This document shows positions 1-64,000 of a DNA stretch of 64,000 nt, piece by piece. Positions within the stretch are counted from its first letter, which is position 1, and every line of letters begins with the position of its first letter. The notes under the pieces are model-generated. The model did not search any database. It was given only the letters and a program-made list of their open reading frames with translations, and had not been told where the DNA came from. The position numbers and the translations under genes were made by a program. Origin of the DNA: Verrucomicrobium sp. (GTDB lineage Bacteria > Verrucomicrobiota > Verrucomicrobiia > Methylacidiphilales > UBA1321); the NCBI GenBank assembly GCA_017849585.1, contig JAFIGT010000029.1, positions 62,001 through 126,000 on the forward strand, in the 5' to 3' direction.

Positions 1-102
1 GATGCAGACGTTCAGGAAGGATCCCACGCAGGCGCCGATGACAAAAGCGAAAGCGGTGAAGAGGGGAATGTTAATGCCGGTGAGTTCGATGGTCGGGATC
101 AT
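1..102 (-). CDS. Prepilin peptidase (A24 family), N-terminal fragment
   Basis: Reading the minus strand from the ATG at 102-100 gives 34 residues that run off the window edge. They form one hydrophobic segment ending in GACVGSFLNVCI. The G-x-x-x-GSFLNV-x-I block is the N-terminal hallmark of type IV prepilin leader peptidases, which cleave and N-methylate prepilins in the inner membrane. The gene follows aroE by 25 bases on the same strand, so the two are probably co-transcribed. The three pseudopilin-like proteins in this window are plausible substrates, though that is inference. The catalytic aspartates would lie outside the window. Confidence 0.72.
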   Translation of the reverse strand, partial: MIPTIELTGINIPLFTAFAFVIGACVGSFLNVCI

Positions 103-127
103 GGTCTGGTAAGGATGATGAAAAAGT

Positions 128-1075
128 TTAGAGACTGGAGGAAGCTGCCTGTAGCAACGCCGTGCGCATGGCGGTAAGCGGGGCGGGTCGTCCCGTCCAC
201 AAGCTGAACGCGGCAGCGCCTTGATGCAACAGCATCGACAAGCCATTTGCCACGCGGGCTCCGGCTTGCTCAGCATTAAGCAGCAATTTCGTCCGATGCG
301 GTTTGTAAATGGTATCGTACACCAGCAGGCTCGGTGACAACACGCGGGCGGGCAGCAATGGCAGGTCGTAACTTTTCAGTCCCGAGCTGGTGGCATTCAC
401 GAGCAAATCGATGTCGGCAAGTTCACGGCCAATGATTTCTTCATCCCACGGAATCGCTTCGATCCGCGCATGCGCGCCGAGCAGCTTGTCGCTATGGATC
501 ACCGGAGCGAGTTGCGCCGCCAGTTCCTGCGCGCGGGAAGTCGTGCGGTTCACCAATACCAGTCGCTGACATTTCTCCAGCGCAGCCTGAGTCGCAAGCG
601 CGCGGCCAGCGCCACCGGCCCCTAGGATCATGATGCGCAGATCATGCACATCAACGCCGAATTCCTCGCGAATCGCTGCGACCCAGCCTTCACCATCGGT
701 ATTGAAGCCAATGAGCCGTCCATTGTCGTTGAGCACCGTATTGACCGCACCGAGGATACGAGCGGTTTCCGTCGCTTCATCGACGAGGCCGAGCATATCG
801 ATCTTGAGCGGCAGCGTGCAGTTCCATCCGCCGAACTGTTGTGCCTTCATTGCCGCCACGACGGCGGGAAGTTTTTCCGCTGGCGTTTCGATGCGATGAT
901 ACTGCGCAGGGATTTGCAGCGCTCCGAATGCGGCACGCTGGAAGGAAGGGGAGAGCGAATGTGTCACCGGATAACCGAGTACGGCGTACGGTTTCGGGGC
1001 AGCAGCGATCTGCCCCATGGTTTCGAGCGTGAAAACCTGATCAGAGTCGGGCGCGGCAGTAGAGGGAGTGGCCAT
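128..1075 (-). CDS. aroE: Shikimate dehydrogenase
   Basis: This 315-residue protein should reduce 3-dehydroshikimate to shikimate with NADPH in aromatic amino acid synthesis, in the cytoplasm. The substrate-binding start YAVLGYPVTHSLSPS lies near residues 30-44. The catalytic lysine is K91 in NCTLPLK and the partner aspartate is D127 in GFNTDG. The NADP Rossmann loop GAGGAGRA is near residues 152-159, followed by VNRT, and a YDTIYKP block lies towards the C-terminus. The first 25 or so residues are extra compared with the usual length of about 280. An internal ATG at 1018 is an alternative start. The gene lies directly upstream of the prepilin peptidase start. Confidence 0.95.
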   Translation of the reverse strand: MATPSTAAPDSDQVFTLETMGQIAAAPKPYAVLGYPVTHSLSPSFQRAAFGALQIPAQYHRIETPAEKLPAVVAAMKAQQFGGWNCTLPLKIDMLGLVDEATETARILGAVNTVLNDNGRLIGFNTDGEGWVAAIREEFGVDVHDLRIMILGAGGAGRALATQAALEKCQRLVLVNRTTSRAQELAAQLAPVIHSDKLLGAHARIEAIPWDEEIIGRELADIDLLVNATSSGLKSYDLPLLPARVLSPSLLVYDTIYKPHRTKLLLNAEQAGARVANGLSMLLHQGAAAFSLWTGRPAPLTAMRTALLQAASSSL

Positions 1076-1137
1076 CGGTAAGACGTCTACGTTAGTAATG
1101 GCGCACGGGGATTGACGATCAAATTATGCGAAAGGGG

Positions 1138-2037
1138 TCACTGCGGTTTGACCGGCCCGTTGGCCGGCGTGTTCGCTTCCGGAGCTTTGCCTTTGGCTGT
1201 GGCGCTTGGGAATTTCGCTTCCGAGAGGCGATCCCGGCGATTCTCCTGATTGAGCACCTGCCCTCCCGCCACCATGATGGCACCTTCGCCCGCGGAAGTC
1301 AGACGCGGCGGCATTTCGGGCATGGCTTCGTAATTACTTTGATTTTCCAAAACGCCGGTCGGGCTCACGCGATTGTAGCGGTAGCTGCCCTGCCCGACGG
1401 TGTGCAAAACATGCAGGTTGCCGTCCTTGTCGAAAGCGATCTGCGGTGGCACCACGGTGGAAGTGACGGGGCCAAGCTCCAGCGTGGAATAAACGAGATT
1501 TTCCTTCGCGTCATCCACCCGCAGATAAAGCTGGGTGGAGGTATTGTCCGGCGAAAAACGGATCAGCGTATACGTGCGCTCCGATCCCTCGAGCGGGCGC
1601 GTCCGGCTCAGCACAGTTTGGCCCTTGACCACGTTGAACTGCAGATTGCCCGACAGCATTTGTCCCTGACCCGGGATATCCACCACGGCGCGCACCTTGT
1701 AGTTGCCCTGCTCGCGAAACGAATAGTGGGGAGTCAAATTTATCGTGGTGCTCTTGGTGGCACCCGCCTTGATAACGACGGGACCCATCTCCAGCTTTTG
1801 GTCGGTGTGCACCGCAAAACCGTCGCCGCGCGTGACAATGAAACTCAGCCAGGATTCTCCCTGACTTTGAAGGGACAGATCGACTTCGGTATTATTCTGA
1901 ATGATGACGCGCACCACCACTGGCGCGTATAACAAATAGTTCACCCGCTCACATTCGATGCTCACGCGTACCTCGGCCCGGACGCTGAAGATCCCCGCAG
2001 TGAAAAGCAAAGCCAGACAATAAAAAAGGCGGCGCAT
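1138..2037 (-). CDS. Secreted protein of unknown function
   Basis: I do not recognise the family. The open frame extends upstream to 2130, but the ATG at 2037 is preferred because it starts a classical signal peptide (MRRLFYCLALLFTAGIFSVRA). The mature part (about 280 residues) opens with a stretch that looks like an immunoglobulin-like beta-sandwich, with alternating hydrophobic strands around VRVIIQNNTEVDLSL and GNYKVRAVVDIPG. The C-terminal 90 residues become low-complexity and charged, ending in a Pro/Ala-rich tail. It is probably periplasmic or surface-located. It is divergent from the large gene at 2457 and separated from it by an AT-rich spacer. Confidence 0.7.
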   Translation of the reverse strand: MRRLFYCLALLFTAGIFSVRAEVRVSIECERVNYLLYAPVVVRVIIQNNTEVDLSLQSQGESWLSFIVTRGDGFAVHTDQKLEMGPVVIKAGATKSTTINLTPHYSFREQGNYKVRAVVDIPGQGQMLSGNLQFNVVKGQTVLSRTRPLEGSERTYTLIRFSPDNTSTQLYLRVDDAKENLVYSTLELGPVTSTVVPPQIAFDKDGNLHVLHTVGQGSYRYNRVSPTGVLENQSNYEAMPEMPPRLTSAGEGAIMVAGGQVLNQENRRDRLSEAKFPSATAKGKAPEANTPANGPVKPQ

Positions 2038-2456
2038 TTGCAATAATCTACACGAGACTCCCGCCTCAATACAAGCCACCCGACAGCCCGCACAAAAAGC
2101 GCTTGGAGTGACTGCCATATCCATTTCCATTTTTGGAGCCCCTTACTTGGCAGGCTCAGAAGAGAGTTTGATTTAGAGACCAACCGAGTTTTATTTTATC
2201 ATAGTTAAACAATGCCCATTCATTATTTAACTCTTAAAAATACAAAATTGTAATTATTTCTGATAAAAATGACTATTTTGTTTAATTCTTAATCACTTTA
2301 AAACAGGATATTTACAGTATAAATTTTAGGATAAACATATTTGATATCCATAAAGCACTCTCGCATTGACCTTGATTGTATTTTCTGTATCAATTCAAGC
2401 ATTGACCGTTTAAAACGGTCGCTTTTCAACCCCAAACCACTCACCACCCCAAACTC
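2038..2456. promoter_or_regulatory. AT-rich divergent spacer with a palindromic operator candidate
   Basis: About 420 bases separate the divergent genes. The stretch 2180-2400 is markedly AT-rich, consistent with promoters. A perfect inverted repeat, GACCGTTT-A-AAACGGTC, lies at 2404-2420 and ends 36 bases before the ATG at 2457. It is the right size for a dimeric regulator site, but which regulator binds it is unknown. No RNA gene was recognised here. Confidence 0.45.
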
Positions 2457-5400
2457 ATGCCTACTCTCCTGAAGTTGTCTGTGTGGCTGTACCTGTGTCT
2501 CTTGTTTCCCCTTACCACCGCGAGGGCCACGGTGGGGGGGCCTGTCCAAGTGGGTTATCTGGTCGATTATCATTTTGCGCATCTCGACGGAGATTGGGAC
2601 ACGACGGGCGTGCAGGGGAAAATTTCGGACTGGGATGTCGACTCGCGAGCCGGAACGATCGGTTTCGCGTATTGGAATTATCTGACCCTGACCGACTCCA
2701 GCGCCACGAGTGGCATCGAAATGTGGAAATCGTTTCTGCCACAAGGCACCGGCACGATCAGCGTCGAGTTCAAGTTCATGTTACCCACCAAGGTTGATGG
2801 AATGGTCTGGTCGGTGAATGCGGATCGTACCAGCCCGCTCCTCAAGTTCCTCACCTCTGGCGGCAATTTCGGTTATGAAAACGCGAGTGGCACGTTCGTG
2901 GCGCTGATTACCAACTACACCGCCGGGCAGGCATACACGGTGCATGCGGATATCTCGTTGCCGAACGTCTCGGCTACGGTTTTCATCGATGGTGTGCAGA
3001 AGGCAATCGGCAGCACGGTGTTTCGCTCGACGACGCTCACACAGGCGGCACAATTTTACGTGGGCACGCCGGTAACTGCCACAGGGGTGCAGAATCTTTA
3101 CTATTTGACCATCACCAAGGGCTACAAGCTTTACGAACGGTTCACCAACGCCCGCAGCGGGGTGGTTCCAGATAATTGGACGGCGACCACGGCGGGCGGA
3201 ACTTCTGCGGCGCAGCTCGCGCATGGCAGCAATCCGAAGGATATGTTGAGCTTCAAGCTCGAGGACACATCTGTCGCGGCAGCCGCCTCCCTGGGACGTA
3301 CTTTCACCACGAGCAGTGGCAAGCTCGTGTGGGAGTTCAAGTTCATGCTCCCGGCGAAAGTCGACGGCGTTACGACCCAGTTGCGCAATGGATCGACCTC
3401 AGCCTTGACTTTCACCACTTCCGGCGGCGCGCTGGCGTATCTGAATAGTGGTGGCACGGCGGTTTCGCTCTGGCCCAACTACAAGGCGAACGTCTGGTAT
3501 ATCGTCCGTGTAATCGCCAATCCTGCGACGCAAAAAGCGGATATCTACATCAACGGCAAATTGAAGGGTACCCAAGTCGCCTTCGCCGCTTCGGCCACGA
3601 CGCTCGACAACGTGCTCTTCAGTTCCTCCGTTACGGGAACCGGCACGCTCTGGGTGGACGACATTTACGTGTACGATTTCCAACCCGACGCAGCGGACTA
3701 CGTGCCCGCCGTGCAGACCGTGACGAGTCGCGGATACAAAGTTGGCATGCAATCATTCTTCGCCGGGTGGCGCGACGGTCATCATTGCGGATGGGACTGG
3801 ATTTACCGCTACCCGAATCATGATCCCTACATCGGTTTCTACGACAACGGTAAACCGGAGGCGATGGATTGGCAGCTCAAGTGGATGGCCGAGTCAGGAG
3901 TGAATTTCTTCCTCGATTGCTGGTACCGCAACAACGATGGCCCCTCAATGAAGGAGCCGCTGTTCGAGTACACCGATGGTCCGCTTCACAATGCCTATTT
4001 CTACGCGAGATATTCCGACAAGGTGAAATTTGCCATCGCCGATTACTCGCTCGCGGCCTGCACGGCGTCGGATTTCTCCACCTATATTCTCCCCTACTGG
4101 ATTGAATACTATTTCAAGGACTCGCGATACTATGTGATTCCCGGCGCGACGAAAGGCTATCCCGTCATCAGCATTGGTTGCGCGACCTCGTGGATTAATC
4201 TCGCAAATAACGCCATGAAAGATTCCATCACCGCCTTGCGAGCCGCTCTCGCAGCGGAAGGGTTCGACGGTGTGGTTGTGCTGGCCTCCTACTCGGGTTC
4301 AGATAAAGCCGTGATGGATAATCTCTACAATGCCGGAATCGATTACTGCTATGCGTACTGGGGTGGGCATGTGATCAGCACGACACAGAGCCGACTCGTC
4401 GCACAGCGGGATGCGGGATCGGAACTCATGCCCATCGCGAACGCCGGTCAGGGTCAAAGCGGCGAGGCGTGGGATGTGGTTTTTTCTGGAGCGGCTTACA
4501 CGAGTCTGACGAATTTCAGTACCATGAGCGCGTGGATGCGGGACACCTTCCTGCCTTCTGCCACCCTCTCCGGCCTGCTGAGCAGTTCGATGGTGATGTA
4601 CGATAACTGGAACGAGTATGGCGAGGGGCATTATATCTGCCCGACGAACCTCGCAGGTTTCGGTTATCTGGACGGCATCCGTACAAATTACACAACAGGC
4701 AGCGTAACCTATACCAAGCCGAACGCCGCCCAGAAAGCCCGCTTCAATGTGCTTTACACACGCGGTTGGGAAGGCCGCATCTGGGCGTTCGACTCTCTCT
4801 ATCCCGACACGGAGGGATGGACCGGCAACAGCCAGGTCAGCGGTTTGACCCAGAACAAAGGCTTTCTGGAAGGCACCATCGCCGGGACCGATCCCTGCCT
4901 GCTCTCGCGCGATGGTTATGCGATCGATGCCTCGCTCTACAAAGTCATCAAGGTGCGCTTGAAGAACGCCACCGCGGGCACTTCAGCCAAGGTCTTTTTC
5001 ATCACCACCACCGATGGCAGCTACAGTGAATCCAAGGGCAAGGACTTCCCGCTTGTCGTCAATGATACCGGCTACACCGAGTACACCCTCGATATGAGCA
5101 CGGTCGCGACGTGGACCGGCACCATCCGGCAGCTTCGTCTGGACCCAGTCAATATTGGGGCGGTCTCCGGCATGACCTTCAGCATCGACTACATCAAGGT
5201 GGTCTCCGATGGACGGTCGTGGGAATTTGGTTCTCTCGATGCGGGCACGGAGGGGTGGACGGCGAATTACCAGACCAGCGGCGTCGTGCAGAATAACGGA
5301 TGTCTGGAAGGCTCCATCACCGGCACCGATCCCAGCATTCTCTCGGCGGACAACTGCAACATCAATGCCTCGCTCTACAAGAAGATCAAGGTGAAGCTGA

Positions 5401-5648
5401 AAAACGCGACAAGCGGGACTGCCGCCAAATTCTACTTCATCACCAACGCCGACGGCTCTTATAGCGAGTCCAAGGCCAAGAACTTCGCCATCACCGCCAA
5501 TGACACGGGCTATACCGAATACACCATCGATATGAGTGCTATGGCGACATGGACTGGAGTCATCCGGCGCTTCCGGTTTGATCCGGTGGATACCGGTGCG
5601 ACCGCAGGGACCACCTTCAGCATCGATTACATCCGGGTGGTGCCGTAG
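2457..5648 (+). CDS. Secreted GH99/GH71-like glycoside hydrolase with lectin-like and C-terminal repeat domains
   Basis: This 1063-residue protein has a signal peptide (MPTLLKLSVWLYLCLLFPLTTARA). Two LamG/concanavalin-like beta-sandwich domains follow (about 35-215 and 225-410), each with the shared phrase EFKFMLP-K-VDG. The catalytic-type domain (about 424-770) resembles the GH71/GH99-like group: it opens GYKVGMQSFFAGWRDG and contains WQLKWMAESGVNFFLDCW and MYDNWNEYGEGHY. Two tandem copies of a roughly 140-residue beta-rich module close the protein (about 776-916 and 920-1063). Both begin W-FDSL/FGSL-TEGW and both end in TFSIDYI-VV, so they probably bind carbohydrate. Known GH99 enzymes cut alpha-mannans, but the substrate here is not evident. 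The gene ends at a strong bidirectional terminator. Confidence 0.72.
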   Translation: MPTLLKLSVWLYLCLLFPLTTARATVGGPVQVGYLVDYHFAHLDGDWDTTGVQGKISDWDVDSRAGTIGFAYWNYLTLTDSSATSGIEMWKSFLPQGTGTISVEFKFMLPTKVDGMVWSVNADRTSPLLKFLTSGGNFGYENASGTFVALITNYTAGQAYTVHADISLPNVSATVFIDGVQKAIGSTVFRSTTLTQAAQFYVGTPVTATGVQNLYYLTITKGYKLYERFTNARSGVVPDNWTATTAGGTSAAQLAHGSNPKDMLSFKLEDTSVAAAASLGRTFTTSSGKLVWEFKFMLPAKVDGVTTQLRNGSTSALTFTTSGGALAYLNSGGTAVSLWPNYKANVWYIVRVIANPATQKADIYINGKLKGTQVAFAASATTLDNVLFSSSVTGTGTLWVDDIYVYDFQPDAADYVPAVQTVTSRGYKVGMQSFFAGWRDGHHCGWDWIYRYPNHDPYIGFYDNGKPEAMDWQLKWMAESGVNFFLDCWYRNNDGPSMKEPLFEYTDGPLHNAYFYARYSDKVKFAIADYSLAACTASDFSTYILPYWIEYYFKDSRYYVIPGATKGYPVISIGCATSWINLANNAMKDSITALRAALAAEGFDGVVVLASYSGSDKAVMDNLYNAGIDYCYAYWGGHVISTTQSRLVAQRDAGSELMPIANAGQGQSGEAWDVVFSGAAYTSLTNFSTMSAWMRDTFLPSATLSGLLSSSMVMYDNWNEYGEGHYICPTNLAGFGYLDGIRTNYTTGSVTYTKPNAAQKARFNVLYTRGWEGRIWAFDSLYPDTEGWTGNSQVSGLTQNKGFLEGTIAGTDPCLLSRDGYAIDASLYKVIKVRLKNATAGTSAKVFFITTTDGSYSESKGKDFPLVVNDTGYTEYTLDMSTVATWTGTIRQLRLDPVNIGAVSGMTFSIDYIKVVSDGRSWEFGSLDAGTEGWTANYQTSGVVQNNGCLEGSITGTDPSILSADNCNINASLYKKIKVKLKNATSGTAAKFYFITNADGSYSESKAKNFAITANDTGYTEYTIDMSAMATWTGVIRRFRFDPVDTGATAGTTFSIDYIRVVP

Positions 5649-5659
5649 GACTCTAAACG

Positions 5660-5695
5660 AAAACGGCCGGAACCTAAGAAGGCTCCGGCCGTTTT
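5660..5695. terminator. Bidirectional intrinsic terminator
   Basis: A GC-rich hairpin (AAAACGGCCGGA ... TCCGGCCGTTTT) sits between two convergent genes. It has a run of A on its left and T on its right, so it can terminate both the GH99-like gene and the HNH-repeat gene. Confidence 0.88.
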
Positions 5696-5728
5696 GAATT
5701 ATTTACTGCGTGAAGGATTCAGCGCTGC

Positions 5729-6514
5729 TTAGGCGGCGATGCCGCTCTGGGAGCGGTCCGACACCTGCGAAGCCTGCAGGGCCTTGCTCCAACTGCCGAA
5801 GAAGCGGGGCTTGCAAGCGGCGGCGAAGAGGGCCGGGTTCTGGCGGCGGATTTCACCGCTGCGCAGGTCGGCACCTTTGGAGTTGAGCTCACGGATTTCA
5901 CCCAGGATCTGTTCGCGCGTCCAACGGCGGCGGCGGCGGATCTGGTTGTAATCAATCCCAGCGCGCTCGAGAGCCGCACCCCAGTTGCCGAAACGGCGAC
6001 GGGCGGTGGCGATGAGCGGGTTGGCCGTTTCGTCCATCTTCTTGGAGCTGAGATCCGCGCCGCTGTCCTTGAGGCGTTTGATCTCGGAGATGATCTGATC
6101 ATCGTCCCAAGAGCGGTAACGGTAGATTTCTTCCGGAGCCAGACCAGCGGCGGCGAGAGCGTCCTTCCACGAGCCGAAATGGTTCGGGCGAATCGCCGCG
6201 TAGACCATGGGGGCGTACTTGCTGAGCATCATGGAGCGGAAGGAGAGATCGACCCCTTGCTTTTCGAGTTCCTGGATGGTGGAAATGATACGTTCCTTGG
6301 ACCAGTCGCGGTATTTGCGGATGCTGTCGTAAGCAATGCCAGCGGCCTCGACCGCCGTGCGCCAGGAACCGTAGTAACGGATGCCCGCGGCGAGCAGTTC
6401 CTGATAGTTTTGCCGCATGTAGTGGGAATAGAGAGGCTTCCCGGCTTGATTCCAAGCCTTGACTTCTTCGATCACAGTCTGGTTATTCCAGCTTTTGTTG
6501 CGATTATCGTTCAT
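5729..6514 (-). CDS. Protein built of four HNH-associated (homing-endonuclease-associated) repeats
   Basis: The 261 residues consist almost entirely of four tandem units of about 60 residues. Each starts with W-x4-I-x2-I-x2-L, continues G-x-DLS-x4-M, and ends FGSW-x2-AL-x-AAGI-x3-I. The W/FGSW/AAGI pattern matches the HNH_repeat type of small helical DNA-binding units found beside homing endonucleases. No HNH or other nuclease motif is present, so a stand-alone DNA- or RNA-binding role is likely. The basic run IRRRRRW joins units 3 and 4. There is no signal peptide. AAAGGA lies 9 bases before the ATG. A sigma-54 type promoter sits just upstream, linking it to the stress regulon at 43-61 kb. 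Confidence 0.72.
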   Translation of the reverse strand: MNDNRNKSWNNQTVIEEVKAWNQAGKPLYSHYMRQNYQELLAAGIRYYGSWRTAVEAAGIAYDSIRKYRDWSKERIISTIQELEKQGVDLSFRSMMLSKYAPMVYAAIRPNHFGSWKDALAAAGLAPEEIYRYRSWDDDQIISEIKRLKDSGADLSSKKMDETANPLIATARRRFGNWGAALERAGIDYNQIRRRRRWTREQILGEIRELNSKGADLRSGEIRRQNPALFAAACKPRFFGSWSKALQASQVSDRSQSGIAA

Positions 6515-6544
6515 AGTGTTGTGTCCTTTGTTTTATATTAGATA

Positions 6545-6560
6545 GGCTACTTTCATGCCA
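6545..6560 (-). promoter_or_regulatory. Sigma-54 type promoter for the HNH-repeat gene
   Basis: The minus strand reads TGGCATGAAAGTAGCC, with GG and GC separated by 10 bases. The predicted start point is about 6534, giving a 20-base leader that holds the AAAGGA ribosome site. A half dyad (GCT-TATAA-GCA, 6642-6652) lies 88 bp upstream of the -24 GG, the same spacing as at the promoters in 43-61 kb. The outer dyad copy is not evident. Confidence 0.55.
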
Positions 6561-6656
6561 AGTCAAACGCATTTCGACAAGTGACATTTTGGCGACAAGG
6601 TGATACAGAGCCATTAGGCAATTGAGCGACCCTTGTATGTCGCTTATAAGCAAACA

Positions 6657-7631
6657 CTACCGCAAAAGTATCGATAGTTGGCTTGCCACAGCGTCCGGAG
6701 AAATTCCGGTTAAACATTCCATCGGCACATCTCGGTAGCAACGCCGTTTTAGGCACGGTGCACAAAAAACGTCATGGGTGAGTACCTTGACCTTACGCCC
6801 GGCGGGCTTGGTCCGGTGCCAGTCCGTTGCGCCGAAGAGCACGAGGGTAGGAACCTCCAGTGCGGCGGCCAAATGCGCAGGACCGGAGTCGGTACTGACC
6901 ACGGCTTGGGCACTCGCGAGGACGGTCATTAACGTGCTTAAGTTTAAGCGACCGCGCAAGTCGGTAAGGTTCGCTCCCTCGATGGGAAACCACGGTCCCT
7001 CGCCCAAAAGGACAAAGTGCTGTTGCGGCATCTGGTTGATCAGGGTCTGAAAATTGCGCCACGGCCAGAGCTTCGTATGCCAGCGGGAATAGGGATGTAG
7101 GACGATGTATCGACCAGTCCGCCCGCAGAGTGGCTCCGGTAGCGGCGCAGTTGGTTTGAGCTGGAAATCGAAGCGCTGCGGGGCGATGCCGAGGTGTTCG
7201 AGGGCGCAAAGATAGCGTTCCGCCGCGGCGAGTGGGTAGTCGTCGATTCGCTCGGTGTAGAAATGGCGGGCACCTTCCCGGGCAGACTCGAGCCCGATCC
7301 GGCGGGGTGCCTTGGTCGCAGCAGTCATCAATCCACTGCGCAGCAAACCCTGCAGATCTATCACGAGATCGTACTGTTGTTGACGCAAGTCGCGCGCCCA
7401 ACGCCAGACTTCCCGCAGGCACAGCGGAGTCTTCCATCGACGGCGGGGATAGAGGACCAGTCGATCAATGGCCGGATGACCAGAAAGGAGATCCTGATAC
7501 GCCTCGTTGATGATCCAGTCGATCCGCGCCTGCGGCCAGTGACGTTTCAGGCCGGTCGCCACCGGCAGCGCCTGAATGACATCCCCCAGAGCGCTGGGTT
7601 TGACGATGAGAATACGGCTCGGGGCGGTCAT
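6657..7631 (-). CDS. Glycosyltransferase family 9 (ADP-heptose:LPS heptosyltransferase-like)
   Basis: This 324-residue GT-B enzyme probably transfers a heptose or similar sugar from a nucleotide donor during lipopolysaccharide core synthesis at the inner face of the inner membrane. Family features are the N-terminal ILIVKPSALGDVIQALPV loop, VIDLQGLLRS, the VLLGEGPW strand of the C-terminal domain, and the donor-site block STDSGPAHLAAALEVPTLVLFGATD. The cysteine-rich tail (FCAPCLKRRCYRD) is common in this family. It stands alone, with unrelated genes on either side. WaaF/WaaC-type specificity cannot be assigned. Confidence 0.88.
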   Translation of the reverse strand: MTAPSRILIVKPSALGDVIQALPVATGLKRHWPQARIDWIINEAYQDLLSGHPAIDRLVLYPRRRWKTPLCLREVWRWARDLRQQQYDLVIDLQGLLRSGLMTAATKAPRRIGLESAREGARHFYTERIDDYPLAAAERYLCALEHLGIAPQRFDFQLKPTAPLPEPLCGRTGRYIVLHPYSRWHTKLWPWRNFQTLINQMPQQHFVLLGEGPWFPIEGANLTDLRGRLNLSTLMTVLASAQAVVSTDSGPAHLAAALEVPTLVLFGATDWHRTKPAGRKVKVLTHDVFCAPCLKRRCYRDVPMECLTGISPDAVASQLSILLR

Positions 7632-7744
7632 GATGAAAAATCGAGACTAGGAACTTGTCCCGAAAAGCGCAAGATCTGCCCGCGTGTAGCTTGATTCGAT
7701 CTGGTTTGTGACCGGTGTGCGTTTATCCGTGCGGGACTTTAGTT

Positions 7745-7775
7745 GCATGGTGTTGCATTTAATAAATATATTATT
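7745..7775 (+). promoter_or_regulatory. AT-rich shared motif upstream of the LacI gene
   Basis: This stretch contains TTGCATG and then TTTAATAAATAT. The same two words occur, a little closer together, at about 8907-8928 ahead of the next gene (PEP-CTERM protein). The shared words could be a common promoter or a binding site for the LacI protein encoded at 7792. Confidence 0.35.
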
Positions 7776-7791
7776 CTAATTCATCACGCTC

Positions 7792-8823
7792 ATGTTACAG
7801 TCTTCTATGCCAGTTACTTTAGCGGCAATTGCCAAGCAAGTGGGAGTCTCCAAGGCTACCGTGTCCCGGGCCTTGAGGAACGATCGCTTGATACATCCTG
7901 AGACCCGGTCACTCATATTGGAAGCTGCTGCGCGCGCTGGCTATGAACGCCCGACACGCAAACGTCGACAGCCGGAGGTCTCGTGCACCCGCATCCTTTT
8001 AGTTTTTCCCAGCGGAGCCCAGACGCACTACGCTCTTCCCGCCTACCTGAAGGGAGTGACGCGTGCGTGCACGGACGCGGGTTGTCAGCTTGTCGTGGAG
8101 GAACTACGCCCAGGCAGTGAGAGCTCCAATCCTCTACCTCGCGGCCACCAACTCGGTAAAGTGGACGCAGCCATCATTGCGGAACGCCATTATCCTGAGC
8201 ATCTCCAAGTCATCGCAGAGATGGCCAATCGCATCCCCGCTGTCAGTATTCAATGGGAGCGCTCTCCTACCAAACTAGACATGGTTTCGGCCTACAATGC
8301 GCAAGGAATCCAAACGCTCGTTCAGCATCTTTACGAGAATGGACACCGTAAGATCGGCTGGGTGGGCGCCCAATACGACGCATCGTTCTTTGCGGACCGC
8401 CAAGCCGGCTTCTTTCGCGGCTGCATCGATTGTAATCTCAAAATCGATTTCGCCCATCTCTACCGCAATAGCCAGAATATCAGCACGCCTGCACGCCTGC
8501 TGCAGATCGTGAAGGCAGGAATTACAGCGCTGGTTTGCTCGTGTGATTGGGAGGCGATCCAGATTGGACGCGCCGCTTTGCTGGCTGGGTTACGCATTCC
8601 AGAGGATTTGAGCCTGACGGGTTTTGATGCGGGGCCAGAACTTCTGGCCAACGGCAAGCTGCTCACTTCCTATGACCCCAACTTTACTGAGTTGGGCCGC
8701 CTCGCGGTCAAGGCCGTGCTTCAGCGGTTCAAAGACCCTGGCGCGCCGCACATGACTTACATGCAGGAAGGCCGGATACACGCAGGCGAAACCGTGACGA
8801 AATTGACCGCGTCCTCGGCTTGA
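7792..8823 (+). CDS. LacI-family transcriptional regulator
   Basis: This 343-residue sugar-responsive repressor or activator has an N-terminal helix-turn-helix (TLAAIAKQVGVSKATVSRAL) and hinge helix, followed by a periplasmic-binding-protein-like effector domain. Typical effector-domain blocks are DAAIIAERH, LYENGHRKIGWVGAQYD, DRQAGFFRGC and DLSLTGFDAG. An ATG at 7807 (MPVTLAAIAK) is an equally good start, and neither has a clear ribosome site. It heads a plus-strand run of secreted carbohydrate-related genes (8966-15758), which it probably controls. It is not closely similar to the two other LacI proteins in the window, which resemble each other. Confidence 0.92.
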   Translation: MLQSSMPVTLAAIAKQVGVSKATVSRALRNDRLIHPETRSLILEAAARAGYERPTRKRRQPEVSCTRILLVFPSGAQTHYALPAYLKGVTRACTDAGCQLVVEELRPGSESSNPLPRGHQLGKVDAAIIAERHYPEHLQVIAEMANRIPAVSIQWERSPTKLDMVSAYNAQGIQTLVQHLYENGHRKIGWVGAQYDASFFADRQAGFFRGCIDCNLKIDFAHLYRNSQNISTPARLLQIVKAGITALVCSCDWEAIQIGRAALLAGLRIPEDLSLTGFDAGPELLANGKLLTSYDPNFTELGRLAVKAVLQRFKDPGAPHMTYMQEGRIHAGETVTKLTASSA

Positions 8824-8965
8824 AATGAGTTAGCAGCCTGTCAGGCTTCCATCCCTCTCCGGATGACAAAACGCATACATGAGAGCGCTTGTGCAAATTC
8901 ATAAGTTGCATGTTGTTTAATAAATATCATTGACGAGTTGCATAAACAGTGATACTTGTTTCTGT

Positions 8966-9832
8966 ATGAACTGGCGCCTATTCCAACGTGCATTTCTCCC
9001 CACCGTGCTAACCGTGATCTTGCCGTTCGTTCTTCCAGCGAGATCCGCGATTGTTGCTAACTTCGATGCGGGCAATACCACCAGCTCTGTCGATGGGTTC
9101 AATGGGATGTCCGGCAGTGGCTGGGGCACGGCGTGGATTACGAAGACAGATGGCGCCGCGATTACATCGGTGACTGTTACCAATGCATCGGTAATGACCG
9201 CAGGAGGGGGGAATTATTTTAACTTTGGCTATTCGTCTCCCGGGAGCCTGTCGTCCACGTCGGGCGGTATCAGTCGCCAGTACGGCGGTGGCACGAGCGG
9301 GGTCACTCTCACTCAAACCGTTCAGTACTCGTTTTTATTTCGTCCGGAAATTACCAGCACGGATTACCGATATACTTTTTTTGATGCGACTGGCGCGCAG
9401 CCGTCTACGGGATCGAATTGCACATGGACAATTGTGGGCACATCGAGTGGGTGGCAGTGGATTAACGGCGACCGGGCTGGAGGCCAGACGGTGGTTAGCT
9501 CGGGGCTCTCGATCATTTCGGGAGATACGTACCTTTTCACTGTCACCGCGGATGCATCGACTGGCTCTTGGATTGGAGCCGTTCAGGATTTGACGCTGGG
9601 CAGCTCGGCAGTCACGAGCTCGACGCTGTATTTCCGCTCTTCTGCGAGCTCGCTTGGTGGCTACTTGACGATTGGCGTTTCGGATGGAAATGCATCTACT
9701 ACCGGCACGTACGGTTTCTCGCTCGATTCCATATCGATCGTGCCTGAGCCCACAGCGATGGCATTGAATCTCATGGCACTGGTTATAGCCTGGACGGGCC
9801 ACAGGGCTATGCGCCGTCGCCAATCCGCCTGA
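8966..9832 (+). CDS. PEP-CTERM exported protein, lectin-like body
   Basis: The ATG at 8966 is chosen because it opens a signal peptide (MNWRLFQRAFLPTVLTVILPFVLPARS). The body is Gly/Ser/Thr-rich and beta-rich, without catalytic motifs I recognise. The end is a PEP-CTERM sorting signal: VPEP, a hydrophobic helix (TAMALNLMALVIAW), then RAMRRRQSA. Exosortase would recognise and process this for surface display. The next gene encodes a paralogue of the body (RYTFFDATGAQPSTG versus RYVLFDAPGPQPATG) that lacks the signal. Its function is unknown. Confidence 0.8.
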   Translation: MNWRLFQRAFLPTVLTVILPFVLPARSAIVANFDAGNTTSSVDGFNGMSGSGWGTAWITKTDGAAITSVTVTNASVMTAGGGNYFNFGYSSPGSLSSTSGGISRQYGGGTSGVTLTQTVQYSFLFRPEITSTDYRYTFFDATGAQPSTGSNCTWTIVGTSSGWQWINGDRAGGQTVVSSGLSIISGDTYLFTVTADASTGSWIGAVQDLTLGSSAVTSSTLYFRSSASSLGGYLTIGVSDGNASTTGTYGFSLDSISIVPEPTAMALNLMALVIAWTGHRAMRRRQSA

Positions 9833-9888
9833 GATCTCACTATTACCGCTTACATTTGGGGTCGATACAAAACTACCACCTACCTACT

Positions 9889-10668
9889 GTGCTCAAAACA
9901 AAACTGCTTATAACGGTTGTCAGCATGCTGCTATGGCTCGGAGTCTCCGTTCTGCCGGCAAGCGAGGGGGCGGTGGCGTTTGATTCCTCCAGTTCCTTAT
10001 CCGCAGCCAATGAATATCCAGGACATCGTGGAGCTGGATGGAAGGGGCGTTGGGAGCAAAAGGAAAAGGGCGGCAGGCTTCAATCCGTTATAGTGATGAA
10101 TGACGCCCAACTGGGGGACACGGGCAAGCCTTACCTCGAAGTCAAAGGCGTGACTGAAATCACGAATATGTGCACCGTCTCGATTGCACGCCAACTGGCA
10201 GGAGTCGATGACGGACCGCTTACCTATCCGCTACGCTACGAGTTTGTTTTCCAAGTAGACAGAGTGGAGAGTCACTTCAGGTATGTGCTGTTCGATGCTC
10301 CCGGGCCGCAGCCTGCAACCGGAAAAAATGTTACCTGGCAGGTGAGCGCTGCTGGTGGTTTTTGGCGCGTGATGGATGGCAGTGGCAATGGAGGCCAGCA
10401 AAACGAGATCAATACAGCGATCCCGATCGAGCCCCAGATAATCTATACTTTTACGATCGATGTGAAACCAAAAGAGCGTAAATGGAGCATCCAAATTTCC
10501 AATGGTCGAAAAATATTTTCCCGAGATGACCTGAACTTTCGATCCGATGCTCCATCCCTAGGCGGGTGCTTCCATGCAGGCTTCTCATGCGCAGATTCCA
10601 CAACGGAATCACATTTTGGCTTTTCCATAGCAAGCATCAAAGCAAATGCGCTGACCGGCGGAAAATAA
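9889..10668 (+). CDS. Secreted paralogue of the preceding PEP-CTERM protein, without the anchor
   Basis: About 259 residues if translation starts at the GTG at 9889, which puts a signal peptide (VLKTKLLITVVSMLLWLGV ...) at the N-terminus. A TTG at 9856 is the longest alternative. The body aligns with the upstream protein at FRYVLFDAPGPQPATGKN-TW, at GGQ near the middle, at LNFRSDAPSLGG and near the C-terminus (FGFSIASI). It ends at GGK with no PEP-CTERM helix, so it is probably secreted or periplasmic. The pair looks like a tandem duplication in which one copy kept (or gained) the anchor. Confidence 0.7.
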   Translation: MLKTKLLITVVSMLLWLGVSVLPASEGAVAFDSSSSLSAANEYPGHRGAGWKGRWEQKEKGGRLQSVIVMNDAQLGDTGKPYLEVKGVTEITNMCTVSIARQLAGVDDGPLTYPLRYEFVFQVDRVESHFRYVLFDAPGPQPATGKNVTWQVSAAGGFWRVMDGSGNGGQQNEINTAIPIEPQIIYTFTIDVKPKERKWSIQISNGRKIFSRDDLNFRSDAPSLGGCFHAGFSCADSTTESHFGFSIASIKANALTGGK

Positions 10669-10696
10669 TCTACAATAGAGATGTCATACTAATTTT

Positions 10697-12457
10697 ATGT
10701 ATTCATTTAAATCCAAATTTTCCACTACACGCCGCATTATCGGCCTGGTCCTGACGGTACTAATGCTAAAAACTGGCTTCGCTATGGGCGCGGATGCGGA
10801 AGCGGGATCTCTACAAGCACTCATTGATGAGGCGATTCGCAGTCAAAAAAAGGAGCTCGAACTTCCGGCGAATACCACGTATCGACTGACCAAAACCTTG
10901 TTTATTTCGAATGCCCGCGATTTTGCACTCAAGGCAAACAACTCAACAATCCTGATGACCGTCCCGGGAGAAGCATTGAGCATCTCCAAGTCGGTCAATC
11001 TTCAGATCAAAGGACTGAACGTGGATTATGATCCGCTTCCCTTCACGCAAGGCACAGTCACTTCCACGGCCGAGGACGGCACCTCACTGGAGCTTGTCAT
11101 TCATGAAGGCTATCCACTGCTTAAGCCAGACATGGCAGCAGGCGTGCCACGGCATTTCTTTGATCCGAAGACTCGCCAGTGGAAGCAGAACTCGAATTTT
11201 TTCAACCACGCCCAACTGAATATTAGTGCCGATGGCCACAAGGCCAAGGCCACGTTTCCGCAGCCACAGGTCGATGTCAAGGTTGGTGATTTGATCGCGT
11301 TCGATCGTCGCGGACTTGACCGTTTCGCTGCTGTGAGCATCAAGAAATGCTCGGACGTGGAATTGCAGGACGTACACATTTTTGCCGCGCCAGGCCTCGC
11401 ATTTGTTGGTCGTCACAATAAAGGCAGAGTGACTTTCCGCGGGGTGAAAATTGAGCGTGGCCCCAAGCCTGTCGGCGCCACCGAAGAACGCCTGCTCTCC
11501 TCCAATGCCGATGGCGTTAACTTCGCCTACTGCCGGGTGGGGCCAATACTGGAGAATTGCGATTTCTCCTATATGGGAGATGACAGCCTCAACGTTCACG
11601 GAACTTTCGCTCCAGTTCTACGTATCAAGTCTCCAACAGAACTCATCGTAGCACTTCCGCGAAAGCCAGAGGACACTTGGAGCTCTATGGAAGAGGGAGA
11701 CGAAGTTATCTCGCTGGAAGAGGGAGCATTTGGTGTTGTCGGAAAATCACGCCTGAAAATGGTCGATGCTTTACCAAGTCGGGAGGATGTCACGCTCAAG
11801 GAAATTGCGCAGTGTTTTGCCGAATACAAAAATCCGACGGCTCCATACACACTCTACCAGATCACTCTCACTCAACCCTTACCGGGGATTAAGCGCGGCC
11901 AATGGCTGGAGTTTCCTTCCACCGGCTGTCCGCGCTTCATCGTGCGCAATAGCTACTTTCACGATCACCGAGCCCGTGGGCTGCGTATTATGGCCTGTGG
12001 CGGCATTGTGGAAGGTAATCGCTTTGAGCGCATCGGATCCTCCGCCATCCAGGCTGGGCCCGAGTTGAAGTACTGGCGTGAGGCCGGTTGGGTACGCGGT
12101 CTGCGCATTGCCAAGAACCAAATCCGCAATATCGGCTTTAGCGGAGAACTCCTTGGACCCGGATCCTACAATCCGGGGGCCATAGCCGTTTGCATTCGTA
12201 ATGATAAAGGGACCCCTCCCTGGCCGCGAGGCAATGAGGATATCGCCATTGAAGAAAATGTCATTGAAGATTGTCCCGTCAGCGGCATCCACGCCTATGG
12301 AGCCAATCGGTTGATCATCCGCAATAATATCCTACGTCGTGTGGCGACGCAGCCGTCATCAGAGTCGGGAAAGGCAAATCAACTATATTGCCAAAAAGCC
12401 ATTGATCTCGACGGCGTCTCCAACCCCGAAATTAGTGGAAATGAGGTGCGTGATTGA
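10697..12457 (+). CDS. Right-handed beta-helix protein, probable carbohydrate-active enzyme
   Basis: This 586-residue protein has an N-terminal export signal (hydrophobic IIGLVLTVLMLKTGFAMGA). The rest is a right-handed parallel beta-helix: repeated short strands with N and D at turns (CSDVELQDVHIF, GRVTFRGVKIERG, PILENCDFSYMGDDSLNVHG, NIRNNILRR-type repeats). The GDDSLNVHG block and the preceding SNADGVNF resemble the acidic active-site rung of beta-helix glycosidases and lyases, and a GH110-like alpha-galactosidase is one possibility. Its stop codon overlaps the TTG start of the downstream pseudopilin, so the two are translationally coupled. Confidence 0.65.
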   Translation: MYSFKSKFSTTRRIIGLVLTVLMLKTGFAMGADAEAGSLQALIDEAIRSQKKELELPANTTYRLTKTLFISNARDFALKANNSTILMTVPGEALSISKSVNLQIKGLNVDYDPLPFTQGTVTSTAEDGTSLELVIHEGYPLLKPDMAAGVPRHFFDPKTRQWKQNSNFFNHAQLNISADGHKAKATFPQPQVDVKVGDLIAFDRRGLDRFAAVSIKKCSDVELQDVHIFAAPGLAFVGRHNKGRVTFRGVKIERGPKPVGATEERLLSSNADGVNFAYCRVGPILENCDFSYMGDDSLNVHGTFAPVLRIKSPTELIVALPRKPEDTWSSMEEGDEVISLEEGAFGVVGKSRLKMVDALPSREDVTLKEIAQCFAEYKNPTAPYTLYQITLTQPLPGIKRGQWLEFPSTGCPRFIVRNSYFHDHRARGLRIMACGGIVEGNRFERIGSSAIQAGPELKYWREAGWVRGLRIAKNQIRNIGFSGELLGPGSYNPGAIAVCIRNDKGTPPWPRGNEDIAIEENVIEDCPVSGIHAYGANRLIIRNNILRRVATQPSSESGKANQLYCQKAIDLDGVSNPEISGNEVRD

Positions 12458-13092
12458 AAGTAGTTCGTACACGCCGTGCCTTCACGCTGGTCGAGTTGCT
12501 TGTAATAGTAGCCATCATCGCGCTGCTTTCCTCGCTTCTCTTGGCATCTACATCTCGTCTTAAGGTTCAACGGGACAAAGTACTCTGCATGCAAAACATG
12601 CGGGAGATTTTCCACTGGCTTGAATTTTACGCGCAAGAAAACGGCGGCAGTCTACCAGCGCCATTAACAAACCTGAGCACAGGACAAACTTCTTGGTGGA
12701 CATTGGTAGGTTTGTTCAAAAATCCGAAATACACCACCACTGACCCAACTCAGAATGCCATGTATCAGTGTCCTGTCGCCAAAAGGACATTTCCGGCTGG
12801 CAGTCCCATGCGCACTTACGGGCTTAATACTGAGGGGCAAAGTAACACATTATCGATGCCGATTGTCCGCAATACCATGCCCAGCACGACACTCTTGGTG
12901 ATCGACATAAAACGAAATTCCGGCTCCGACTCTTATCCCTATTTCCGTTATACACAAACACCCTATTTTACGGAATGGGTGGATGCACGGCACGATGGGC
13001 TTTTCAACGCTTTGTTTTTGGACGGTCACGTGGAACTTCTTTCACCTACTGACCCACAAGCAAAAATCTATATCACAAATTTCGGAAAATAA
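12454..13092 (+). CDS. Pseudopilin-like protein with H-X9-DG motif
   Basis: This 212-residue protein begins with a prepilin leader and methylation segment (RRAFTLVELLVIVAIIALLSSLLL). The C-terminal block H-DGLFNALFL-DGHVELL is the H-X9-DG motif of the Planctomycetes/Verrucomicrobia pseudopilin group. The TTG start overlaps the TGA of the upstream beta-helix gene (TTGA). A prepilin peptidase should cleave it after the basic leader. It is one of three such proteins in the window, each placed beside glycoside hydrolase genes. Its role is unknown. A link to a type II-like secretion system is inference. Confidence 0.85.
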   Translation: MKVVRTRRAFTLVELLVIVAIIALLSSLLLASTSRLKVQRDKVLCMQNMREIFHWLEFYAQENGGSLPAPLTNLSTGQTSWWTLVGLFKNPKYTTTDPTQNAMYQCPVAKRTFPAGSPMRTYGLNTEGQSNTLSMPIVRNTMPSTTLLVIDIKRNSGSDSYPYFRYTQTPYFTEWVDARHDGLFNALFLDGHVELLSPTDPQAKIYITNFGK

Positions 13093-13110
13093 TAAATCGT
13101 AAGTCTATAT

Positions 13111-14538
13111 ATGAAATCACTTAAAATTACTTTTATCGGTGGCGGTAGCTATCAGTGGGTTCCCACCTTGTTTCGCGACATTGCGGTGAATGCGCATCTG
13201 GTGAATTCCACTTTTGTGCTCCATGACATCGAGCCTCAGCGTAACGCCGAACTGGCAGGGGTCTGCCGAATCATTGCTCGCAAGGTTCAGTCACCCATTC
13301 GTATCGAGACTGAAGATCGCCTGGAAAATGCACTCGATGGCGCTGACGCCGTCATACTTTGTATTTCTACTGGTGGCCTCGATGCGATGGAGCATGATAT
13401 TGAGATTCCGAAGAAGTATGGAATCTATCAACCGGTCGGGGATAGTACTGGACCGGGCGGCATCTCGCGCACCCTACGCAATGTCCCAGTTGTTATGACA
13501 CTTGCGCGCAAGATGGAAAAACTTTGCCCGCGGGCATGGCTTTTGAACTTATCCAACCCGATGGGGCAGATTGTTCGTACCATTGAGAAGACCAGTTCCA
13601 TCAAAGTTGTGGGGCTTTGCCACGAGTACATGAGCTTCATGGGCAAAGTGCAGAAAATGTTCAGATTACAAAACTGGCAAAGCGAGACTTCGGCAACTAT
13701 CGCCGGAGTTAACCATTTCGCCTGGATCACGCGTCTCAATATTCGAGGCGAAGATGGCTTGCAGCTTCTACGCGATTTTGCAGCTAGCGACCGTACATCT
13801 AATCTAGACACAACGGGCAGCCTTACCAATTTCAGCGAAAAATTAAGTGGCGATCAGGTGAAGTTTATGCTCTTGCACGATTATGGAGCTATGCCCTATC
13901 CAGGGGATCGGCATCTTGTTGAATTCATGCCGCATTTCATTTCCAAGGCTACCCGCTACGGCCAGAATTTTGGAGTCTCACTTACGTCCGTGCAGGATCG
14001 ACGTACAACCTGGCTTGATACATTCAAAAAGCGCATCAGTGAATGGACTTCCGACTCTCCCGATTCTGTTCCTCGACAGCCTTCCGAAGAGTCCCTCGCG
14101 CCTATACTCGCTGCTCTTTTTGGCGGTCCTGTTGCCGTACAGCCTGTCACCATTGCCAACAGCGGGCAGGTCTCCAACCTACCGATTGGTGCGGCGGTCG
14201 AAACGCTGGCCACATTTCAAGAGAATCAACTTTCACCGCACGCATCAGGGGCTTTGCCGGAGTCCATTGTTTCGCTCGTGCACAAGCATTGCGTGAACCA
14301 GGAGCTCACTGTACAGGGCGCCATTGAGGGCGACAGACGGATGATTCTGCAAGCCATGATCGCTGATCCATTCAACATGACGAACGATTATCACCAAATC
14401 GGCACCATGCTCGATGAGCTTCTAAAGGCCAATCGTGAATTATTGCCGCAGTTTTTTCCGCATGCCAATCGCAATGGCATCAAGCGCAAGGTAACCTCTG
14501 ATAAGACTAGCCAGCTCATATCTGCTTCCATTCGCTAG
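13111..14538 (+). CDS. Glycoside hydrolase family 4 (NAD- and metal-dependent alpha-glycosidase)
   Basis: This 475-residue cytoplasmic enzyme shows the GH4 set: an N-terminal Rossmann start KITFIGGGSYQW (residues 5-16), the glycine-rich GDSTGPGGISRTLRN block (110-124), NLSNPM (146-151), and the metal ligands C170 (GLCHEY) and H202 (GVNHFAW). GH4 enzymes oxidise the sugar transiently with NAD+ and need Mn2+ and reducing conditions. Substrates in the family include alpha-galactosides, alpha-glucosides, alpha-glucuronides and 6-phospho-glycosides. The sequence alone does not decide which applies. There is no signal peptide. It follows the pseudopilin by 18 bases and probably belongs to the same operon. 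Confidence 0.9.
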   Translation: MKSLKITFIGGGSYQWVPTLFRDIAVNAHLVNSTFVLHDIEPQRNAELAGVCRIIARKVQSPIRIETEDRLENALDGADAVILCISTGGLDAMEHDIEIPKKYGIYQPVGDSTGPGGISRTLRNVPVVMTLARKMEKLCPRAWLLNLSNPMGQIVRTIEKTSSIKVVGLCHEYMSFMGKVQKMFRLQNWQSETSATIAGVNHFAWITRLNIRGEDGLQLLRDFAASDRTSNLDTTGSLTNFSEKLSGDQVKFMLLHDYGAMPYPGDRHLVEFMPHFISKATRYGQNFGVSLTSVQDRRTTWLDTFKKRISEWTSDSPDSVPRQPSEESLAPILAALFGGPVAVQPVTIANSGQVSNLPIGAAVETLATFQENQLSPHASGALPESIVSLVHKHCVNQELTVQGAIEGDRRMILQAMIADPFNMTNDYHQIGTMLDELLKANRELLPQFFPHANRNGIKRKVTSDKTSQLISASIR

Positions 14539-14562
14539 GCACATAGAATGTTTCCACCGAGA

Positions 14563-14584
14563 GCCTCAAGCTACCCCTTGAGGC
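14563..14584 (+). terminator. Hairpin after the GH4 gene
   Basis: GCCTCAAG and CTTGAGGC form an 8-bp stem with a 6-base loop, 25 bases after the GH4 stop. There is no T-run after it, so it may be a processing or attenuating hairpin and not a strong terminator. Confidence 0.35.
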
Positions 14585-14633
14585 CGTTGAAGCGCCTGTA
14601 AGACACTGGCTGTCTCTATATATAAAATGTAAA

Positions 14634-15758
14634 ATGAAACGCATAGCATTCCTTATCGCAATTCTGAGTATATCTGCGGCCTATGCTGAACAGATGGAAA
14701 GCGTTTGCTTCTTCGTCAGTCAGGTGCACGGCGATGATTCTAATAGCGGTAGCGCAACGCGCCCATTCAAAACGGTTGCCCGCGCTCTCCGTGAAGTGGA
14801 CGGTAAAGGAGGAGAGATAAACCTGGACCCTGAGGGTGGCTATTATACCCAGTCCATTGTGATTAGAAAAGGTGGACAGCTCAATCGCCCGTTGGTTATT
14901 GACGGACACGGCGCCATCATCAACCTCGGTATTGATGTGACAAAGGGGCCGTGGACTGATACTGGGAATGGCTTTCTTCTCGAGCGAGCAGTCGTCCCTA
15001 ACACGCGGCTATGGATTGCTTCCGTAGCTTTCGTCAATGGCATCCCGGTTTCCTGCGATGCGCCGAAAGGAAGCGGAGCCTGGCACGATCAACCGCGCGC
15101 TTCGCATCAAGGTTACGTGCGCTATGACGATCAGAAGAGGCTGATACTGACTTTTCCCGCCGGACTTAATCCAGCTAACTCCGTGATCGTTTTGCCCGGC
15201 GGCGGAACGGATTTTTCCAGCGGAATTCAAATCAATGAAGCCAGCCACATTCGCATCCGAAATATCACAGCAGCCTTTGCCTCAAACGATGGCTTTAACT
15301 TTCATGGGGACTGTCGTGATATAGAAATGGAGAATGTAAAAGGTCTTTTTAATGGAGATCAAGGAACCAGCGCTCATGAAACTTGTGAAGTCACGGTTCG
15401 CAATTCCGAATTTGCTTTTAACGGCAGCGGCGACGGAGCCGTGGAGGATATACAAAGTTCCGTTACCAGTTACTATAATGTTCTTGTTCATCACAATCGA
15501 AATAAGGGTTTTTCATTTCCGATCAGACAAGGAGATACTGGCCGCCATATTTTAGATAAGATTACTAGCTATGGGAACGGACAAGAGAATCTACCACCGC
15601 CTTCAGATATTGTTGTAATGCGCGACTGTCAGGATCTCGGAAAGTCCAAGGTAGAAAAAAGTATACCCATCCTTACGAATCCAGCCAAGGCACACGTCCA
15701 AGAATCTTCCGTATCTGATGACGATCAACTCGGGCGATTTCTTCGTCTTCGGCCTTAG
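14634..15758 (+). CDS. Secreted right-handed parallel beta-helix protein
   Basis: This 374-residue protein starts with a clear signal peptide (MKRIAFLIAILSISAAYA). The sequence VSQVHGDDSNSGSATRPFKTVARAL is the usual entry to pectate-lyase-like beta-helix proteins (G-x-D-x-N-x-G, then P-x-KT-x-x-x-A). Short repeats such as HIRIRNITAAFAS, DIEMENVKGLF and EVTVRNSEFAF follow, with polar turns around HGD and AHETC. It probably binds or cleaves a polysaccharide, but I cannot name a catalytic residue. It is the last plus-strand gene of the 8-16 kb cluster and converges on the minus-strand operon. Confidence 0.65.
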   Translation: MKRIAFLIAILSISAAYAEQMESVCFFVSQVHGDDSNSGSATRPFKTVARALREVDGKGGEINLDPEGGYYTQSIVIRKGGQLNRPLVIDGHGAIINLGIDVTKGPWTDTGNGFLLERAVVPNTRLWIASVAFVNGIPVSCDAPKGSGAWHDQPRASHQGYVRYDDQKRLILTFPAGLNPANSVIVLPGGGTDFSSGIQINEASHIRIRNITAAFASNDGFNFHGDCRDIEMENVKGLFNGDQGTSAHETCEVTVRNSEFAFNGSGDGAVEDIQSSVTSYYNVLVHHNRNKGFSFPIRQGDTGRHILDKITSYGNGQENLPPPSDIVVMRDCQDLGKSKVEKSIPILTNPAKAHVQESSVSDDDQLGRFLRLRP

Positions 15759-15939
15759 AAACTGCTCAAAATTCAAATGGTGAAGCATTTGAGCATGAGA
15801 CATGAGGAGTCCATCAGCATCATGACTTCACTGTGGCCAACGACCCGATCCATCCCAACGAAGATCCCTCTGCCGCGACCTAGCAAATGGGAGCGGGTCG
15901 ATCACCGCCACCGCGCGCAATTCCGGCGCTCGATCCTTA

Positions 15940-17958
15940 CTAAGCGCGAAACGAAAACAGGCTCAGTAGTGAGACTCGATCCAGAGTTGTATCGAGCTTC
16001 ACATTGAGGCGCAGCTGATAGAGCGGGAAGGGGCAGAAGCTATTCTCACCGCCGGGTGTCCGTTCGCGTACGGGCACGGACAGGACTTGAAGTTCTCCGG
16101 CAATGGTTTCTGATTCCGGCTTCAATTCCACGGTTACTTCTGATTGGCCATCGCTCCATCGCACGGCGTGGGGCCACGCAGTCGAGGGCAGCGGCTTGCA
16201 CAGGGAATACCAGATTCCGTCAGCCCACCGCACAGCGGGATTCAATGTCACCGGTACGGCCAGAAGATAGGCAGCTGATCTGAGATAGAGTCCGCGCGGA
16301 AAGCGAAAACCCCAGCGCGAGGAAAAGGTCGTGGGTTGATACGCGTTTTGCGTGAAGAAGCGAAGGTTCTGTTGCCGCAGATTTTTATGCCAGTCGGTTT
16401 CTGTCGGACTTTGAGTGACCGGGCTGTAATAAGGTTCGGCGTAGCTCGAGAAGCTATCGGCGGAGAGTAGTTGCCCTTGGGAATTTTTTACAGTCATAGC
16501 GGTATCATCCGCAAATGATGACGCACAACTGCGGAAGACGTTTCCGTTGACGTCGATCAGCTCGCAATGCCACAGACCTGCCGGATCATTGGATGTGGTG
16601 TACAGAAGCTGGTTTCCGACAAAGAGTGTGGAAAGCGGAGTGCCGCCATGCATGCAGCCGAGATTGGGATCGCCGTAATGGCGAGCCACCGGGATGTTGC
16701 AAAGAGAGGTGGTGCCAACAAAACTGGTTTCGTAAGTCGGGGTGCTGACGCGCAGCCAATTGTGCCACCACGCATAGCTGGCCAGTGCGGGCGGTTCAGT
16801 GGCGGGCGTGGTCTCCAGATCGTATTCATACAATCCGCGAGCCATCTGCGCATAGAATCGCGAACCGAGCAGGGTGGGGAATTGCTTTTCGATGGTGATG
16901 TTGTGACCGTAGGGACATTGATCGGGCAAGCCGGTTTCGTCGAACTGCGGGCACTTGCGGATGAAGTCGATATAGCGATCGATGTACCAACGGAACCATT
17001 CCTTCACCTCCGGGGAAAGGCCGACTGCCTTGGCTGCGCCGACGGCCTCGATGGGAACGGATTCAAGCAGGCAACCGCTGTACCAGGCGCGATGAATGCC
17101 GTAGCCGTCGAGATCGCTGGAGGTATGGCCCGCACGGGAAATATTGCGCATCAGTCCAAGCAGATACTTCCGGCAGAATTCATTCCACTCGGGATCGGAT
17201 GAAAAGGTTCCATCCTTGAGCCCGTGCATGTAGAGGAAAACAAAACCTTGCGGCTCGGTGCAGTAATAAACCGGCGTGTGCGTATTGGTGGAATACTCGG
17301 TCGTCGTGCCCGAACTGCAGGTGTAGTTCCACGTGTAATCGGGATGCAGGCTGGGTTGAAGCAAGCCGCCGCAATGCGCGATGGGATTTTGGTAGGCGTG
17401 GATGCCGTTCTTCCAAAGTTGACGGCAGGCATTCTCATATTTCTTCTCGCCCGTAACGCGCCAAGCCCAGTAGAACGCGCGCAGTTCGAAACGCATTTGC
17501 TGCGTGCGGCCCAGAATGCCATCCGGCAAGCGCACGACCGGATGCTGGTCGACGATCCGGACGAGGGCGTCGCGGGTGATTTGTATCGTTTCTGTACTCC
17601 AACCAAGCTTGCCGGCGTAGAAACAAAAAGTCCCCAGCGCATCGGCGACGTGACAAGCGGCGGCGGGGTGATCGTTGCGCGTGCCATCGGGTTCAAGCAG
17701 CACTCCATCCTCTTGCACGGCCTGCGCAATGAACGTGGCCATCGCCTCGGCGCGTTCACGGTGGTTCCATGTCTTGTCTTGTAGCAAAGCAAGGTAGACG
17801 TGATAGCTCAACAGGTAGTGGCCAATTCCCGTTGAAGCCGCCAGTCCGGAGGTCGGCTCCTTGTAGTAGAGCCCCTCGACCCAGCAGTTATCGAGAATGC
17901 GGCTAAAGCCCGGATTGGTGAGAAACGCGCGAAGATCGGTAATCGGAGTCTGTGACAT
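15940..17958 (-). CDS. Uncharacterised probable alpha/alpha-toroid enzyme
   Basis: The frame is open to 18030, but the ATG at 17958 (MSQTPITDLRAFL) is preferred because it starts 4 bases after the GH2 stop. The product is about 672 residues with no signal peptide. The first 430 residues are helical with repeated Trp/Tyr/His-rich segments (GIGHYLLSYHVYLALL, MRFELRAFYWAWRVTGEKKYENACRQLW, DGYGIHRAWYSGCLLESVP), as in alpha/alpha-barrel glycosidases and lyases. The C-terminal part is beta-rich. I do not recognise the exact family. Its place last in a LacI-led operon with a GH2 enzyme suggests it acts on the same glycan. Confidence 0.6.
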   Translation of the reverse strand: MSQTPITDLRAFLTNPGFSRILDNCWVEGLYYKEPTSGLAASTGIGHYLLSYHVYLALLQDKTWNHRERAEAMATFIAQAVQEDGVLLEPDGTRNDHPAAACHVADALGTFCFYAGKLGWSTETIQITRDALVRIVDQHPVVRLPDGILGRTQQMRFELRAFYWAWRVTGEKKYENACRQLWKNGIHAYQNPIAHCGGLLQPSLHPDYTWNYTCSSGTTTEYSTNTHTPVYYCTEPQGFVFLYMHGLKDGTFSSDPEWNEFCRKYLLGLMRNISRAGHTSSDLDGYGIHRAWYSGCLLESVPIEAVGAAKAVGLSPEVKEWFRWYIDRYIDFIRKCPQFDETGLPDQCPYGHNITIEKQFPTLLGSRFYAQMARGLYEYDLETTPATEPPALASYAWWHNWLRVSTPTYETSFVGTTSLCNIPVARHYGDPNLGCMHGGTPLSTLFVGNQLLYTTSNDPAGLWHCELIDVNGNVFRSCASSFADDTAMTVKNSQGQLLSADSFSSYAEPYYSPVTQSPTETDWHKNLRQQNLRFFTQNAYQPTTFSSRWGFRFPRGLYLRSAAYLLAVPVTLNPAVRWADGIWYSLCKPLPSTAWPHAVRWSDGQSEVTVELKPESETIAGELQVLSVPVRERTPGGENSFCPFPLYQLRLNVKLDTTLDRVSLLSLFSFRA

Positions 17959-17962
17959 GGGA

Positions 17963-20620
17963 TTAGAGATTTTGAGTGTAGAAATGTGGCAACCCGCGAT
18001 GCGATTCGTAGCGCACTTCCAAATGTCCACCCTCTTTCAGCGGTAGTTTGATGGTACGGCTTTCCCCGGGTTTGATCAATTCCGCGTACTCGGTGCGAAG
18101 GACCTCCTTGCCGCGGACTATCAGTAAGCTCACTTGCCGCATGGGAGCTTCGCTACGGTTTTTGAACGTAATCGCAGCCTCATCCTTGGCGATCTCAAAC
18201 GGTGAGTACAGATTGAAGATAAACTGGCAGCCGCGCTCATCCTCCAGCTCCCCATGCCATGCGAACAGGAACGCGCCAACAGAACCGGGCGTTTTCAAAA
18301 TCAACTCCCAGTTCTTGCGCATATCCGATTCCCATGAATCGATTTTCTTGCCCTCGCGGTCGGGCTTACCCTTGAGTGTTCCATACTCGGTGAAAACGAT
18401 GGGCCGTCCGCCCGCCGCCTCCATGACCTCCGGCAGTTGCTTGGCGAAGATTTCCGGCTTGTTATAAATATTCCATCCGATGACATCCTGTCCTTGGAAG
18501 AAAAACCAGCCCTGCGCCCACGTGTCGAGATTGGCAAAGGTGACAGGACGTTTGTATGGATCGTACATCTTGAAGGCTTCCTGAATACCTTCGATATACT
18601 TTTCCAGAATTTCCCGGTCCGCGTAGCCCGGTGTGTGATGGATTTCGTTGCCTCCATTCCACATTAAAATATTGGGAGTTTCGTGCAGGAGAATCGACAG
18701 ATTCTTTTGCCGGTCCCATGCCAGGCGCAAATCCGGTTCCACCAGTTGACCAAAGATGCCCATGCTCAAGTCGGTCGAACCGGCGGCGGTCACCGGCATA
18801 ATCATCATGCCATGTTTGAACGCCTCTTCCAGATGCCACGGTTCGAGGCCTTCGATGCGGAGCGTATTGAGTCCAACCTGTTGATAATGGCGAAGCAGAC
18901 GCACAAATTCCTTGCGCGTCACGGTGCGATCATTGTCCCATTCGACACCCGCAGAGGAATTGACGCCGCGCACGAAGTACGGATCGCCATTGACGTAGAG
19001 TTGCTGCTTCTTTACGGAAACAACAACACCATGGAACGAAATCGTCTGCTGATCGAGCACTTCGCCGTTTTTTCCGAGTGCGCTGGCCACGCATTGATAT
19101 TGAGTGAACCGGGCTGGCAGCGTGAATTCCGCTGCGGTCTCCTTACCTGCTTGGACTGGCACGATCTGATTTTCGTTTCCGCAGCTAAATTGAACTTCTT
19201 TCACCTGGCTGGCGCTCGCTTGCAGGATGCATTCAAATCGATGTTTAGCCAGACCTTCTTCGCTGACATCGACGGGCGGACGGCGCACGAAGCTTTTGAT
19301 GAAAGGATTGGCCACATTCTCCAGCGTTACACCGCCGAGCAAACCGAATACATTCTTCGCCGAGCGATCATCGCGATGCCGAAAAATCCACCACCCCGCC
19401 ATGGGATTCCCATAAAGCCGCACGGCAATGGTATTTTTTCCCGGCTTCAAGACAGAGGAAATATCATAGGCGTAAGGCCAGTAATATTCCCCGGAATACA
19501 ACGGCATGATCAAACGATTGGCATCATCGGGTATGCTGGCGGAGTCGAAGGGAAAGGGGATCTGGCAGCGGTCAAAGTGCCGCCACGTCATGGCCTTTTT
19601 GATCGGGACATTGACCATGAAAGGAAAGCGGCTTCCATTCTGTGCCACCCAATCGAGCCGTTTGCTGACGGAAGTTTGTGAGCCGACGAGAGTGCCGTTG
19701 ATATAAATTTGACCATCGTCCGCGAGATCGTCGAAACGCAAATAGGTTTTTCCCTTGGTGAAGCCGTCGGGCAATTCAAAGGTGCGGCGGTACCAGTAGT
19801 GGCCACCCTTTTGCTCCGCCACGGCGGGCTCAGGCACGGCCACCTGACTCCAGCTTGAAGCATCAAAATCCGGTTTGGCGGGCTGGACATCCGCGAGAAA
19901 GGCATAGTTCCAAGTCTTCTCACCAAAATAGGATTTCTTCCAGTCGCCGTTCAAAGAAAACCGCTTGGCCCCAGGTGTGGAATCAATCTGATTCCAGGTC
20001 ACAATATTATCGAGGTGCTCGTAATAGAGCGGCTCGATCTTCTCGATTTTAGGCCAGTGATATTGCGCGGCGTAGATTTGTTGTTTTTCCTTCTGCCAAT
20101 TGGCCGAGGGTGGCACGAGAGCTATCTTTTTGATTTTGATAATAGCACTGCCGCGCGCGGCACCTCCGAGATCTTGAATAAAGAGATAGAGATTGTCCCT
20201 ACCCGAAGCCAGTCTCTTGGCGGCTATGCCATCCATATAGAAACGGTAGGTGTGCGAGCCGGATTCAAGATTCAAACCACCTTCGAGAGCTTGCCGGTAT
20301 TCCCAGAAATTCGAGGCATCTGTCACCTCCGCTCCAAGGCGTAGCACGGGTTGATCCACATCCACTTCCACCTCAAGGTAACCGCCGTTTCCATAAGGAG
20401 CGAGATTCACTTTTCCCAAGTCGATATGAATATAGTCATCCGAATTCGCTCCGTCGGTGAAGTTCACTACGAGGGCTCCTGCCGTGGATTGAAATTTGAA
20501 CGCCTTTTCTCCATGCAACGGTTTGGGGGTGCTTCCGCCGGGCCACAGCACAGTGGTTTCTATGGCATGGATTGGAGTAGAGAGCGCAAGAAGACAGGAG
20601 AGGATGGGGAGTAATTTCAT
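17963..20620 (-). CDS. Secreted glycoside hydrolase family 2 (beta-glycosidase)
   Basis: This 885-residue protein has a signal peptide (MKLLPILSCLLALSTPIHA). A beta-sandwich of about 200 residues comes first. The GH2 sugar-binding domain follows (SLNGDWKKSYF; WYRRTFELPDGF; YLRFDDLADDGQIYINGTLVG), then an immunoglobulin-like domain and the TIM barrel. In the barrel, E659 in WNGGNEIHH fits the acid/base and E745 in VFTEYGT fits the nucleophile of a retaining GH2 enzyme. FVRGVNSSAG marks the barrel start. GH2 specificities include beta-galactosidase, beta-mannosidase and beta-glucuronidase, and none can be chosen here. It is the fifth gene of the LacI-led operon. Confidence 0.88.
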   Translation of the reverse strand: MKLLPILSCLLALSTPIHAIETTVLWPGGSTPKPLHGEKAFKFQSTAGALVVNFTDGANSDDYIHIDLGKVNLAPYGNGGYLEVEVDVDQPVLRLGAEVTDASNFWEYRQALEGGLNLESGSHTYRFYMDGIAAKRLASGRDNLYLFIQDLGGAARGSAIIKIKKIALVPPSANWQKEKQQIYAAQYHWPKIEKIEPLYYEHLDNIVTWNQIDSTPGAKRFSLNGDWKKSYFGEKTWNYAFLADVQPAKPDFDASSWSQVAVPEPAVAEQKGGHYWYRRTFELPDGFTKGKTYLRFDDLADDGQIYINGTLVGSQTSVSKRLDWVAQNGSRFPFMVNVPIKKAMTWRHFDRCQIPFPFDSASIPDDANRLIMPLYSGEYYWPYAYDISSVLKPGKNTIAVRLYGNPMAGWWIFRHRDDRSAKNVFGLLGGVTLENVANPFIKSFVRRPPVDVSEEGLAKHRFECILQASASQVKEVQFSCGNENQIVPVQAGKETAAEFTLPARFTQYQCVASALGKNGEVLDQQTISFHGVVVSVKKQQLYVNGDPYFVRGVNSSAGVEWDNDRTVTRKEFVRLLRHYQQVGLNTLRIEGLEPWHLEEAFKHGMMIMPVTAAGSTDLSMGIFGQLVEPDLRLAWDRQKNLSILLHETPNILMWNGGNEIHHTPGYADREILEKYIEGIQEAFKMYDPYKRPVTFANLDTWAQGWFFFQGQDVIGWNIYNKPEIFAKQLPEVMEAAGGRPIVFTEYGTLKGKPDREGKKIDSWESDMRKNWELILKTPGSVGAFLFAWHGELEDERGCQFIFNLYSPFEIAKDEAAITFKNRSEAPMRQVSLLIVRGKEVLRTEYAELIKPGESRTIKLPLKEGGHLEVRYESHRGLPHFYTQNL

Positions 20621-20658
20621 GGAGGAAAACAGGCGCGAACAGGTGAATTGAACGAATT

Positions 20659-21426
20659 TCAGTTAGCCGATGTTTCCGTGCTGGGAATCCGGGTGCTGAA
20701 GAGAATGTCATCGAGATAGATTTTAACGCGAGGTGAGGCGCTGAACTTGACCTGTGATTTTTCGCCGAGGGTTTCTCCCTCCCACGTATCGGCCATGCGG
20801 AAATTCAAGCCGCGAACCGGAGCTTCTCCACTGATGGTGACATTGTACTTTTTTGTTTTGTAATCCTGTTCGATTTCCACCGAGATCCATTTGTCGTAAT
20901 CCCAGCTCCCGGCTTGCCGCCAGACCACGCTGCCATTGCCCGGTCCGTCCGTGGCCATCACAACTAGCCCCTTCTTCGTCTCATTGAAGACAGAAACCAT
21001 GGCAGCGGTGCTAAAAGGAGTATTGTTGCGCTGTTCAATATAGAAAGTAAGTAATCCTCCCGTCACATCACTGCTTTCTTTGGGGATGTAGAAATAGAAG
21101 CGGTGGTAGGTGCGGTTAACGCTCGTGGCCGCTTCCCTCCATTCCGGTGTCAGCGCCGAATCATGACTCTGGATGTAATAGGAGTCGGCGCTTTCGTTAT
21201 GGAGCAGGAGGGATTGGTGTCCTTTATACGCGAGAGTGGCGATGGAATTATACGCCGGAGCTGCCTTGGGCCATTGCCCCCAGCGTTTATTTTGTCCGCC
21301 CGGACCCACCCACGGCTTGCCGTCTCGGTAGGACTCGAAATCCTCATAGAGAAAAGGACCCGGCCAAGCCGTCCCCAGCATGAGACTGGTGAAGATCAAA
21401 AGAGGAAGTAAAGAGTGCGTTTTCAT
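20659..21426 (-). CDS. Secreted lectin-like protein of unknown function
   Basis: About 255 residues from the ATG at 21426 (an upstream in-frame start at 21435 would overlap the pseudopilin). A signal peptide (MKTHSLLPLLIFTSLMLGTAWP) precedes a single beta-sandwich domain. That domain opens FLYEDFESYRDGKPW and ends VKIYLDDILFSTR, the frame typical of concanavalin-like/LamG domains with a closing D-D strand. No catalytic motif is evident. It is tightly placed between the pseudopilin and GH2 genes and may bind the target glycan. Confidence 0.65.
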   Translation of the reverse strand: MKTHSLLPLLIFTSLMLGTAWPGPFLYEDFESYRDGKPWVGPGGQNKRWGQWPKAAPAYNSIATLAYKGHQSLLLHNESADSYYIQSHDSALTPEWREAATSVNRTYHRFYFYIPKESSDVTGGLLTFYIEQRNNTPFSTAAMVSVFNETKKGLVVMATDGPGNGSVVWRQAGSWDYDKWISVEIEQDYKTKKYNVTISGEAPVRGLNFRMADTWEGETLGEKSQVKFSASPRVKIYLDDILFSTRIPSTETSAN

Positions 21427-21427
21427 T

Positions 21428-22207
21428 TTAATCATTCGGATCTACTGTCCACATGCCGCGCGGGTGTTCCATGCTGCCATTGCCAATGGTTTGCTTCGGC
21501 GCCAGACTCTCGGAGTGACCATCCACAAAGAGGTAACTGAATTGGGATTCGTGCAGGTTATTGGCCATGCCCATGGTTTGCTGCTGGGTGGGGCGATCGA
21601 CCACGGACCCTCCTGCATTGCCCGCCAGATTATCGCCAGAATCTCCTTTGGATTTGGCGGTGCTGAATTCAACCAGCAGTAACGTAGTGGTGGGAGAAGG
21701 GATGGAAGCGAGTTTCATGCCTTGGGGTGCGATCGCGGAGACGTTGAGCGTTTTGCCCACGCCCATAGGTCCATTGGCGTCGTAATCGCCGCGCGGCATG
21801 GAATAGGAGCGGCGCGCCACGGGGAGAGTGGGCAATCGGTCGGCCGGGCAGGCTAAGACCGGAATTTTTCCCGCGATACTTCCCGCATTGATTTGCGTCT
21901 GGGTCAGGTTCAATCCCAGATAAGGGCTGATGAGATCGTCCCACGACACGCCGCCCCCGCTCATGCCCACCCAATAGGCGTAAGGCAGTGACCCGTCACT
22001 TTCCGAGCTGTAGAGACGCATGGCGACCCCCAAGAACCGCATGTTCGAGAGACAGGTCGACTGACTCGTTACCGCCAATCCCTTCTTGACGACGGGCATG
22101 CTCAGGACAGCGAGCAGCACAATGATGGAGATCACGATCAAGAGCTCCATGAGCGTGAAAGCTCGCTTTCGGGCGGATCGAATCCATCGGCAGGCGGCGC
22201 CGTTCAT
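21428..22207 (-). CDS. Pseudopilin-like protein with H-X9-DG motif
   Basis: This 259-residue protein has a long basic leader (RSARKRAFTLMELLIVISIIVLLAVLSMPVV) typical of type IV prepilins, with the E after FTLM. The C-terminal motif H-ESQFSYLFV-DGHSESL is H-X9-DG. The final residues MEHPRGMWTVDPND are also typical of this group. It is the third gene of the LacI-led operon, 45 bases after the PEP-CTERM gene. It is probably exported and processed by a prepilin peptidase. Its function is unknown. Confidence 0.85.
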   Translation of the reverse strand: MNGAACRWIRSARKRAFTLMELLIVISIIVLLAVLSMPVVKKGLAVTSQSTCLSNMRFLGVAMRLYSSESDGSLPYAYWVGMSGGGVSWDDLISPYLGLNLTQTQINAGSIAGKIPVLACPADRLPTLPVARRSYSMPRGDYDANGPMGVGKTLNVSAIAPQGMKLASIPSPTTTLLLVEFSTAKSKGDSGDNLAGNAGGSVVDRPTQQQTMGMANNLHESQFSYLFVDGHSESLAPKQTIGNGSMEHPRGMWTVDPND

Positions 22208-22251
22208 GATCGTGGGTGGCTAGAAATACTATCGACTGTCTCGTGAAGATA

Positions 22252-23184
22252 TTAGTCTAACTTGGCCATTCGACCAGTCCGCACTACGCGACTGATCAGT
22301 AAAAGCAGGCCACAGGCAATCATTGCCCAGGTCTGTGGCTCTGGAACAACCGATAAGCTGAGATTATCCAGAGAGGTGCTCACATTCGGATTCAAGTCAC
22401 GAAAACCGAACACGGCATCTTTTGTTCCGATGGAGGTTCCCGTCACGCCATCAGCAAAAGAGGTGGCCGGGGCCTTGTAGTAGAATCCTAGATCGGTTTG
22501 AGAACTACTGCCGAGCTGCTGTGTGCCATTCAGGAAAAGCGTGTACGTGTTCGTCGCATAGTTGATTTGACCAGATACGGTCAACCAGGAACCGACTGTC
22601 GTGGTGATAGCACTGACCAGAGAGGTGTTGGTACCATCGGAATATTTGAAGAGACTGTTATTGTTCGCGACGCCGTTGGCGACCAGTTCCAACTGCAGTA
22701 ATTGCAACCCACTACCCATGCCGCTGCCGAAGTAATAGCGCATGGCTGCAGTCGTTGCCGCCGCCGTATCCAGTCGAATCTGGAAGCTATAATTCAGGAT
22801 GGACGAACTGGCATTAAACGCATTCACCAAGTCTCCACCCGCACCCGTGCTCGGATAGAATCGGAACAAGGTGACACCCATGGTATTGCCACCAGGCATG
22901 ACTTGGGTTTGTAGGACTTGGTTGCTGGCATTGGCCGGATCTGTCACCACATGCGCGAGGTCAGTATAATTAGCGGATGTGTTGGTTGTCGGCCCACTCC
23001 ATTTGGTCGTGCTGCCCTGTCCACCCAGATTACCAGCAGTAAAAGCAGTGTAGGAACCCGTCGTGCCACCGGTTGTCGAGTAGCCGCTGGCCGATTCAAA
23101 ATCGATTATGATCGCGTGTGCGGTGAACGTCCACCCACAAGCCAAAGCCAGCAGGCAGGTTTTCAGTTGAGTGTGCTGTTTCAT
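22252..23184 (-). CDS. PEP-CTERM exported protein
   Basis: The ATG at 23184 is chosen because AGAGGAG precedes it and it starts a signal peptide (MKQHTQLKTCLLALACGWTFTAHA). The roughly 310-residue product has a Gly/Ser/Thr/Asn-rich beta body (IDFESASGYSTT ... DLNPNVSTSLDNLSL), resembling a lectin-type jelly roll. It ends with a PEP-CTERM sorting signal: VVPEP, the hydrophobic run WAMIACGLLLLIS, then RVVRTGRMAKLD. It starts 11 bases after the LacI gene and is second in the operon. Surface display is likely. Any binding role is inference. Confidence 0.85.
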   Translation of the reverse strand: MKQHTQLKTCLLALACGWTFTAHAIIIDFESASGYSTTGGTTGSYTAFTAGNLGGQGSTTKWSGPTTNTSANYTDLAHVVTDPANASNQVLQTQVMPGGNTMGVTLFRFYPSTGAGGDLVNAFNASSSILNYSFQIRLDTAAATTAAMRYYFGSGMGSGLQLLQLELVANGVANNNSLFKYSDGTNTSLVSAITTTVGSWLTVSGQINYATNTYTLFLNGTQQLGSSSQTDLGFYYKAPATSFADGVTGTSIGTKDAVFGFRDLNPNVSTSLDNLSLSVVPEPQTWAMIACGLLLLISRVVRTGRMAKLD

Positions 23185-23195
23185 AGGTTTCTCCT

Positions 23196-24353
23196 CTATT
23201 TGCTGCATTCTTTCATGGGGTGGTTATTGGCGTCGGTAAGGGGGACGGAACACCGGGATTCAGACTCCCGATCCGGAGTTCGGAGCGTGAGCACGGATTC
23301 GCGTTCGATGAGTTCTCCGCGGATGAGCTGCTCTTCGAAATGATGGCATAAGGTCGGAGTTTCAATCCGGGCAAAGAGGGCAATGGCCGCAGCACGCGCC
23401 GTCGCAGTGAAAGGGATGCGGTAGCTGGTGAGCGGGGGCGTTAGCGCAGAGCAAAGTTCCTCCGTATTATCGAATCCCACCACGCTGACGTCTTCGGGAA
23501 TGCGGACGCCCCTCTGCTTTAACGCGCCATAAAGCCCCCGAGCCATCCAGTCGTTCGCGGCTATGATGGCGGTGGGGCGCTGCGACACATCAGCATTCAG
23601 CAATTGCTCCACCTCGCGGCGCATATCGCGCGGAGCCTCTTCCGGCGCCAGGCTGTAGTCGTGATGAGGAGGGACGCTGACCAGCGCCGGATTAAATGCG
23701 CGCTTCTCGCGCATAAAGCTCTCGTATCCCTGCAGCCGGGCGATGAACATGGGGTGCGTGCTGTCCGTGGTGACAAAGGCAATGCGCCGATGCCCCTTTT
23801 GCCATAAATAATGCGCCATCACCCAGCCCGCACCCCGATTGTCGGGAGAGACCTGATGGATCGAAAGAGCGGGGGCGTTAAAACTGACCCCCACAACTGG
23901 AAATTCAGTGGGCAGATCCTTGATGAAATTCGGAGCCCGGCGAGTGGACTTGATCAGGATTCCATCCACCTTTCCTTCGCGCACGCAACGCGGAATGGAT
24001 TCGCTCTCATCGGCCATCTCGACCATGGCGTTAAATCCCCGCTCCTGGCATGCCTGCTCCACGCCCAGCGCGTAAGCGGAAATCAACGAGTGAGTCGACC
24101 ACGCACGACCGAGCTCAACAAAAACGAGCCCGATATTCCCGGTCCGGATTTTGGAACCGGCGCGGCGCGGCGGGATAGTCGAGGGGGTCTTTTTCTTATA
24201 ACCCAAGCTCGCCATGGCGCGATTCACTCGGTCGATGTTCTCAGGGCTAATGTTGGCCTTACCGTTCAATACTCGACTCACTGTGCCAACGGAAACACAC
24301 GCGGTGTTTGCGACATCGAGCACGGTAACGGATGAACGCATAATAGTATTCAT
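23196..24353 (-). CDS. LacI-family transcriptional regulator heading a carbohydrate operon
   Basis: About 385 residues from the ATG at 24353; an ATG at 24341 (MRSSVTVLDVA) is also possible and no clear ribosome site decides. The helix-turn-helix is VTVLDVANTACVSVGTVSRVLNG with the partner NIDRVNRAMASLGYKKK. The effector domain contains NIGLVFVELGRAW, KVDGILIKSTRR, SPDNRGAGWVMAHYLWQKGHRRIAFV and VSVVGFDNTEE. It is closely related along its length to the LacI at 28879, and the two flank the dockerin/cohesin gene pair. As first gene of its operon it is probably autoregulated. ATTCATTGAAT overlaps its start codon. Confidence 0.93.
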   Translation of the reverse strand: MNTIMRSSVTVLDVANTACVSVGTVSRVLNGKANISPENIDRVNRAMASLGYKKKTPSTIPPRRAGSKIRTGNIGLVFVELGRAWSTHSLISAYALGVEQACQERGFNAMVEMADESESIPRCVREGKVDGILIKSTRRAPNFIKDLPTEFPVVGVSFNAPALSIHQVSPDNRGAGWVMAHYLWQKGHRRIAFVTTDSTHPMFIARLQGYESFMREKRAFNPALVSVPPHHDYSLAPEEAPRDMRREVEQLLNADVSQRPTAIIAANDWMARGLYGALKQRGVRIPEDVSVVGFDNTEELCSALTPPLTSYRIPFTATARAAAIALFARIETPTLCHHFEEQLIRGELIERESVLTLRTPDRESESRCSVPLTDANNHPMKECSK

Positions 24354-24395
24354 TGAATCTACAACTACATTAGTGCGTATCGCTATCAATGTCAA

Positions 24396-24610
24396 GTAGG
24401 TGATTTGAAATTATATTGTATTAATAAATATTTTAATAACAATTATTTAAGAATTATATTTGCGATTTGAAATTGAATTCGTCATTGAACTCCAGCGTAT
24501 CATTTATTGCGATTGACTCGCCTTTTTGATTTTGATAGTTCTTTTATCATTGAATTTATTCAATGAAATTCATTTGAAATAACACCCAACTACGAAAGGA
24601 AGAACTGCGC
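24396..24610. promoter_or_regulatory. AT-rich divergent control region with inverted repeats
   Basis: This spacer between the LacI-led operon and the dockerin glycosidase gene is very AT-rich. It holds a perfect 20-bp dyad, TCATTGAATTTATTCAATGA, at 24547-24566. A nearby ATGAAATTCAT at about 24563-24573 overlaps its end. The word GATTTGAAATT occurs twice (about 24402 and 24463). A related ATTCATTGAAT lies at about 24351 over the LacI start. The dyad is the best candidate operator for one or both of the related LacI proteins. Confidence 0.5.
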
Positions 24611-27600
24611 ATGTCGACGACCTCTCTCTGGCCTTACCTTTTTCGGAATTCTCACCGCTTCGCCTGTCTGATCGTCGTGGGGTGCTTGGCATTAGTCGTT
24701 CCCTCGCGGGCGGAGCGGGAGACAGCCGCGTCAGCGGATGGATTTGTCGATTCGATTGGCATTTGCACGCATATCACGACCGTGACAGGACCTTACAGTG
24801 CGGCGCACATTGCCAATGTGTATAGCGCGTTGGGAGAGCTCGGTGTCCGGCACATCCGCGCGGACGTCCATAGCGGCTCGCTCTATCCCTCACGGTGCGA
24901 TTACCTCTACACGACTTACGGCATCCGCTCGACGATGATTGCCAATCGTAATCTCGAGCTCAGCCTGGCAACTCAGGCGCAAATTTTTCTCACGCACGAT
25001 TCAATCGAAGCGATGGAGGGGCTCAACGAACCGGATAATATCGCCACCTACAACTACACCAATCTTCAAGGTGTCGTGCATACCGATACGACGAGCGCCA
25101 ATATCTTCGACGCCACGCGGGCGCTGCAAATCGACCTCGATTCGTACCTGACGGGCGGGACGAAGCCATTGCTCTCGCCCGCAATGACCAGTCCGATGCG
25201 CGCGCAGTTTCTCAACCCACTGGCAGTGGATGCCATCGCGATTCACTGTTATCCTTGGGGACGCATACCGAGCGGCTTTGGCTTTTCCAATTCGGCTATT
25301 CAGGAGGCCAGGAAGTTGGGAGAGAACCTCCCGATCATCGCCACGGAGAGTGGCTACCACACCGCCACGCTCTGCACATCGCCCAATCCCTACGTGACGG
25401 AAGCCGCGCAGGGGAAGTATATCCCCCGCTTGTTGGCGGAATATTTCTCTCGCGGTATTACGCGCACCTACACCTATGAATTGATGGACAGTGGCGACGA
25501 TGCAAACGGGACGGATCTGACGGACAAGGAACAGAATTTCGGACTGGTGCGCTATGATTTCAGTCGCAAGCCCGCTTTCGATGCTGAAAAAAATCTCATC
25601 AACCTGCTCAAGGAATCGACATGGGACTTGACCAACCAGCGGTGGGTAGGCGGATCGGCCACGTTTGCTCCGGGTATACTCGATTACACCCTGACCGGTG
25701 CGCCCAATACGGTGCATCGACTTCTCCTGCAAAAAAGCGATGGCACGTTCTACCTGATTCTTTGGCAGGAAATTCCGGTCTGCAATATCAACGTGACGCC
25801 GCACTCCGATATTATTAATCCCACGGTGCCGGTGGTGTTGACGCTCAACACGGCGATCCGGAAAGCGGAAATCTATCAGCCCAATCTCTCGAGCACCGCC
25901 TCATCGGTCATCTTTACTCCACGCACCATCACCCTCGACGTGCCGGATCAATTACTCGTCGTCAAACTCACGCCAGCGACCTATCCCAAGCCATGGCTCA
26001 GCGCCGATCTCGGCACCGTTCCGGTCCTCGGCAGCACGCAAACTGTAGGCGGCACACGCAACGGATTTCGCGGCGATTACTACGACAATCAGGATTTCAC
26101 CAACTGGAAATTGAGCCGGCTGGATAACGTGATCAACTTCAACTGGACGCCGACCACACCCGATCCTCTCATCGCGCCGTATTCCTTTACCGTGCGATGG
26201 ACGGGACGGATTACCCCTCAGTATTCCGAGACCTACACCTTCACGACCACCAACGACGATGGTTCGCGCCTCTGGATCAATGGTACGCAATTGATCAACG
26301 ACTGGACCTCGCATGCCGCGCTGGAGCGAACTTGTTCCATTGCGCTCACTGCCGGGCAGACCTACGACATCAAGCACGAATATTTCCAAGGGACGGGTTC
26401 CGCTGCCGCCAAGCTCGAATGGAGCAGTCCCTCCACCCCGCGCGCCGCGATCCCCGTGGCCAATGCCTGGTTGATTTCTGGTAGCGGATCGGATCTCGGT
26501 GGGACGGTGGATGCCGGGCAATATGCGTATCAGCCGTTCAATGGCGACGGCGAATTCATTGCGCGGGTGGTCAACATGCCGGGCGCGGCGGCTGGCTCGA
26601 AAGCGGGCATCATGATCCGGCAAAACCTCACCAGCAATTGTCCCTATGTCGCCGCGCTGGTGACGCCTTCGAAAGGGGTGAACTTCCAGTACCGCGCTGC
26701 GACGGGTAGCAATTCCGGGGGGACTTCCCTCGCGGGAGTGACTTCGCCGTGTTGGTTGAAGCTCGCGCGTCAGAGCAACACCTTTAGCGCCTACACCTCG
26801 ACCGATGGACTGAGTTGGACGCTCCTGGGCACGCCCCAGTCGATCGCCATGGGCACTAATCTCTATGTGGGCATGGCGGTTTGTTCGCGCTTGAGCACGG
26901 CCAGCGCGGCGACATTCGATTCCGTCTCCCTGACCTTCCCCACCGTATCGATTCAAGCCACCACTCCGCAGGCCAGTGAAAGCCCGCTAACGGCCGGAGC
27001 TTTTACTGTCACGCGCACAGGTGCCACGTCGAGCGCCTTGACGGTATCTTACACCGTGGCTGGGAATGCGACCAATGGAGCGGATTACGCGACGCTTTCC
27101 GGCACGGTGATGATTCCAGCGGGATCGACGACGGCGAGTATCGCGGTGACTCCGATCAACGATACCAATCTCGAAGGTGACGAGACGGTCCAGCTCTCGT
27201 TAGCCGGGACCAGCACCTACAATGTGGGGACTCCGGCGTGCGACACGGTGAAGATCACAAGCGAGGAGGTAATTGATGATTTTGAGAGCGGCAGCTTGAG
27301 TAACTGGACTCTGCAAAACAATTCCCGTTCCGCCATCAGCGTGGAAACCATTAATGTGGATACCGGCAGCAAAGCCCTGAAGTGGGTCTACACGGATGAC
27401 GGTGTGAATTTGTACACGAACGTCTTATCGCGGAATTTCGCCACCGCGCAAAACTGGACCAATGCGGGCAAGTTGGTGCTTCGTCTGGCTGAAAGCAGTG
27501 CGAATCCGATGAGCGACCTCGGCAACAATCTCTTCTTTGATCTCTATAATAATGGCGTCAAAGTGACGGGTGGCTGGGCAGTCGATACCATCACGCTCGA

Positions 27601-28312
27601 CGGCACCACCGCTTATCGCACCGTTGAGTTCGACTTGAGCAACTTCCCACGTGACCAGGTCACCTCGATTGTTTTCTACGTGCTGGGCAATCGCCTTTCG
27701 ACCGGGCCACACATCTGGTACATTGACAACATCGCGCTCTCGGCGGTGACCTTCACCAATACCTCGACAGTCACCGCGCCCACTCCAACGGCTGCCGTTT
27801 CGCGCCGAGGGCATGGCACGGGAGGGAATTTCGATATTCCCATCAGCGTGGTGAGCGGAACCGCTGGAGTGACCAGTCCGCCGGTTGAATGCCGAAGCGG
27901 TACGAGCGAAACGCTGGTGGTGACGTTCAATAAGGCGATTCAAAGCGCGCGCGCTTCCATCGCCTCGGGAACAGCCACGGTGAGCGCCATGCCGGTGATT
28001 AACGGCAGTACGGCTACGGTGACGCTCACGGGTGTCGGCAACGCGCAAACCGTGAAGGTCAACCTCTTCAATATCACCGCGACCGATGGGGGCTTTTTAC
28101 CCAATGCCGTCGTCTCCTTGCGCGTGCTCGCGGGTGACGTGAATGCCGATGGCGCGGTCAGCACCACCGATGTCTCCGCGTTGCAAGCCAGTTTTGGGGC
28201 CACAGCGGGACAGGCAGCGTTCAACTGCCGTGCCGACCTGGATCAGGACGGCACGGTGGCTTCGCCGGATATCACCGTGATCCAATCCAACTACGGAACG
28301 CAAGCCCCCTAA
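24611..28312 (+). CDS. Large secreted clan GH-A-like glycosidase with PA14, Calx-beta and dockerin domains
   Basis: This 1233-residue protein has a signal peptide (start MSTTSLWPYLF; hydrophobic FACLIVVGCLALVVPSRA). The TIM-barrel-type domain (about 38-370) has E140 in GLNEPD and E246 in IATESGY, fitting acid/base and nucleophile of clan GH-A. A PA14-type domain follows (about 477-620; FRGDYYDNQDF, TTNDDGSRLWINGTQL), then a concanavalin-like domain (620-775), a Calx-beta repeat (778-885; NGADYATLSGTV, EGDETVQLSL) and a carbohydrate-binding-like domain (887-1035). The C-terminus is a type I dockerin with two calcium loops: DVNADGAVSTTD and DLDQDGTVASPD. GAAAGGAAGAAC precedes the start. Substrate unknown. 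Confidence 0.82.
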   Translation: MSTTSLWPYLFRNSHRFACLIVVGCLALVVPSRAERETAASADGFVDSIGICTHITTVTGPYSAAHIANVYSALGELGVRHIRADVHSGSLYPSRCDYLYTTYGIRSTMIANRNLELSLATQAQIFLTHDSIEAMEGLNEPDNIATYNYTNLQGVVHTDTTSANIFDATRALQIDLDSYLTGGTKPLLSPAMTSPMRAQFLNPLAVDAIAIHCYPWGRIPSGFGFSNSAIQEARKLGENLPIIATESGYHTATLCTSPNPYVTEAAQGKYIPRLLAEYFSRGITRTYTYELMDSGDDANGTDLTDKEQNFGLVRYDFSRKPAFDAEKNLINLLKESTWDLTNQRWVGGSATFAPGILDYTLTGAPNTVHRLLLQKSDGTFYLILWQEIPVCNINVTPHSDIINPTVPVVLTLNTAIRKAEIYQPNLSSTASSVIFTPRTITLDVPDQLLVVKLTPATYPKPWLSADLGTVPVLGSTQTVGGTRNGFRGDYYDNQDFTNWKLSRLDNVINFNWTPTTPDPLIAPYSFTVRWTGRITPQYSETYTFTTTNDDGSRLWINGTQLINDWTSHAALERTCSIALTAGQTYDIKHEYFQGTGSAAAKLEWSSPSTPRAAIPVANAWLISGSGSDLGGTVDAGQYAYQPFNGDGEFIARVVNMPGAAAGSKAGIMIRQNLTSNCPYVAALVTPSKGVNFQYRAATGSNSGGTSLAGVTSPCWLKLARQSNTFSAYTSTDGLSWTLLGTPQSIAMGTNLYVGMAVCSRLSTASAATFDSVSLTFPTVSIQATTPQASESPLTAGAFTVTRTGATSSALTVSYTVAGNATNGADYATLSGTVMIPAGSTTASIAVTPINDTNLEGDETVQLSLAGTSTYNVGTPACDTVKITSEEVIDDFESGSLSNWTLQNNSRSAISVETINVDTGSKALKWVYTDDGVNLYTNVLSRNFATAQNWTNAGKLVLRLAESSANPMSDLGNNLFFDLYNNGVKVTGGWAVDTITLDGTTAYRTVEFDLSNFPRDQVTSIVFYVLGNRLSTGPHIWYIDNIALSAVTFTNTSTVTAPTPTAAVSRRGHGTGGNFDIPISVVSGTAGVTSPPVECRSGTSETLVVTFNKAIQSARASIASGTATVSAMPVINGSTATVTLTGVGNAQTVKVNLFNITATDGGFLPNAVVSLRVLAGDVNADGAVSTTDVSALQASFGATAGQAAFNCRADLDQDGTVASPDITVIQSNYGTQAP

Positions 28313-28316
28313 ATCC

Positions 28317-29018
28317 ATGATACACCTGAGTTGCTCAAAATTAAAAAGCGCGACACTGATCCTGTGGTTGGTGTGCGCGCTCGGAATGGGAAATCACCGC
28401 GCGCAGAGCGCGGTGACTCTCGAGTTGGTCAGTTCCGTCAACCCAAACCGTGGGCCGATAAGCGTGACTGCGTTTGAAACATTTTCCGTGGACGTATGGG
28501 TGAAGGGACTCGCTTCCCCTGCGCTACACAGCTTCAATCTCACTCTGGCCCCATTACCGGAGGGATTGATTCTCAACGGGTACACCGATTTGCTGCCTGT
28601 GGGATGGCTGACCTTTCCCAATGCGAGCAAACACCGGTATGGGGGATACAATTGGTCGGCGGCGGATCTAACGGGCGATACCGCTCTCGTGCGCCTCCAA
28701 TTGACCGCCGGAGCCTCATCGGGGACCATCGATTTTGAATCGCCGGGGATCTTTCAAAATCTGCTGGATGGAAACGATCAATCTATTGCCTATGTCTCGT
28801 CCGGCCTTTTAGTGAATGTGGTGCCGGAACCGCAGTTGATGTCGCTGCTGATGGGCAGTGTCCTGTTGGTGTGTGCAGCTAAGCTGCGGAGGTCAATGAA
28901 CGAACCGATTCACGCTCCACGATCGTACCGCGAACCATCTGGATGCTGGGGTCGCGACGGCGACTCGGTTCTTCGATTTGCGCAAACAATTCCCACGCGG
29001 CCGCATAGGCTGTTTTAG
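28317..29018 (+). CDS. PEP-CTERM protein with a cohesin-like body
   Basis: This 233-residue product starts 4 bases after the dockerin gene stop, so the two should be co-translated. After a signal peptide (CSKLKSATLILWLVCALGMG) comes a domain of about 140 residues that follows the cohesin layout: VTLELVSSVN, SVDVWVKGLASPALHSFNLTL, GWLTFPN, LVRLQLTAGASSGTIDF and SSGLLVNV. A PEP-CTERM signal follows: VVPEP, hydrophobic LMSLLMGSVLLVCAA, KLRR. The frame then continues for about 40 atypical residues and overlaps the convergent LacI gene by 140 bases. An alternative reading frame would stop right after KLRRS. The cohesin assignment is by eye. Confidence 0.7.
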   Translation: MIHLSCSKLKSATLILWLVCALGMGNHRAQSAVTLELVSSVNPNRGPISVTAFETFSVDVWVKGLASPALHSFNLTLAPLPEGLILNGYTDLLPVGWLTFPNASKHRYGGYNWSAADLTGDTALVRLQLTAGASSGTIDFESPGIFQNLLDGNDQSIAYVSSGLLVNVVPEPQLMSLLMGSVLLVCAAKLRRSMNEPIHAPRSYREPSGCWGRDGDSVLRFAQTIPTRPHRLF

Positions 29019-29970
29019 CAAAGGAAATATCATAGCTGGTCAACGCAGGTGACATGCTCGTGCAAACGGCGGTGGCGTTGTCGAAGCCGATCACACTCAC
29101 ATCCTGTGGCACGCGCCACCCCGCCTTTTCCAACGCAGTGTATAGGCCCCGCGCCATCCAGTCGTTGGCGGTGATGATGGCCGTGGGGAGATCCTTGACC
29201 GTAACCGCGCGCAAGAGTTCGGTCATATCAGGCGGCGTCAGTTCGGGACTTTTCCCCGCAGTGGAATCATCGCCCAAGACCAGCAAGCGCGGATCATAGG
29301 CTTGGTGAGCGCGCAGGAAGGCTTCATAGCCCTGGGCTCGCGCGAGAAACATGGGATGCGCGGCTTCCGTGGAAAGAAAAGCGATCCGGCGATGGCCCCG
29401 CTCCCAAAGATGGTGGGTGACTGTCCATCCCGCACCGTGGTTGTCGGGAGTGACTTGCGGCAATGTCGAAATCGGATCATCCAGTCCAATGGTAACGACG
29501 GGAAGTTGCGGCGGTAGATCGCGGACAAACGCCGGCAGGCCGCGGGTGGTTTTGATTAACAACCCATCGATCTTCTGATCACTGACACAGCGAGGCAGCG
29601 GATCGCCCTTGACCCAGATTTCCACCAAAGTGTGTAACTCGTGCTCCTGAGACGCGCGTTCGACGCCCATCGTGTAGGAGGCCAACAGCGGATGATTCGC
29701 CCACTGTTTGCTCACCTCGGCAAAAACCAGGCCGATATTGCAGGTGCGAAAACGAGACCGGTTCAACCGCATGAGTGGATTGGCGGCGGCGCGCGGTTTC
29801 TCATACGCCAGTTCCTCCATCGCCCGCTGCACGCGCTCGCGATTATCCTCGCTCACATTAGCGAAGCCATTGATGACCCGGCTCACAGTCCCAACCGAGA
29901 CACCGGCTTTGGCTGCTACTTCGGGGATGGTGGCGCCACCTTTTTTACGGGGATGATCAGTCGGTTTCAT
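28879..29970 (-). CDS. LacI-family transcriptional regulator, paralogue of the 23196-24353 protein
   Basis: This 363-residue regulator has the helix-turn-helix ATIPEVAAKAGVSVGTVSRVING and hinge VQRAMEELAYEKPR. Its effector domain aligns throughout with the other LacI: NIGLVFAEVSKQW, KIDGLLIKTTRG, TPDNHGAGWTVTHHLWERGHRRIAFLSTEAAHPMF, IITANDWMARGLY and VSVIGFDNA. It probably senses a related sugar and controls the neighbouring dockerin/cohesin pair, the symporter downstream, or both. Its 3' end overlaps the convergent PEP-CTERM gene by 140 bases, which is unusual. Confidence 0.93.
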   Translation of the reverse strand: MKPTDHPRKKGGATIPEVAAKAGVSVGTVSRVINGFANVSEDNRERVQRAMEELAYEKPRAAANPLMRLNRSRFRTCNIGLVFAEVSKQWANHPLLASYTMGVERASQEHELHTLVEIWVKGDPLPRCVSDQKIDGLLIKTTRGLPAFVRDLPPQLPVVTIGLDDPISTLPQVTPDNHGAGWTVTHHLWERGHRRIAFLSTEAAHPMFLARAQGYEAFLRAHQAYDPRLLVLGDDSTAGKSPELTPPDMTELLRAVTVKDLPTAIITANDWMARGLYTALEKAGWRVPQDVSVIGFDNATAVCTSMSPALTSYDISFAKTAYAAAWELFAQIEEPSRRRDPSIQMVRGTIVERESVRSLTSAA

Positions 29971-30392
29971 GATTTGCTTCAGAACTTGCGAGTAACTTTG
30001 AGATTTTCAAAAATACCCTTTCCAGAGGAAAGGAGAGGTCATGCCTATTCGTCTGGTTTGGTAATCGTAACCACAGCCATCCCATAAGGCAATGGAGTGA
30101 GAAGGATGATAAGGGAGAAGCAGTCAACTTTGGAAGGATGAGTTTAGGATTTTCAGTAGAAGGTATAAGCTGTCCCACAGGATCTGGAAGTCATGAAATG
30201 GATGAAGCCGGGGAGGAAGACTATCTCGCGCTCCTTGCCGTCGACTTCAACTCGGTTTTCTTAGTCTGCCACACGAGGGTACACTTCTACTCTCACCAAA
30301 CTCTTCGTTACGCGTGGAGGTTACTTTCCCAACCCGTCATCCTGGCTTGTCGAAGGATCAGGTGAGATGGTTTACGGTGCGACTATTTATTT
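29971..30392. other. Gene-free spacer with a degenerate inverted-repeat copy
   Basis: About 420 bases between the LacI start and the symporter stop. A 75-codon open frame at 30138-30365 has no recognisable composition or ribosome site and is not called. The segment 30336-30362 (starting GTCATCCTGGC, ending GAAGGATCAGG) is a degraded copy of the arm repeated at 63895-63930, so part of the spacer may be mobile-element remnant. Confidence 0.4.
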
Positions 30393-32471
30393 CTACACCT
30401 TGCTGACGGGGTCCACTTTGGTCGGAGTCTCTCGCGGCTCGCCAAGATTGTGGTGATTGCGCACGGTGCCGTCGTCGCTGTCGACGCGCTTGGCGGTCTT
30501 CAACGTGCGGAAGAGGTCCAGCAAATCGTGGGTCACCCCGATGCCGAACCAGACCGTGGTGATGACTCCAAGTACCAGCGCCTGTCCCACCCCGGCAATC
30601 ATCGCATAGTTAAAGAACCAGTTTTCCGAGAGACGCCCCACGACCAAGGTCCAGATCACGATGCCGACAGCCGCGAGAAACCAGAAACTTGTCCAGCATA
30701 GCGAGGTGATGGTGAGGAAACGATCGCTGCGGGTGAAATGCTCGTCAATTTCCAGAACCCGATGCAGCCATGAGGGCCTTTTTTCTGGTGCAGCCACCTG
30801 AATGTCCTCGCTGGCGATGCGGTACTTGCCGCGGTGTAGCATGGCGTCGAGGTTGAAGTCCTCCTTGCAGGTCAGGAGCGAGACGACAATGTAGCCCGTA
30901 CCCGCGATCAGGGCGGTCAGGGCGGAAAGCTGAACGCCGTTGAGCGGGAATTTTGCCGCGTGCGCCGCCAGATAGCTGCCGATCAGGCCGGGGCCCGACC
31001 AAGCGGCCAGCACGGGATTGAGCGAGGTCCAAAATTGCTGGATCAGGTTGAAGCTGACAGCCAGTCCCGCGCCAAGGCTGAGCGAGGTCCACGCGCCTGC
31101 CGTGGTGCCCTTCTTCCAATACAATCCGCCCCAGACGACCAAGCCAACTCCACCAAGATAGATGGCGCCGATCAGGGCGATGATGAGCACCAGATAATCC
31201 ACTGGTTTATAAAGAATGCTGAAAGTGCAGACAAAGGCGGCCACACCAAAGATGGTCCCCCGCAACGCACGCACATGCGCTTTCGGTTCGAACGGTTTCT
31301 TGCGCAGCGGCAGAATCACATCCTGCAAGAACGTCGACCCGAAACTGTGCAATTGCGCCCCCTGCGAAGCGAGCAGGCCAAAGAGCAACACCGCGCAGAA
31401 GGCACCCTTCACTCCTGGAGCGAGAAGCACGCCGAGCGCCATCGGCATGCGCATCTGGATGGCAAGTTGATTGCTGCCGATGGTCTTCAGGCTCTCATCG
31501 ACCTGAGCTTGCTGGGCAGCGAAGTCCGGGTGATGCAGCAGGGTGAACGCGGCGATGGAAACCAGGACCGTCATGGCTGCACCGCCGAATTGACGCCAGT
31601 GGCCCAGAATACCCGCCATGCGCCCCTCGTGCGCCGTCTTGGCCGCGGCGACAAAGCCCATCAGTGAATTACCCCGGTAATAATAGAGCTGCAGGCCCAG
31701 CGCCAGGATGATGTACCAGCCGTTGAAGTCCTCACGGCTGCCAATGTCGAAGGGATCAACAAACGAGCCTCCGGGCGGACCGGCCAGCAACGCACCGCGC
31801 GCTTCGGAAATCGAGATGGTGTAAACGAGGAAAAAGGCCACCACGAGATAGAAAATCGACGAGATCACGCCTTCGAGACAGTCGGTGACCATGACGCTGA
31901 TCTGTCCGCCAGTGAGCGCGAAATTAAGCGCCATGCCCATGAGTACCAGCATCACCGGAACGTAGGTGGGGAAGGACCATCCGGCAAAAGTGAGCGTCGT
32001 GGGCAGGCCACAGAAATAGACGAAGAAGCGCGCGCCGAGAGCCGGCTGCACGCCAAAGTAAAAGAGTCCGGAGAAGACATTGAGAATACTGGCAAAGATG
32101 CGAATGCCCTTGCTGTAGCGCAGTTCAAAGAATTGGTGGAAAGTGAGCGCCCGGGTCTGGCGCATGCGATACACCACGAGCCCCATCAGCCCGAAGAAAA
32201 AGGGAATGAAGTAGGCGATCGTGTCCCAGACGCGCATGGAGAAGCCAACGCGGGAGAACAGTTCCAGCGTCATGATGAGTGCCATCACGTTCGAGTTGGT
32301 TTCGCCATAGGCCGTGGAAATCAGGTAACGGCCCGCGCAACGGTTGGCCGCGAGAAAGTCGGCCACACTGTGCATGTAGCGCTTCATGTAGAACGACACC
32401 GCCAGCACAATGGCCAACGGAACGCAAATCACGGCCAAGTCCAACCAAGTCAAATGGGTGTAAGCGAGCAT
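30393..32471 (-). CDS. Sodium:solute symporter family transporter
   Basis: This protein of about 692 residues from the ATG at 32471 (the frame is open to 32546) has roughly 14 hydrophobic segments. Family features are the first helix LDLAVICVPLAIVLAVSFYMKR, then SVADFLAANR followed by GETNSNVMALIMTLE, and ALTFHQFFELRYSKGIRIFASIL. The SSS family imports sugars, amino acids or other small solutes with Na+. Here the neighbours (LacI, GH113-like, GH5) suggest a sugar or oligosaccharide product. The last 150 residues add two more helices after a cytoplasmic segment, as in larger family members. Confidence 0.88.
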   Translation of the reverse strand: MLAYTHLTWLDLAVICVPLAIVLAVSFYMKRYMHSVADFLAANRCAGRYLISTAYGETNSNVMALIMTLELFSRVGFSMRVWDTIAYFIPFFFGLMGLVVYRMRQTRALTFHQFFELRYSKGIRIFASILNVFSGLFYFGVQPALGARFFVYFCGLPTTLTFAGWSFPTYVPVMLVLMGMALNFALTGGQISVMVTDCLEGVISSIFYLVVAFFLVYTISISEARGALLAGPPGGSFVDPFDIGSREDFNGWYIILALGLQLYYYRGNSLMGFVAAAKTAHEGRMAGILGHWRQFGGAAMTVLVSIAAFTLLHHPDFAAQQAQVDESLKTIGSNQLAIQMRMPMALGVLLAPGVKGAFCAVLLFGLLASQGAQLHSFGSTFLQDVILPLRKKPFEPKAHVRALRGTIFGVAAFVCTFSILYKPVDYLVLIIALIGAIYLGGVGLVVWGGLYWKKGTTAGAWTSLSLGAGLAVSFNLIQQFWTSLNPVLAAWSGPGLIGSYLAAHAAKFPLNGVQLSALTALIAGTGYIVVSLLTCKEDFNLDAMLHRGKYRIASEDIQVAAPEKRPSWLHRVLEIDEHFTRSDRFLTITSLCWTSFWFLAAVGIVIWTLVVGRLSENWFFNYAMIAGVGQALVLGVITTVWFGIGVTHDLLDLFRTLKTAKRVDSDDGTVRNHHNLGEPRETPTKVDPVSKV

Positions 32472-32836
32472 GAGAAGCAGCGGTAGAGGGGTGGATGTAA
32501 GATGTAACGAATCGAACCCGCGCGAACGCGAGCCGGTAAAAGTCACCGTAAATAAAACGTGATTGCAATCAAGGGGTTAATGGACGGATGCGCGGGATTC
32601 GCATCATAATGAGCAAAATACATAAGAAGGCGGGTCTTCAACGGACCATGGCGTTGGATAACCGGAGGGTGGTGGAGCACGGGTTCAGGAACTGATTCTC
32701 CCACTGGAATCAGTTTCCGGTAAACAGGAAATGCGCTCTATGATTGAAATAAATCAATCTATGATCTAAATTTAAAATGGAGGAAGATCGCCGCAACAAG
32801 ACAACTTCCTCCAAAATGATCGAGCAGCGCCGAAAG
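32472..32836. promoter_or_regulatory. Spacer upstream of the symporter with an inverted repeat
   Basis: No gene is evident in these 365 bases. An inverted repeat, GATTGA-AATAAA-TCAATC, lies at 32742-32759 in an AT-rich stretch. It resembles the dyad at 24547 (both are ATTGA arms around an A/T core), so it could be another operator for the LacI paralogues. It lies about 270 bases before the symporter start. Confidence 0.3.
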
Positions 32837-33937
32837 CTATGGCTTGGCAAACCAGCGACGCAAAACCTCGGCGGCGGGTTTGCCGTCGAGGGTGAATCCG
32901 GTGTCGCCGGCAGGATCGGTGTAATAATGGGGGCGGTTTTGTTGCTCCTCCCACTTCCACCAATAGAATCCGCGCCACCAGGGTTCATTCCAAAAAAGCG
33001 TGCAGAACGCGTCGAGATAGTTCGCCTGTTCCGACGGATCATAAGCGCTCTCGGGCTGGTAGGCAGATGGCTCGATGGCTCCACCCACGCGCGAACGGCA
33101 ACCGGTCTCGCCGAAGATCAGTGGCAGTCCGCCCAGCCTTTCCGAGGCGCGGCGGAGGTTGGCCACGGTGGGGCGCAGGGTCTCAATCATCTCCGCGACA
33201 GTCGCGCCGGGCTTGCTGGCGGCGGAGGAATAGTAGCTGATGCAGACAGCGTCGAGGGCCTTGAGCCAGGCGGGCGGTTGATCATGGTTAAGCAGGGTCG
33301 AGGGCATCGCGTCGTAGCACAGCATGCCATGGTAGCGTTCGCGGGCTTCAGCGACAACCTTGTCCCAGCGGGCATTGTTGTACGCTTGCTCGGCACCGTC
33401 GAGTTCGCAGCCGATGCAATAGGATTCGCAGCCGGTGCGCTCGGCAAGCAGGGCGTAATGATTGACACTCGCGCCGAAGCTGGCGAACCACGGATCCCAT
33501 TGCGCGACAACACGGCCCTGAATCTGCTGGTCGCCGTCTGGAAAGTTGACGCGACCACGCCACGCGCTGTTGTGACATTCGACCATAGGCTTGAGCAGGA
33601 CGCGGATGCCGCGTTGATGAAAGCGGGCGATGATGGCTTCCAATTCATGATCCGATGGGGTGAATTCGAAATCCTGATAGAGACGCGTGCTGTAATGGGT
33701 GTCCTGCATGACACTGGCCATGAGTGCGACCCACGTAATGCCAAGATCGGCCATGCGATCAACTTGGTTAAGTCCCTCGGCGGAACCATAATAGCCGCGT
33801 TTGGCCAGATACCCAAAACTCATTCCGCGATGGCGTTCGGTCAGGGACCGCTCCTTCAGCGATGCGGTTGTGGATTGGTTCTTGGGAGTCGTGGGGGTAC
33901 GACGGGCCGTGGGAGAAATCAGGGTGCTGGAAGCCAT
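32837..33937 (-). CDS. GH113-like glycoside hydrolase
   Basis: About 366 residues from the ATG at 33937 (a TTG extends the frame to 33958, and an ATG at 33823, MSFGYLAKRGYY, is a shorter option). There is no signal peptide, so a cytoplasmic location is likely. The TIM-barrel features are DLGITWVALMASVMQD, RGIRVLLKPMVECHN, then YCIGCELDGAEQ and LIFGETGCRSR. Counted from 33958, E185 (CELDG) and E284 (GETG) fit the acid/base and nucleophile. GH113 members are beta-mannanases and related enzymes. WRGFYWWKWEE is also typical of the family end. It probably hydrolyses imported oligosaccharides. Confidence 0.75.
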   Translation of the reverse strand: MASSTLISPTARRTPTTPKNQSTTASLKERSLTERHRGMSFGYLAKRGYYGSAEGLNQVDRMADLGITWVALMASVMQDTHYSTRLYQDFEFTPSDHELEAIIARFHQRGIRVLLKPMVECHNSAWRGRVNFPDGDQQIQGRVVAQWDPWFASFGASVNHYALLAERTGCESYCIGCELDGAEQAYNNARWDKVVAEARERYHGMLCYDAMPSTLLNHDQPPAWLKALDAVCISYYSSAASKPGATVAEMIETLRPTVANLRRASERLGGLPLIFGETGCRSRVGGAIEPSAYQPESAYDPSEQANYLDAFCTLFWNEPWWRGFYWWKWEEQQNRPHYYTDPAGDTGFTLDGKPAAEVLRRWFAKP

Positions 33938-34014
33938 GTCCCCAGTCTGGACTGCCAAATGACAGTCTCAAGGCAATCCCACTTTCAAACAGTCGTATTT
34001 CTTTCAATTTGTTA

Positions 34015-34908
34015 TCATTGCCCCAAGCGAATGTCCTTCCACACGCTGCGATTGCGCCGGTACAGACCGGGTCGCAGTCTCGCCAGCCGGTGAAACCATA
34101 CGGCAAAATTCGCGTCGGAACGAAACCCGAGGCGAAAGGCGATTTCCTTCACGGGCATGCGCGTGGTTTCCAAACATTTCTGGGCAAACTCCAACCGCCG
34201 CTTCTCCCAGTACTTGTGCGGGGTCAGACCAAATTCATTGAGAAAGAGGCGCGTGAGATGAACCTCACTCAAGTCGGTGGCCTGCTGGAGCCGTTCAGCG
34301 GGAAAGCCCTGATCGAGCGGCGCTTCATTCAGCCGACGCAACGCCTGAAACAGGCGATCATCTCCCGAGTGCAGACGTGTGAGAAACGCGCCGTTTTCGA
34401 CCAGCGTTTCGAACCAGACGGTGAGCCAGTTAAAGAAATGCGTCTGCAATTGCAGGAAAAGGGGGTAGCCGACCTGTTTGCCCGAGTAGAGTTTGAACTC
34501 CAGGTCCCGGTGGGGGAAATGGCGACGCACGAGTTGCTCAAGCCGCACCGCCTTGCGCTCCATGTCCGGATGCTTGGCCGCATCGATTGTGAGCGGTTCC
34601 GGTTGGTGGAGCAAATTTTGACCCGAAGGCCATTGGCAAAAGAAATGAAGTGAGACGATGTGGCAGTCACGTGAAAGCTGCAGGCGGATTTTGCTCGAGG
34701 GGGGAATCAACCACATTCCCGACCGGGCGATGGTGGTGCGGGATCCCTGCGTGATCTTCATCTCTCCGCGTCGCACCAACCAGGCCCAACTCGCCCGGCT
34801 GTAATCATATTCCACATCCCAATCGAGAGGTGGGTGGTCATATACCCAGATCAACTCCGTATGCAGGCAGGCCCATTCGTGGAGCGAGAGAGAAGATTCC
34901 AGGCTCAT
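34015..34908 (-). CDS. AraC-family transcriptional regulator
   Basis: This 297-residue regulator has an N-terminal cupin-like sensing region (GSRTTIARSGMWLIPPSSKIRLQL) and a C-terminal AraC double helix-turn-helix. In the first helix pair LQQATDLSEVHLTRLFLNEFGLTPHKYWEKRRLEFAQ is recognisable. The second is MPVKEIAFRLGFRSDANFAVWFHRLARLRPGLYRR. It is divergent from the GH5 gene at 35050 and separated from it by 141 AT-rich bases, so it probably controls that gene, and perhaps the GH113-like gene downstream on its own strand. Confidence 0.92.
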   Translation of the reverse strand: MSLESSLSLHEWACLHTELIWVYDHPPLDWDVEYDYSRASWAWLVRRGEMKITQGSRTTIARSGMWLIPPSSKIRLQLSRDCHIVSLHFFCQWPSGQNLLHQPEPLTIDAAKHPDMERKAVRLEQLVRRHFPHRDLEFKLYSGKQVGYPLFLQLQTHFFNWLTVWFETLVENGAFLTRLHSGDDRLFQALRRLNEAPLDQGFPAERLQQATDLSEVHLTRLFLNEFGLTPHKYWEKRRLEFAQKCLETTRMPVKEIAFRLGFRSDANFAVWFHRLARLRPGLYRRNRSVWKDIRLGQ

Positions 34909-35049
34909 GAAAGAATTAAAAATGATAATAAAATGAAAGAAAGAAGAATAGACACTTCAGACATACGCAAGTGAGCTTTACATTGTTTAAAATAGCAATA
35001 CACTCATTGAGATTTTGGCGGATAAAATTAACGATTAAATAATCAAATC

Positions 35050-36705
35050 ATGAGCATACTTCGTTCTACTCTCGGCTTCCTCAGTGTCGTGGTCTGGGGT
35101 TTTGGCCTGATCTCCACCTTCGGCGCGGACCCGGCTCCACCCGTCAAATCGGGCGAAATGCTCTACACCCTCGATTTATCCGACACGGCCGCCTTGGCCA
35201 AAGTTCTGCCTCAAGGAGCGACCATTGTGAAGGAAGGGCCATCGGGTGGACTCTGCCTGCGCTTCACGGTGAGTCCGGAGCAGGCCAAGCTGGGCAAGGA
35301 AACAACGATGTTGAACCTGCCGCTGGATCTGAGCCGCTGGCAGGGCATGCAGGTGATGCTCATCGCGCAAGTCCGCGCCGAAGGCGTGACCAAGCCGGAC
35401 CAGAGTTACAATGGCGTGAAGCTTCAGTTGCACTACGATTCCCCGGCCAAAGGCAAACAATGGCCGGGCGTGAGTGCTGGCGAGTACGGCACCTTTCCAT
35501 GGAAAGAAATTTACGGCCTCGCCCAGATCGAAAGTGACGTCACAAAAGGATGGCTGCAACTGGGCTTGCAGGGCAGCTCTGGAACGGTTTGGATGAGCGA
35601 TGTGCGCATCGTGGCGTGGAGGCAAAAGCAGGTGCGACCCGCTCCGATGGCCAATGCCCCCGCTCCTTTCCGCGGGCACTCGCTTCCCCGCCTGCGCGGT
35701 GTGATGAGTCCGAACACCTTCAGGATGGAAGACTTTGACGCCCTTGCCAAATGGAACGTCAATTTGATCCGCTGGCAGATGACCCGCGACTGGGGCAAGT
35801 CTGGCACTGACCGCGATCTGGTCGAGTATGACAAATGGCTCGAAGGCAAACTGGCGGATTTGTCCAAGGCCCTGGATGCGGCCGCAGCGCGCGGAATCAA
35901 GATTGCCATCGACCTGCATTCGCCGCCGGGTGGACGTCTGGACGATCGTTCGATGCGGATGTTTTACGAGAAACCCTATGCGGATCATTTCGTCGCTGTG
36001 TGGGAACGCATGGCCCGCCGCTTCAAAGGACATCCCGCCGTCTGGGGCTATGATCTCGTCAACGAACCGGTGCAGAACCGGCCTTCGCCTCCCGGCCTGC
36101 TCGATTGGTATGGGTTGCAGGTTCGCGCCGCGAAGGCAATCCGCGCCATTGATGACAAGGTGCCGATTATTTTCGAAGTGGATCAATGGGACGCCCCAGC
36201 GGTCTTTGACTATCTGCAACCGACGGATGTTCCCGGCGTGATCTACCAGGTGCACATGTATCAGCCCGGCAGCTTCACCCATCAAGGCGTGCATGGCGCG
36301 TGGGGCGAAGCGAGCGGCAAGGCGGGCGTGGTCTACCCCGGCATGATCGAGGGACGTCCGTACGACCGCGAGATGCTGCGGAAAATTCTCGAACCTGTGC
36401 GCGCGTTCCAATTGGCCCACAACGCGCACATCTTCGTGGGGGAATTCAGTGCCATTCGCTGGGCGCCCGGCGGAGCCAAATACTTGGAGGACTGCATGGC
36501 GATATTTGAAGAGTATGGTTGGGACTGGACCTATCACGCCTTCCGGGAATGGCCCGGCTGGAGCGTGGAACATGCCGACCTTCCCTATAGCCGCGACAAT
36601 CATCCGTTGGCCGAAAAACCGACCGAGCGTTTTCTCGCCTTGAAGAAATGGTTCGATCAAAACCAGAGAGCTCCGATTCCGGAACCCGCGAAAGAGACGA
36701 AGTAA
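35050..36705 (+). CDS. Secreted glycoside hydrolase family 5 (cellulase-type)
   Basis: This 551-residue protein has a signal peptide (MSILRSTLGFLSVVVWGFGLISTFGA). An N-terminal beta domain of about 170 residues resembles a carbohydrate-binding module. The GH5 barrel follows: FRGHSLPRLRGV, VNLIRWQM, GIKIAIDLHSPPGG, GYDLVNEP with E339 as acid/base, IYQVHMYQPG, and IFVGEFSA with E465 as nucleophile. GH5 enzymes cleave beta-glucans, beta-mannans and similar chains with retention. The exact substrate is not evident. The gene is divergent from an AraC regulator and followed by a pseudopilin gene. Confidence 0.88.
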   Translation: MSILRSTLGFLSVVVWGFGLISTFGADPAPPVKSGEMLYTLDLSDTAALAKVLPQGATIVKEGPSGGLCLRFTVSPEQAKLGKETTMLNLPLDLSRWQGMQVMLIAQVRAEGVTKPDQSYNGVKLQLHYDSPAKGKQWPGVSAGEYGTFPWKEIYGLAQIESDVTKGWLQLGLQGSSGTVWMSDVRIVAWRQKQVRPAPMANAPAPFRGHSLPRLRGVMSPNTFRMEDFDALAKWNVNLIRWQMTRDWGKSGTDRDLVEYDKWLEGKLADLSKALDAAAARGIKIAIDLHSPPGGRLDDRSMRMFYEKPYADHFVAVWERMARRFKGHPAVWGYDLVNEPVQNRPSPPGLLDWYGLQVRAAKAIRAIDDKVPIIFEVDQWDAPAVFDYLQPTDVPGVIYQVHMYQPGSFTHQGVHGAWGEASGKAGVVYPGMIEGRPYDREMLRKILEPVRAFQLAHNAHIFVGEFSAIRWAPGGAKYLEDCMAIFEEYGWDWTYHAFREWPGWSVEHADLPYSRDNHPLAEKPTERFLALKKWFDQNQRAPIPEPAKETK

Positions 36706-36804
36706 AATTCTATAACTTAAAGCAAAAACCAGACAAGCGAAGCCTGTCGACGCATCTGGTGAATTGATGAGAAAGTGGGAACTCCGGCACCCGCCGGGGT
36801 TCCT

Positions 36805-37509
36805 ATGAACGCTCAACGTGCTTTCAGTTTGATCGAACTACTGGTTGTCGTGGTGATCATCGCTGTGCTTGCCGCCATGGGCATGCCTGCGTATCAAAAT
36901 GCGCGCGCTTCCACGCGGCGCGTGGAGTGCCAGCAAAATCTCAAGCAAATCTACACGGCGTTAGTCTCCTACGCCGGTGAGAACAACAACATGCTGCCAC
37001 CGACCTATGTGAGTACCGGCAATGGCAATGACGGACAGGAGCAAGCCTGGGGCTATCTGATCTGGCCCTACGTGTACGGCAGCCGCTCCAATTGGAAATA
37101 CCCGGAAAACTGCCTGCAAATGGGAACGCCGGTCTATTCCATTTGCATGCGAAATGTCTTTCGCTGTCCTGCCACGAAACAAAAAGTGGTGCCAGTGCCG
37201 GGCGTACCTGCGGCGTCGGTCAAAGCGCGTTATTCTTACGGATTAAATTGCGATCCAGCCCGTCCGCCGGGTGCCACTTCAAGCGTGGCCTTGCCTATTC
37301 CGCTCCTGAGCGTGCCCGCATCCACCACCACGGCGATGATTATGGAGACAAGTTTTCCCGTGGGCAATCGTTACGGCTATTTTGAAGCCTATGGATTGAT
37401 TCCGCACATGGGCGGCGTAAATGTGCTCTACTTCGATGGCCATTGTGAGGGATTGACTCTGGCGCAAGTCCCCAACGACCAGAGCAATCTCTTCTGGATG
37501 GGCCATTAG
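36805..37509 (+). CDS. Pseudopilin-like protein with H-X9-DG motif
   Basis: The ATG at 36805 is chosen because it gives the short basic leader MNAQRAFSLIELLVVVVIIAVLAAMGMPAY. The product is about 234 residues. The C-terminus has H-MGGVNVLYF-DGHCEGL, matching H-X9-DG. It lies about 100 bases after the GH5 gene and converges on a PocR/AraC gene 17 bases away. This is the third copy of this arrangement (glycosidase plus pseudopilin) in the window. Confidence 0.85.
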   Translation: MNAQRAFSLIELLVVVVIIAVLAAMGMPAYQNARASTRRVECQQNLKQIYTALVSYAGENNNMLPPTYVSTGNGNDGQEQAWGYLIWPYVYGSRSNWKYPENCLQMGTPVYSICMRNVFRCPATKQKVVPVPGVPAASVKARYSYGLNCDPARPPGATSSVALPIPLLSVPASTTTAMIMETSFPVGNRYGYFEAYGLIPHMGGVNVLYFDGHCEGLTLAQVPNDQSNLFWMGH

Positions 37510-37526
37510 CAACTTGCTGAGGTTAT

Positions 37527-38336
37527 TTAGATCGGAAGGGGATGGGAGCGGCGGAAGGCGAGAGGCGTCATGCCGGTCTGCCGTCGAAAAAAACGATGGA
37601 AGTACCCTGAGTCGGGCACGCCACATTCCACAGCAATATGGGAAACTTTATACCGTGTGTTTGAGAGCAAGCTCTTGGCCCGTTCCAACCGCAGAATGTC
37701 GCGCAGTTGCGTGAAGGAATGGCCCGTGATTTCCTCTGTCAGATGGCTGGTTCGAGAAAGGGAAAGACCCAGATGCTTCGCGAGATCGGGTAGGCGCGGG
37801 TTTTTGCGTAACTGGTCGCCGAGGAAGCGCCGGATCATTTCCTCGCGGTAGCCGCGAGCGGTGTGACTGGCAAATCGCGGTGCGCGGAGTTGTTGCTCCA
37901 GATAGGCAGCGATGAGCCGCGCGGCATCGAGGGAGCGCTTGATATCGTCCGGCGAGTACCGGGGCAGCAGCGGATTGCCCTTCTTGGTGCGGCGATATTG
38001 TCCGAGAAATCCGATGACCGACAGGGTGCCTTCAAAAAAAACCGGGATGATGATCTCCTCGGCACCCGCGTGACAGACATTCGTGAAAATCGTTTTCCTG
38101 CGCTCGCACAAGGCGGGGACGTCACGCAGATCGCACTGGATGCAGCCCTGGCTGCGAGTCTCTTTCACTCCAAGACAAAACGAGGAATCGTGAATGCAAC
38201 AGGTATCCGCCAGCGTTTCCACCTGGGTCCCTTGCGGCAACGGAGAATGAAAGACTTTGACGCAGAGCTTGAGTCCGGTGAGCTGACGAATCGACTCGAT
38301 AAGCGATGCGGGCGGCAGTGCAGATAGGGCAGGCAT
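37527..38336 (-). CDS. AraC-family regulator with PocR-type sensory domain
   Basis: This 269-residue regulator starts with a PocR ligand-sensing domain. The cysteine pattern is visible: DTCCIHDSSFCLGV, GCIQCDLR, CERRKTIFTNVCHAGAEEIIIPVF, then GFLGQYR. PocR domains bind small diols and related ligands and may hold a metal or disulphide. The C-terminal AraC domain has LPDLAKHLGLSLSRTSHLTEEITGHSFTQLRDILRLERAK and KVSHIAVECGVPDSGYFHRFFRRQTGMTPLAFR. It is divergent from the FAD oxidoreductase gene at 38428, which it may regulate. Confidence 0.88.
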   Translation of the reverse strand: MPALSALPPASLIESIRQLTGLKLCVKVFHSPLPQGTQVETLADTCCIHDSSFCLGVKETRSQGCIQCDLRDVPALCERRKTIFTNVCHAGAEEIIIPVFFEGTLSVIGFLGQYRRTKKGNPLLPRYSPDDIKRSLDAARLIAAYLEQQLRAPRFASHTARGYREEMIRRFLGDQLRKNPRLPDLAKHLGLSLSRTSHLTEEITGHSFTQLRDILRLERAKSLLSNTRYKVSHIAVECGVPDSGYFHRFFRRQTGMTPLAFRRSHPLPI

Positions 38337-38427
38337 GGGATTTCAGGTGCAAGAATAGCATGAAAGTCCATAAAAATGGAAGATTCGACATCTAGCAGCC
38401 GAAAGGGATGAAGCCTAGAGTGCGATC

Positions 38428-41328
38428 ATGCATGTGAGTCCTGCCTCCATCCCAGCTCCCCATCGGCCGGTTTTCGAAACCGTTTTCGACGCGGCGGTCT
38501 GCGGAACAGGTCTGGTAGGAATCGCCGCAGTGCAGGAGTTGGCTGCCGCTGGGCAATCGGTGTTGTTGATCGAAGCCACCGGCGATCTGCTCTGGGAAGC
38601 GACACGCGCGCTGCAAAACGGAACGTCATTAACGACGGGAAAAAATCCCGCATGGCAAGCGTGGATGGAAGAACTGGCCGAACGGCAGGGGGTGGGTAAC
38701 GATTGTTTCGATAGCGCGCTGGCCGAGGCATGGACCGCACACCACTTGCAAGCCACGCCGCAGGTGGCGACTCTTTTCCACGCCGTGCCGGTGGCAGTCG
38801 AGCGCTCCGGGGACGGAATCGGCACCGTGATCATTGCGACGAAAGCCGGACCGCGCCGCGTGCGTGCCCGGAAATGGATCGATGCGACAGAACGAGGCGC
38901 ATTGGCGCGGTTATGCGGCGCCGAGTTGAAGTCCCGGCAACCGGAGTTCGTGCGGTCACTGATTTTGCAAGTGGCGGAAAACGTCGCAGGTCTGGAACAA
39001 GCCGTGGCAGTTCTCGCTTCTCGCTATGCGGGAATAACGCCGCTTCTCTCGGTGCGGGAAACGGAACGGCGCTTGCAGTGGACGCCGCAGGGATTGTGGT
39101 TTCGCGAGACGGTGGACATCGTGCGGGCATTGCGCGAGTCGATGGACCTCTGGGATCATCGATTGATTTTAAGTCAGGGCGCGATGCAAGATTACCCAAT
39201 TTACCGCGCGTCCGCACGGACTATGAAGTCGCCCGCGTCGAACCTGCTGGTGCTGAGTCCCGCGCTCGTAGATGAAGTGATAGTCACACCCGGAGACCGG
39301 TTTGCCCTCGGCGCTTCAGTGATGCAGAAACTCGATGAAGTTGCCTCGTGCGAAAACGTTCCGACCGCTGTTTCGATACCGGAACCAATCTACTCCGAAA
39401 AACTCACCGCGAGTGTGGTGGTGGCTGGAGCAGGGACGGGTGGCGCGATGGCGGCATTGGCTGCGGCACAACAAGGCGTGCCCGTCGTAACGTTCGATGC
39501 GACCGTTTTCCCCGGCGGGGTGGGCACGGGCGGGGGGATCAATGGTTATTTCCATGGCGCGACGGGCGGACTACAAAGTCAACTCGACGCGGCGAGCGGT
39601 TGGTTAACCCTGTTATTTCGAGGTGTCGAGCCAGGACAAAAAGTAGAGCTACCGCGCCTGAGCGCATTGACTCTGGAGTCGGTACCGCCATGCCCGGAGA
39701 CAGATGGCTGGCATCACGAGGCGAAAAAAATCGTGTTGCTCGAATGGTTCAAACGTCTGGGTGTGCGTTTTCTCGGCGGACAATTGCTCAGCGACGTGCG
39801 TCAGCACAACGGCACGGTCACGGCGGTGCAGATCGCTTGTGAAGACGGAGTGCGGGAGATTGCCGCCCCGGCGTTCATCGATGCCACGGGCGATGGCGAT
39901 CTCGCCGTGCTGGCCGGAGCAGAATCAGTCCAAGGCCGTCCGGGCGATGGCCGGACGCTGGCATACAGTCAATCGGCCTTTGTGATCTCTGCGAACGGCG
40001 GGGGTCTCCAAATCACTTCACAGAATTATGATGCGGGCTGGCTTGATGCGACGGATCCTGTGGACTTGTCTCGGGGATTATTGGAAGGTCGCGCCCAATA
40101 TCTGGCGGAAAAATGGACTCGCCCGGAACGACCGGCCGCCATCGCGCCAATGATCGGCTTGCGGCAATCGCGGCAGATCGTGACGGACATCTCACTCTCG
40201 TTCGCAGATCTGATTGAACGCGCGCAATTCGACGATGCGGTGGGCGTGACCGATTCAGTCTACGACACGCACTCGGTGGATTTTGAATTCGAGAGCGACG
40301 ACGTGGCGTTTTATTACTGGGTCTGCCGCGCCTTCCGGTTTTCGGTAGGGTGCGAGTTGCCCTACCGGATGTTACTGCCACGCGGACTGAACAATGTCTG
40401 GATCGCGTGCCGGGCGGCGGGCATGCAGGCGGAAGCCGCCTATGCGTTGCGTATGCAACGCGACATGCAGCGGCTGGGAGAAGTGTCGGGACGAGCAGCG
40501 GTCTTGATGGTGAAATCGGGAAACGATGCGCGCCAGATTGATCTGGTATCCTTGCGCGAATCGCTCAGGGCCACCGGCGCATATACCGGCAGAAACGGGA
40601 GTGGACCGAACAGCCCGGACGATTCGGATGCGCTGGAGCGTTTGCAGCGCGGCGAGACCGGTGTGTTTCTGTGGTCGATTTTCCGACACCCGGAATGTTA
40701 CCGGTCGGCGGTGATGAAATGTCTACATTCGGAAAATCTCACCACCTCGTTTCAAGCGGCGGCGATTTTGGCCTCGTGGGGCGACGCGGAGGCGGAGGCT
40801 CGCCTGCTAACGGCGATCACGACACGCGAACTGGGACCGGAACCGACACAGGAAACGCTCGGAGCCTTCGGACAGGTGATCGATATTCCGTTCTGGGTGC
40901 AGGCGGTCTTCCTGTTGCGACACGGCGGGACGACAAAATGCGCAACCGTGCTGCGTGAACTGGCCACACAGTCGGGTCTGCCGTTAAATGTCCGCACGCA
41001 AATCGCGCTCACGGTCGAGCGATTGGCCGCGCGCGGGCTATCGACGGAAGAAGGACTCGCCATTCTTGATCCGCTTCAACGCGACCCCCTCCCCGAAACG
41101 CGACTCAATCCTTCGCGCTCGTTGTGGCGTACACTGGCTGGTGAACCGCAGACAGCTTACCAGTGTCCTGTGGGAGTCGATCCCCGTCAGGATCATGGCT
41201 GGCAATGGCAGCTCACGCTGGCGCGAGCCCGGCGTGCCTTGGGGGCAGAACTTCAGCCGGAAGCCCTGGCATATCGGAGCGATCCGCGGGCGTTTGTGCG
41301 GCGTGCTCTCGAGTCTGTGTCGCACTAA
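38428..41328 (+). CDS. FAD-dependent oxidoreductase with two Rossmann domains
   Basis: This 966-residue protein has two dinucleotide-binding starts: DAAVCGTGLVGIAAVQELAAAGQSVLLIEA near residue 21, and SVVVAGAGTGGAMAALAAAQQGVPVVTFDA near 328. The second belongs to an FAD_oxidored-type domain with GGVGTGGGINGYFHG, FIDATGDGDLAVLAGAE, GLRQSRQIVTD and a redox-type end. The last 250 residues look like helical repeats (SAVMKCLHSENLTTSFQAAAILASW). The family is frequent in glycan clusters of Verrucomicrobiota and Planctomycetes. The substrate is unknown. No signal peptide was seen. Confidence 0.82.
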   Translation: MHVSPASIPAPHRPVFETVFDAAVCGTGLVGIAAVQELAAAGQSVLLIEATGDLLWEATRALQNGTSLTTGKNPAWQAWMEELAERQGVGNDCFDSALAEAWTAHHLQATPQVATLFHAVPVAVERSGDGIGTVIIATKAGPRRVRARKWIDATERGALARLCGAELKSRQPEFVRSLILQVAENVAGLEQAVAVLASRYAGITPLLSVRETERRLQWTPQGLWFRETVDIVRALRESMDLWDHRLILSQGAMQDYPIYRASARTMKSPASNLLVLSPALVDEVIVTPGDRFALGASVMQKLDEVASCENVPTAVSIPEPIYSEKLTASVVVAGAGTGGAMAALAAAQQGVPVVTFDATVFPGGVGTGGGINGYFHGATGGLQSQLDAASGWLTLLFRGVEPGQKVELPRLSALTLESVPPCPETDGWHHEAKKIVLLEWFKRLGVRFLGGQLLSDVRQHNGTVTAVQIACEDGVREIAAPAFIDATGDGDLAVLAGAESVQGRPGDGRTLAYSQSAFVISANGGGLQITSQNYDAGWLDATDPVDLSRGLLEGRAQYLAEKWTRPERPAAIAPMIGLRQSRQIVTDISLSFADLIERAQFDDAVGVTDSVYDTHSVDFEFESDDVAFYYWVCRAFRFSVGCELPYRMLLPRGLNNVWIACRAAGMQAEAAYALRMQRDMQRLGEVSGRAAVLMVKSGNDARQIDLVSLRESLRATGAYTGRNGSGPNSPDDSDALERLQRGETGVFLWSIFRHPECYRSAVMKCLHSENLTTSFQAAAILASWGDAEAEARLLTAITTRELGPEPTQETLGAFGQVIDIPFWVQAVFLLRHGGTTKCATVLRELATQSGLPLNVRTQIALTVERLAARGLSTEEGLAILDPLQRDPLPETRLNPSRSLWRTLAGEPQTAYQCPVGVDPRQDHGWQWQLTLARARRALGAELQPEALAYRSDPRAFVRRALESVSH

Positions 41329-41471
41329 CCACGACGTGGCGGGTGGACTCACGGCGGACGTCATGGGAGCGTTTAAGCCCGACAGACGCACGCAGTGAAT
41401 CCACCAGCCAACGCTGAATGGTCAACATCACTTCCGGGTGACACGAATACATCATCATACGCGTGTGATCG

Positions 41472-41768
41472 TCAGAGCCCGAGGCGGGTTCTGCCAATCC
41501 CTCCCGTAATGGTTGCTTCCGGAAAGTCAGCCAAGGCCGACCGGTACGCCTGCATCGGGGTGAGCCCAAGTTGCAGGTACAACCCGCACAGCTCCAGCAC
41601 AGCCTGATTCAGGTCCAACTCCGTCGCCGGCGTGATCTTCGTCGGAAGCGGCTTGGCTTCTTCCGCCCGGTCAAAAGTGATGTTCTTCCGCGCCGGGCTG
41701 AGCGGGATGAGCTTCTTCCGCGGGTTCCGCGGATTCTCCAACTTCGGGGGATCTATTTCCAACTTCAT
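41472..41768 (-). CDS. Small hypothetical protein
   Basis: This 98-residue protein is preceded by AAGGAG 8 bases before the ATG, one of the best ribosome sites in the window. The N-terminal half is Pro/Lys-rich (PPKLENPRNPRKKL). The C-terminal half looks like a short helical pair (NQAVLELCGLYLQLGLTPMQAYRSALADF). I do not recognise a family. There is no signal peptide or membrane segment. It converges on the FAD gene. Confidence 0.6.
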   Translation of the reverse strand: MKLEIDPPKLENPRNPRKKLIPLSPARKNITFDRAEEAKPLPTKITPATELDLNQAVLELCGLYLQLGLTPMQAYRSALADFPEATITGGIGRTRLGL

Positions 41769-41822
41769 GTGTGTTTCTCCTTTTTCTTTTTTTGAGAACC
41801 ACCACCGGAAACAGGGGAAATA

Positions 41823-41858
41823 AAAAACCCACCACTGTTTCCAGTCGTGGGTTGCTCA
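41823..41858 (-). terminator. Intrinsic terminator on the minus strand
   Basis: The minus strand carries AACCCAC, a 14-base loop (GACTGGAAACAGTG) that can itself pair, GTGGGTT and a run of T. It lies upstream of the 98-residue gene and downstream of a short frame ending at 41881, so it probably ends a separate small transcript. Confidence 0.7.
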
Positions 41859-41880
41859 AATTTCGTTTTCTTATTCGATT

Positions 41881-42012
41881 TTATGAACCCTGCGACTGGC
41901 TCCGCGTACGGGACGCGGAAATAACGCAATAGTCAGCGCGCCAATGCATCGGTACGGCGGTAACGACTACGTTAAGTTTGGTCTGCATGAGGTTCATTGC
42001 TGCAGGAACCAT
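41881..42012 (-). CDS. Possible small protein or leader peptide (35-43 residues)
   Basis: The minus strand is open from ATG codons at 42012, 41997 or 41988 to a TAA at 41881-41883. The shared part is MQTKLNVVVTAVPMH followed by WRADYCVISASRTR. The intrinsic terminator at 41823-41858 follows about 20 bases later. No strong ribosome site is present. A non-coding RNA ending at the same terminator is an alternative reading. Confidence 0.3.
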   Translation of the reverse strand: MVPAAMNLMQTKLNVVVTAVPMHWRADYCVISASRTRSQSQGS

Positions 42013-42160
42013 ACCAAAGCCGCGCGAAATTTCAAGTAACAATCGCATGACAGGTCGATTCCCCTCTCTTCTCTCGGTACAAACGGCTGCAACTAAAGTA
42101 AAAATGCCTTCGTAATTTTTTCAAATTCGTTACGCTCCTCAAAGTTGGTTCTTTTTCAGC

Positions 42161-43480
42161 ATGCTGCCCGAACTGATCACTTCCATCCCCGGCCCCCGCT
42201 CGCGCGCCCTCGCCACGCGATTGCGCGATCATGAATCGCGCAATGTCACCTTTCTCTCCCCCGGCTTCCCCGTATTCTGGCAGCGCGCCCATGGCACGAA
42301 CGTGTGGGACGCGGACGGCAACCGCTTCCTCGACCTGACGAGCGGTTTCGGCGTGGCCAGCCTCGGCTATACACCGGATGTCATCGTGCAGGCGATGCAG
42401 GCACAAGCCGCAACACTTTATCACGCGATGGGCGACGTGCATCCGACCGAGGAAAAAGTGGAGCTGTGCGCGACGCTGTCGAAGCTCACTTTCGAAAGCT
42501 GGAGTGTGGGTTCCGGGAAAACGATTCTGACGAATTCGGGAAGCGAGGCGGTCGAGGCGGCATTGAAGACCGCGTTCGTTGCGACGGGTAAACCGGGAGT
42601 GATCGCGTTTCGCGGGGGCTATCACGGGCTTGGCTACGGGGCGCTCACCGTCACGGGTAATGATTTTTTCCGGAGCCGCTTTTCACCCCAGCTCGCCGAG
42701 TGGGCCCACTTCGTTCCTTATCCGAGCGAGCACGACCCACGCGATCCACTGGAGTGCTCACGTGAAATGGAGGAATTACTTCGGGCGGCGCTGCAACGCG
42801 GCACGATCGGCGCTATTCTGGTGGAACCGATTCAAGGGCGCGGCGGCGAAGTGGTCCCTCCCGAGTGGTTCCTGCCGCTGCTACGCGTGTTGGCGGATGA
42901 ATTCAAGGCCGTGCTGATCTTCGACGAAATTTTCACCGGCTTTTACCGCACCGGCAAACGGTTCGCCTGCGATCACTGGGAGGTCGTACCCGACCTCGTT
43001 TGTCTCGGCAAGGCGTTGACGAGCGGTTTTCCCCTCGCCGCTTGCGTCGGTCGCGCTGCCGTGATGGACGCGTGGCCGCCGTCCGATGGCGAGGCGATTC
43101 ACACCTCGACGTTTTTGGGCAACCCGCTGGGTTGCCGCATGGCTCTGACCGCGCTCGAGGAAATGGAGCGGCGCAATCTCGCGCCCAAGGTGCATGGCGT
43201 GAACAAACTGCTGCGCGCAATGTTGCAACAGGTGCAGGGACACGGAAAACCATGGGGCGCGATTCGCGGCCGGGGTCTGATGCTCGGCTTGGAAGTGGTC
43301 GACACGCATGGCAAACCGGATTCCGCCCGTGCAGGGAGATTCATCGAGAGCTTGCTCGCGAAGGGCGTGATCATCCTCAGCGGCAGTCCCGAGCGCAATA
43401 CGCTGTCGTTCACGCCTCCCTTCGATCTGAGCGCGGAAGAGATCGCGTTCGTCGGCAACGCGCTGGCCGAAGCAATGTGA
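42161..43480 (+). CDS. Class III PLP-dependent aminotransferase
   Basis: This 439-residue cytoplasmic enzyme belongs to the class III (omega-aminotransferase) group. The features are GTNVWDADGNRFLDLTSGFGVASLGY, the cofactor phosphate loop TNSGSEAVEAALKTA, FRGGYHGLGYGAL, ILVEPIQGRGGEV, IFDEIFTGFYRTG with the PLP-nitrogen aspartate, and K284 in VCLGKALTSGFP as the Schiff-base lysine. HTSTFLGNPLGC closes the site. Related enzymes use ornithine, acetylornithine, 4-aminobutyrate or diaminobutyrate, and the amino donor here is not evident. It stands alone at the left edge of the stress-gene block. Confidence 0.92.
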   Translation: MLPELITSIPGPRSRALATRLRDHESRNVTFLSPGFPVFWQRAHGTNVWDADGNRFLDLTSGFGVASLGYTPDVIVQAMQAQAATLYHAMGDVHPTEEKVELCATLSKLTFESWSVGSGKTILTNSGSEAVEAALKTAFVATGKPGVIAFRGGYHGLGYGALTVTGNDFFRSRFSPQLAEWAHFVPYPSEHDPRDPLECSREMEELLRAALQRGTIGAILVEPIQGRGGEVVPPEWFLPLLRVLADEFKAVLIFDEIFTGFYRTGKRFACDHWEVVPDLVCLGKALTSGFPLAACVGRAAVMDAWPPSDGEAIHTSTFLGNPLGCRMALTALEEMERRNLAPKVHGVNKLLRAMLQQVQGHGKPWGAIRGRGLMLGLEVVDTHGKPDSARAGRFIESLLAKGVIILSGSPERNTLSFTPPFDLSAEEIAFVGNALAEAM

Positions 43481-43630
43481 CGTTGCTTCCAATTAGACCC
43501 TTTTCGATTTAGTAAGTCGCATTCTTTTCACGCACCCCGACGCTCTCGCAGCAACCGCATGGGAGTGCGCGCGCAAGGAGAGATCGAGGTGTGCCGCGTA
43601 CGTGCCCATACTGCGCCCAGACAAAATGCC

Positions 43631-43673
43631 TGTATCTGGCATGAATCGGGGTACGGCGGGCATGCAATCTGCA
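43631..43673 (+). promoter_or_regulatory. Paired enhancer-type dyads upstream of the 43780 lipoprotein gene
   Basis: A full dyad TGC-AATCT-GCA lies at 43663-43673, centred 86 bp upstream of the -24 GG. A half copy TGT-ATCTG-GCA lies at 43631-43641, 32 bp further out. The arrangement matches the other sigma-54 promoters in this block and is the probable activator site. Confidence 0.6.
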
Positions 43674-43752
43674 CTCTGAAAGCGATCACCATGGTACACG
43701 CCTCTTTCTAAATAGTTGGAAGAACAATACTTCACATCGCTGCCCCCTCCCT

Positions 43753-43768
43753 TGGCACATGGTTTGCA
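43753..43768 (+). promoter_or_regulatory. Sigma-54 type promoter (43780 lipoprotein)
   Basis: TGGCACATGGTTTGCA matches the sigma-54 consensus at both elements, with GG and GC 10 bases apart. The predicted start point (about 43779) is one base before the ATG, while the ribosome site GGAGTAAGG lies inside the promoter. Either the message is nearly leaderless from this promoter or a second promoter is used. Confidence 0.7.
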
Positions 43769-43779
43769 AGGAGTAAGGC

Positions 43780-44136
43780 ATGAAAAGAATCCATTGGTTA
43801 AGCATTGGTACACTGATCGTAGCCGGCAGCATGGCACCGCTCCTAGTTGGTTGCGCCAACACCGGGGAGGATCGTTACACCCAAGGCTCGAAGGAATCGC
43901 CAAGGCTGGTGGAAAAGAAGTTCCGCTTCAAGGGCACGGTTCTCTATCACCGCGACAGCCGGGACTATGCAATCCTGTCTGATTCGGGTGATGAGTATTA
44001 TCCGACGAACCTGCAATCAGTCTATCGCAAGTCGGGCTTGCGCGTTCAGGTTTATGGTGAAAGCCGTGGTTACGCGCATGGCGGACGCATGCGCGCGATC
44101 GAAATCTACGATATCACAGCGCTGTCGCCGCACTAA
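43780..44136 (+). CDS. Small lipoprotein
   Basis: This 118-residue protein has a lipoprotein signal peptide with lipobox LLVGC (MKRIHWLSIGTLIVAGSMAPLLVGC). The mature 90 residues contain a compact beta domain (FRFKGTVLYHRDSRDYAILSDSGDEYYP, LRVQVYGESR) resembling an OB fold or small barrel. GGAGTAAGG precedes the ATG. A sigma-54 promoter overlaps the ribosome site. The next gene is a small membrane protein. Envelope-stress function is inferred from the regulon context. Confidence 0.75.
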   Translation: MKRIHWLSIGTLIVAGSMAPLLVGCANTGEDRYTQGSKESPRLVEKKFRFKGTVLYHRDSRDYAILSDSGDEYYPTNLQSVYRKSGLRVQVYGESRGYAHGGRMRAIEIYDITALSPH

Positions 44137-44149
44137 AAAAACCGAATAC

Positions 44150-44174
44150 TTCCGGCGGAGAAGTTCCGCCGGAA
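44150..44174. terminator. Strong hairpin between the lipoprotein and small membrane protein genes
   Basis: TTCCGGCGGA and TCCGCCGGAA form a 10-bp stem with a 5-base loop. No T-run follows on the plus strand, so it may reduce read-through or stabilise the upstream message. Confidence 0.5.
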
Positions 44175-44202
44175 ATGTTCGATTACTTTCAAATAAGATC
44201 CT

Positions 44203-44325
44203 ATGAAAACTCCATCCACTCTTCAAAAAATCCGAGGTCGCATCCCCCTCCTGCTCTTGTGGCTGCTGGGTATTCCGCTGCCGATTATCCTCCTGATCTT
44301 CCTCTTCCGCGGCTGCTCGGCGTAG
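44203..44325 (+). CDS. Small single-pass membrane protein (40 residues)
   Basis: From the ATG at 44203 the frame gives a basic start (MKTPSTLQKIRGR) and one long hydrophobic helix (IPLLLLWLLGIPLPIILLIF), then LFRGCSA and TAG. It follows the lipoprotein by 66 bases and could be co-transcribed. It resembles other short helical membrane proteins in this block (59338, 48704, 60359). Its function is unknown. Confidence 0.6.
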   Translation: MKTPSTLQKIRGRIPLLLLWLLGIPLPIILLIFLFRGCSA

Positions 44326-44415
44326 AAGTCAGGTATCGGGCGCGATGAGATCGCGCCTGCGTCTATAACAGGATACTCTGCGCGTAGAATCCATCATGTC
44401 GCAAGACATGAACCA

Positions 44416-45309
44416 TTAGCCGACAGCCGGAACTGTCGCATCGGATTCCACGGCATCATCGGCAACGACGCGCACATCCACCTCAATACCGAGAGCAGCA
44501 TCGGCCGGGCCAGTGTACGTGCCCGCGATGGGCGAGGCTTTTTCCGGATCGCGCGAAGTCGCCACGGCAACGTGTTGTGCGCCGATGAGAATGCCCGAAG
44601 TGGGATCGAACCCTTTCCAACCTGCCCCCGGCAAATACACCTCGGCCCAAGCATGCGTGGAAGCACCACCGGCTTCGGTGGCTTCGCAGAGCATGTAACC
44701 GCTGACGAACCGGGCGGCGAGCCCCCAACAGCGGCACGCTTCGACAAAAAGCGTGGCGAAGTCGCGGCAGGAACCGCTGTTGTTCTTCAGCGTGACCGCG
44801 GGCGTCTGCACGCCAGGCTCGTCGCGGCGTTGATAGGTAAAGGTGTCGTGGATATGCTGGTTGAGATTTTGCAGCAAGGTCATCGTCTCGATTATTTCGC
44901 CCGGTTTCCAAAATTGGGTGAGCCAGTTGGAGAGAATGTCGGCATCCTTCGGATAGATGATGTGGGTGAAGGCGGCGAGCTCGCTCTTGCTGCCGGGTTG
45001 ATAGACGAAGGGATAATTCACGGCGCTTTCATCGAGCTGAAAATCGAGTGGATTGGTGTCGTAATGCTGCAGCACGAGTTCGCTGTAGATCATGAGCTGG
45101 TCCGCCGGCTCGGTGAAATCCACCTTGGCAATGCTGTTGCCGTTGACGTCGCGTAACCAGTGGATGTTGTGTGCCGGCGTGATCTCCAGAATGGAGCTTT
45201 CGATGTGCAGATCGTGCCCCTCGCGGGGCCGGACCATGATGAGGTGCGGTCCAAATTCAACACGCTGTTTATAGCGGTAAGTGGTGCGATGCTGGATGCG
45301 GATTTTCAT
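44416..45309 (-). CDS. Transglutaminase-like cysteine protease family protein
   Basis: This 297-residue protein begins with the bacterial transglutaminase-like N-terminal beta domain (MKIRIQHRTTYRYKQRVEFGPH). The core follows with the catalytic triad C181 (SGSCRDFATLFVEACR), H219 (STHAWAEVYLPGAGW) and D235 (GFDPTSG). Such proteins may act as peptidases or amidases on cell-envelope or peptide substrates. There is no signal peptide. It lies 38 bases after the GH13 gene, in one operon under a sigma-54 promoter. Confidence 0.88.
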   Translation of the reverse strand: MKIRIQHRTTYRYKQRVEFGPHLIMVRPREGHDLHIESSILEITPAHNIHWLRDVNGNSIAKVDFTEPADQLMIYSELVLQHYDTNPLDFQLDESAVNYPFVYQPGSKSELAAFTHIIYPKDADILSNWLTQFWKPGEIIETMTLLQNLNQHIHDTFTYQRRDEPGVQTPAVTLKNNSGSCRDFATLFVEACRCWGLAARFVSGYMLCEATEAGGASTHAWAEVYLPGAGWKGFDPTSGILIGAQHVAVATSRDPEKASPIAGTYTGPADAALGIEVDVRVVADDAVESDATVPAVG

Positions 45310-45347
45310 GGGTGATAAATCGTTAAGGGATCAATAATGAGCGCAGT

Positions 45348-47156
45348 TCACTCCTGGCTGAGAATGATGAGACCATACGGTGGCAGGGCGATCATGGCGC
45401 TTTGCTCCATGCCGTCGCAGGGCGTGGTTTCCGTGATGAGGCGACCTTCGGGATTGCTGACATCACTGAAATCGGGGCTGTAGCCTTTCCAATCCGAATT
45501 GAACCGGATGATCCAGTCTCCACACCGGGGCAAGCCGATGCGGTAGGAGGCGTCCACAGTGTGATTGGAGAAGGAGGCGATGACGACGACATCATCCTTG
45601 GGTCCTCCTTCCAACCAACGGTGAAAGGCGATGACTTTATCCTGATCGTTGTAGTGATGCACATGGACGTGGGGACCGGTTAATCCGCGCGTGTGGCCGT
45701 GGAGATTGCGCCGCAGATGAATCAGATCACGATAGAGGCGGTTGATGCCTTTGAACGTACCAAGCTTGTTCCAGTCAAGCGCCTGGTCATCGCGAAACCA
45801 TCCATCCGTGAGAAATTCCTGACCTTCGAAGAGCATGGGAATTCCCGGCACGGTGAGCACGAGACCAGCCGCGAGGGTGGAGCGTTTGCGGGCGAAGTAA
45901 TCGGCCGTATTCTCGGGATTGATCTCCTGCGGGATGCGGGCTTTGCCGTTGGCAACTTCATCGTGCGATTCGCTGTAGATGACACGCTGGAATGCATCGC
46001 CGTTGTAGCGAAATTCGATGGCGCGGGCAATTTCGGCCATGGAGCGATTCTCATCGTTCACTTGCACAACGTTGGCCCGCACGGGGTGAACAAAGGCGCT
46101 GTCCCACTGGGTGGAGAAACCCGCGCCACCCTCACTGGTAGGTTTGGTCAACCACTCGTTTTGCAACAGGTCTTCGGCAACAGTGAGTCGACCGGGGAAA
46201 TGGCGCGAGACTTCCTCATTGACCCATTGCAACAGCGACCAGCCGTCGGGAAGATCGGTCTCGGGATTGGAATTGTGGCCGCGCGTGTTGCGGATGAAAA
46301 GCGTGGAGTCGAATCGCAAACCATCGACCTTGAACTCCTCAAGCCAGAAAAGGACGTTGTCGCGAATGTACTGGCGCACTTCGCCTCGCCCATAGTCGGG
46401 CCGGTTTTCGCCCCATGGCGTCCAAGCGCGGTGGTCATTGTAGAAGTAAATGCCGCCCTTGCCGTTTTCATTCCAGCCGTCGAATTGCCAGAGATCGAGA
46501 TCGCTGGGACCAAAGTGATTGTAGACCACATCGAGCAGAATCGCGATGCCTTCCGCATGCGCGGCGTCGATGAGCTCCTTGAGCGCGCGGGCACCGCCGT
46601 AGCTTTCCTCGACGGCGAATGGGTTGGTCAGATTGTACCCCCAGGAACGTTCCGAGGGAAAAGCGGCGAGAGGCATAAGCTCCAGCGCGTTCACGCCGAG
46701 GTGCTTGAAATAGGGAAGCCGTTTTTGCACCTGAGCAAACTGGCCAGGCGCATTGTCCGGTCCGGAGGAAAAGGTGCCGACGTGAAGCTCGTAAATGACG
46801 AGCTCATTCCACGGTGCCAGCACGGTTTGAGGATGTTGCCAGAGGTAATCGTCCTGCACGATGACCGAGACTTTCTGTTGCGGGTGAATGGCAAGCGCAT
46901 AGGGATCGTTACGACGGAAGGTCTGGTCCTGATGTGTGATTTCAAATTGATATTGCTGGCCAGGATGCGCTTCGGAAATGATCGTTGTCCACAGTCCGTC
47001 CGCTTCCGCAAGGAGTGAATGTCGCGAGCCGTTCCAATCGTTGAACTCTCCCACTACAGACACTCTGTTCGCAAAGGGAGCCCAGACTCGGAAGCGGACG
47101 CCGAAAGGTTCAGATGTCGCGCCCATGAGCCGGGGATTGGAGATTGTGGTGTGCAT
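45348..47156 (-). CDS. GH13 alpha-glucan enzyme with N-terminal CBM48 domain (branching-enzyme/amylase-like)
   Basis: The ATG at 47156 (MHTTISNPRLMGATS) is chosen because the predicted sigma-54 start point (about 47201) lies just upstream. The product is about 602 residues. The CBM48-type domain has VRFRVWAPFANRVSVVGEFNDWNG. The barrel has VIYELHVGTF, ILLDVVYNHFGP, VDGLRFDSTLFI (nucleophile Asp), LTVAEDLL (acid/base Glu) and SESHDEVANG (third Asp). GlgB-type branching and TreZ-like trehalose-releasing activities are both possible. SHDEVANGKARIP and MLFEGQEFLTDGWF suggest the branching-enzyme side. A role in glycogen or compatible-solute metabolism under stress is inferred. Confidence 0.82.
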   Translation of the reverse strand: MHTTISNPRLMGATSEPFGVRFRVWAPFANRVSVVGEFNDWNGSRHSLLAEADGLWTTIISEAHPGQQYQFEITHQDQTFRRNDPYALAIHPQQKVSVIVQDDYLWQHPQTVLAPWNELVIYELHVGTFSSGPDNAPGQFAQVQKRLPYFKHLGVNALELMPLAAFPSERSWGYNLTNPFAVEESYGGARALKELIDAAHAEGIAILLDVVYNHFGPSDLDLWQFDGWNENGKGGIYFYNDHRAWTPWGENRPDYGRGEVRQYIRDNVLFWLEEFKVDGLRFDSTLFIRNTRGHNSNPETDLPDGWSLLQWVNEEVSRHFPGRLTVAEDLLQNEWLTKPTSEGGAGFSTQWDSAFVHPVRANVVQVNDENRSMAEIARAIEFRYNGDAFQRVIYSESHDEVANGKARIPQEINPENTADYFARKRSTLAAGLVLTVPGIPMLFEGQEFLTDGWFRDDQALDWNKLGTFKGINRLYRDLIHLRRNLHGHTRGLTGPHVHVHHYNDQDKVIAFHRWLEGGPKDDVVVIASFSNHTVDASYRIGLPRCGDWIIRFNSDWKGYSPDFSDVSNPEGRLITETTPCDGMEQSAMIALPPYGLIILSQE

Positions 47157-47211
47157 GGAAAATTTCCGGGTTTCAAGTTTGAGGACGAAATTCCGTCTCT
47201 TTTGCATCCGG

Positions 47212-47227
47212 TGCAGGTCAAGTGCCA
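47212..47227 (-). promoter_or_regulatory. Sigma-54 type promoter (GH13-transglutaminase operon)
   Basis: The minus strand reads TGGCACTTGACCTGCA, a consensus -24/-12 pair. The predicted start point is about 47201, 45 bases before the GH13 ATG. Confidence 0.75.
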
Positions 47228-47309
47228 GAGGTCATCGCGCTCGCTCCTTTACTCCGCAACAAGGACTTAGAAGAGGGAAGGAACCTTTACTCTTCTCCTC
47301 GCCTTCCCA

Positions 47310-47435
47310 TGCATCCATGCAAAATGCGATGGAGAGGATGAGCTATCGCGCAAAATGCAGGAATCTAAAAGCGAGCGCGGTGGCGGTCCAAAAATTTATT
47401 TGCACGAACTCCGGAATCTCTTCGTGCAGAACGCC
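47310..47435. promoter_or_regulatory. Enhancer-type dyads between divergent sigma-54 promoters
   Basis: For the plus-strand promoter, TGC-AGAAC-GCC (47425-47435) lies 88 bp upstream of the -24 GG, and a GCA half (47394-47404) lies 31 bp further out. For the minus-strand promoter the choice is less clear. GCAAAATGC occurs twice (47319-47327 and 47350-47358, 31 bp apart) at about 97 and 128 bp. Half dyads at 47310-47320 and 47342-47352 fit the 88-bp rule better. A separate repeat, TGCACGAA ... TTCGTGCA, spans 47401-47428. Confidence 0.5.
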
Positions 47436-47516
47436 GCCATCGTCGAACCAGTGCTTGTCGGTGCTATTTTTTATTAATCAATGACGCTGAGCCACAAGGA
47501 ATGAAATCCTGCTTTT

Positions 47517-47532
47517 TGGCATTTGATCTGCA
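47517..47532 (+). promoter_or_regulatory. Sigma-54 type promoter (receiver-like gene)
   Basis: TGGCATTTGATCTGCA has GG and GC 10 bases apart. The predicted start point is about 47543, 39 bases before the ATG at 47582. It lies inside the longer open frame from 47501, which argues against that longer start. Confidence 0.72.
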
Positions 47533-47581
47533 ACCCCCTCTCACGTTGTTTTTCAGAAACGTAAAAAACCAGGACGTCACC

Positions 47582-48037
47582 ATGTTGAAACTTTCCTCTT
47601 TCGAAGATTCCCCACCGCTGCTCACCGAAGATCCCGGCCAAATGCCAGTTCACCTCAAAGTTCTCGTGTTGAGTGCGGATCGGGAGTGCCTGCGGGAGTG
47701 CTGCCGGATTTTGAGCGAGTGTCAGGTGGAAGTGGATGCAGCCGTTTGCACGCTATCGGGCGGCCGGATGCTCAGCTGCAAACATTATCAGGTACTAATC
47801 ATCGATCCGCAGGATATCGACTGGCACCACCTGCAAATGTGCGCCGCCATTCATGGCATTCAGGCAGGCCGCCCTATGCCGGTGGTGGCTCTGCTGGACC
47901 GGGAAGGGATCGAGTTGGAACATCGCTGGGGCGAAGGCAACGACTTTGATGAAAAGTTGTCTCTGCCGCTGGTCAAAAGTGAAGTGGCGGGCTTCCTCAA
48001 AGGATGCAGGCATTATTGCCGTTTGTCCGCCTCGTAA
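47582..48037 (+). CDS. Degenerate receiver-like protein
   Basis: The ATG at 47582 is chosen because AGGA precedes it and the sigma-54 promoter lies upstream. The product has 151 residues. It follows a CheY-like order of strands: HLKVLVLSADRECLRECCRIL, YQVLIIDPQDID with an aspartate at the usual phosphorylation strand, MPVVALLDREG, and FDEKLSLPLVKSEV with a lysine near the usual site. The acidic pair of the first strand is replaced by SAD and the switch Thr is absent, so classical phosphorylation is doubtful. It may be a protein-interaction module in the same stress circuit. Confidence 0.6.
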   Translation: MLKLSSFEDSPPLLTEDPGQMPVHLKVLVLSADRECLRECCRILSECQVEVDAAVCTLSGGRMLSCKHYQVLIIDPQDIDWHHLQMCAAIHGIQAGRPMPVVALLDREGIELEHRWGEGNDFDEKLSLPLVKSEVAGFLKGCRHYCRLSAS

Positions 48038-48149
48038 GTGCTCCGATCCATAGGGCGTTCGCCCTCAATGTTGTGCCGGCTCTTATCCCGGTATTTAAAA
48101 CAAAAAGATAGCCTCACTATCGTTTGTTTTAAAGAGGCTCCAAAAATGA

Positions 48150-48184
48150 AGCCAGGCCCTGGAGGGGGAACTCAGGGCCTGGCT
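48150..48184 (-). terminator. Intrinsic terminator of the DUF1328-lipoprotein operon
   Basis: AGCCAGGCCCTG and CAGGGCCTGGCT form a 12-bp stem. On the minus strand it is followed by TCATTTTTGG, giving a short T-run about 30 bases after the lipoprotein stop at 48217. Confidence 0.75.
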
Positions 48185-48216
48185 CGGGGGGGTGGGATGC
48201 GGGAGATACGGGAGAA

Positions 48217-48675
48217 TTAGCGGTTGCTGTCGGGAGTGACAGCGTTCTTGATCGCCTCGCCAAAGCTGCGTACGGCTTCCTTGGCCTCATCGACCGCCGC
48301 GCGGTATTTGGCTTCGTTATAATCCTTGGCCAGCTCATCGCGTTTGCGCTGGAGCAGGACAAGCTTCTCCTCGGCGCGAGCTTTCTCGGAGCCCGAGGTC
48401 CGCTTGGTCAATTCCCGCAATTCACGGATTTCGGAATCGAGCTCGGCCATGGCAAGATCCATCTTGCGGGCGTTCTCCTCCGTGGGATTTTCTTTGTACT
48501 CGTTTTTGCGCATGTCGCCGACGAGAGTTTCCGGCGTGGTCAGTTTTTTATCCGGCGGCGGATTTTTGGCGGAGCGTTGATCGCTACAGGCAGATATAAG
48601 CAAGCCTGTGGTGAGCACTGCGCCGAGGGTGAAGACAGGCCAGTGTGGGATGGGGGAGGTTCGGTTGGTTTTCAT
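48217..48675 (-). CDS. Coiled-coil lipoprotein
   Basis: The ATG at 48675 is chosen because CGGAGA precedes it and it gives a lipoprotein signal (WPVFTLGAVLTTGLLISAC, lipobox LISAC). The product has 152 residues. The mature part is highly charged and helical (ENARKMDLAMAELDSEIREL, EKARAEEKLVLLQRKRDELAK), probably a coiled coil. It lies 28 bases after the DUF1328 gene in the same operon. No family is recognised. An outer-membrane or periplasmic spacer role is inference. Confidence 0.72.
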   Translation of the reverse strand: MKTNRTSPIPHWPVFTLGAVLTTGLLISACSDQRSAKNPPPDKKLTTPETLVGDMRKNEYKENPTEENARKMDLAMAELDSEIRELRELTKRTSGSEKARAEEKLVLLQRKRDELAKDYNEAKYRAAVDEAKEAVRSFGEAIKNAVTPDSNR

Positions 48676-48703
48676 AGTGGATTCTCCGGTGTAGGTTGAG
48701 GAG

Positions 48704-48868
48704 TCAAGAAAGTGGCCGTCTGCCCACGAGGAATGAGGCGAGGAACAATACGAGAAAAAGCAGGAACATAAACTTGGCGGCCGAAGCACCCGCTCCAGCT
48801 ATTCCCGCAACACCCAGTACGCCGGCAATCATCGCGAGGGCGAGAAATGTGAGTGACCAGAAGAGCAT
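48704..48868 (-). CDS. DUF1328-family small membrane protein
   Basis: This 54-residue protein is [19 protein letters not shown], then [16 protein letters not shown] and [19 protein letters not shown]. The [12 protein letters not shown] core between two hydrophobic helices defines the YtjA/DUF1328 family. AAAGGA precedes the ATG. A consensus sigma-54 promoter lies about 50 bases upstream. A second member is at 60359-60520. These proteins are often induced by stress, but their molecular role is unknown. Confidence 0.85.
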
Positions 48869-48915
48869 TCTTTATCCTTTCATTCGATAAGCATTCATAT
48901 CTCGACATTCTTTTT

Positions 48916-48931
48916 TGCAGCCTCCGTGCCA
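48916..48931 (-). promoter_or_regulatory. Sigma-54 type promoter (DUF1328-lipoprotein operon)
   Basis: The minus strand reads TGGCACGGAGGCTGCA. The predicted start point is about 48905, 37 bases before the ATG at 48868. Confidence 0.75.
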
Positions 48932-48945
48932 AGCCAAGCCGTGGG

Positions 48946-49055
48946 TGCTTGCTTCCATCGATCTACTCTGGAAAAGGCACTTTCGCAGGGTGAAAGCCGT
49001 CTGCCGGGTGATTGCAAAGTGCAATCGCCGGAGCCTTGTTTTCATGCGCGCTGCA
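48946..49055. promoter_or_regulatory. Two pairs of enhancer-type dyads between divergent genes
   Basis: For the minus-strand DUF1328 promoter: TGC-AAAGT-GCA at 49013-49023 (within the longer GATTGCA-AAG-TGCAATC) and TGC-GCGCT-GCA at 49045-49055 (within CATGC-GCGCT-GCATG), centred 88 and 120 bp from the -24 GG. For the plus-strand kinase promoter: GCA-CTTTC-GCA at 48977-48987 and TGC-TTGCT-TCC at 48946-48956, at 89 and 120 bp. The first pair is near perfect and the second is half-sites only. Confidence 0.6.
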
Positions 49056-49069
49056 TGAACAGAACGCCG

Positions 49070-49085
49070 TGGCATTTGACATGTG
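49070..49085 (+). promoter_or_regulatory. Weak sigma-54 type promoter candidate (kinase operon)
   Basis: TGGCATTTGACATGTG has a good -24 but GT in place of the -12 GC. The predicted start point would be about 49 bases before the ATG at 49144, as at the other promoters, and half dyads lie at the usual 89 and 120 bp upstream. Confidence 0.35.
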
Positions 49086-49143
49086 CCATGGAAGGGAGAT
49101 GGTATGTTCGCTGCTTAAGTAAAAGGGAACCCACGGTAAATTG

Positions 49144-50976
49144 ATGCTACGCACACGACTTGTTCTCGGATTGCTTTGCCTGCTTTTGATTTTGTTGGCG
49201 ATGGGATTGTATTCCATAGATCGCTGCAGCGATCTGGGGCGCCGCATTCAAATCATCCTGAAGGAAAACGATGTCACGCTGCACACGGTGCAGGAACTCA
49301 AGCGCAATTGCACCCAAATGACGTCGTCCCTTCTGGCCGGAACCACGGGAATATCGCCAAGCAGCCGCGCCGACTTCTCGGAAGCGTGCCGTCATTTTGA
49401 AACTGCGCTGGAAAAACAAGAGGAAATCAGCAAGTCCGGCAAGGAACGTTCGCTCACGCGGCAGTTGCGCGCGATCCATACCGAGTATCTGCTGGACGCC
49501 TGGAAATTACTCGACAAGACCCCACCCAATGCAGCGCGATTGAAAGAGCTGACAGCCCGTGTCGGGAAGCAAACGACACAGATGTTGTTGCTGGCCGATG
49601 ACATCCTGGAGGCAAGCCGCGCATCCATTAATGCGCGTAACGCCGCCTCGGGCAAAGAAACGACAGATACGATCCGCCTGCTGATGTTTGCCATGACGGC
49701 TGCCGTAGCCATCGCGATTTATACCTCGATTCGTTTGAGCCGGAGTGTGCTGGCACCGATCGCGTCACTGACAGAATCGATCCGGCAACTGGGCGAAGGG
49801 AACCTGGACCAGACGGTGACGTTTCATTCCAAGGATGAACTCGGCAAGCTGGCCGCGACGTTTAACAAGATGGCCTCGCAGTTGCGCGTGTATCGCACGG
49901 CTAACTCGGAAAAATTGCAACGCCTGCATCTGACGGTGGAGAAAACGATCGCCTCCTTCCCAGATCCCATTTTCGTACTGAACGCAGCAGGCAATGTGGA
50001 ATTCCGCAATCCCGCGGGCGATATGCTGGCGGTGAAATTGCTCTTTTCCGGAATGCGACGGTTACCGGAGCAGGTGGAAAAGCTCGTGGAGCAAAGCTTC
50101 ACCACCGGGGAGGATTATCTTCCCACGCTCTTTAAGCAAGCGGTGATGCTGCGCTTTGACCAGAGCGACCATTACTTTTTGCCGCGTGTGGTCCTGCTGC
50201 GGGACGAGCACCAGATGCCCTTTGGCGCGGCTGTTATTCTGGAGGATATCACCCGCATGCGGCTCGTCGACCAGATCAAGGACAACCTGGTCTCGACCGT
50301 CAGCCACGAGCTTAAGACACCGCTCACCAGTGTGCGCATGGCGATCTATTTATTGCTGGAAAAGGGGCTCGGCCCCCTCACCTCGCGACAGGAGGAAATG
50401 CTGTCCACCGCGCGGGAGGATTCGGATCGCCTGTTGAACATGCTTAATGACTTGCTCGACCTGGCACGGCTGGAAGAAGGACCGCCGGAGTTGAAACTGG
50501 AACGCTACGCTCCCGCCCGCCTCTTCGAGGTTGCCCGGCGCGAGACCAGCGGCTTGGCCCAGGAAGCGAACATTACCGTGATTGACGAAACCGACGAGCA
50601 TTTGCCCGATGTGGAAGTCGATGGCGAACGCATGGGTTTCGTCTTCAATAATCTGGTCTCCAACGCGATCAAGTATTCGCCACCCGGTTCCACCATCCGG
50701 CTCTACGCCACCCGGCATGAAACGGATTTCATCCGTTTCTCCGTGCGCGACCAAGGGCCGGGCATCCCGCCGGAACATCAAACCCGCATCTTCGAGAAGT
50801 TCTACCGTATCGCCGGTTCGCGCAAACGTGGTGCCGGGCTGGGGCTTTCCATCGCCCGCGAGATCGTGCGCGCCCATGGCGGCGAAATCGGCGTTCATAG
50901 CAAATCCGGAGAAGGAAGTGAGTTTTATGTGATCCTGCCCATCGCCCCCACCACATCCGATAAAACCGCTGCTTGA
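49144..50976 (+). CDS. Membrane sensor histidine kinase, KinB-like layout
   Basis: This roughly 610-residue kinase starts at the ATG at 49144; a TTG at 49141 is just before it. Order: transmembrane helix (LVLGLLCLLLILLAMGLY), helical periplasmic domain of about 150 residues, second helix (LLMFAMTAAVAIAIY), HAMP linker (SLTESIRQLGEGNLDQTV), PAS-like domain, HisKA with H388 in TVSHELKTPLTSVRMAIYLLL, and HATPase (VFNNLVSNAIKYSPPG, DQGPGIP, GAGLGLSIAREIV). This is the layout of KinB-type kinases, partners of AlgB-type sigma-54 response regulators. The AlgB-like gene at 57613 is the likely target. It is first in a four-gene signalling operon. Confidence 0.9.
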   Translation: MLRTRLVLGLLCLLLILLAMGLYSIDRCSDLGRRIQIILKENDVTLHTVQELKRNCTQMTSSLLAGTTGISPSSRADFSEACRHFETALEKQEEISKSGKERSLTRQLRAIHTEYLLDAWKLLDKTPPNAARLKELTARVGKQTTQMLLLADDILEASRASINARNAASGKETTDTIRLLMFAMTAAVAIAIYTSIRLSRSVLAPIASLTESIRQLGEGNLDQTVTFHSKDELGKLAATFNKMASQLRVYRTANSEKLQRLHLTVEKTIASFPDPIFVLNAAGNVEFRNPAGDMLAVKLLFSGMRRLPEQVEKLVEQSFTTGEDYLPTLFKQAVMLRFDQSDHYFLPRVVLLRDEHQMPFGAAVILEDITRMRLVDQIKDNLVSTVSHELKTPLTSVRMAIYLLLEKGLGPLTSRQEEMLSTAREDSDRLLNMLNDLLDLARLEEGPPELKLERYAPARLFEVARRETSGLAQEANITVIDETDEHLPDVEVDGERMGFVFNNLVSNAIKYSPPGSTIRLYATRHETDFIRFSVRDQGPGIPPEHQTRIFEKFYRIAGSRKRGAGLGLSIAREIVRAHGGEIGVHSKSGEGSEFYVILPIAPTTSDKTAA

Positions 50977-51011
50977 CTGATATGTCATGATTCCACCCCG
51001 GAACACACTCC

Positions 51012-52817
51012 ATGCCCACCCGTAAGCAAGAGTCCCTCTTTCGCCAAACCCTGGCCCGGCTGATAATTCTGCCCGGAGGCTTGATTCTCCTAGCCGCCGC
51101 ATTGCTGGCCTCGCTCGTTTTCAATCTGTTGGGAGTCATCGAGTGGGGACAGCAATCGTACCAGATTCTCTCCCAAACCCGCACTTGCGAGAAGTTCATC
51201 ATCGATATGGAAACCGGCCTGCGCGGTTACCTGCTGAACAAGGACGGCCTCTATCTCGCCCCGTATTATGCCGCGCTGCCCAAGGTAAAACCGGCACTCG
51301 ATGAGCTGCAGGAAATGACCAAGGATCGCCCGGACCAAGTGCGCCACATCCAGGCGATTCGCGCCGACTGGGAAGAATGGACGGCCCTGGCGCAGTTGCG
51401 CATCCAGCACCTGACTGTCGCCGTCGATAAGAATGAATCCCTGGCCGGCAAGCAAATCATGGACAAGATTCGCCGCCATTTCGGGGAATTCGTGCAGGTG
51501 GAGGAAGCCTTGCGACAGCAACGGGTGCAAACGGTGACCATGATGAAAGATCGCCTCATCTATGGCGGTGGTTCCATTGCACTGATCCTTGCCGTGCTCA
51601 TGACGTTTTACATCACGACGGAACTGCGCCATCTCGTGGGGGATTACAAGACGGCCCTGATGGAAGCGCACCTGCGCAACATCGAACTGACCGAGCAGAA
51701 AGAGTGGTTCCGCATTACGCTTTCCTCCATCGGCGACGCGGTGATCGTCACCGACCATCTCGGACAGATCACCTTCATGAATCCGGAAGCCCAGCGCATG
51801 ACCGGCTGGAAGAACGAGGAGGCGATGTCAAAACCGCTGAAGTCCATTTTCCGGATCATTAATGAAAACACCCGCGTGATTGTCGAGGACCCCGTAGAGC
51901 GCGTTCTGCGGGAGAACAAAGTGGTGGGTCTGGCCAATCATACGGTATTGATCGCCAAGAACGGTACCGAGTGGCCCATCGAGGACAGCGCGGCGCCCAT
52001 TCACGATCAATACCAGCGGATTACAGGCATTGTGCTGGTGTTTCACGACGCATCGGCATTGCGGCAGGCACATCGCACCTTGCAGGAGTATTCCAAGGAT
52101 CTCGCCTCCCAAGTCGAGGAACGGACCAGTTCGTTGCGTCGGGCGATGGAAGAAATGGAGGCCTTCTCATACACCGTCTCGCACGACCTGCGCTCCCCCT
52201 TGCGGGCAATGCAGGGATACGCGCAGGCATTGTTGGAAGATTATTCCAGCAAGCTGGATGAAAGCGGCGTGCTGTATCTCAATCGCATCAACAGCGCCGC
52301 GCAACGCCTCGACAAGCTCATTCAGGATCTTCTCGCCTACACCCGCCTGTCCCGTGACCGGGACGAACTGGTATCAGTCAATCTGAATTCCCTCGTCCGG
52401 GAGATGTTGAGCCAGTACCCCCAGTTCCAGCCACCGCGCGTTTCCATCACCATCGCCGGCACCCTGCTGCCGGTTTTTGCGCGTGAGGCCACGCTCACGC
52501 AGATTCTCTCCAATCTGTTCGACAACGCCATCAAGTTCATCGATCCGGGGGTCCAGCCCCAGGTAGTCATCTCCACGGAGGAAATCAACGGCCGTATCCG
52601 CATCAAGGTCCGCGATAACGGCATTGGCATCGCTCCGGAAAATCGCGAGCGCATCTTCAAGATTTTCGAGCAAGTGCATAATCCCAAACTCTATGGCGGC
52701 ACCGGCATCGGTCTTGCCATTGTCAAACGCGCCGTCGAAAATCTTGGTGGCCATATCGGTCTTGAATCGGAGCTGGGCAATGGCTCCGTTTTCTGGATCG
52801 ACTTAAGAAAAGGATAG
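51012..52817 (+). CDS. Membrane sensor histidine kinase with CHASE3 and PAS domains
   Basis: This 601-residue kinase has a transmembrane helix (LIILPGGLILLAAALLASLVF), a CHASE3-type periplasmic helical domain (CEKFIIDMETGLRGYLLNKDG), and a second helix (LIYGGGSIALILAVLMTFYI). A PAS domain follows (SSIGDAVIVTDHLGQITFMN, EAQRMTGW), then a coiled coil. HisKA has H391 in TVSHDLRSPLRAMQGYAQALL, and the HATPase has LFDNAIKFID, DNGIGI and GGTGIGLAIVKRAV. The SHDLRSPLR form resembles phytochrome-type kinases that signal to small stand-alone receivers, which fits the two receiver genes downstream. The signal is unknown. Confidence 0.9.
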   Translation: MPTRKQESLFRQTLARLIILPGGLILLAAALLASLVFNLLGVIEWGQQSYQILSQTRTCEKFIIDMETGLRGYLLNKDGLYLAPYYAALPKVKPALDELQEMTKDRPDQVRHIQAIRADWEEWTALAQLRIQHLTVAVDKNESLAGKQIMDKIRRHFGEFVQVEEALRQQRVQTVTMMKDRLIYGGGSIALILAVLMTFYITTELRHLVGDYKTALMEAHLRNIELTEQKEWFRITLSSIGDAVIVTDHLGQITFMNPEAQRMTGWKNEEAMSKPLKSIFRIINENTRVIVEDPVERVLRENKVVGLANHTVLIAKNGTEWPIEDSAAPIHDQYQRITGIVLVFHDASALRQAHRTLQEYSKDLASQVEERTSSLRRAMEEMEAFSYTVSHDLRSPLRAMQGYAQALLEDYSSKLDESGVLYLNRINSAAQRLDKLIQDLLAYTRLSRDRDELVSVNLNSLVREMLSQYPQFQPPRVSITIAGTLLPVFAREATLTQILSNLFDNAIKFIDPGVQPQVVISTEEINGRIRIKVRDNGIGIAPENRERIFKIFEQVHNPKLYGGTGIGLAIVKRAVENLGGHIGLESELGNGSVFWIDLRKG

Positions 52818-52822
52818 CGATC

Positions 52823-53308
52823 ATGCCGAAGGACCCACAAATCATCCTGCTGGTGGAGGATAACGATGACGATGCCTTCATCACCAGCCGGGCGTTCAAC
52901 AGCGCGCAGATTCATGTCACCATCAAACGGACGGAAGACGGCCAATCCGCCATCGATTACCTGAGTGGCGCCGGCCCCTACGCCGACCGCGCGCTCTATC
53001 CCCTGCCCGACATCATCTTGCTGGATCTCAAGCTGCCGCACAAAACCGGGCTGGATGTGCTCAAATGGGTGCGCGAACATCCAGTCCTGCACCCGATGGT
53101 CATCCTTGTTTTGACGTCATCGTCCGAGCGAGCGGACGTCGAGGCGGCGTATCAGCTGCACGTCAACGCTTATGTCGTCAAACCAACCTCGATGAATCAT
53201 ATGGTTGATATCGCCCGACAAATCCACAGTTTTTGGTTGAACACAGCCGTGATGTTACGCCCCACTTTTGTATTTCCCTTTATTCTAGCGGCTGCAAGAT
53301 TAGCTTAA
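52823..53308 (+). CDS. Single-domain response regulator (Rcp1-type)
   Basis: This 161-residue protein is a receiver domain with ILLVEDNDDDAF (acidic pocket), DIILLDLKLPHKTG (phosphoacceptor Asp), VLTSSS and VVKPTSM (switch Thr/Ser and Lys). Such stand-alone receivers accept phosphate from phytochrome-like kinases. The C-terminal 25 residues (LRPTFVFPFILAAARLA) are hydrophobic and unusual. The stop is directly followed by the ATG of the next receiver (TAAATG), so they are translationally coupled. Confidence 0.9.
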   Translation: MPKDPQIILLVEDNDDDAFITSRAFNSAQIHVTIKRTEDGQSAIDYLSGAGPYADRALYPLPDIILLDLKLPHKTGLDVLKWVREHPVLHPMVILVLTSSSERADVEAAYQLHVNAYVVKPTSMNHMVDIARQIHSFWLNTAVMLRPTFVFPFILAAARLA

Positions 53309-53734
53309 ATGCCACTCTCCGCTCCTCCCGTTGCTCCTGAATTAATCCGCGTCATTGTCATCGAAGACAATGAGGATGATCGCATTTTGTTACTCCGGCA
53401 GCTGAAGAATGCGAACATGTCAGAGCAGATCAAGTTCATATCGGACGGGCAGGAAGCCATCGATTATATTCAAACCCATACGGAGGCGCTCGCGCAATCG
53501 CTCATGGTGGTTTTTCTCGATTTGAAATTACCCTCGATCAGCGGGCTGGAGGTCTTGCGCAAAATCCGCAGCGAAGCCGCGCTCGCACAAGTGCCGGTTA
53601 TTGTCATGACTTCTTCCAATGACCCCAAGGATCTGGAGGCTTGTCAGACTTTGCGCGTGAACAAATGGGTGGACAAGCCGATCACCTTCGATACTTTTTC
53701 GCGCGCCATCGCCGATACCTTCCATCAGCGCTAG
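53309..53734 (+). CDS. Single-domain response regulator (Rcp1-type)
   Basis: This 141-residue receiver has VIVIEDNEDDRILL, VVFLDLKLPSISG with the phosphoacceptor Asp, VIVMTSSNDP and WVDKPITFD with the conserved Lys. It is a sequence relative of the upstream receiver. With no output domain it probably signals by binding a partner protein. It is last of the four-gene kinase operon. Confidence 0.92.
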   Translation: MPLSAPPVAPELIRVIVIEDNEDDRILLLRQLKNANMSEQIKFISDGQEAIDYIQTHTEALAQSLMVVFLDLKLPSISGLEVLRKIRSEAALAQVPVIVMTSSNDPKDLEACQTLRVNKWVDKPITFDTFSRAIADTFHQR

Positions 53735-53771
53735 TAAGTGGCCAACTAGCAGTTGCCAGAGCGTTCTTACT

Positions 53772-53813
53772 GGCAAAAAGCCCTGCGGATTTCCGGGATC
53801 CACGCATTTTGCA
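53772..53813 (+). promoter_or_regulatory. Paired enhancer-type dyads upstream of the 53953 gene
   Basis: CGC-ATTTT-GCA at 53803-53813 and GGC-AAAAA-GCC at 53772-53782 are 31 bp apart. They are centred 85 and 116 bp upstream of the -24 GG. A separate inverted repeat GATTGC-CC-GCAATC lies at 53842-53855. Confidence 0.5.
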
Positions 53814-53891
53814 TCCAGCCCAAGCAAGCAGAAACGACTCTGATTGCCCGCAATCAACTGGATGGAAGCAGCTTGCACGATCGTCGCAACT

Positions 53892-53907
53892 TGGCACCCG
53901 CCATGCA
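53892..53907 (+). promoter_or_regulatory. Sigma-54 type promoter (53953-DUF748 operon)
   Basis: TGGCACCCGCCATGCA has a perfect -24 and GC at -12. The predicted start point is about 53918, 35 bases before the ATG at 53953. Confidence 0.72.
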
Positions 53908-53952
53908 TGAAATCCAAGGTGAGAGTCAACCACTCCCAAACCGGAGATCACC

Positions 53953-54147
53953 ATGAATCAAGATACATTCGCAGCGGGAATAGTCGCAATCATGATCGTC
54001 TGCTCGATTCTCACGCTTCAATCCATACTCTCGATCATGGATGGAGAGCGTAAATCCCCCGCCATGCTTGCCATGGCCAGCGCCGAAATCGAGCACGAGG
54101 AGAAAAGCTCTCAACTATTGCGCGTCCTGGCTCAGTCCGACTTATGA
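53953..54147 (+). CDS. Small membrane protein
   Basis: This 64-residue protein has one hydrophobic helix (FAAGIVAIMIVCSILTLQSIL) and an acidic cytoplasmic or periplasmic tail (AEIEHEEKSSQLLRVLAQ). CGGAGA precedes the ATG. Its stop overlaps the start of the DUF748 gene (ATGA), so the two are translationally coupled. No family is recognised. Confidence 0.65.
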   Translation: MNQDTFAAGIVAIMIVCSILTLQSILSIMDGERKSPAMLAMASAEIEHEEKSSQLLRVLAQSDL

Positions 54148-55220
54148 GCCGAAGGCCTGAGCTCCGCGCCCGTTTCGGCACCATTTCCCGCATGACCGGC
54201 GTCACGATCCTCGTGATCGTGGCGCTGCTGGTCGGCCTTAGAATCGCGGCCCCTTACCTCGTGCTGCATCAGGTGAACCGGATACTCGGCAGCATGAAAG
54301 ATTACCACGGCCAAGCCCAGGCGGTGGATTTGAATCTGTGGCGGGGCGCGTATAAAATCTATCACCTCAAACTGGAAAAACGTGAGACCCGCGGCCAGAG
54401 CAAGACGACGCCCTTTATCGAAATGCCGTTGGTCGATTTTTCCATCGAGTGGAAAGCCTTGCTGCATGGATCCGTCGTCGGAGAAGTGGAACTGTACCGC
54501 CCCCAGCTGAATCTCGTGGACAGTTCCGTGAAGGCCGAGCGGCAGTTGATACTCGACAAAACATGGGGAGAAAAATTCAAAGCTCTTTTTCCACTTAAAC
54601 TCAATCGCTTCACCGTCGTGGATGGCACCCTGACTTTTCGTAATCCCCGCTCTACTCCGACCGTCTATCTGGAACTAACCGAATTGCAAGCGGTGGGCAC
54701 GAACCTGACCAATGGGGCCAACTCGCGCGAAGAACTCTCGAGCCACGTCGATGTGACGGCCCGTGTCCTGAAAACAGCCCATTTGAAGAGCCATATCGCC
54801 CTCGATCCGATAGCGAAGAATCCCAACTTCGATTTGACTATGGAATTGACCCGCATGTCCTTGCCAGAGCTCAACAACTTCCTGCGCGCCTATGCGAGCG
54901 TGGATGCGGAGAGGGGAACGTTTCAACTCTTCAGCGAAATCCGGGTGAAGAATGGCAAAATCAATGGCTACGCCAAACCCATCATCGAGGATCTTTCCCT
55001 GCTGAAACTGGAGGATTTCGCAGAGAATCCACTACGTTTTATTTGGGAGGGTATTGTCTCCACCTTCCTGTTCCTTTTCACCAACCATCTGCGCGACAGC
55101 ATCGCGACGAAAATCCCGATTACGGGAACAGTCGATGGTCCGGAACCGGATATTCTAGCGTTACTCGGAGGACTCTTTGCGAACGCCTACATTGAGCACA
55201 TTAAGCCCCATTTGGATTAA
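54144..55220 (+). CDS. DUF748 (AsmA-like) envelope protein
   Basis: This 358-residue protein has a membrane anchor near the N-terminus (VTILVIVALLVGLRIAAPYLV) and a long beta-rich periplasmic part. The phrases LHQVNRILGSMKDYHGQAQAVDLNLWRGAYKIYHLKLEK, VDFSIEWKALLHGSVVGEVELYRPQLN and the late ITGTVDGPEPDILALLGGLFANAYI are typical of DUF748. AsmA-like proteins are linked to lipid traffic across the periplasm. Here the role is inferred from the family and the stress-regulon setting. Confidence 0.8.
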   Translation: MSRRPELRARFGTISRMTGVTILVIVALLVGLRIAAPYLVLHQVNRILGSMKDYHGQAQAVDLNLWRGAYKIYHLKLEKRETRGQSKTTPFIEMPLVDFSIEWKALLHGSVVGEVELYRPQLNLVDSSVKAERQLILDKTWGEKFKALFPLKLNRFTVVDGTLTFRNPRSTPTVYLELTELQAVGTNLTNGANSREELSSHVDVTARVLKTAHLKSHIALDPIAKNPNFDLTMELTRMSLPELNNFLRAYASVDAERGTFQLFSEIRVKNGKINGYAKPIIEDLSLLKLEDFAENPLRFIWEGIVSTFLFLFTNHLRDSIATKIPITGTVDGPEPDILALLGGLFANAYIEHIKPHLD

Positions 55221-55253
55221 TGTGCCAGACCATCAAGGGCCGCAGCGCAACGC

Positions 55254-55616
55254 CTATTGCGACAGGCGACTCAATGTAACCGGATCAATCACCTCAGACC
55301 ATTTCTTGCCGAGATAGCGCGTGTCGGGCACCAGCAGGTTCAGGAAGTTGCCGATTTCATCAAGCGCGACCGCTTCGCACATCGCGACGGAAGCGGGGCA
55401 GAGTACCTTTTTGTGGCTGCCTCGTAGCCGTGGCTGTGTTTTGCGCCGGGAAGAGGCCGCTTTCTTGCGTCGCGGCTGCGCCGCGCGCAGGACCGGGATG
55501 TAGTTCGGATCGGCCATGAAGGGACCCTCATTGGTCATAGGTTCCACCCCCGCAGCAACGGCTTTCATGACGCTGAACTTCACCATTTGGACAGCTTTTT
55601 GGATTTTGTTTTTCAT
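55254..55616 (-). CDS. Basic hypothetical protein
   Basis: The ATG at 55616 gives 120 residues beginning MKNKIQKAVQMVKF. A basic run (RRKKAASSRRKTQPRLRGSHKK) lies in the middle, and the end is mixed (EIGNFLNLLVPDTRYLGKKWSEV). No family is recognised. It is third after the 3D-domain and DUF3185-type genes, 32 bases from the latter, and probably shares their promoter. Confidence 0.5.
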   Translation of the reverse strand: MKNKIQKAVQMVKFSVMKAVAAGVEPMTNEGPFMADPNYIPVLRAAQPRRKKAASSRRKTQPRLRGSHKKVLCPASVAMCEAVALDEIGNFLNLLVPDTRYLGKKWSEVIDPVTLSRLSQ

Positions 55617-55648
55617 GGTAATCGAGAAGTTGAGGGTCCATCGGATAC

Positions 55649-55867
55649 TCACGCAGCCAAACGACGACTGCCGAAGACAAGCACGCCAATGCCCACGACG
55701 ACGCATATGCCGCCCACGATGGGAGGTAGCGGCACATGCTCGGTCTCTTCGTGCTGAATTTTGATCGGCCCAATCTGGGCGTCTTTTTCCGTGCGGGTGT
55801 AGGAGAACCCTTGGTAAACAAGGGCCAAGACTCCGAAAATGATGAGGATGATACCGGCGATTTTCAT
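55649..55867 (-). CDS. DUF3185-type small membrane protein
   Basis: This 72-residue protein has two helices (IAGIILIIFGVLALVYQGFSY and VGGICVVVGIGVLVFGSRR) joined by a polar loop (TRTEKDAQIGPIKIQHEETE). GLALVYQGFSYT followed by D-x-QIGPI is the typical DUF3185 core. Its ATG overlaps the stop of the 3D-domain gene (ATGA). Similar proteins are often found with stress genes. The molecular role is unknown. Confidence 0.75.
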   Translation of the reverse strand: MKIAGIILIIFGVLALVYQGFSYTRTEKDAQIGPIKIQHEETEHVPLPPIVGGICVVVGIGVLVFGSRRLAA

Positions 55868-56493
55868 GAAGTTTTCCTGGTTTGAGGGTTGGTTGTGGAC
55901 AAATTCAATCTAGCCTTGCGGACAACAGTAAAGGTGGTGCCAGCAGGTCGGTACAACCCCGCGCCCGGACCACTGGGATCATCTTCGCCCCAGTACAAGT
56001 CGATCTGGCTGCCTTGCACACCGCTGCCAACATCGCTGACCCGCCACCAGCGATTTTGCAGAGTCTGGGGCAACAGCGCGTGCACAGTTCTCACCCACGT
56101 TCCCGGTCGAATGCGTGGCGAGCGGGCGGAGACAGCGCAGGATTGGAGCGCGACGAGGGGCTGCTGCCGCGTGCCTTTTGGAACATCCGTGAATCCCCAC
56201 TTGCCGTTGTAATAGATGTAGCGGAAACCCCGGTACGATTTGGCGAGACGACCGTGACCTTCCACTTGCACGGCGCGGAGAAAATCAGCGGGATAGTATT
56301 GACCGTTCAAACCCGTCCGGGTTTCGCGTCGCAGGTTGAATCCACGCCCGGCAACGAATCCGCTTTCGCGCGGCGTGTAGTAGATGGTGCAGTCCGCGAG
56401 ATCTTCACTCGATCGAACCAGGGATGGCATGGACAATCCGAGAAACAGAGCGATGACATACAAGGGGATGGAAATCAGGCTCGATCTCTTCAT
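55864..56493 (-). CDS. Secreted 3D-domain protein
   Basis: This 209-residue protein has a signal peptide (SLISIPLYVIALFLGLSMPSLVRS). A C-terminal 3D domain is marked by WRVSDVGSGVQGSQIDLYWGED, where the three aspartates of the 3D signature are visible (the usual form is DTGGAIKG-x-x-IDLY). 3D domains occur in lytic transglycosylases and cell-wall proteins, so a peptidoglycan role is likely. The sigma-54 promoter predicts a start point one base before the ATG, so a near-leaderless message or second promoter is possible. Confidence 0.72.
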   Translation of the reverse strand: MKRSSLISIPLYVIALFLGLSMPSLVRSSEDLADCTIYYTPRESGFVAGRGFNLRRETRTGLNGQYYPADFLRAVQVEGHGRLAKSYRGFRYIYYNGKWGFTDVPKGTRQQPLVALQSCAVSARSPRIRPGTWVRTVHALLPQTLQNRWWRVSDVGSGVQGSQIDLYWGEDDPSGPGAGLYRPAGTTFTVVRKARLNLSTTNPQTRKTS

Positions 56494-56504
56494 GCTTCAC
56501 CATT

Positions 56505-56520
56505 TGCTAGGCTCGTGCCA
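56505..56520 (-). promoter_or_regulatory. Sigma-54 type promoter (3D-domain operon)
   Basis: The minus strand reads TGGCACGAGCCTAGCA. The predicted start point is about 56494, immediately before the ATG at 56493, the same odd geometry as at 43753. Confidence 0.68.
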
Positions 56521-56598
56521 GCACGCCGCGGAAAACTGAAGTTACTTGCGAACAGCAGGTTATCGGATGTGCGTTTTTTAGGGGTCCGATTATCGCCG

Positions 56599-56640
56599 TG
56601 AGTTATGCAAAGAGGCTTAGGAGGCCTCATGCAGTTTGCA
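56599..56640 (-). promoter_or_regulatory. Paired enhancer-type dyads upstream of the 3D-domain operon
   Basis: TGC-AGTTT-GCA at 56630-56640 (within CATGCA-GTT-TGCATG) and TGA-GTTAT-GCA at 56599-56609 are 31 bp apart. They are centred 116 and 85 bp from the -24 GG. Confidence 0.6.
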
Positions 56641-56696
56641 TGAATAATCGGGGAGATTTAATAAACTGCCGTCGTCTCCACATCGGAAATCGGGGG

Positions 56697-56727
56697 AAAA
56701 AAAAGAGGCTTCGTTTGCACGAAGCCC
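56697..56727 (-). terminator. Intrinsic terminator of the DUF892 gene
   Basis: On the minus strand GGCTTCG, a 6-base loop and CGAAGCC form a stem followed by CTC and eight T residues. It lies about 50 bases after the DUF892 stop. Confidence 0.88.
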
Positions 56728-56778
56728 CTTTGATCGATTCGCTGGCTTTCAAGAGAAAGCCGGGGCGAAAGGTGGTGA

Positions 56779-57288
56779 TTACTTGTGTGCCGCTTCCTGA
56801 TTGAGTCCGCTGGTGAACCAACCACCTTCCGCGATTGTGGTGAGCAACTTGTCGGCTTCACCTTCCTCGTTAAGGGTGTCCTGCAAGAGCTTGACGTGCT
56901 CATCATAGCCGAGGTGTTTCGCAAAGGTGCGAGTGGCCCCGTAGGCGGCAATCTCGTAGTGCTCCACACGCTGGGCGCAGGCTATGAGGGCCACATCGCG
57001 CACATCGGGATCACCGTAATCGTCGACCATTTCCTGACTTTCTGCGATGAGCCCCTGCATGGCTTCGCAAACTTCGCCGACAGGCGTGATTTCCAGCTGT
57101 TCGAAAATGGTTTCGAGCCGCTGGATGTGACCGTAGGTCTGATCCAGATGATCGCGAAACGCTTTTTTCAAGTCTGGATTGCGCGCGGCGACAGCCATTT
57201 GCGGCAGAGCTTCCGTGAGTTGCGTTTCCGCGCTGTAGAGATCCTGTAGTTCGTCAATATAGAGATAGCGTAGTGAGGCGAGTTTCAT
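56779..57288 (-). CDS. DUF892 ferritin-like protein (YciE/YciF type)
   Basis: The ATG at 57288 is chosen because AAAGGA precedes it and it gives the family start MKLASLRYLYIDELQDLYSAETQL. The frame is open to 57405. The product has 169 residues in a four-helix ferritin-like bundle. Conserved pieces are DELQDLYSAE, HLDQTYGHIQRLE, EVCEAMQGLIAE, HYEIAAYGA and LLQDTLNEEGEADKLL, which carry Glu/His residues suited to a di-iron site. Members are induced by osmotic and other stresses. It ends at a strong terminator. Confidence 0.9.
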   Translation of the reverse strand: MKLASLRYLYIDELQDLYSAETQLTEALPQMAVAARNPDLKKAFRDHLDQTYGHIQRLETIFEQLEITPVGEVCEAMQGLIAESQEMVDDYGDPDVRDVALIACAQRVEHYEIAAYGATRTFAKHLGYDEHVKLLQDTLNEEGEADKLLTTIAEGGWFTSGLNQEAAHK

Positions 57289-57366
57289 GAGGTTCCTTTG
57301 GTTTTGGATTGAATGATGGCCTGTCGCAAAATCGTCTCCCGATTGCGCGACCTGCCTCTTTCCTAT

Positions 57367-57382
57367 TGCAGGAGCCGTGCTC
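57367..57382 (-). promoter_or_regulatory. Imperfect sigma-54 type promoter candidate (DUF892)
   Basis: The minus strand reads GAGCACGGCTCCTGCA, with AG in place of the -24 GG. The predicted start point is about 57356, 68 bases before the ATG. Its distance to the dyads at 57539-57581 (about 163 bp) does not follow the 88-bp rule. A second poor candidate, TGGAATGGTAAAAAGT near 57456, would follow the rule but lacks a -12 GC. Confidence 0.3.
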
Positions 57383-57538
57383 AAGAAGTGGAGCCGTTGC
57401 ATCATGCTCTCGCAGGAGAATTCAAAAAGGACCCAACAATACTTTTTACCATTCCACGGGAATAACTTAGGAGATATCGAGAAAGAGACGGGTTGTACAA
57501 GAGTATCTTACAGACTGCGCCCGGACGAATTTTCGTCA

Positions 57539-57581
57539 TGCAAAGGGCATGGACGAAAGTGTCCGCGCCATGCAGCTTGCA
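57539..57581 (-). promoter_or_regulatory. Pair of perfect enhancer-type dyads between DUF892 and the regulator gene
   Basis: TGC-AAAGG-GCA (57539-57549) and TGC-AGCTT-GCA (57571-57581) are both full dyads, 32 bp apart. They fit the activator-site pattern seen across the block. The spacer 57289-57612 has no other recognised gene, so they probably serve DUF892. Confidence 0.55.
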
Positions 57582-57612
57582 GCCCAAGAGGCGCGGACTT
57601 TGGCGGCTCCGC

Positions 57613-58968
57613 TTAGCTCACCGGTTCGGCGGCGAGCAGGCTCATTTTTTTGCGCTTGCGGTAGAGCGTGGCGGGATCGATACCGAGGATTCGCGCTGCC
57701 ATTTCCAAGCTATCCGCGCGTTCCATGATAAGACGGATATGCTCCGTCTCCAGCTCTTCCAACGTCACAGGCGCGCCCAGTGTGAGCTGGCTCTTGCTCT
57801 CGTGACTGCCGAGATGTTCCGGTAGATCGCTGAGTTGAATGGTCGTGCCTTGGGCGAGAATCACGGCGCGTTCGATGGCGTTGCGAAGCTCACGGATATT
57901 GCCGGGCCAAGAGTAGGAGAGCACCTTTTCGAGTGCTTCGGGACTGAAATCCTTCACAGGACGCCGGATCTGCTTGGCAAAAAAACGGGCGAAATTCTGA
58001 CTGAGCCGCTTGAGATCGCCCACGCGTTGGCGCAAGGGTGGCGTGGTGACGGAGATCACATTCAGTCGGTAGAAGAGATCCTCGCGAAACGTTTTGTTCT
58101 TTACGCTTTCTTCGAGATTGCGATTGGTCGCTGCGATCACGCGCACATTGGCCGTGCGGGTTTTATTTTCTCCGACGCGCTCATACTGCCGCTCTTGAAG
58201 CAACCGCAGGAGCTTGGGTTGGATTTCGAGCGGCAGCTCGCCAATTTCATCGAGGAAGAGAGTTCCTCCCTTGGCAGCATCGACTTTTCCCCAGGTATCC
58301 TTGACCGCTCCGGTGAAGGAACCCTTGACGTGGCCGAAGAGTTCACTCTCTAGCAATTCGCGGGAGAGACTGGGGCAACTGACGGTGACGAAGGGCTTGT
58401 CCTTCACGTCGCTGTGGTCGTGCACGTAACGGGCCAGCACGCTTTTACCCGTACCGCTTTCGCCAAGGATCAGAACGGCTGCCGGAGTAGAAGCGGAACG
58501 GACGAGAACGTCCATGATGCGCACCATGGCGGGATCGTCTGAAGTATAATCGACCGATGGCGATTGTACGGAGACCTGTTGCTCCAGGTCGGTCACTTGC
58601 TGCTTCCACCGCTTCATGCGCTCGACCATGCCAAGGATGTGGCGGAGCTGCGCCGGGGTGAACGGCTTTTCCAGATAATCAAACGCACCGCGCCGCATGG
58701 CCTCGACCGCTGTGGCGATGGAGGCGTGGGCGGTGAACACCACTGTGGGGACATTGGGAAAAAGTTTTACAATGGAGTCGAGCACCTCAAGTCCGTCTTC
58801 ATCGCCAATACGCATATCAAGAAATACGAGATCGTAGGGCTCTTCCTGCATTTTCAGCAGGGCAATGCGACCGCTATCCACGGCATCGGCTTCAAGCCCT
58901 TCACTTTGAATAGCCATGCTGATGGAGGTCCGGATGTTTTTCTCGTCGTCGATAATCAGGATTTTCAT
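57613..58968 (-). CDS. Sigma-54-dependent response regulator, AlgB-like
   Basis: About 451 residues from the ATG at 58968 (an ATG at 58974 is equivalent). The receiver has ILIIDDEKNIR, LVFLDMRIGDEDG with the phosphoacceptor Asp, VFTAHA and LEKPF. The AAA+ domain has ILGESGTGKS (Walker A), GHVKGSFTGA (the sigma-54 contact loop; Ser in place of the usual Ala), GGTLFLDEIGELPL (Walker B) and FREDLFYRLNV. A Fis-type helix-turn-helix ends the protein (HIRLIMERADSLEMAARILGID, then PATLYRKRKKM), the form seen in AlgB. It is the only sigma-54 activator in the window and the likely reader of the TGC-N5-GCA dyads. Confidence 0.93.
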   Translation of the reverse strand: MKILIIDDEKNIRTSISMAIQSEGLEADAVDSGRIALLKMQEEPYDLVFLDMRIGDEDGLEVLDSIVKLFPNVPTVVFTAHASIATAVEAMRRGAFDYLEKPFTPAQLRHILGMVERMKRWKQQVTDLEQQVSVQSPSVDYTSDDPAMVRIMDVLVRSASTPAAVLILGESGTGKSVLARYVHDHSDVKDKPFVTVSCPSLSRELLESELFGHVKGSFTGAVKDTWGKVDAAKGGTLFLDEIGELPLEIQPKLLRLLQERQYERVGENKTRTANVRVIAATNRNLEESVKNKTFREDLFYRLNVISVTTPPLRQRVGDLKRLSQNFARFFAKQIRRPVKDFSPEALEKVLSYSWPGNIRELRNAIERAVILAQGTTIQLSDLPEHLGSHESKSQLTLGAPVTLEELETEHIRLIMERADSLEMAARILGIDPATLYRKRKKMSLLAAEPVS

Positions 58969-59031
58969 AGGCATAACGAATGGTTTTCTTAACTGCGCCC
59001 CGGGAAAGATCCGTCTCCCCCTCTATGCCAC

Positions 59032-59047
59032 AGAATATATCGTGCCA
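59032..59047 (-). promoter_or_regulatory. Weak sigma-54 type promoter candidate (regulator gene)
   Basis: The minus strand reads TGGCACGATATATTCT, with a perfect -24 but TC at the -12 position. The predicted start point is about 53 bases before the ATG at 58968, and the dyad at 59129-59139 is 88 bp upstream of the -24 GG. Autoregulation is possible. Confidence 0.35.
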
Positions 59048-59128
59048 AGGCTCTCGATCTGGCCCACGCCCTCTCTCAAAAAGAAATCGTCCAACCGTGA
59101 AATCTACACCATCTTTCATTTTTCGCAT

Positions 59129-59181
59129 TGCATATTGCAGCGACTCGACCTGATAGATGCCGTCCATTCGTGCAATTTGCA
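59129..59181. promoter_or_regulatory. Two perfect enhancer-type dyads between the regulator and lmo0937-type genes
   Basis: TGC-ATATT-GCA (59129-59139) and TGC-AATTT-GCA (59171-59181) are 42 bp apart. The second lies 88 bp upstream of the plus-strand -24 GG at 59264. The first lies 88 bp upstream of the weak minus-strand -24 at 59045. Confidence 0.6.
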
Positions 59182-59262
59182 CAGAGCCAGCCATGGCGAT
59201 GGCCCGGTCACCCGCGCGCTATGCCACGCCGGGTCAGTGGTTTAACTCGTGAATGGGAACGC

Positions 59263-59278
59263 TGGCATGGCGTGCGCG
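59263..59278 (+). promoter_or_regulatory. Sigma-54 type promoter (lmo0937-type gene)
   Basis: TGGCATGGCGTGCGCG has GG and GC 10 bases apart. The -12 is G+C-rich like that at 60806. The predicted start point is about 59289, 49 bases before the ATG. Confidence 0.6.
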
Positions 59279-59337
59279 ATGAGGTGGAACGGCGAGAATG
59301 ACCTCGTCGAAATTATTCCGTGAAAGGACCTGCTTTT

Positions 59338-59484
59338 ATGCTCGAAACCATCGCTATTCTTCTCGTGATTTTATGGCTGCTCGGAATGGTAAGCTCCTAC
59401 ACGATCGGCGGGCTTATTCATATTTTATTGGTCGTGGCGATCATCACGATTCTGATTCGCGTCATTCGGGGTGGTACTCTGTGA
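59338..59484 (+). CDS. lmo0937-family small membrane protein
   Basis: This 48-residue protein reads MLETIAILLVILWLLGMVSS, then YTIGGLIHILLVVAIITILI and RVIRGGTL. The LLGMVS-YTIGG-IHILLV core defines the lmo0937 family. GAAAGGA precedes the ATG. Its TGA overlaps the GTG start of the next gene. The family is commonly stress-linked. The role is unknown. Confidence 0.88.
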   Translation: MLETIAILLVILWLLGMVSSYTIGGLIHILLVVAIITILIRVIRGGTL

Positions 59485-60110
59485 ACCCAGCGCCCCTTTC
59501 TCTTTTCCAGCAGATGGCCGCGGCCGCCACTCTCATATACTTATGGAATACACCCCTCGCCTTGGCGGAAGGAGTATTCTCCTCAAAAGGAGTGCCGCTG
59601 CCCCGAGCCGAGGGATCGCGACATCATGTGAAAGATACTGATCCGACGGAGGTGAAAAATGGTTATGCTCTTCTATATACTCTGGCTTCTGATGAGGCGC
59701 AGGTCAATCTTGTATTTGTCATCAAGAGCGGTTCCAAAACGTTACAGGACACGATGCGGAAAATCGCGCAAGAAGCCCAGGAACTCAAAGCCGATCTGGA
59801 GTCGCTACGCCAGGACGACGGATCAACTCCCTTTGGTCCCAACGGCCTTCCTCCTATCGAAATCGCGACGCGCGCGATAATCCGGTCGGAAAAACAAAAG
59901 CGCATACTGGCCGGTGGCCCAGGCGTCTTTGAGCGGGAATTGTTGTTGAGCCAATGTGAAGCGTTGACTTATGGCATGAGTTTGTTGCAGACGGTGGCGG
60001 AGAAGGATTCCAATTCCACACGCCGGGATTTACTCAAGCGTCACGCTGAAAAATGGCGAGTCCTGCGCCGCGAAACGTCACGCTTGCTGCAAACGGCAGA
60101 GCATCCGTAA
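59481..60110 (+). CDS. Exported hypothetical protein
   Basis: The GTG at 59481 overlaps the upstream stop (GTGA) and gives 209 residues; an ATG at 59514 is an alternative. The N-terminal hydrophobic part (MAAAATLIYLWNTPLALAEG) looks like a signal peptide. The rest is largely helical (DTMRKIAQEAQELKADLESL, EALTYGMSLLQTVAEK) and charged. No family is recognised. It is coupled to the lmo0937-type gene. Confidence 0.55.
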   Translation: MNPAPLSLFQQMAAAATLIYLWNTPLALAEGVFSSKGVPLPRAEGSRHHVKDTDPTEVKNGYALLYTLASDEAQVNLVFVIKSGSKTLQDTMRKIAQEAQELKADLESLRQDDGSTPFGPNGLPPIEIATRAIIRSEKQKRILAGGPGVFERELLLSQCEALTYGMSLLQTVAEKDSNSTRRDLLKRHAEKWRVLRRETSRLLQTAEHP

Positions 60111-60358
60111 CAGCCTTCTCATTCGGAGAATAAGGGAGCCATCAGGATTCGGTATTCTATTACACGGAGCTCGACTCATTTTTCAGTGGGCTCTCTACTT
60201 CCGGCTTTCATCAACTCTCATCCGGCTTAGTGAGCGCCGAGCGCACTAAATAAAGGAAACCGGACGGGGCGTTTCGGGCGAATTACTTTTCAATGCGCCC
60301 TATTATGGCCTGATGTCCGGCTTCCTCGAGAACGTCACGTCTCACGAGGAGACGCGAT

Positions 60359-60520
60359 CTAGATCGAACGACGACGCGTGATCCAGGAGACCAGGGCGAG
60401 GGCGAGAAACACGATAAAGCAGACTTGCGCCAGCCATGCCGCGGTCCCCGCGATGCCACTGAACCCCAGGACCGCCGCGATCAAAGCAATGACCAGAAAT
60501 GTCACCACATAACTTAACAT
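60359..60520 (-). CDS. DUF1328-family small membrane protein
   Basis: This 53-residue protein reads MLSYVVTFLVIALIAAVLGF, then SGIAGTAAWLAQVCF and IVFLALALVSWITRRRSI. The AAVLGFSGIAGTAA block is diagnostic of DUF1328. It lies 30 bases after the CsbD gene and shares its promoter. It is a second copy beside the member at 48704-48868. Confidence 0.88.
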   Translation of the reverse strand: MLSYVVTFLVIALIAAVLGFSGIAGTAAWLAQVCFIVFLALALVSWITRRRSI

Positions 60521-60550
60521 AGCGGTTCCTTTCGTTGAGTGAGAATTCGC

Positions 60551-60742
60551 TTAGCGAACGTGGTCATCGAAATATTTCTCGATGTCTTCGCGGGCCTTGC
60601 CGGTGCGCTTTTGTATGCGGCCGATGAGTTCATCTTCCTTGCCCGCGACGTAAGTCAGATCGTCGTCGGTGAGTTCGGCAAAGGCCTGTTTGAGGCGACC
60701 CTTGACGATGTTCCAGTTTCCTTTGGCAATTTGTGTGTTCAT
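60551..60742 (-). CDS. CsbD-family stress protein
   Basis: The ATG at 60742 is chosen because it gives the family start MNTQIAKGNWNIVKGRLKQAF. The product has 63 residues, with LTDDDLTYVAGKEDELIGRIQ and REDIEKYFDD as further CsbD features. AAGGAAC precedes the ATG. CsbD proteins are small, highly charged and induced by general stress in many bacteria. The molecular role is unknown. Confidence 0.92.
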   Translation of the reverse strand: MNTQIAKGNWNIVKGRLKQAFAELTDDDLTYVAGKEDELIGRIQKRTGKAREDIEKYFDDHVR

Positions 60743-60805
60743 GACATGGTTCCTTATGATTTGTTTTTCAACTGCGGTCCTTGTGAACCGCCACACACTT
60801 ACTAG

Positions 60806-60821
60806 CGCCGGGGCCATGCCA
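60806..60821 (-). promoter_or_regulatory. Sigma-54 type promoter (CsbD-DUF1328 operon)
   Basis: The minus strand reads TGGCATGGCCCCGGCG, with GG and GC 10 bases apart. The predicted start point is about 60795, 53 bases before the ATG. Confidence 0.6.
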
Positions 60822-60903
60822 GATGAAGGGTTGCCGGATCAAGTGGTTGATACCACAACGTTTCGAGGAAATTGAGTTCCGCAAACCGAGCGCGCGGACT
60901 CCT

Positions 60904-60945
60904 GCATTCCGCACTAAGGCGCGGTGAGTCCATGGCAATTTGCAG
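60904..60945. promoter_or_regulatory. Shared enhancer-type dyads between divergent sigma-54 promoters
   Basis: TGC-ATTCC-GCA (60904-60914) and GGC-AATTT-GCA (60935-60945) are 31 bp apart. The first is 89 bp from the CsbD -24, and the second is 88 bp from the -24 at 61028. Each site is thus the near site for one promoter and the far site for the other. Confidence 0.65.
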
Positions 60946-61026
60946 TCAGCCGAGCCGCGACTGGCGGTCTCACTCGCTGAGGGCAATCACTTCGCTCCCA
61001 GCGCATTAAAGAACACGCTGCGTATT

Positions 61027-61042
61027 TGGCATGGGGCAAGCC
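61027..61042 (+). promoter_or_regulatory. Sigma-54 type promoter (61104 stress protein)
   Basis: TGGCATGGGGCAAGCC has GG and GC 10 bases apart. The predicted start point is about 61053, 51 bases before the ATG. Confidence 0.65.
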
Positions 61043-61103
61043 GTGAGGGAGAGAATGGTAAAACCCGCAGTGCAGTCGAAACTCAATTTGAAAGGACTCT
61101 TTT

Positions 61104-61601
61104 ATGGCCATCTCACAATCACAAGTTCCTCCCTATCGACAAATCGGAGCGCTCTTTAAAAATCCAGACGATGCCCAGCGCGCCGTGGATGAGCTCGTGT
61201 CGGAGGGCTTTCCCCGTAATGACATCTCCCTGAGTACGGAACAGTATCTCAAGAATGTACCCGGAGTGCGGCATCAGGCGTTGCGCGAGGGCGGCTTCGT
61301 GGAGGAAGACGTGCTTTATTTCGACAAGGAATTGGCGGACGGCAAAACGCTGGTTTCCGTGGGGCATGTCCTCGAGGAGCAATGCGGCACGGTCATTCAC
61401 ATTCTCAACAAGAATGGTTCCCACTATGACCCGGATGGCACGCGCAATGTGCGTGATGATGTCGTGGGCATGACGACCGGAGCACTGGTCGGCGCGGCCT
61501 TGGGTGCCGTATTCGGTGGGCCCATTGGGGCGGCCGTGGGCGAGGTCGGCGGTGGGGCGATCGGCGGTACGATCGGCAAGATCAAAGAGGAATCGGAATA
61601 G
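61104..61601 (+). CDS. General-stress-type protein with glycine-zipper tail
   Basis: This 165-residue protein starts with a domain resembling the general stress protein 17M/YflT type (RQIGALFKNPDDAQRAVDELVSEGFPRNDISLS). The C-terminus is a glycine-zipper segment (GMTTGALVGAALGAVFGG, then GAAVGEVGGGAIGG) that may associate with membranes. AAAGGA precedes the ATG. It is divergent from CsbD across shared activator sites. Confidence 0.75.
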   Translation: MAISQSQVPPYRQIGALFKNPDDAQRAVDELVSEGFPRNDISLSTEQYLKNVPGVRHQALREGGFVEEDVLYFDKELADGKTLVSVGHVLEEQCGTVIHILNKNGSHYDPDGTRNVRDDVVGMTTGALVGAALGAVFGGPIGAAVGEVGGGAIGGTIGKIKEESE

Positions 61602-61627
61602 TTCTCCCAATGCGATGCGTCCCGCAG

Positions 61628-61649
61628 ACAAGGCAGGTGACTGCCTTGT
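61628..61649. terminator. Hairpin between convergent genes
   Basis: ACAAGGCAG and CTGCCTTGT form a 9-bp stem with a GTGA loop between the stress gene and dnaA stop codons. There is no clear T-run in either direction. Confidence 0.45.
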
Positions 61650-61659
61650 GTGTACGCGG

Positions 61660-63048
61660 TTAGCGCACCGAGGGATTACTGAGCTTCTCGCCCAGATAAT
61701 TGGCGACCTGACGCAGCTTTTCGTCGGACTTCATCTTCTCTTCAATGGTGCGGCAGGCGTGCAAAACGGTGCCGTGATCGCGACCACCAAAGGCGTCGCC
61801 GATTTCATTGAGCGAAGAACTCGTCAGCTTGCGGCTGAGGTACATGGCGAGCTGGCGCGGCAACGCGATATTGGCGGGGCGGCGTTTGCTGGTCATGTCG
61901 GCGAGACGAATATCGTAGGTCTCGGCCACCTTGCGCTGGATGCTGTCGATGTTGACAGTCTGCTGGCCTTCCTGTTGGAGAAGATCCTTCAGCAAGACTT
62001 CGGCCTGCGGAACGGTGATGCTCTTGCCGTGCAGGGAGGCGAACGCGGCCACGCGGGTCAGCGCACCTTCAAGTCGGCGGACGTTGCTCTTGACCTTTTC
62101 CGCGATGTAGCGGAGCACATCGTCGGTGAGTTTTTCCGGCATGGTGGAAAGCTTGTGGCGCAGGATCGCAATGCGGGTTTCCAAATCAGGCGGCTGCAGT
62201 TCCGCCGTCAGACCCCATTCGAAGCGCGAGATGAGTCGTTTTTCCAGGCTCGCAATTTCATTGGGAGGCGAATCGCTGGTGAGAATGATCTGCTTGCTGC
62301 CGTCGAAGAGGCAGTTGAACGTGTGGAAAAATTCCTGCTGGGTGCTGTCCTTGCCGGCAAGGAACTGAATGTCGTCAATCATGAGGACATCGACCTGGCG
62401 GTAGCTCTTGCGGAATTTGGTAAGTTCGCCGTGCTGAAGCGCCGCGATGTACTCGTTGGTGAATTGCTCGGAGGTGACGTAAAGCACGCGGAGGTGCTTT
62501 TTGTTTTGCAGGATCGAATGACCAATGGCCTGCATGAGGTGGGTCTTGCCCAGACCAACCCGGCCATGGAGAAAGAGCGGATTGTAACTGCGGGCGGGTG
62601 CCTTGGCGACCTGCTCGGCGGCGGCGTGGGCGAACTGGTTGTTGATGCCGACGACGAACGAGTCAAACGTGTTGCGCTGGTTGAGACCGTGGCGCGCCGA
62701 AGAAACGGGCGTGGGGCGGATCTTCTCCTCTTCCACAACGGGGGCAACGGCGGGGATTTCCACCGGCACGGCCGCGGCAACGGGTTTCTTCGTGTTGAAA
62801 GCAATCTTCACCGGAATCTCGAGCACACGCGAGGCAACGGCAGTGAGCTGCTGGAGGTAGTTCTCCTCGATCCAGTATTGATAGATCGTGTTCTCCGCAT
62901 GAAGCGTGAGGGTGCTATTGGCAAAACTCTCGGCGCGGAGCGGGGTGAACCAACGGTTGACCGCATCGAGCGATACAACCTGTTGCAATTCAGTGCAAAT
63001 ACGCTGCCACGTATCGCCAAGATGAAGATTTGTTAGGGCGTTGTTCAC
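61660..63048 (-). CDS. dnaA: Chromosomal replication initiator DnaA
   Basis: This 462-residue protein uses a GTG start at 63048. Domain I is short (TWQRICTELQQVVSLDAVNRWF). The AAA+ domain has FLHGRVGLGKTHLMQAIGH (Walker A), VDVLMIDDIQFLAG (Walker B), and the sensor region SLEKRLISRFEWGL. Domain IV has the DnaA signature GGRDHGTVLHACRTIEEK, which contacts the DnaA box. It binds ATP and oriC to start replication. The antisense frame is also open for 510 codons, which is a shadow. Confidence 0.97.
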   Translation of the reverse strand: MNNALTNLHLGDTWQRICTELQQVVSLDAVNRWFTPLRAESFANSTLTLHAENTIYQYWIEENYLQQLTAVASRVLEIPVKIAFNTKKPVAAAVPVEIPAVAPVVEEEKIRPTPVSSARHGLNQRNTFDSFVVGINNQFAHAAAEQVAKAPARSYNPLFLHGRVGLGKTHLMQAIGHSILQNKKHLRVLYVTSEQFTNEYIAALQHGELTKFRKSYRQVDVLMIDDIQFLAGKDSTQQEFFHTFNCLFDGSKQIILTSDSPPNEIASLEKRLISRFEWGLTAELQPPDLETRIAILRHKLSTMPEKLTDDVLRYIAEKVKSNVRRLEGALTRVAAFASLHGKSITVPQAEVLLKDLLQQEGQQTVNIDSIQRKVAETYDIRLADMTSKRRPANIALPRQLAMYLSRKLTSSSLNEIGDAFGGRDHGTVLHACRTIEEKMKSDEKLRQVANYLGEKLSNPSVR

Positions 63049-63060
63049 AAGTTATTCACA
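63041..63060. promoter_or_regulatory. DnaA-box-like sites at the dnaA start
   Basis: TTATTCACA at 63052-63060 matches the TTATNCACA DnaA-box consensus. TTGTTCACA at 63041-63049 overlaps the dnaA start codon with two mismatches to TTATCCACA. TTATTCACC near 63247 has one mismatch. This could be autoregulation of dnaA or part of an origin. Confidence 0.5.
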
Positions 63061-64000
63061 GGCTGTAAAGGCTTAAGAGAGAGATCGGATGATTATCCAT
63101 TTTTCCACCAGATATCTTTAAATCCGTCATAAGATATTCTCTGCGAGGACCTTGCAGTCCCATTTTTCTCTCAATTACACAAACTTGAAAATTCACGCCA
63201 TTCGGAAGCGTTCCTTAAACGCTCTGAATGGCTTGAGTTGCTGCGAATTATTCACCACGCACTCCAGCAACTGGAAAGGCGTGATGAGGAATCGGCAGGG
63301 GAGGGTCAAATTAGGATTCCGATTGTTGCTTCGCAAGATAAATGCACGACTTCGATCAACTTTTTCTTTCGATTTAGAGTTGACGCGCAAAATCCAGAGG
63401 AACTGCGTGGGACTGCTTCGTTTGCAACGAAATAGAGCATGAAATTCCATCATGAGCTGGTGAGAAAAAATTGTGACGAACGTTTTGCAAAAGTTTTCCC
63501 GTGTGAATATCGGGTGAAGTATGCGCGAAAAAAGGAGCCCCGTCTCCGAACCGCTCCCAACGTCACCAGTGTTTCACTCCGCCCTCCCCCGCCACACGGA
63601 GCGGATACCCAGAGCGAAGCTCTCTAAATGCGTACTCATGCTGGGAGTAGTAAAGCACAGATCCGCCGCGAGCGTTTACGTTAGGTGAGCTACGTTGGCT
63701 ACGTGCGCGAGATTTTTGCGGAGTGTGGAAGAATTTCTCGCCAAGGTACTCAAGGGAAGATGGTATTCGTGTTCAGAAAAGCCTTTGCCCCTTGCCCGAT
63801 CCCTCGACTGCGCTCGGGATGACCAGCGTAACGCTGTACTCGGCAGCTGATTTGCTCCGCAAATCGCCTCCAAGACAGTCACGTTTCACACTCCGTCATC
63901 CCGAGCGTAGTCGAGGGATCGGGCAAGGGGGCGATCAAATCCGAAGAAAAGGTGACTGTCCCCTATTTCTATTTTCTATTCCGCCAATAATTTCATCGAT
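63061..64000. other. Gene-free region upstream of dnaA
   Basis: No convincing gene is seen in these 940 bases. A minus-strand frame at 63193-63453 (86 codons) has no recognisable domain. The expected neighbours rpmH and rnpA are not present. The part up to about 63500 is AT-richer and could hold the replication origin. The rest contains the long inverted repeat at 63788-63930. At the end, GTGACTGTCCCCTATTTC looks like a fragment that often accompanies REP-associated transposase genes. Confidence 0.45.
63788..63930. repeat. Long inverted repeat (two 36-bp arms)
   Basis: Arms 63788-63823 and 63895-63930 are reverse complements with one mismatch (CCCCTTGCCCGATCCC ... / ... GGGATCGGGCAAGGGG), separated by 71 bases. 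A degraded arm lies at 30336-30362. GACAGTCAC and GTGACTGTC flank the second arm in opposite orientation (about 63874 and 63952). This looks like a REP/MITE-type element. Confidence 0.7.

Follow-up and report, generated by a model that had tools for sequence, protein, structure and literature searches.

The locus studied here raises the question of what a bacterial protein built of nothing but homing-endonuclease-associated repeats might be doing behind a promoter of the sigma-54 type. The window, that is the whole stretch of 64,000 nucleotides from Verrucomicrobium sp. that was analyzed, contains the gene for such a protein, and its features are collected in Table 1. At a probability of about 60%, we read the gene product as an inherited four-unit nucleic acid binder, driven by sigma-54 in most lineages, which would act as a DNA-binding regulator or a nucleoid-type organizer.

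Table 1. Features of the HNH-repeat gene and its upstream region in the window; the limits of the repeat units were judged visually, using the helices and the alignment.
Feature	Position	Strand	Basis
Coding sequence, 261 aa, four HNH_repeat (PF18780) units, no other domain	5729..6514	(-)	Open reading frame list of the window; Pfam, 83 bits
Repeat unit 1, about residues 7-69	6308..6496	(-)	Pfam, AlphaFold model, alignment
Repeat unit 2, about residues 70-134, one of the best-conserved units	6113..6307	(-)	AlphaFold model, alignment
Repeat unit 3, about residues 135-196, best Pfam match, invariant ARRRFG	5927..6112	(-)	Pfam, single-unit model
Repeat unit 4, about residues 197-250	5765..5926	(-)	Pfam, AlphaFold model, alignment
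Predicted sigma-54 (-24/-12) promoter TGGCATGAAAGTAGCC	6545..6560	(-)	Conservation of GG-N10-GC in front of orthologous genes
83-nt upstream block, differing from sister genome G002 by nothing but a 1-base indel	6515..6597	(-)	Pairwise comparison
Possible sigma-70-type promoter TTGACT-18-TCTAAT that overlaps the sigma-54 site, in place of it or in addition to it	6537..6566	(-)	Read from sequence

When the 261-aa protein was searched with Pfam profiles, HNH_repeat (PF18780, "Homing endonuclease associated repeat") matched in four stretches, well above its cut-off of 26 bits, and was the sole family to exceed its curated cut-off. No HNH nuclease family was found for the protein in Pfam or NCBIfam, and searches of NCBIfam and PADLOC gave no meaningful match. 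The original prediction of a stand-alone protein that is filled by its repeats and lacks a nuclease domain was therefore correct, and whereas the PF18780 family is named after its association with homing endonucleases, in the window the repeats make up an entire protein that is encoded by a core gene. A profile search of the same genome for further PF18780 genes, which would have included the repeat-only paralogues that had been suspected, found none, so that the gene is single copy. In an open-access full-text library, no function for PF18780 was found, the family appearing merely in a table of a modelling paper, and the papers that were searched contained neither expression data for the HNH-repeat protein nor a description of it.

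AlphaFold, supplied with 30 aligned sequences, predicted four units of four short helices each that are joined by linkers (pLDDT 85.5, pTM 0.41), the pTM value indicating that the placement of the units relative to each other is uncertain and not rigid. A single unit was predicted with a pLDDT of 89.7 and a pTM of 0.75, and the predicted units are small helical bundles. R46, R109, R172, and K235 occupy the equivalent position in the four units; these residues do not vary among the 30 aligned proteins, and neither do R34, R93, K158, R66, R132, and R193. Conservation is highest in units 2 and 3. The median pI of 41 proteins was 9.96. A sequence search for solved relatives returned chance-level matches only, a search with the single unit against solved structures gave no convincing match (best Z of 2.3, to Fis, which is at noise level), and Foldseek with the whole model against the PDB gave nothing under an E value of 0.8. 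Among viral models, the whole model matched one uncharacterized phage protein (E = 2.1e-4), and in PHROGs two stretches of the protein matched an uncharacterized phage family (E = 1.1e-17). Helical units with an invariant basic residue in each and a pI of about 10 make it likely that the protein binds nucleic acid, be it DNA or RNA, as predicted from sequence and model.

Tandem repeats of the same family precede the HNH domain in HNH endonucleases, and the C-terminal nuclease domain of these enzymes is what the window protein lacks; a protein with three repeats plus HNH from the same phylum was tested with Pfam (L158), and two more are nuclease-bearing by reading of their sequences (L159 and L003), the latter from a genome of the order itself (G011). 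One HNH_repeat also follows the recombinase domain of a serine recombinase from the phylum (L162, from G294). Repeat-only proteins of about 200 aa (L166-L168, L170-L195) occur in a different class, with 30 of its 119 sampled genomes matching the query; these differ from the window protein in having three units instead of four and in having upstream regions without a convincing sigma-54 element, and the one that was compared is 35% identical to the window protein over 184 residues. In L160 and L191 (G181), three HNH repeats are fused to a long lysine-alanine-proline tail, which in L160 is rich in PAKKA and histone H1-like by eye, with no Pfam match for the tail. Genome G365 has at least five near-full-length three-repeat paralogues as well as fragments, in contrast to the single copy found elsewhere.

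In the reading we prefer, each unit would use its third helix, together with the basic residue at the end of that helix, to contact nucleic acid, and the four units would jointly read one long, probably specific, site on DNA (or RNA). It is also possible, if rather unlikely in our judgment, that the repeats bind structured RNA or the ribosome and tune translation or RNA stability, with the level of the protein adjusted by sigma-54. The basic charge of the protein and its invariant arginines fit such binding too, small genomes retain the gene with a sigma-70-type promoter in front of it, and the histone H1-like tail of L160 would bind RNA as well; however, the HNH nucleases and the serine recombinase that contain related repeats both act on DNA, which speaks against this reading.

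The element TGGCATGAAAGTAGCC has GG and GC at the -24/-12 spacing. Taken as a bare sequence, it is no more than moderately surprising (150-nt upstream region of the gene, p about 0.004 by comparison to dinucleotide shuffles), and its -12 half, TAGCC (TCGCC in family f1), deviates from the TTGC consensus. For the orthologues, one per genome, the best -24/-12 site of each upstream region was scored against dinucleotide shuffles, using a simple ad hoc consensus weighting on genomes that are related to each other. In all 10 scorable f1 genomes a GG-N10-GC site reached a p of 0.03 or less, and the same holds for members of f2, f6, f7, f8, f9, and f13. Six families of the order and one relative outside of it have the element upstream of the orthologue, the distance to the start codon ranging from 24 to about 265 nt. 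When each genus was represented by a single genome, 12 of 16 orthologue upstreams scored 17 or more, compared to 1 of 60 controls (Fisher p = 7e-10), the controls being upstreams of conserved neighboring genes, some of which may lie inside operons. The f1 core is TGGCACGAAAATCGCC with small changes and conserved -24/-12 columns, whereas in f9g15, which includes Methylacidimicrobium, GG and GC are kept in seven genomes and the bases between them vary. In f8, the element is located 114 nt before the ATG in G023 and, as TTGGCATACA(T/A)CGTGCT, about 265 nt before the ATG in G018 and G028. Because GG-N10-GC is found again in front of orthologues throughout the order, TGGCATGAAAGTAGCC is more than a chance occurrence, and the predicted sigma-54 promoter, which had been proposed from the window alone, is well supported. 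The conserved 83-nt block around it perhaps contains, besides the promoter, a candidate activator or autoregulatory site.

The sigma factor itself is encoded in the same genome (rpoN match at G000:C34:12292-12768, E = 1.2e-58), and rpoN was found in 50 of 60 relatives, its absences falling mostly in incomplete genomes. A gene of this genome whose sequence reads as rpoN is preceded, at 40 nt, by a strict -24/-12 site (L151, C34:11225-11240), a sign that sigma-54 controls its own gene. In f4 genomes G027, G037, G040, G050, and G057, rpoN is located on the same contig as the HNH-repeat gene, at a distance of about 11 kb.

TTGACT (6561..6566) and TCTAAT (6537..6542) flank the sigma-54 site, and 6545..6560 might be merely the spacer of a sigma-70 promoter, with no part for sigma-54 in this species. 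In relatives, sigma-70-type elements do replace or accompany the sigma-54 element, and several lineages, namely f3, f4, f5, and the genus f9g13 (which includes Methylacidiphilum), carry TTGACA-type sigma-70-like promoters instead, although most of them have rpoN. We nevertheless consider this explanation improbable, since most of the other f1 genomes have lost TTGAC but kept GG-N10-GC, and since f9g15 has both elements, separate from each other and each conserved. Lineages with small genomes (f4, assemblies of 1.3-2.2 Mb) retain the gene without a recognizable sigma-54 site and under a sigma-70-type promoter, which counts against a purely stress-induced role. In lineages with promoters of the sigma-70 type, the protein would be made without a sigma-54 switch, and its job is probably basic and tuned by sigma-54 and not a pure stress function.

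The original prediction had assigned the gene to a stress regulon 37 kb away, and in this reading the product would be a stress protein whose gene is switched on by the activator encoded at 57613..58974 of the window, acting via the dyad GATTGCA-N3-TGCAATC. The promoter is of the same kind, and among the members of the regulon are genes of stress type, for example a DUF892 gene and one that is DUF883-like. Strict -24/-12 sites numbered 14 in the genome, compared to 3 for a reversed control pattern, and include those of rpoN and of ammonium-transporter-like, FlgB-like flagellar, cyclopropane-synthase-like, and DUF883-like genes, the names being taken from reading the sequences and the DUF883 profile match being below its cut-off. 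Several of the stress-type sigma-54 sites have a sequence close to GATTGCA-N3-TGCAATC upstream, which is the only dyad that could be defined in the sigma-54 stress genes and is a candidate enhancer site of the regulon. A perfect copy of the dyad, GATTGCAAAGTGCAATC (14/14 match), is located at 49010..49026 of the window, where the gene for a small membrane protein, presumably DUF1328-like, lies in 48704..49026 (-) with a -24/-12 site at 48916..48932, and at other loci of the genome (L144, L147, L148) strict sigma-54 sites are preceded by weaker copies.

Upstream of the HNH-repeat gene, however, the best match to the dyad is 8/14 (p = 0.95), without any excess over shuffles. A half dyad had been claimed at 88 bp; the best-fitting stretch, CAATTGCC, about 106 nt before the ATG, is our guess at what was meant, and the sister species G002 does not share it, even though the two species are nearly identical over the 83 nt nearest to the ATG. 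The protein encoded at 57613..58974 is an NtrC-type sigma-54 activator with a response receiver, a sigma-54 interaction domain (AAA), and HTH_8, and its gene is located near the DUF892 gene. Close orthologues of it (53% or more) were found only in f1, f6, and f8, and the best matches in f2 and f9 amounted to about 40-44%, yet f2 and f9g15 keep the sigma-54 element, so that another activator is likely. A search for a common activator site across families gave no consistent dyad, and GTTAC/GTAAC-like inverted repeats were seen in some f1 upstreams only. With a negative outcome in both the dyad and the activator test, and with small genomes using sigma-70-type promoters, membership in the stress regulon of the window was rejected and the stress-protein reading appears very doubtful. 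In the preferred reading of a nucleic acid binder, RNA polymerase with sigma-54 would make the protein whenever an enhancer-binding protein other than the stress activator of the window is active, and the protein would then work as a DNA-binding regulator or nucleoid-type organizer.

By profile search, PF18780 is present in 59 of 60 Methylacidiphilales genomes, mostly with one gene each, and the sole genome without it is a 66% complete assembly. In a class-wide protein search, full-length orthologues from the sampled genomes of the order were 54-98% identical, with Tous-C9LFEB as the closest named relative (98%); G063, a genome from another family of the class, has an orthologue at 53%, and three more genomes had weak or multi-repeat relatives. 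The records of the relatives are named Methylacidiphilales or Verrucomicrobia subdivision 6. A heptosyltransferase cluster lies near the focal gene in 13 of 21 compared regions and further neighbors are common to groups of families, although a simple ORF caller was used for this comparison and an antisense ORF masked the focal gene in several regions, so that adjacency is shown for fewer of them. Comparison of the gene with its counterpart in sister genome G002 gave a dN of 0.0108 and a dS of 0.2058, corresponding to a dN/dS of about 0.05. The HNH-repeat gene is a vertically inherited, conserved single-copy core gene of the Methylacidiphilales under strong purifying selection, and the mobile, patchy distribution expected of an HNH homing endonuclease was not observed. 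That it is a free-standing homing-endonuclease-like gene or a decayed remnant on its way out after loss of its HNH domain, as the name of the repeats and the HNH-bearing versions found in the phylum, one of them in a genome of the order itself, might suggest, is practically ruled out by the order-wide distribution at a single locus, the partly conserved neighborhood, the low dN/dS, the conserved promoter, and the lack of an HNH domain in the window protein, with none recognizable in the orthologue sequences read.

As to a domesticated homing endonuclease, nuclease-bearing relatives do exist in the phylum, but the repeat-only form is the one that is vertically inherited in the order and it is found in another class as well, so that either the repeat-only or the nuclease-bearing form may have come first. 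WhiA and the plant AP2/ERF factors provide earlier examples of regulators derived from the DNA-binding parts of homing endonucleases; their folds (LAGLIDADG and AP2, respectively) differ from HNH repeats, and no common ancestry is claimed.

More tentatively, the protein may be an order-specific, sequence-reading chromosome organizer or global regulator, mostly under sigma-54 control, in which tandem helical units would read a few bases each. If this were true, the HNH repeat would be a cellular DNA-binding module that was borrowed by nucleases, and not the reverse. The gene is a predicted order-wide sigma-54 target whose element is also present in genomes of cultured isolates of the order (Methylacidimicrobium species), and as a conserved, regulated, single-copy core gene for a repeat-only protein it offers a clean system to learn what HNH repeats bind.
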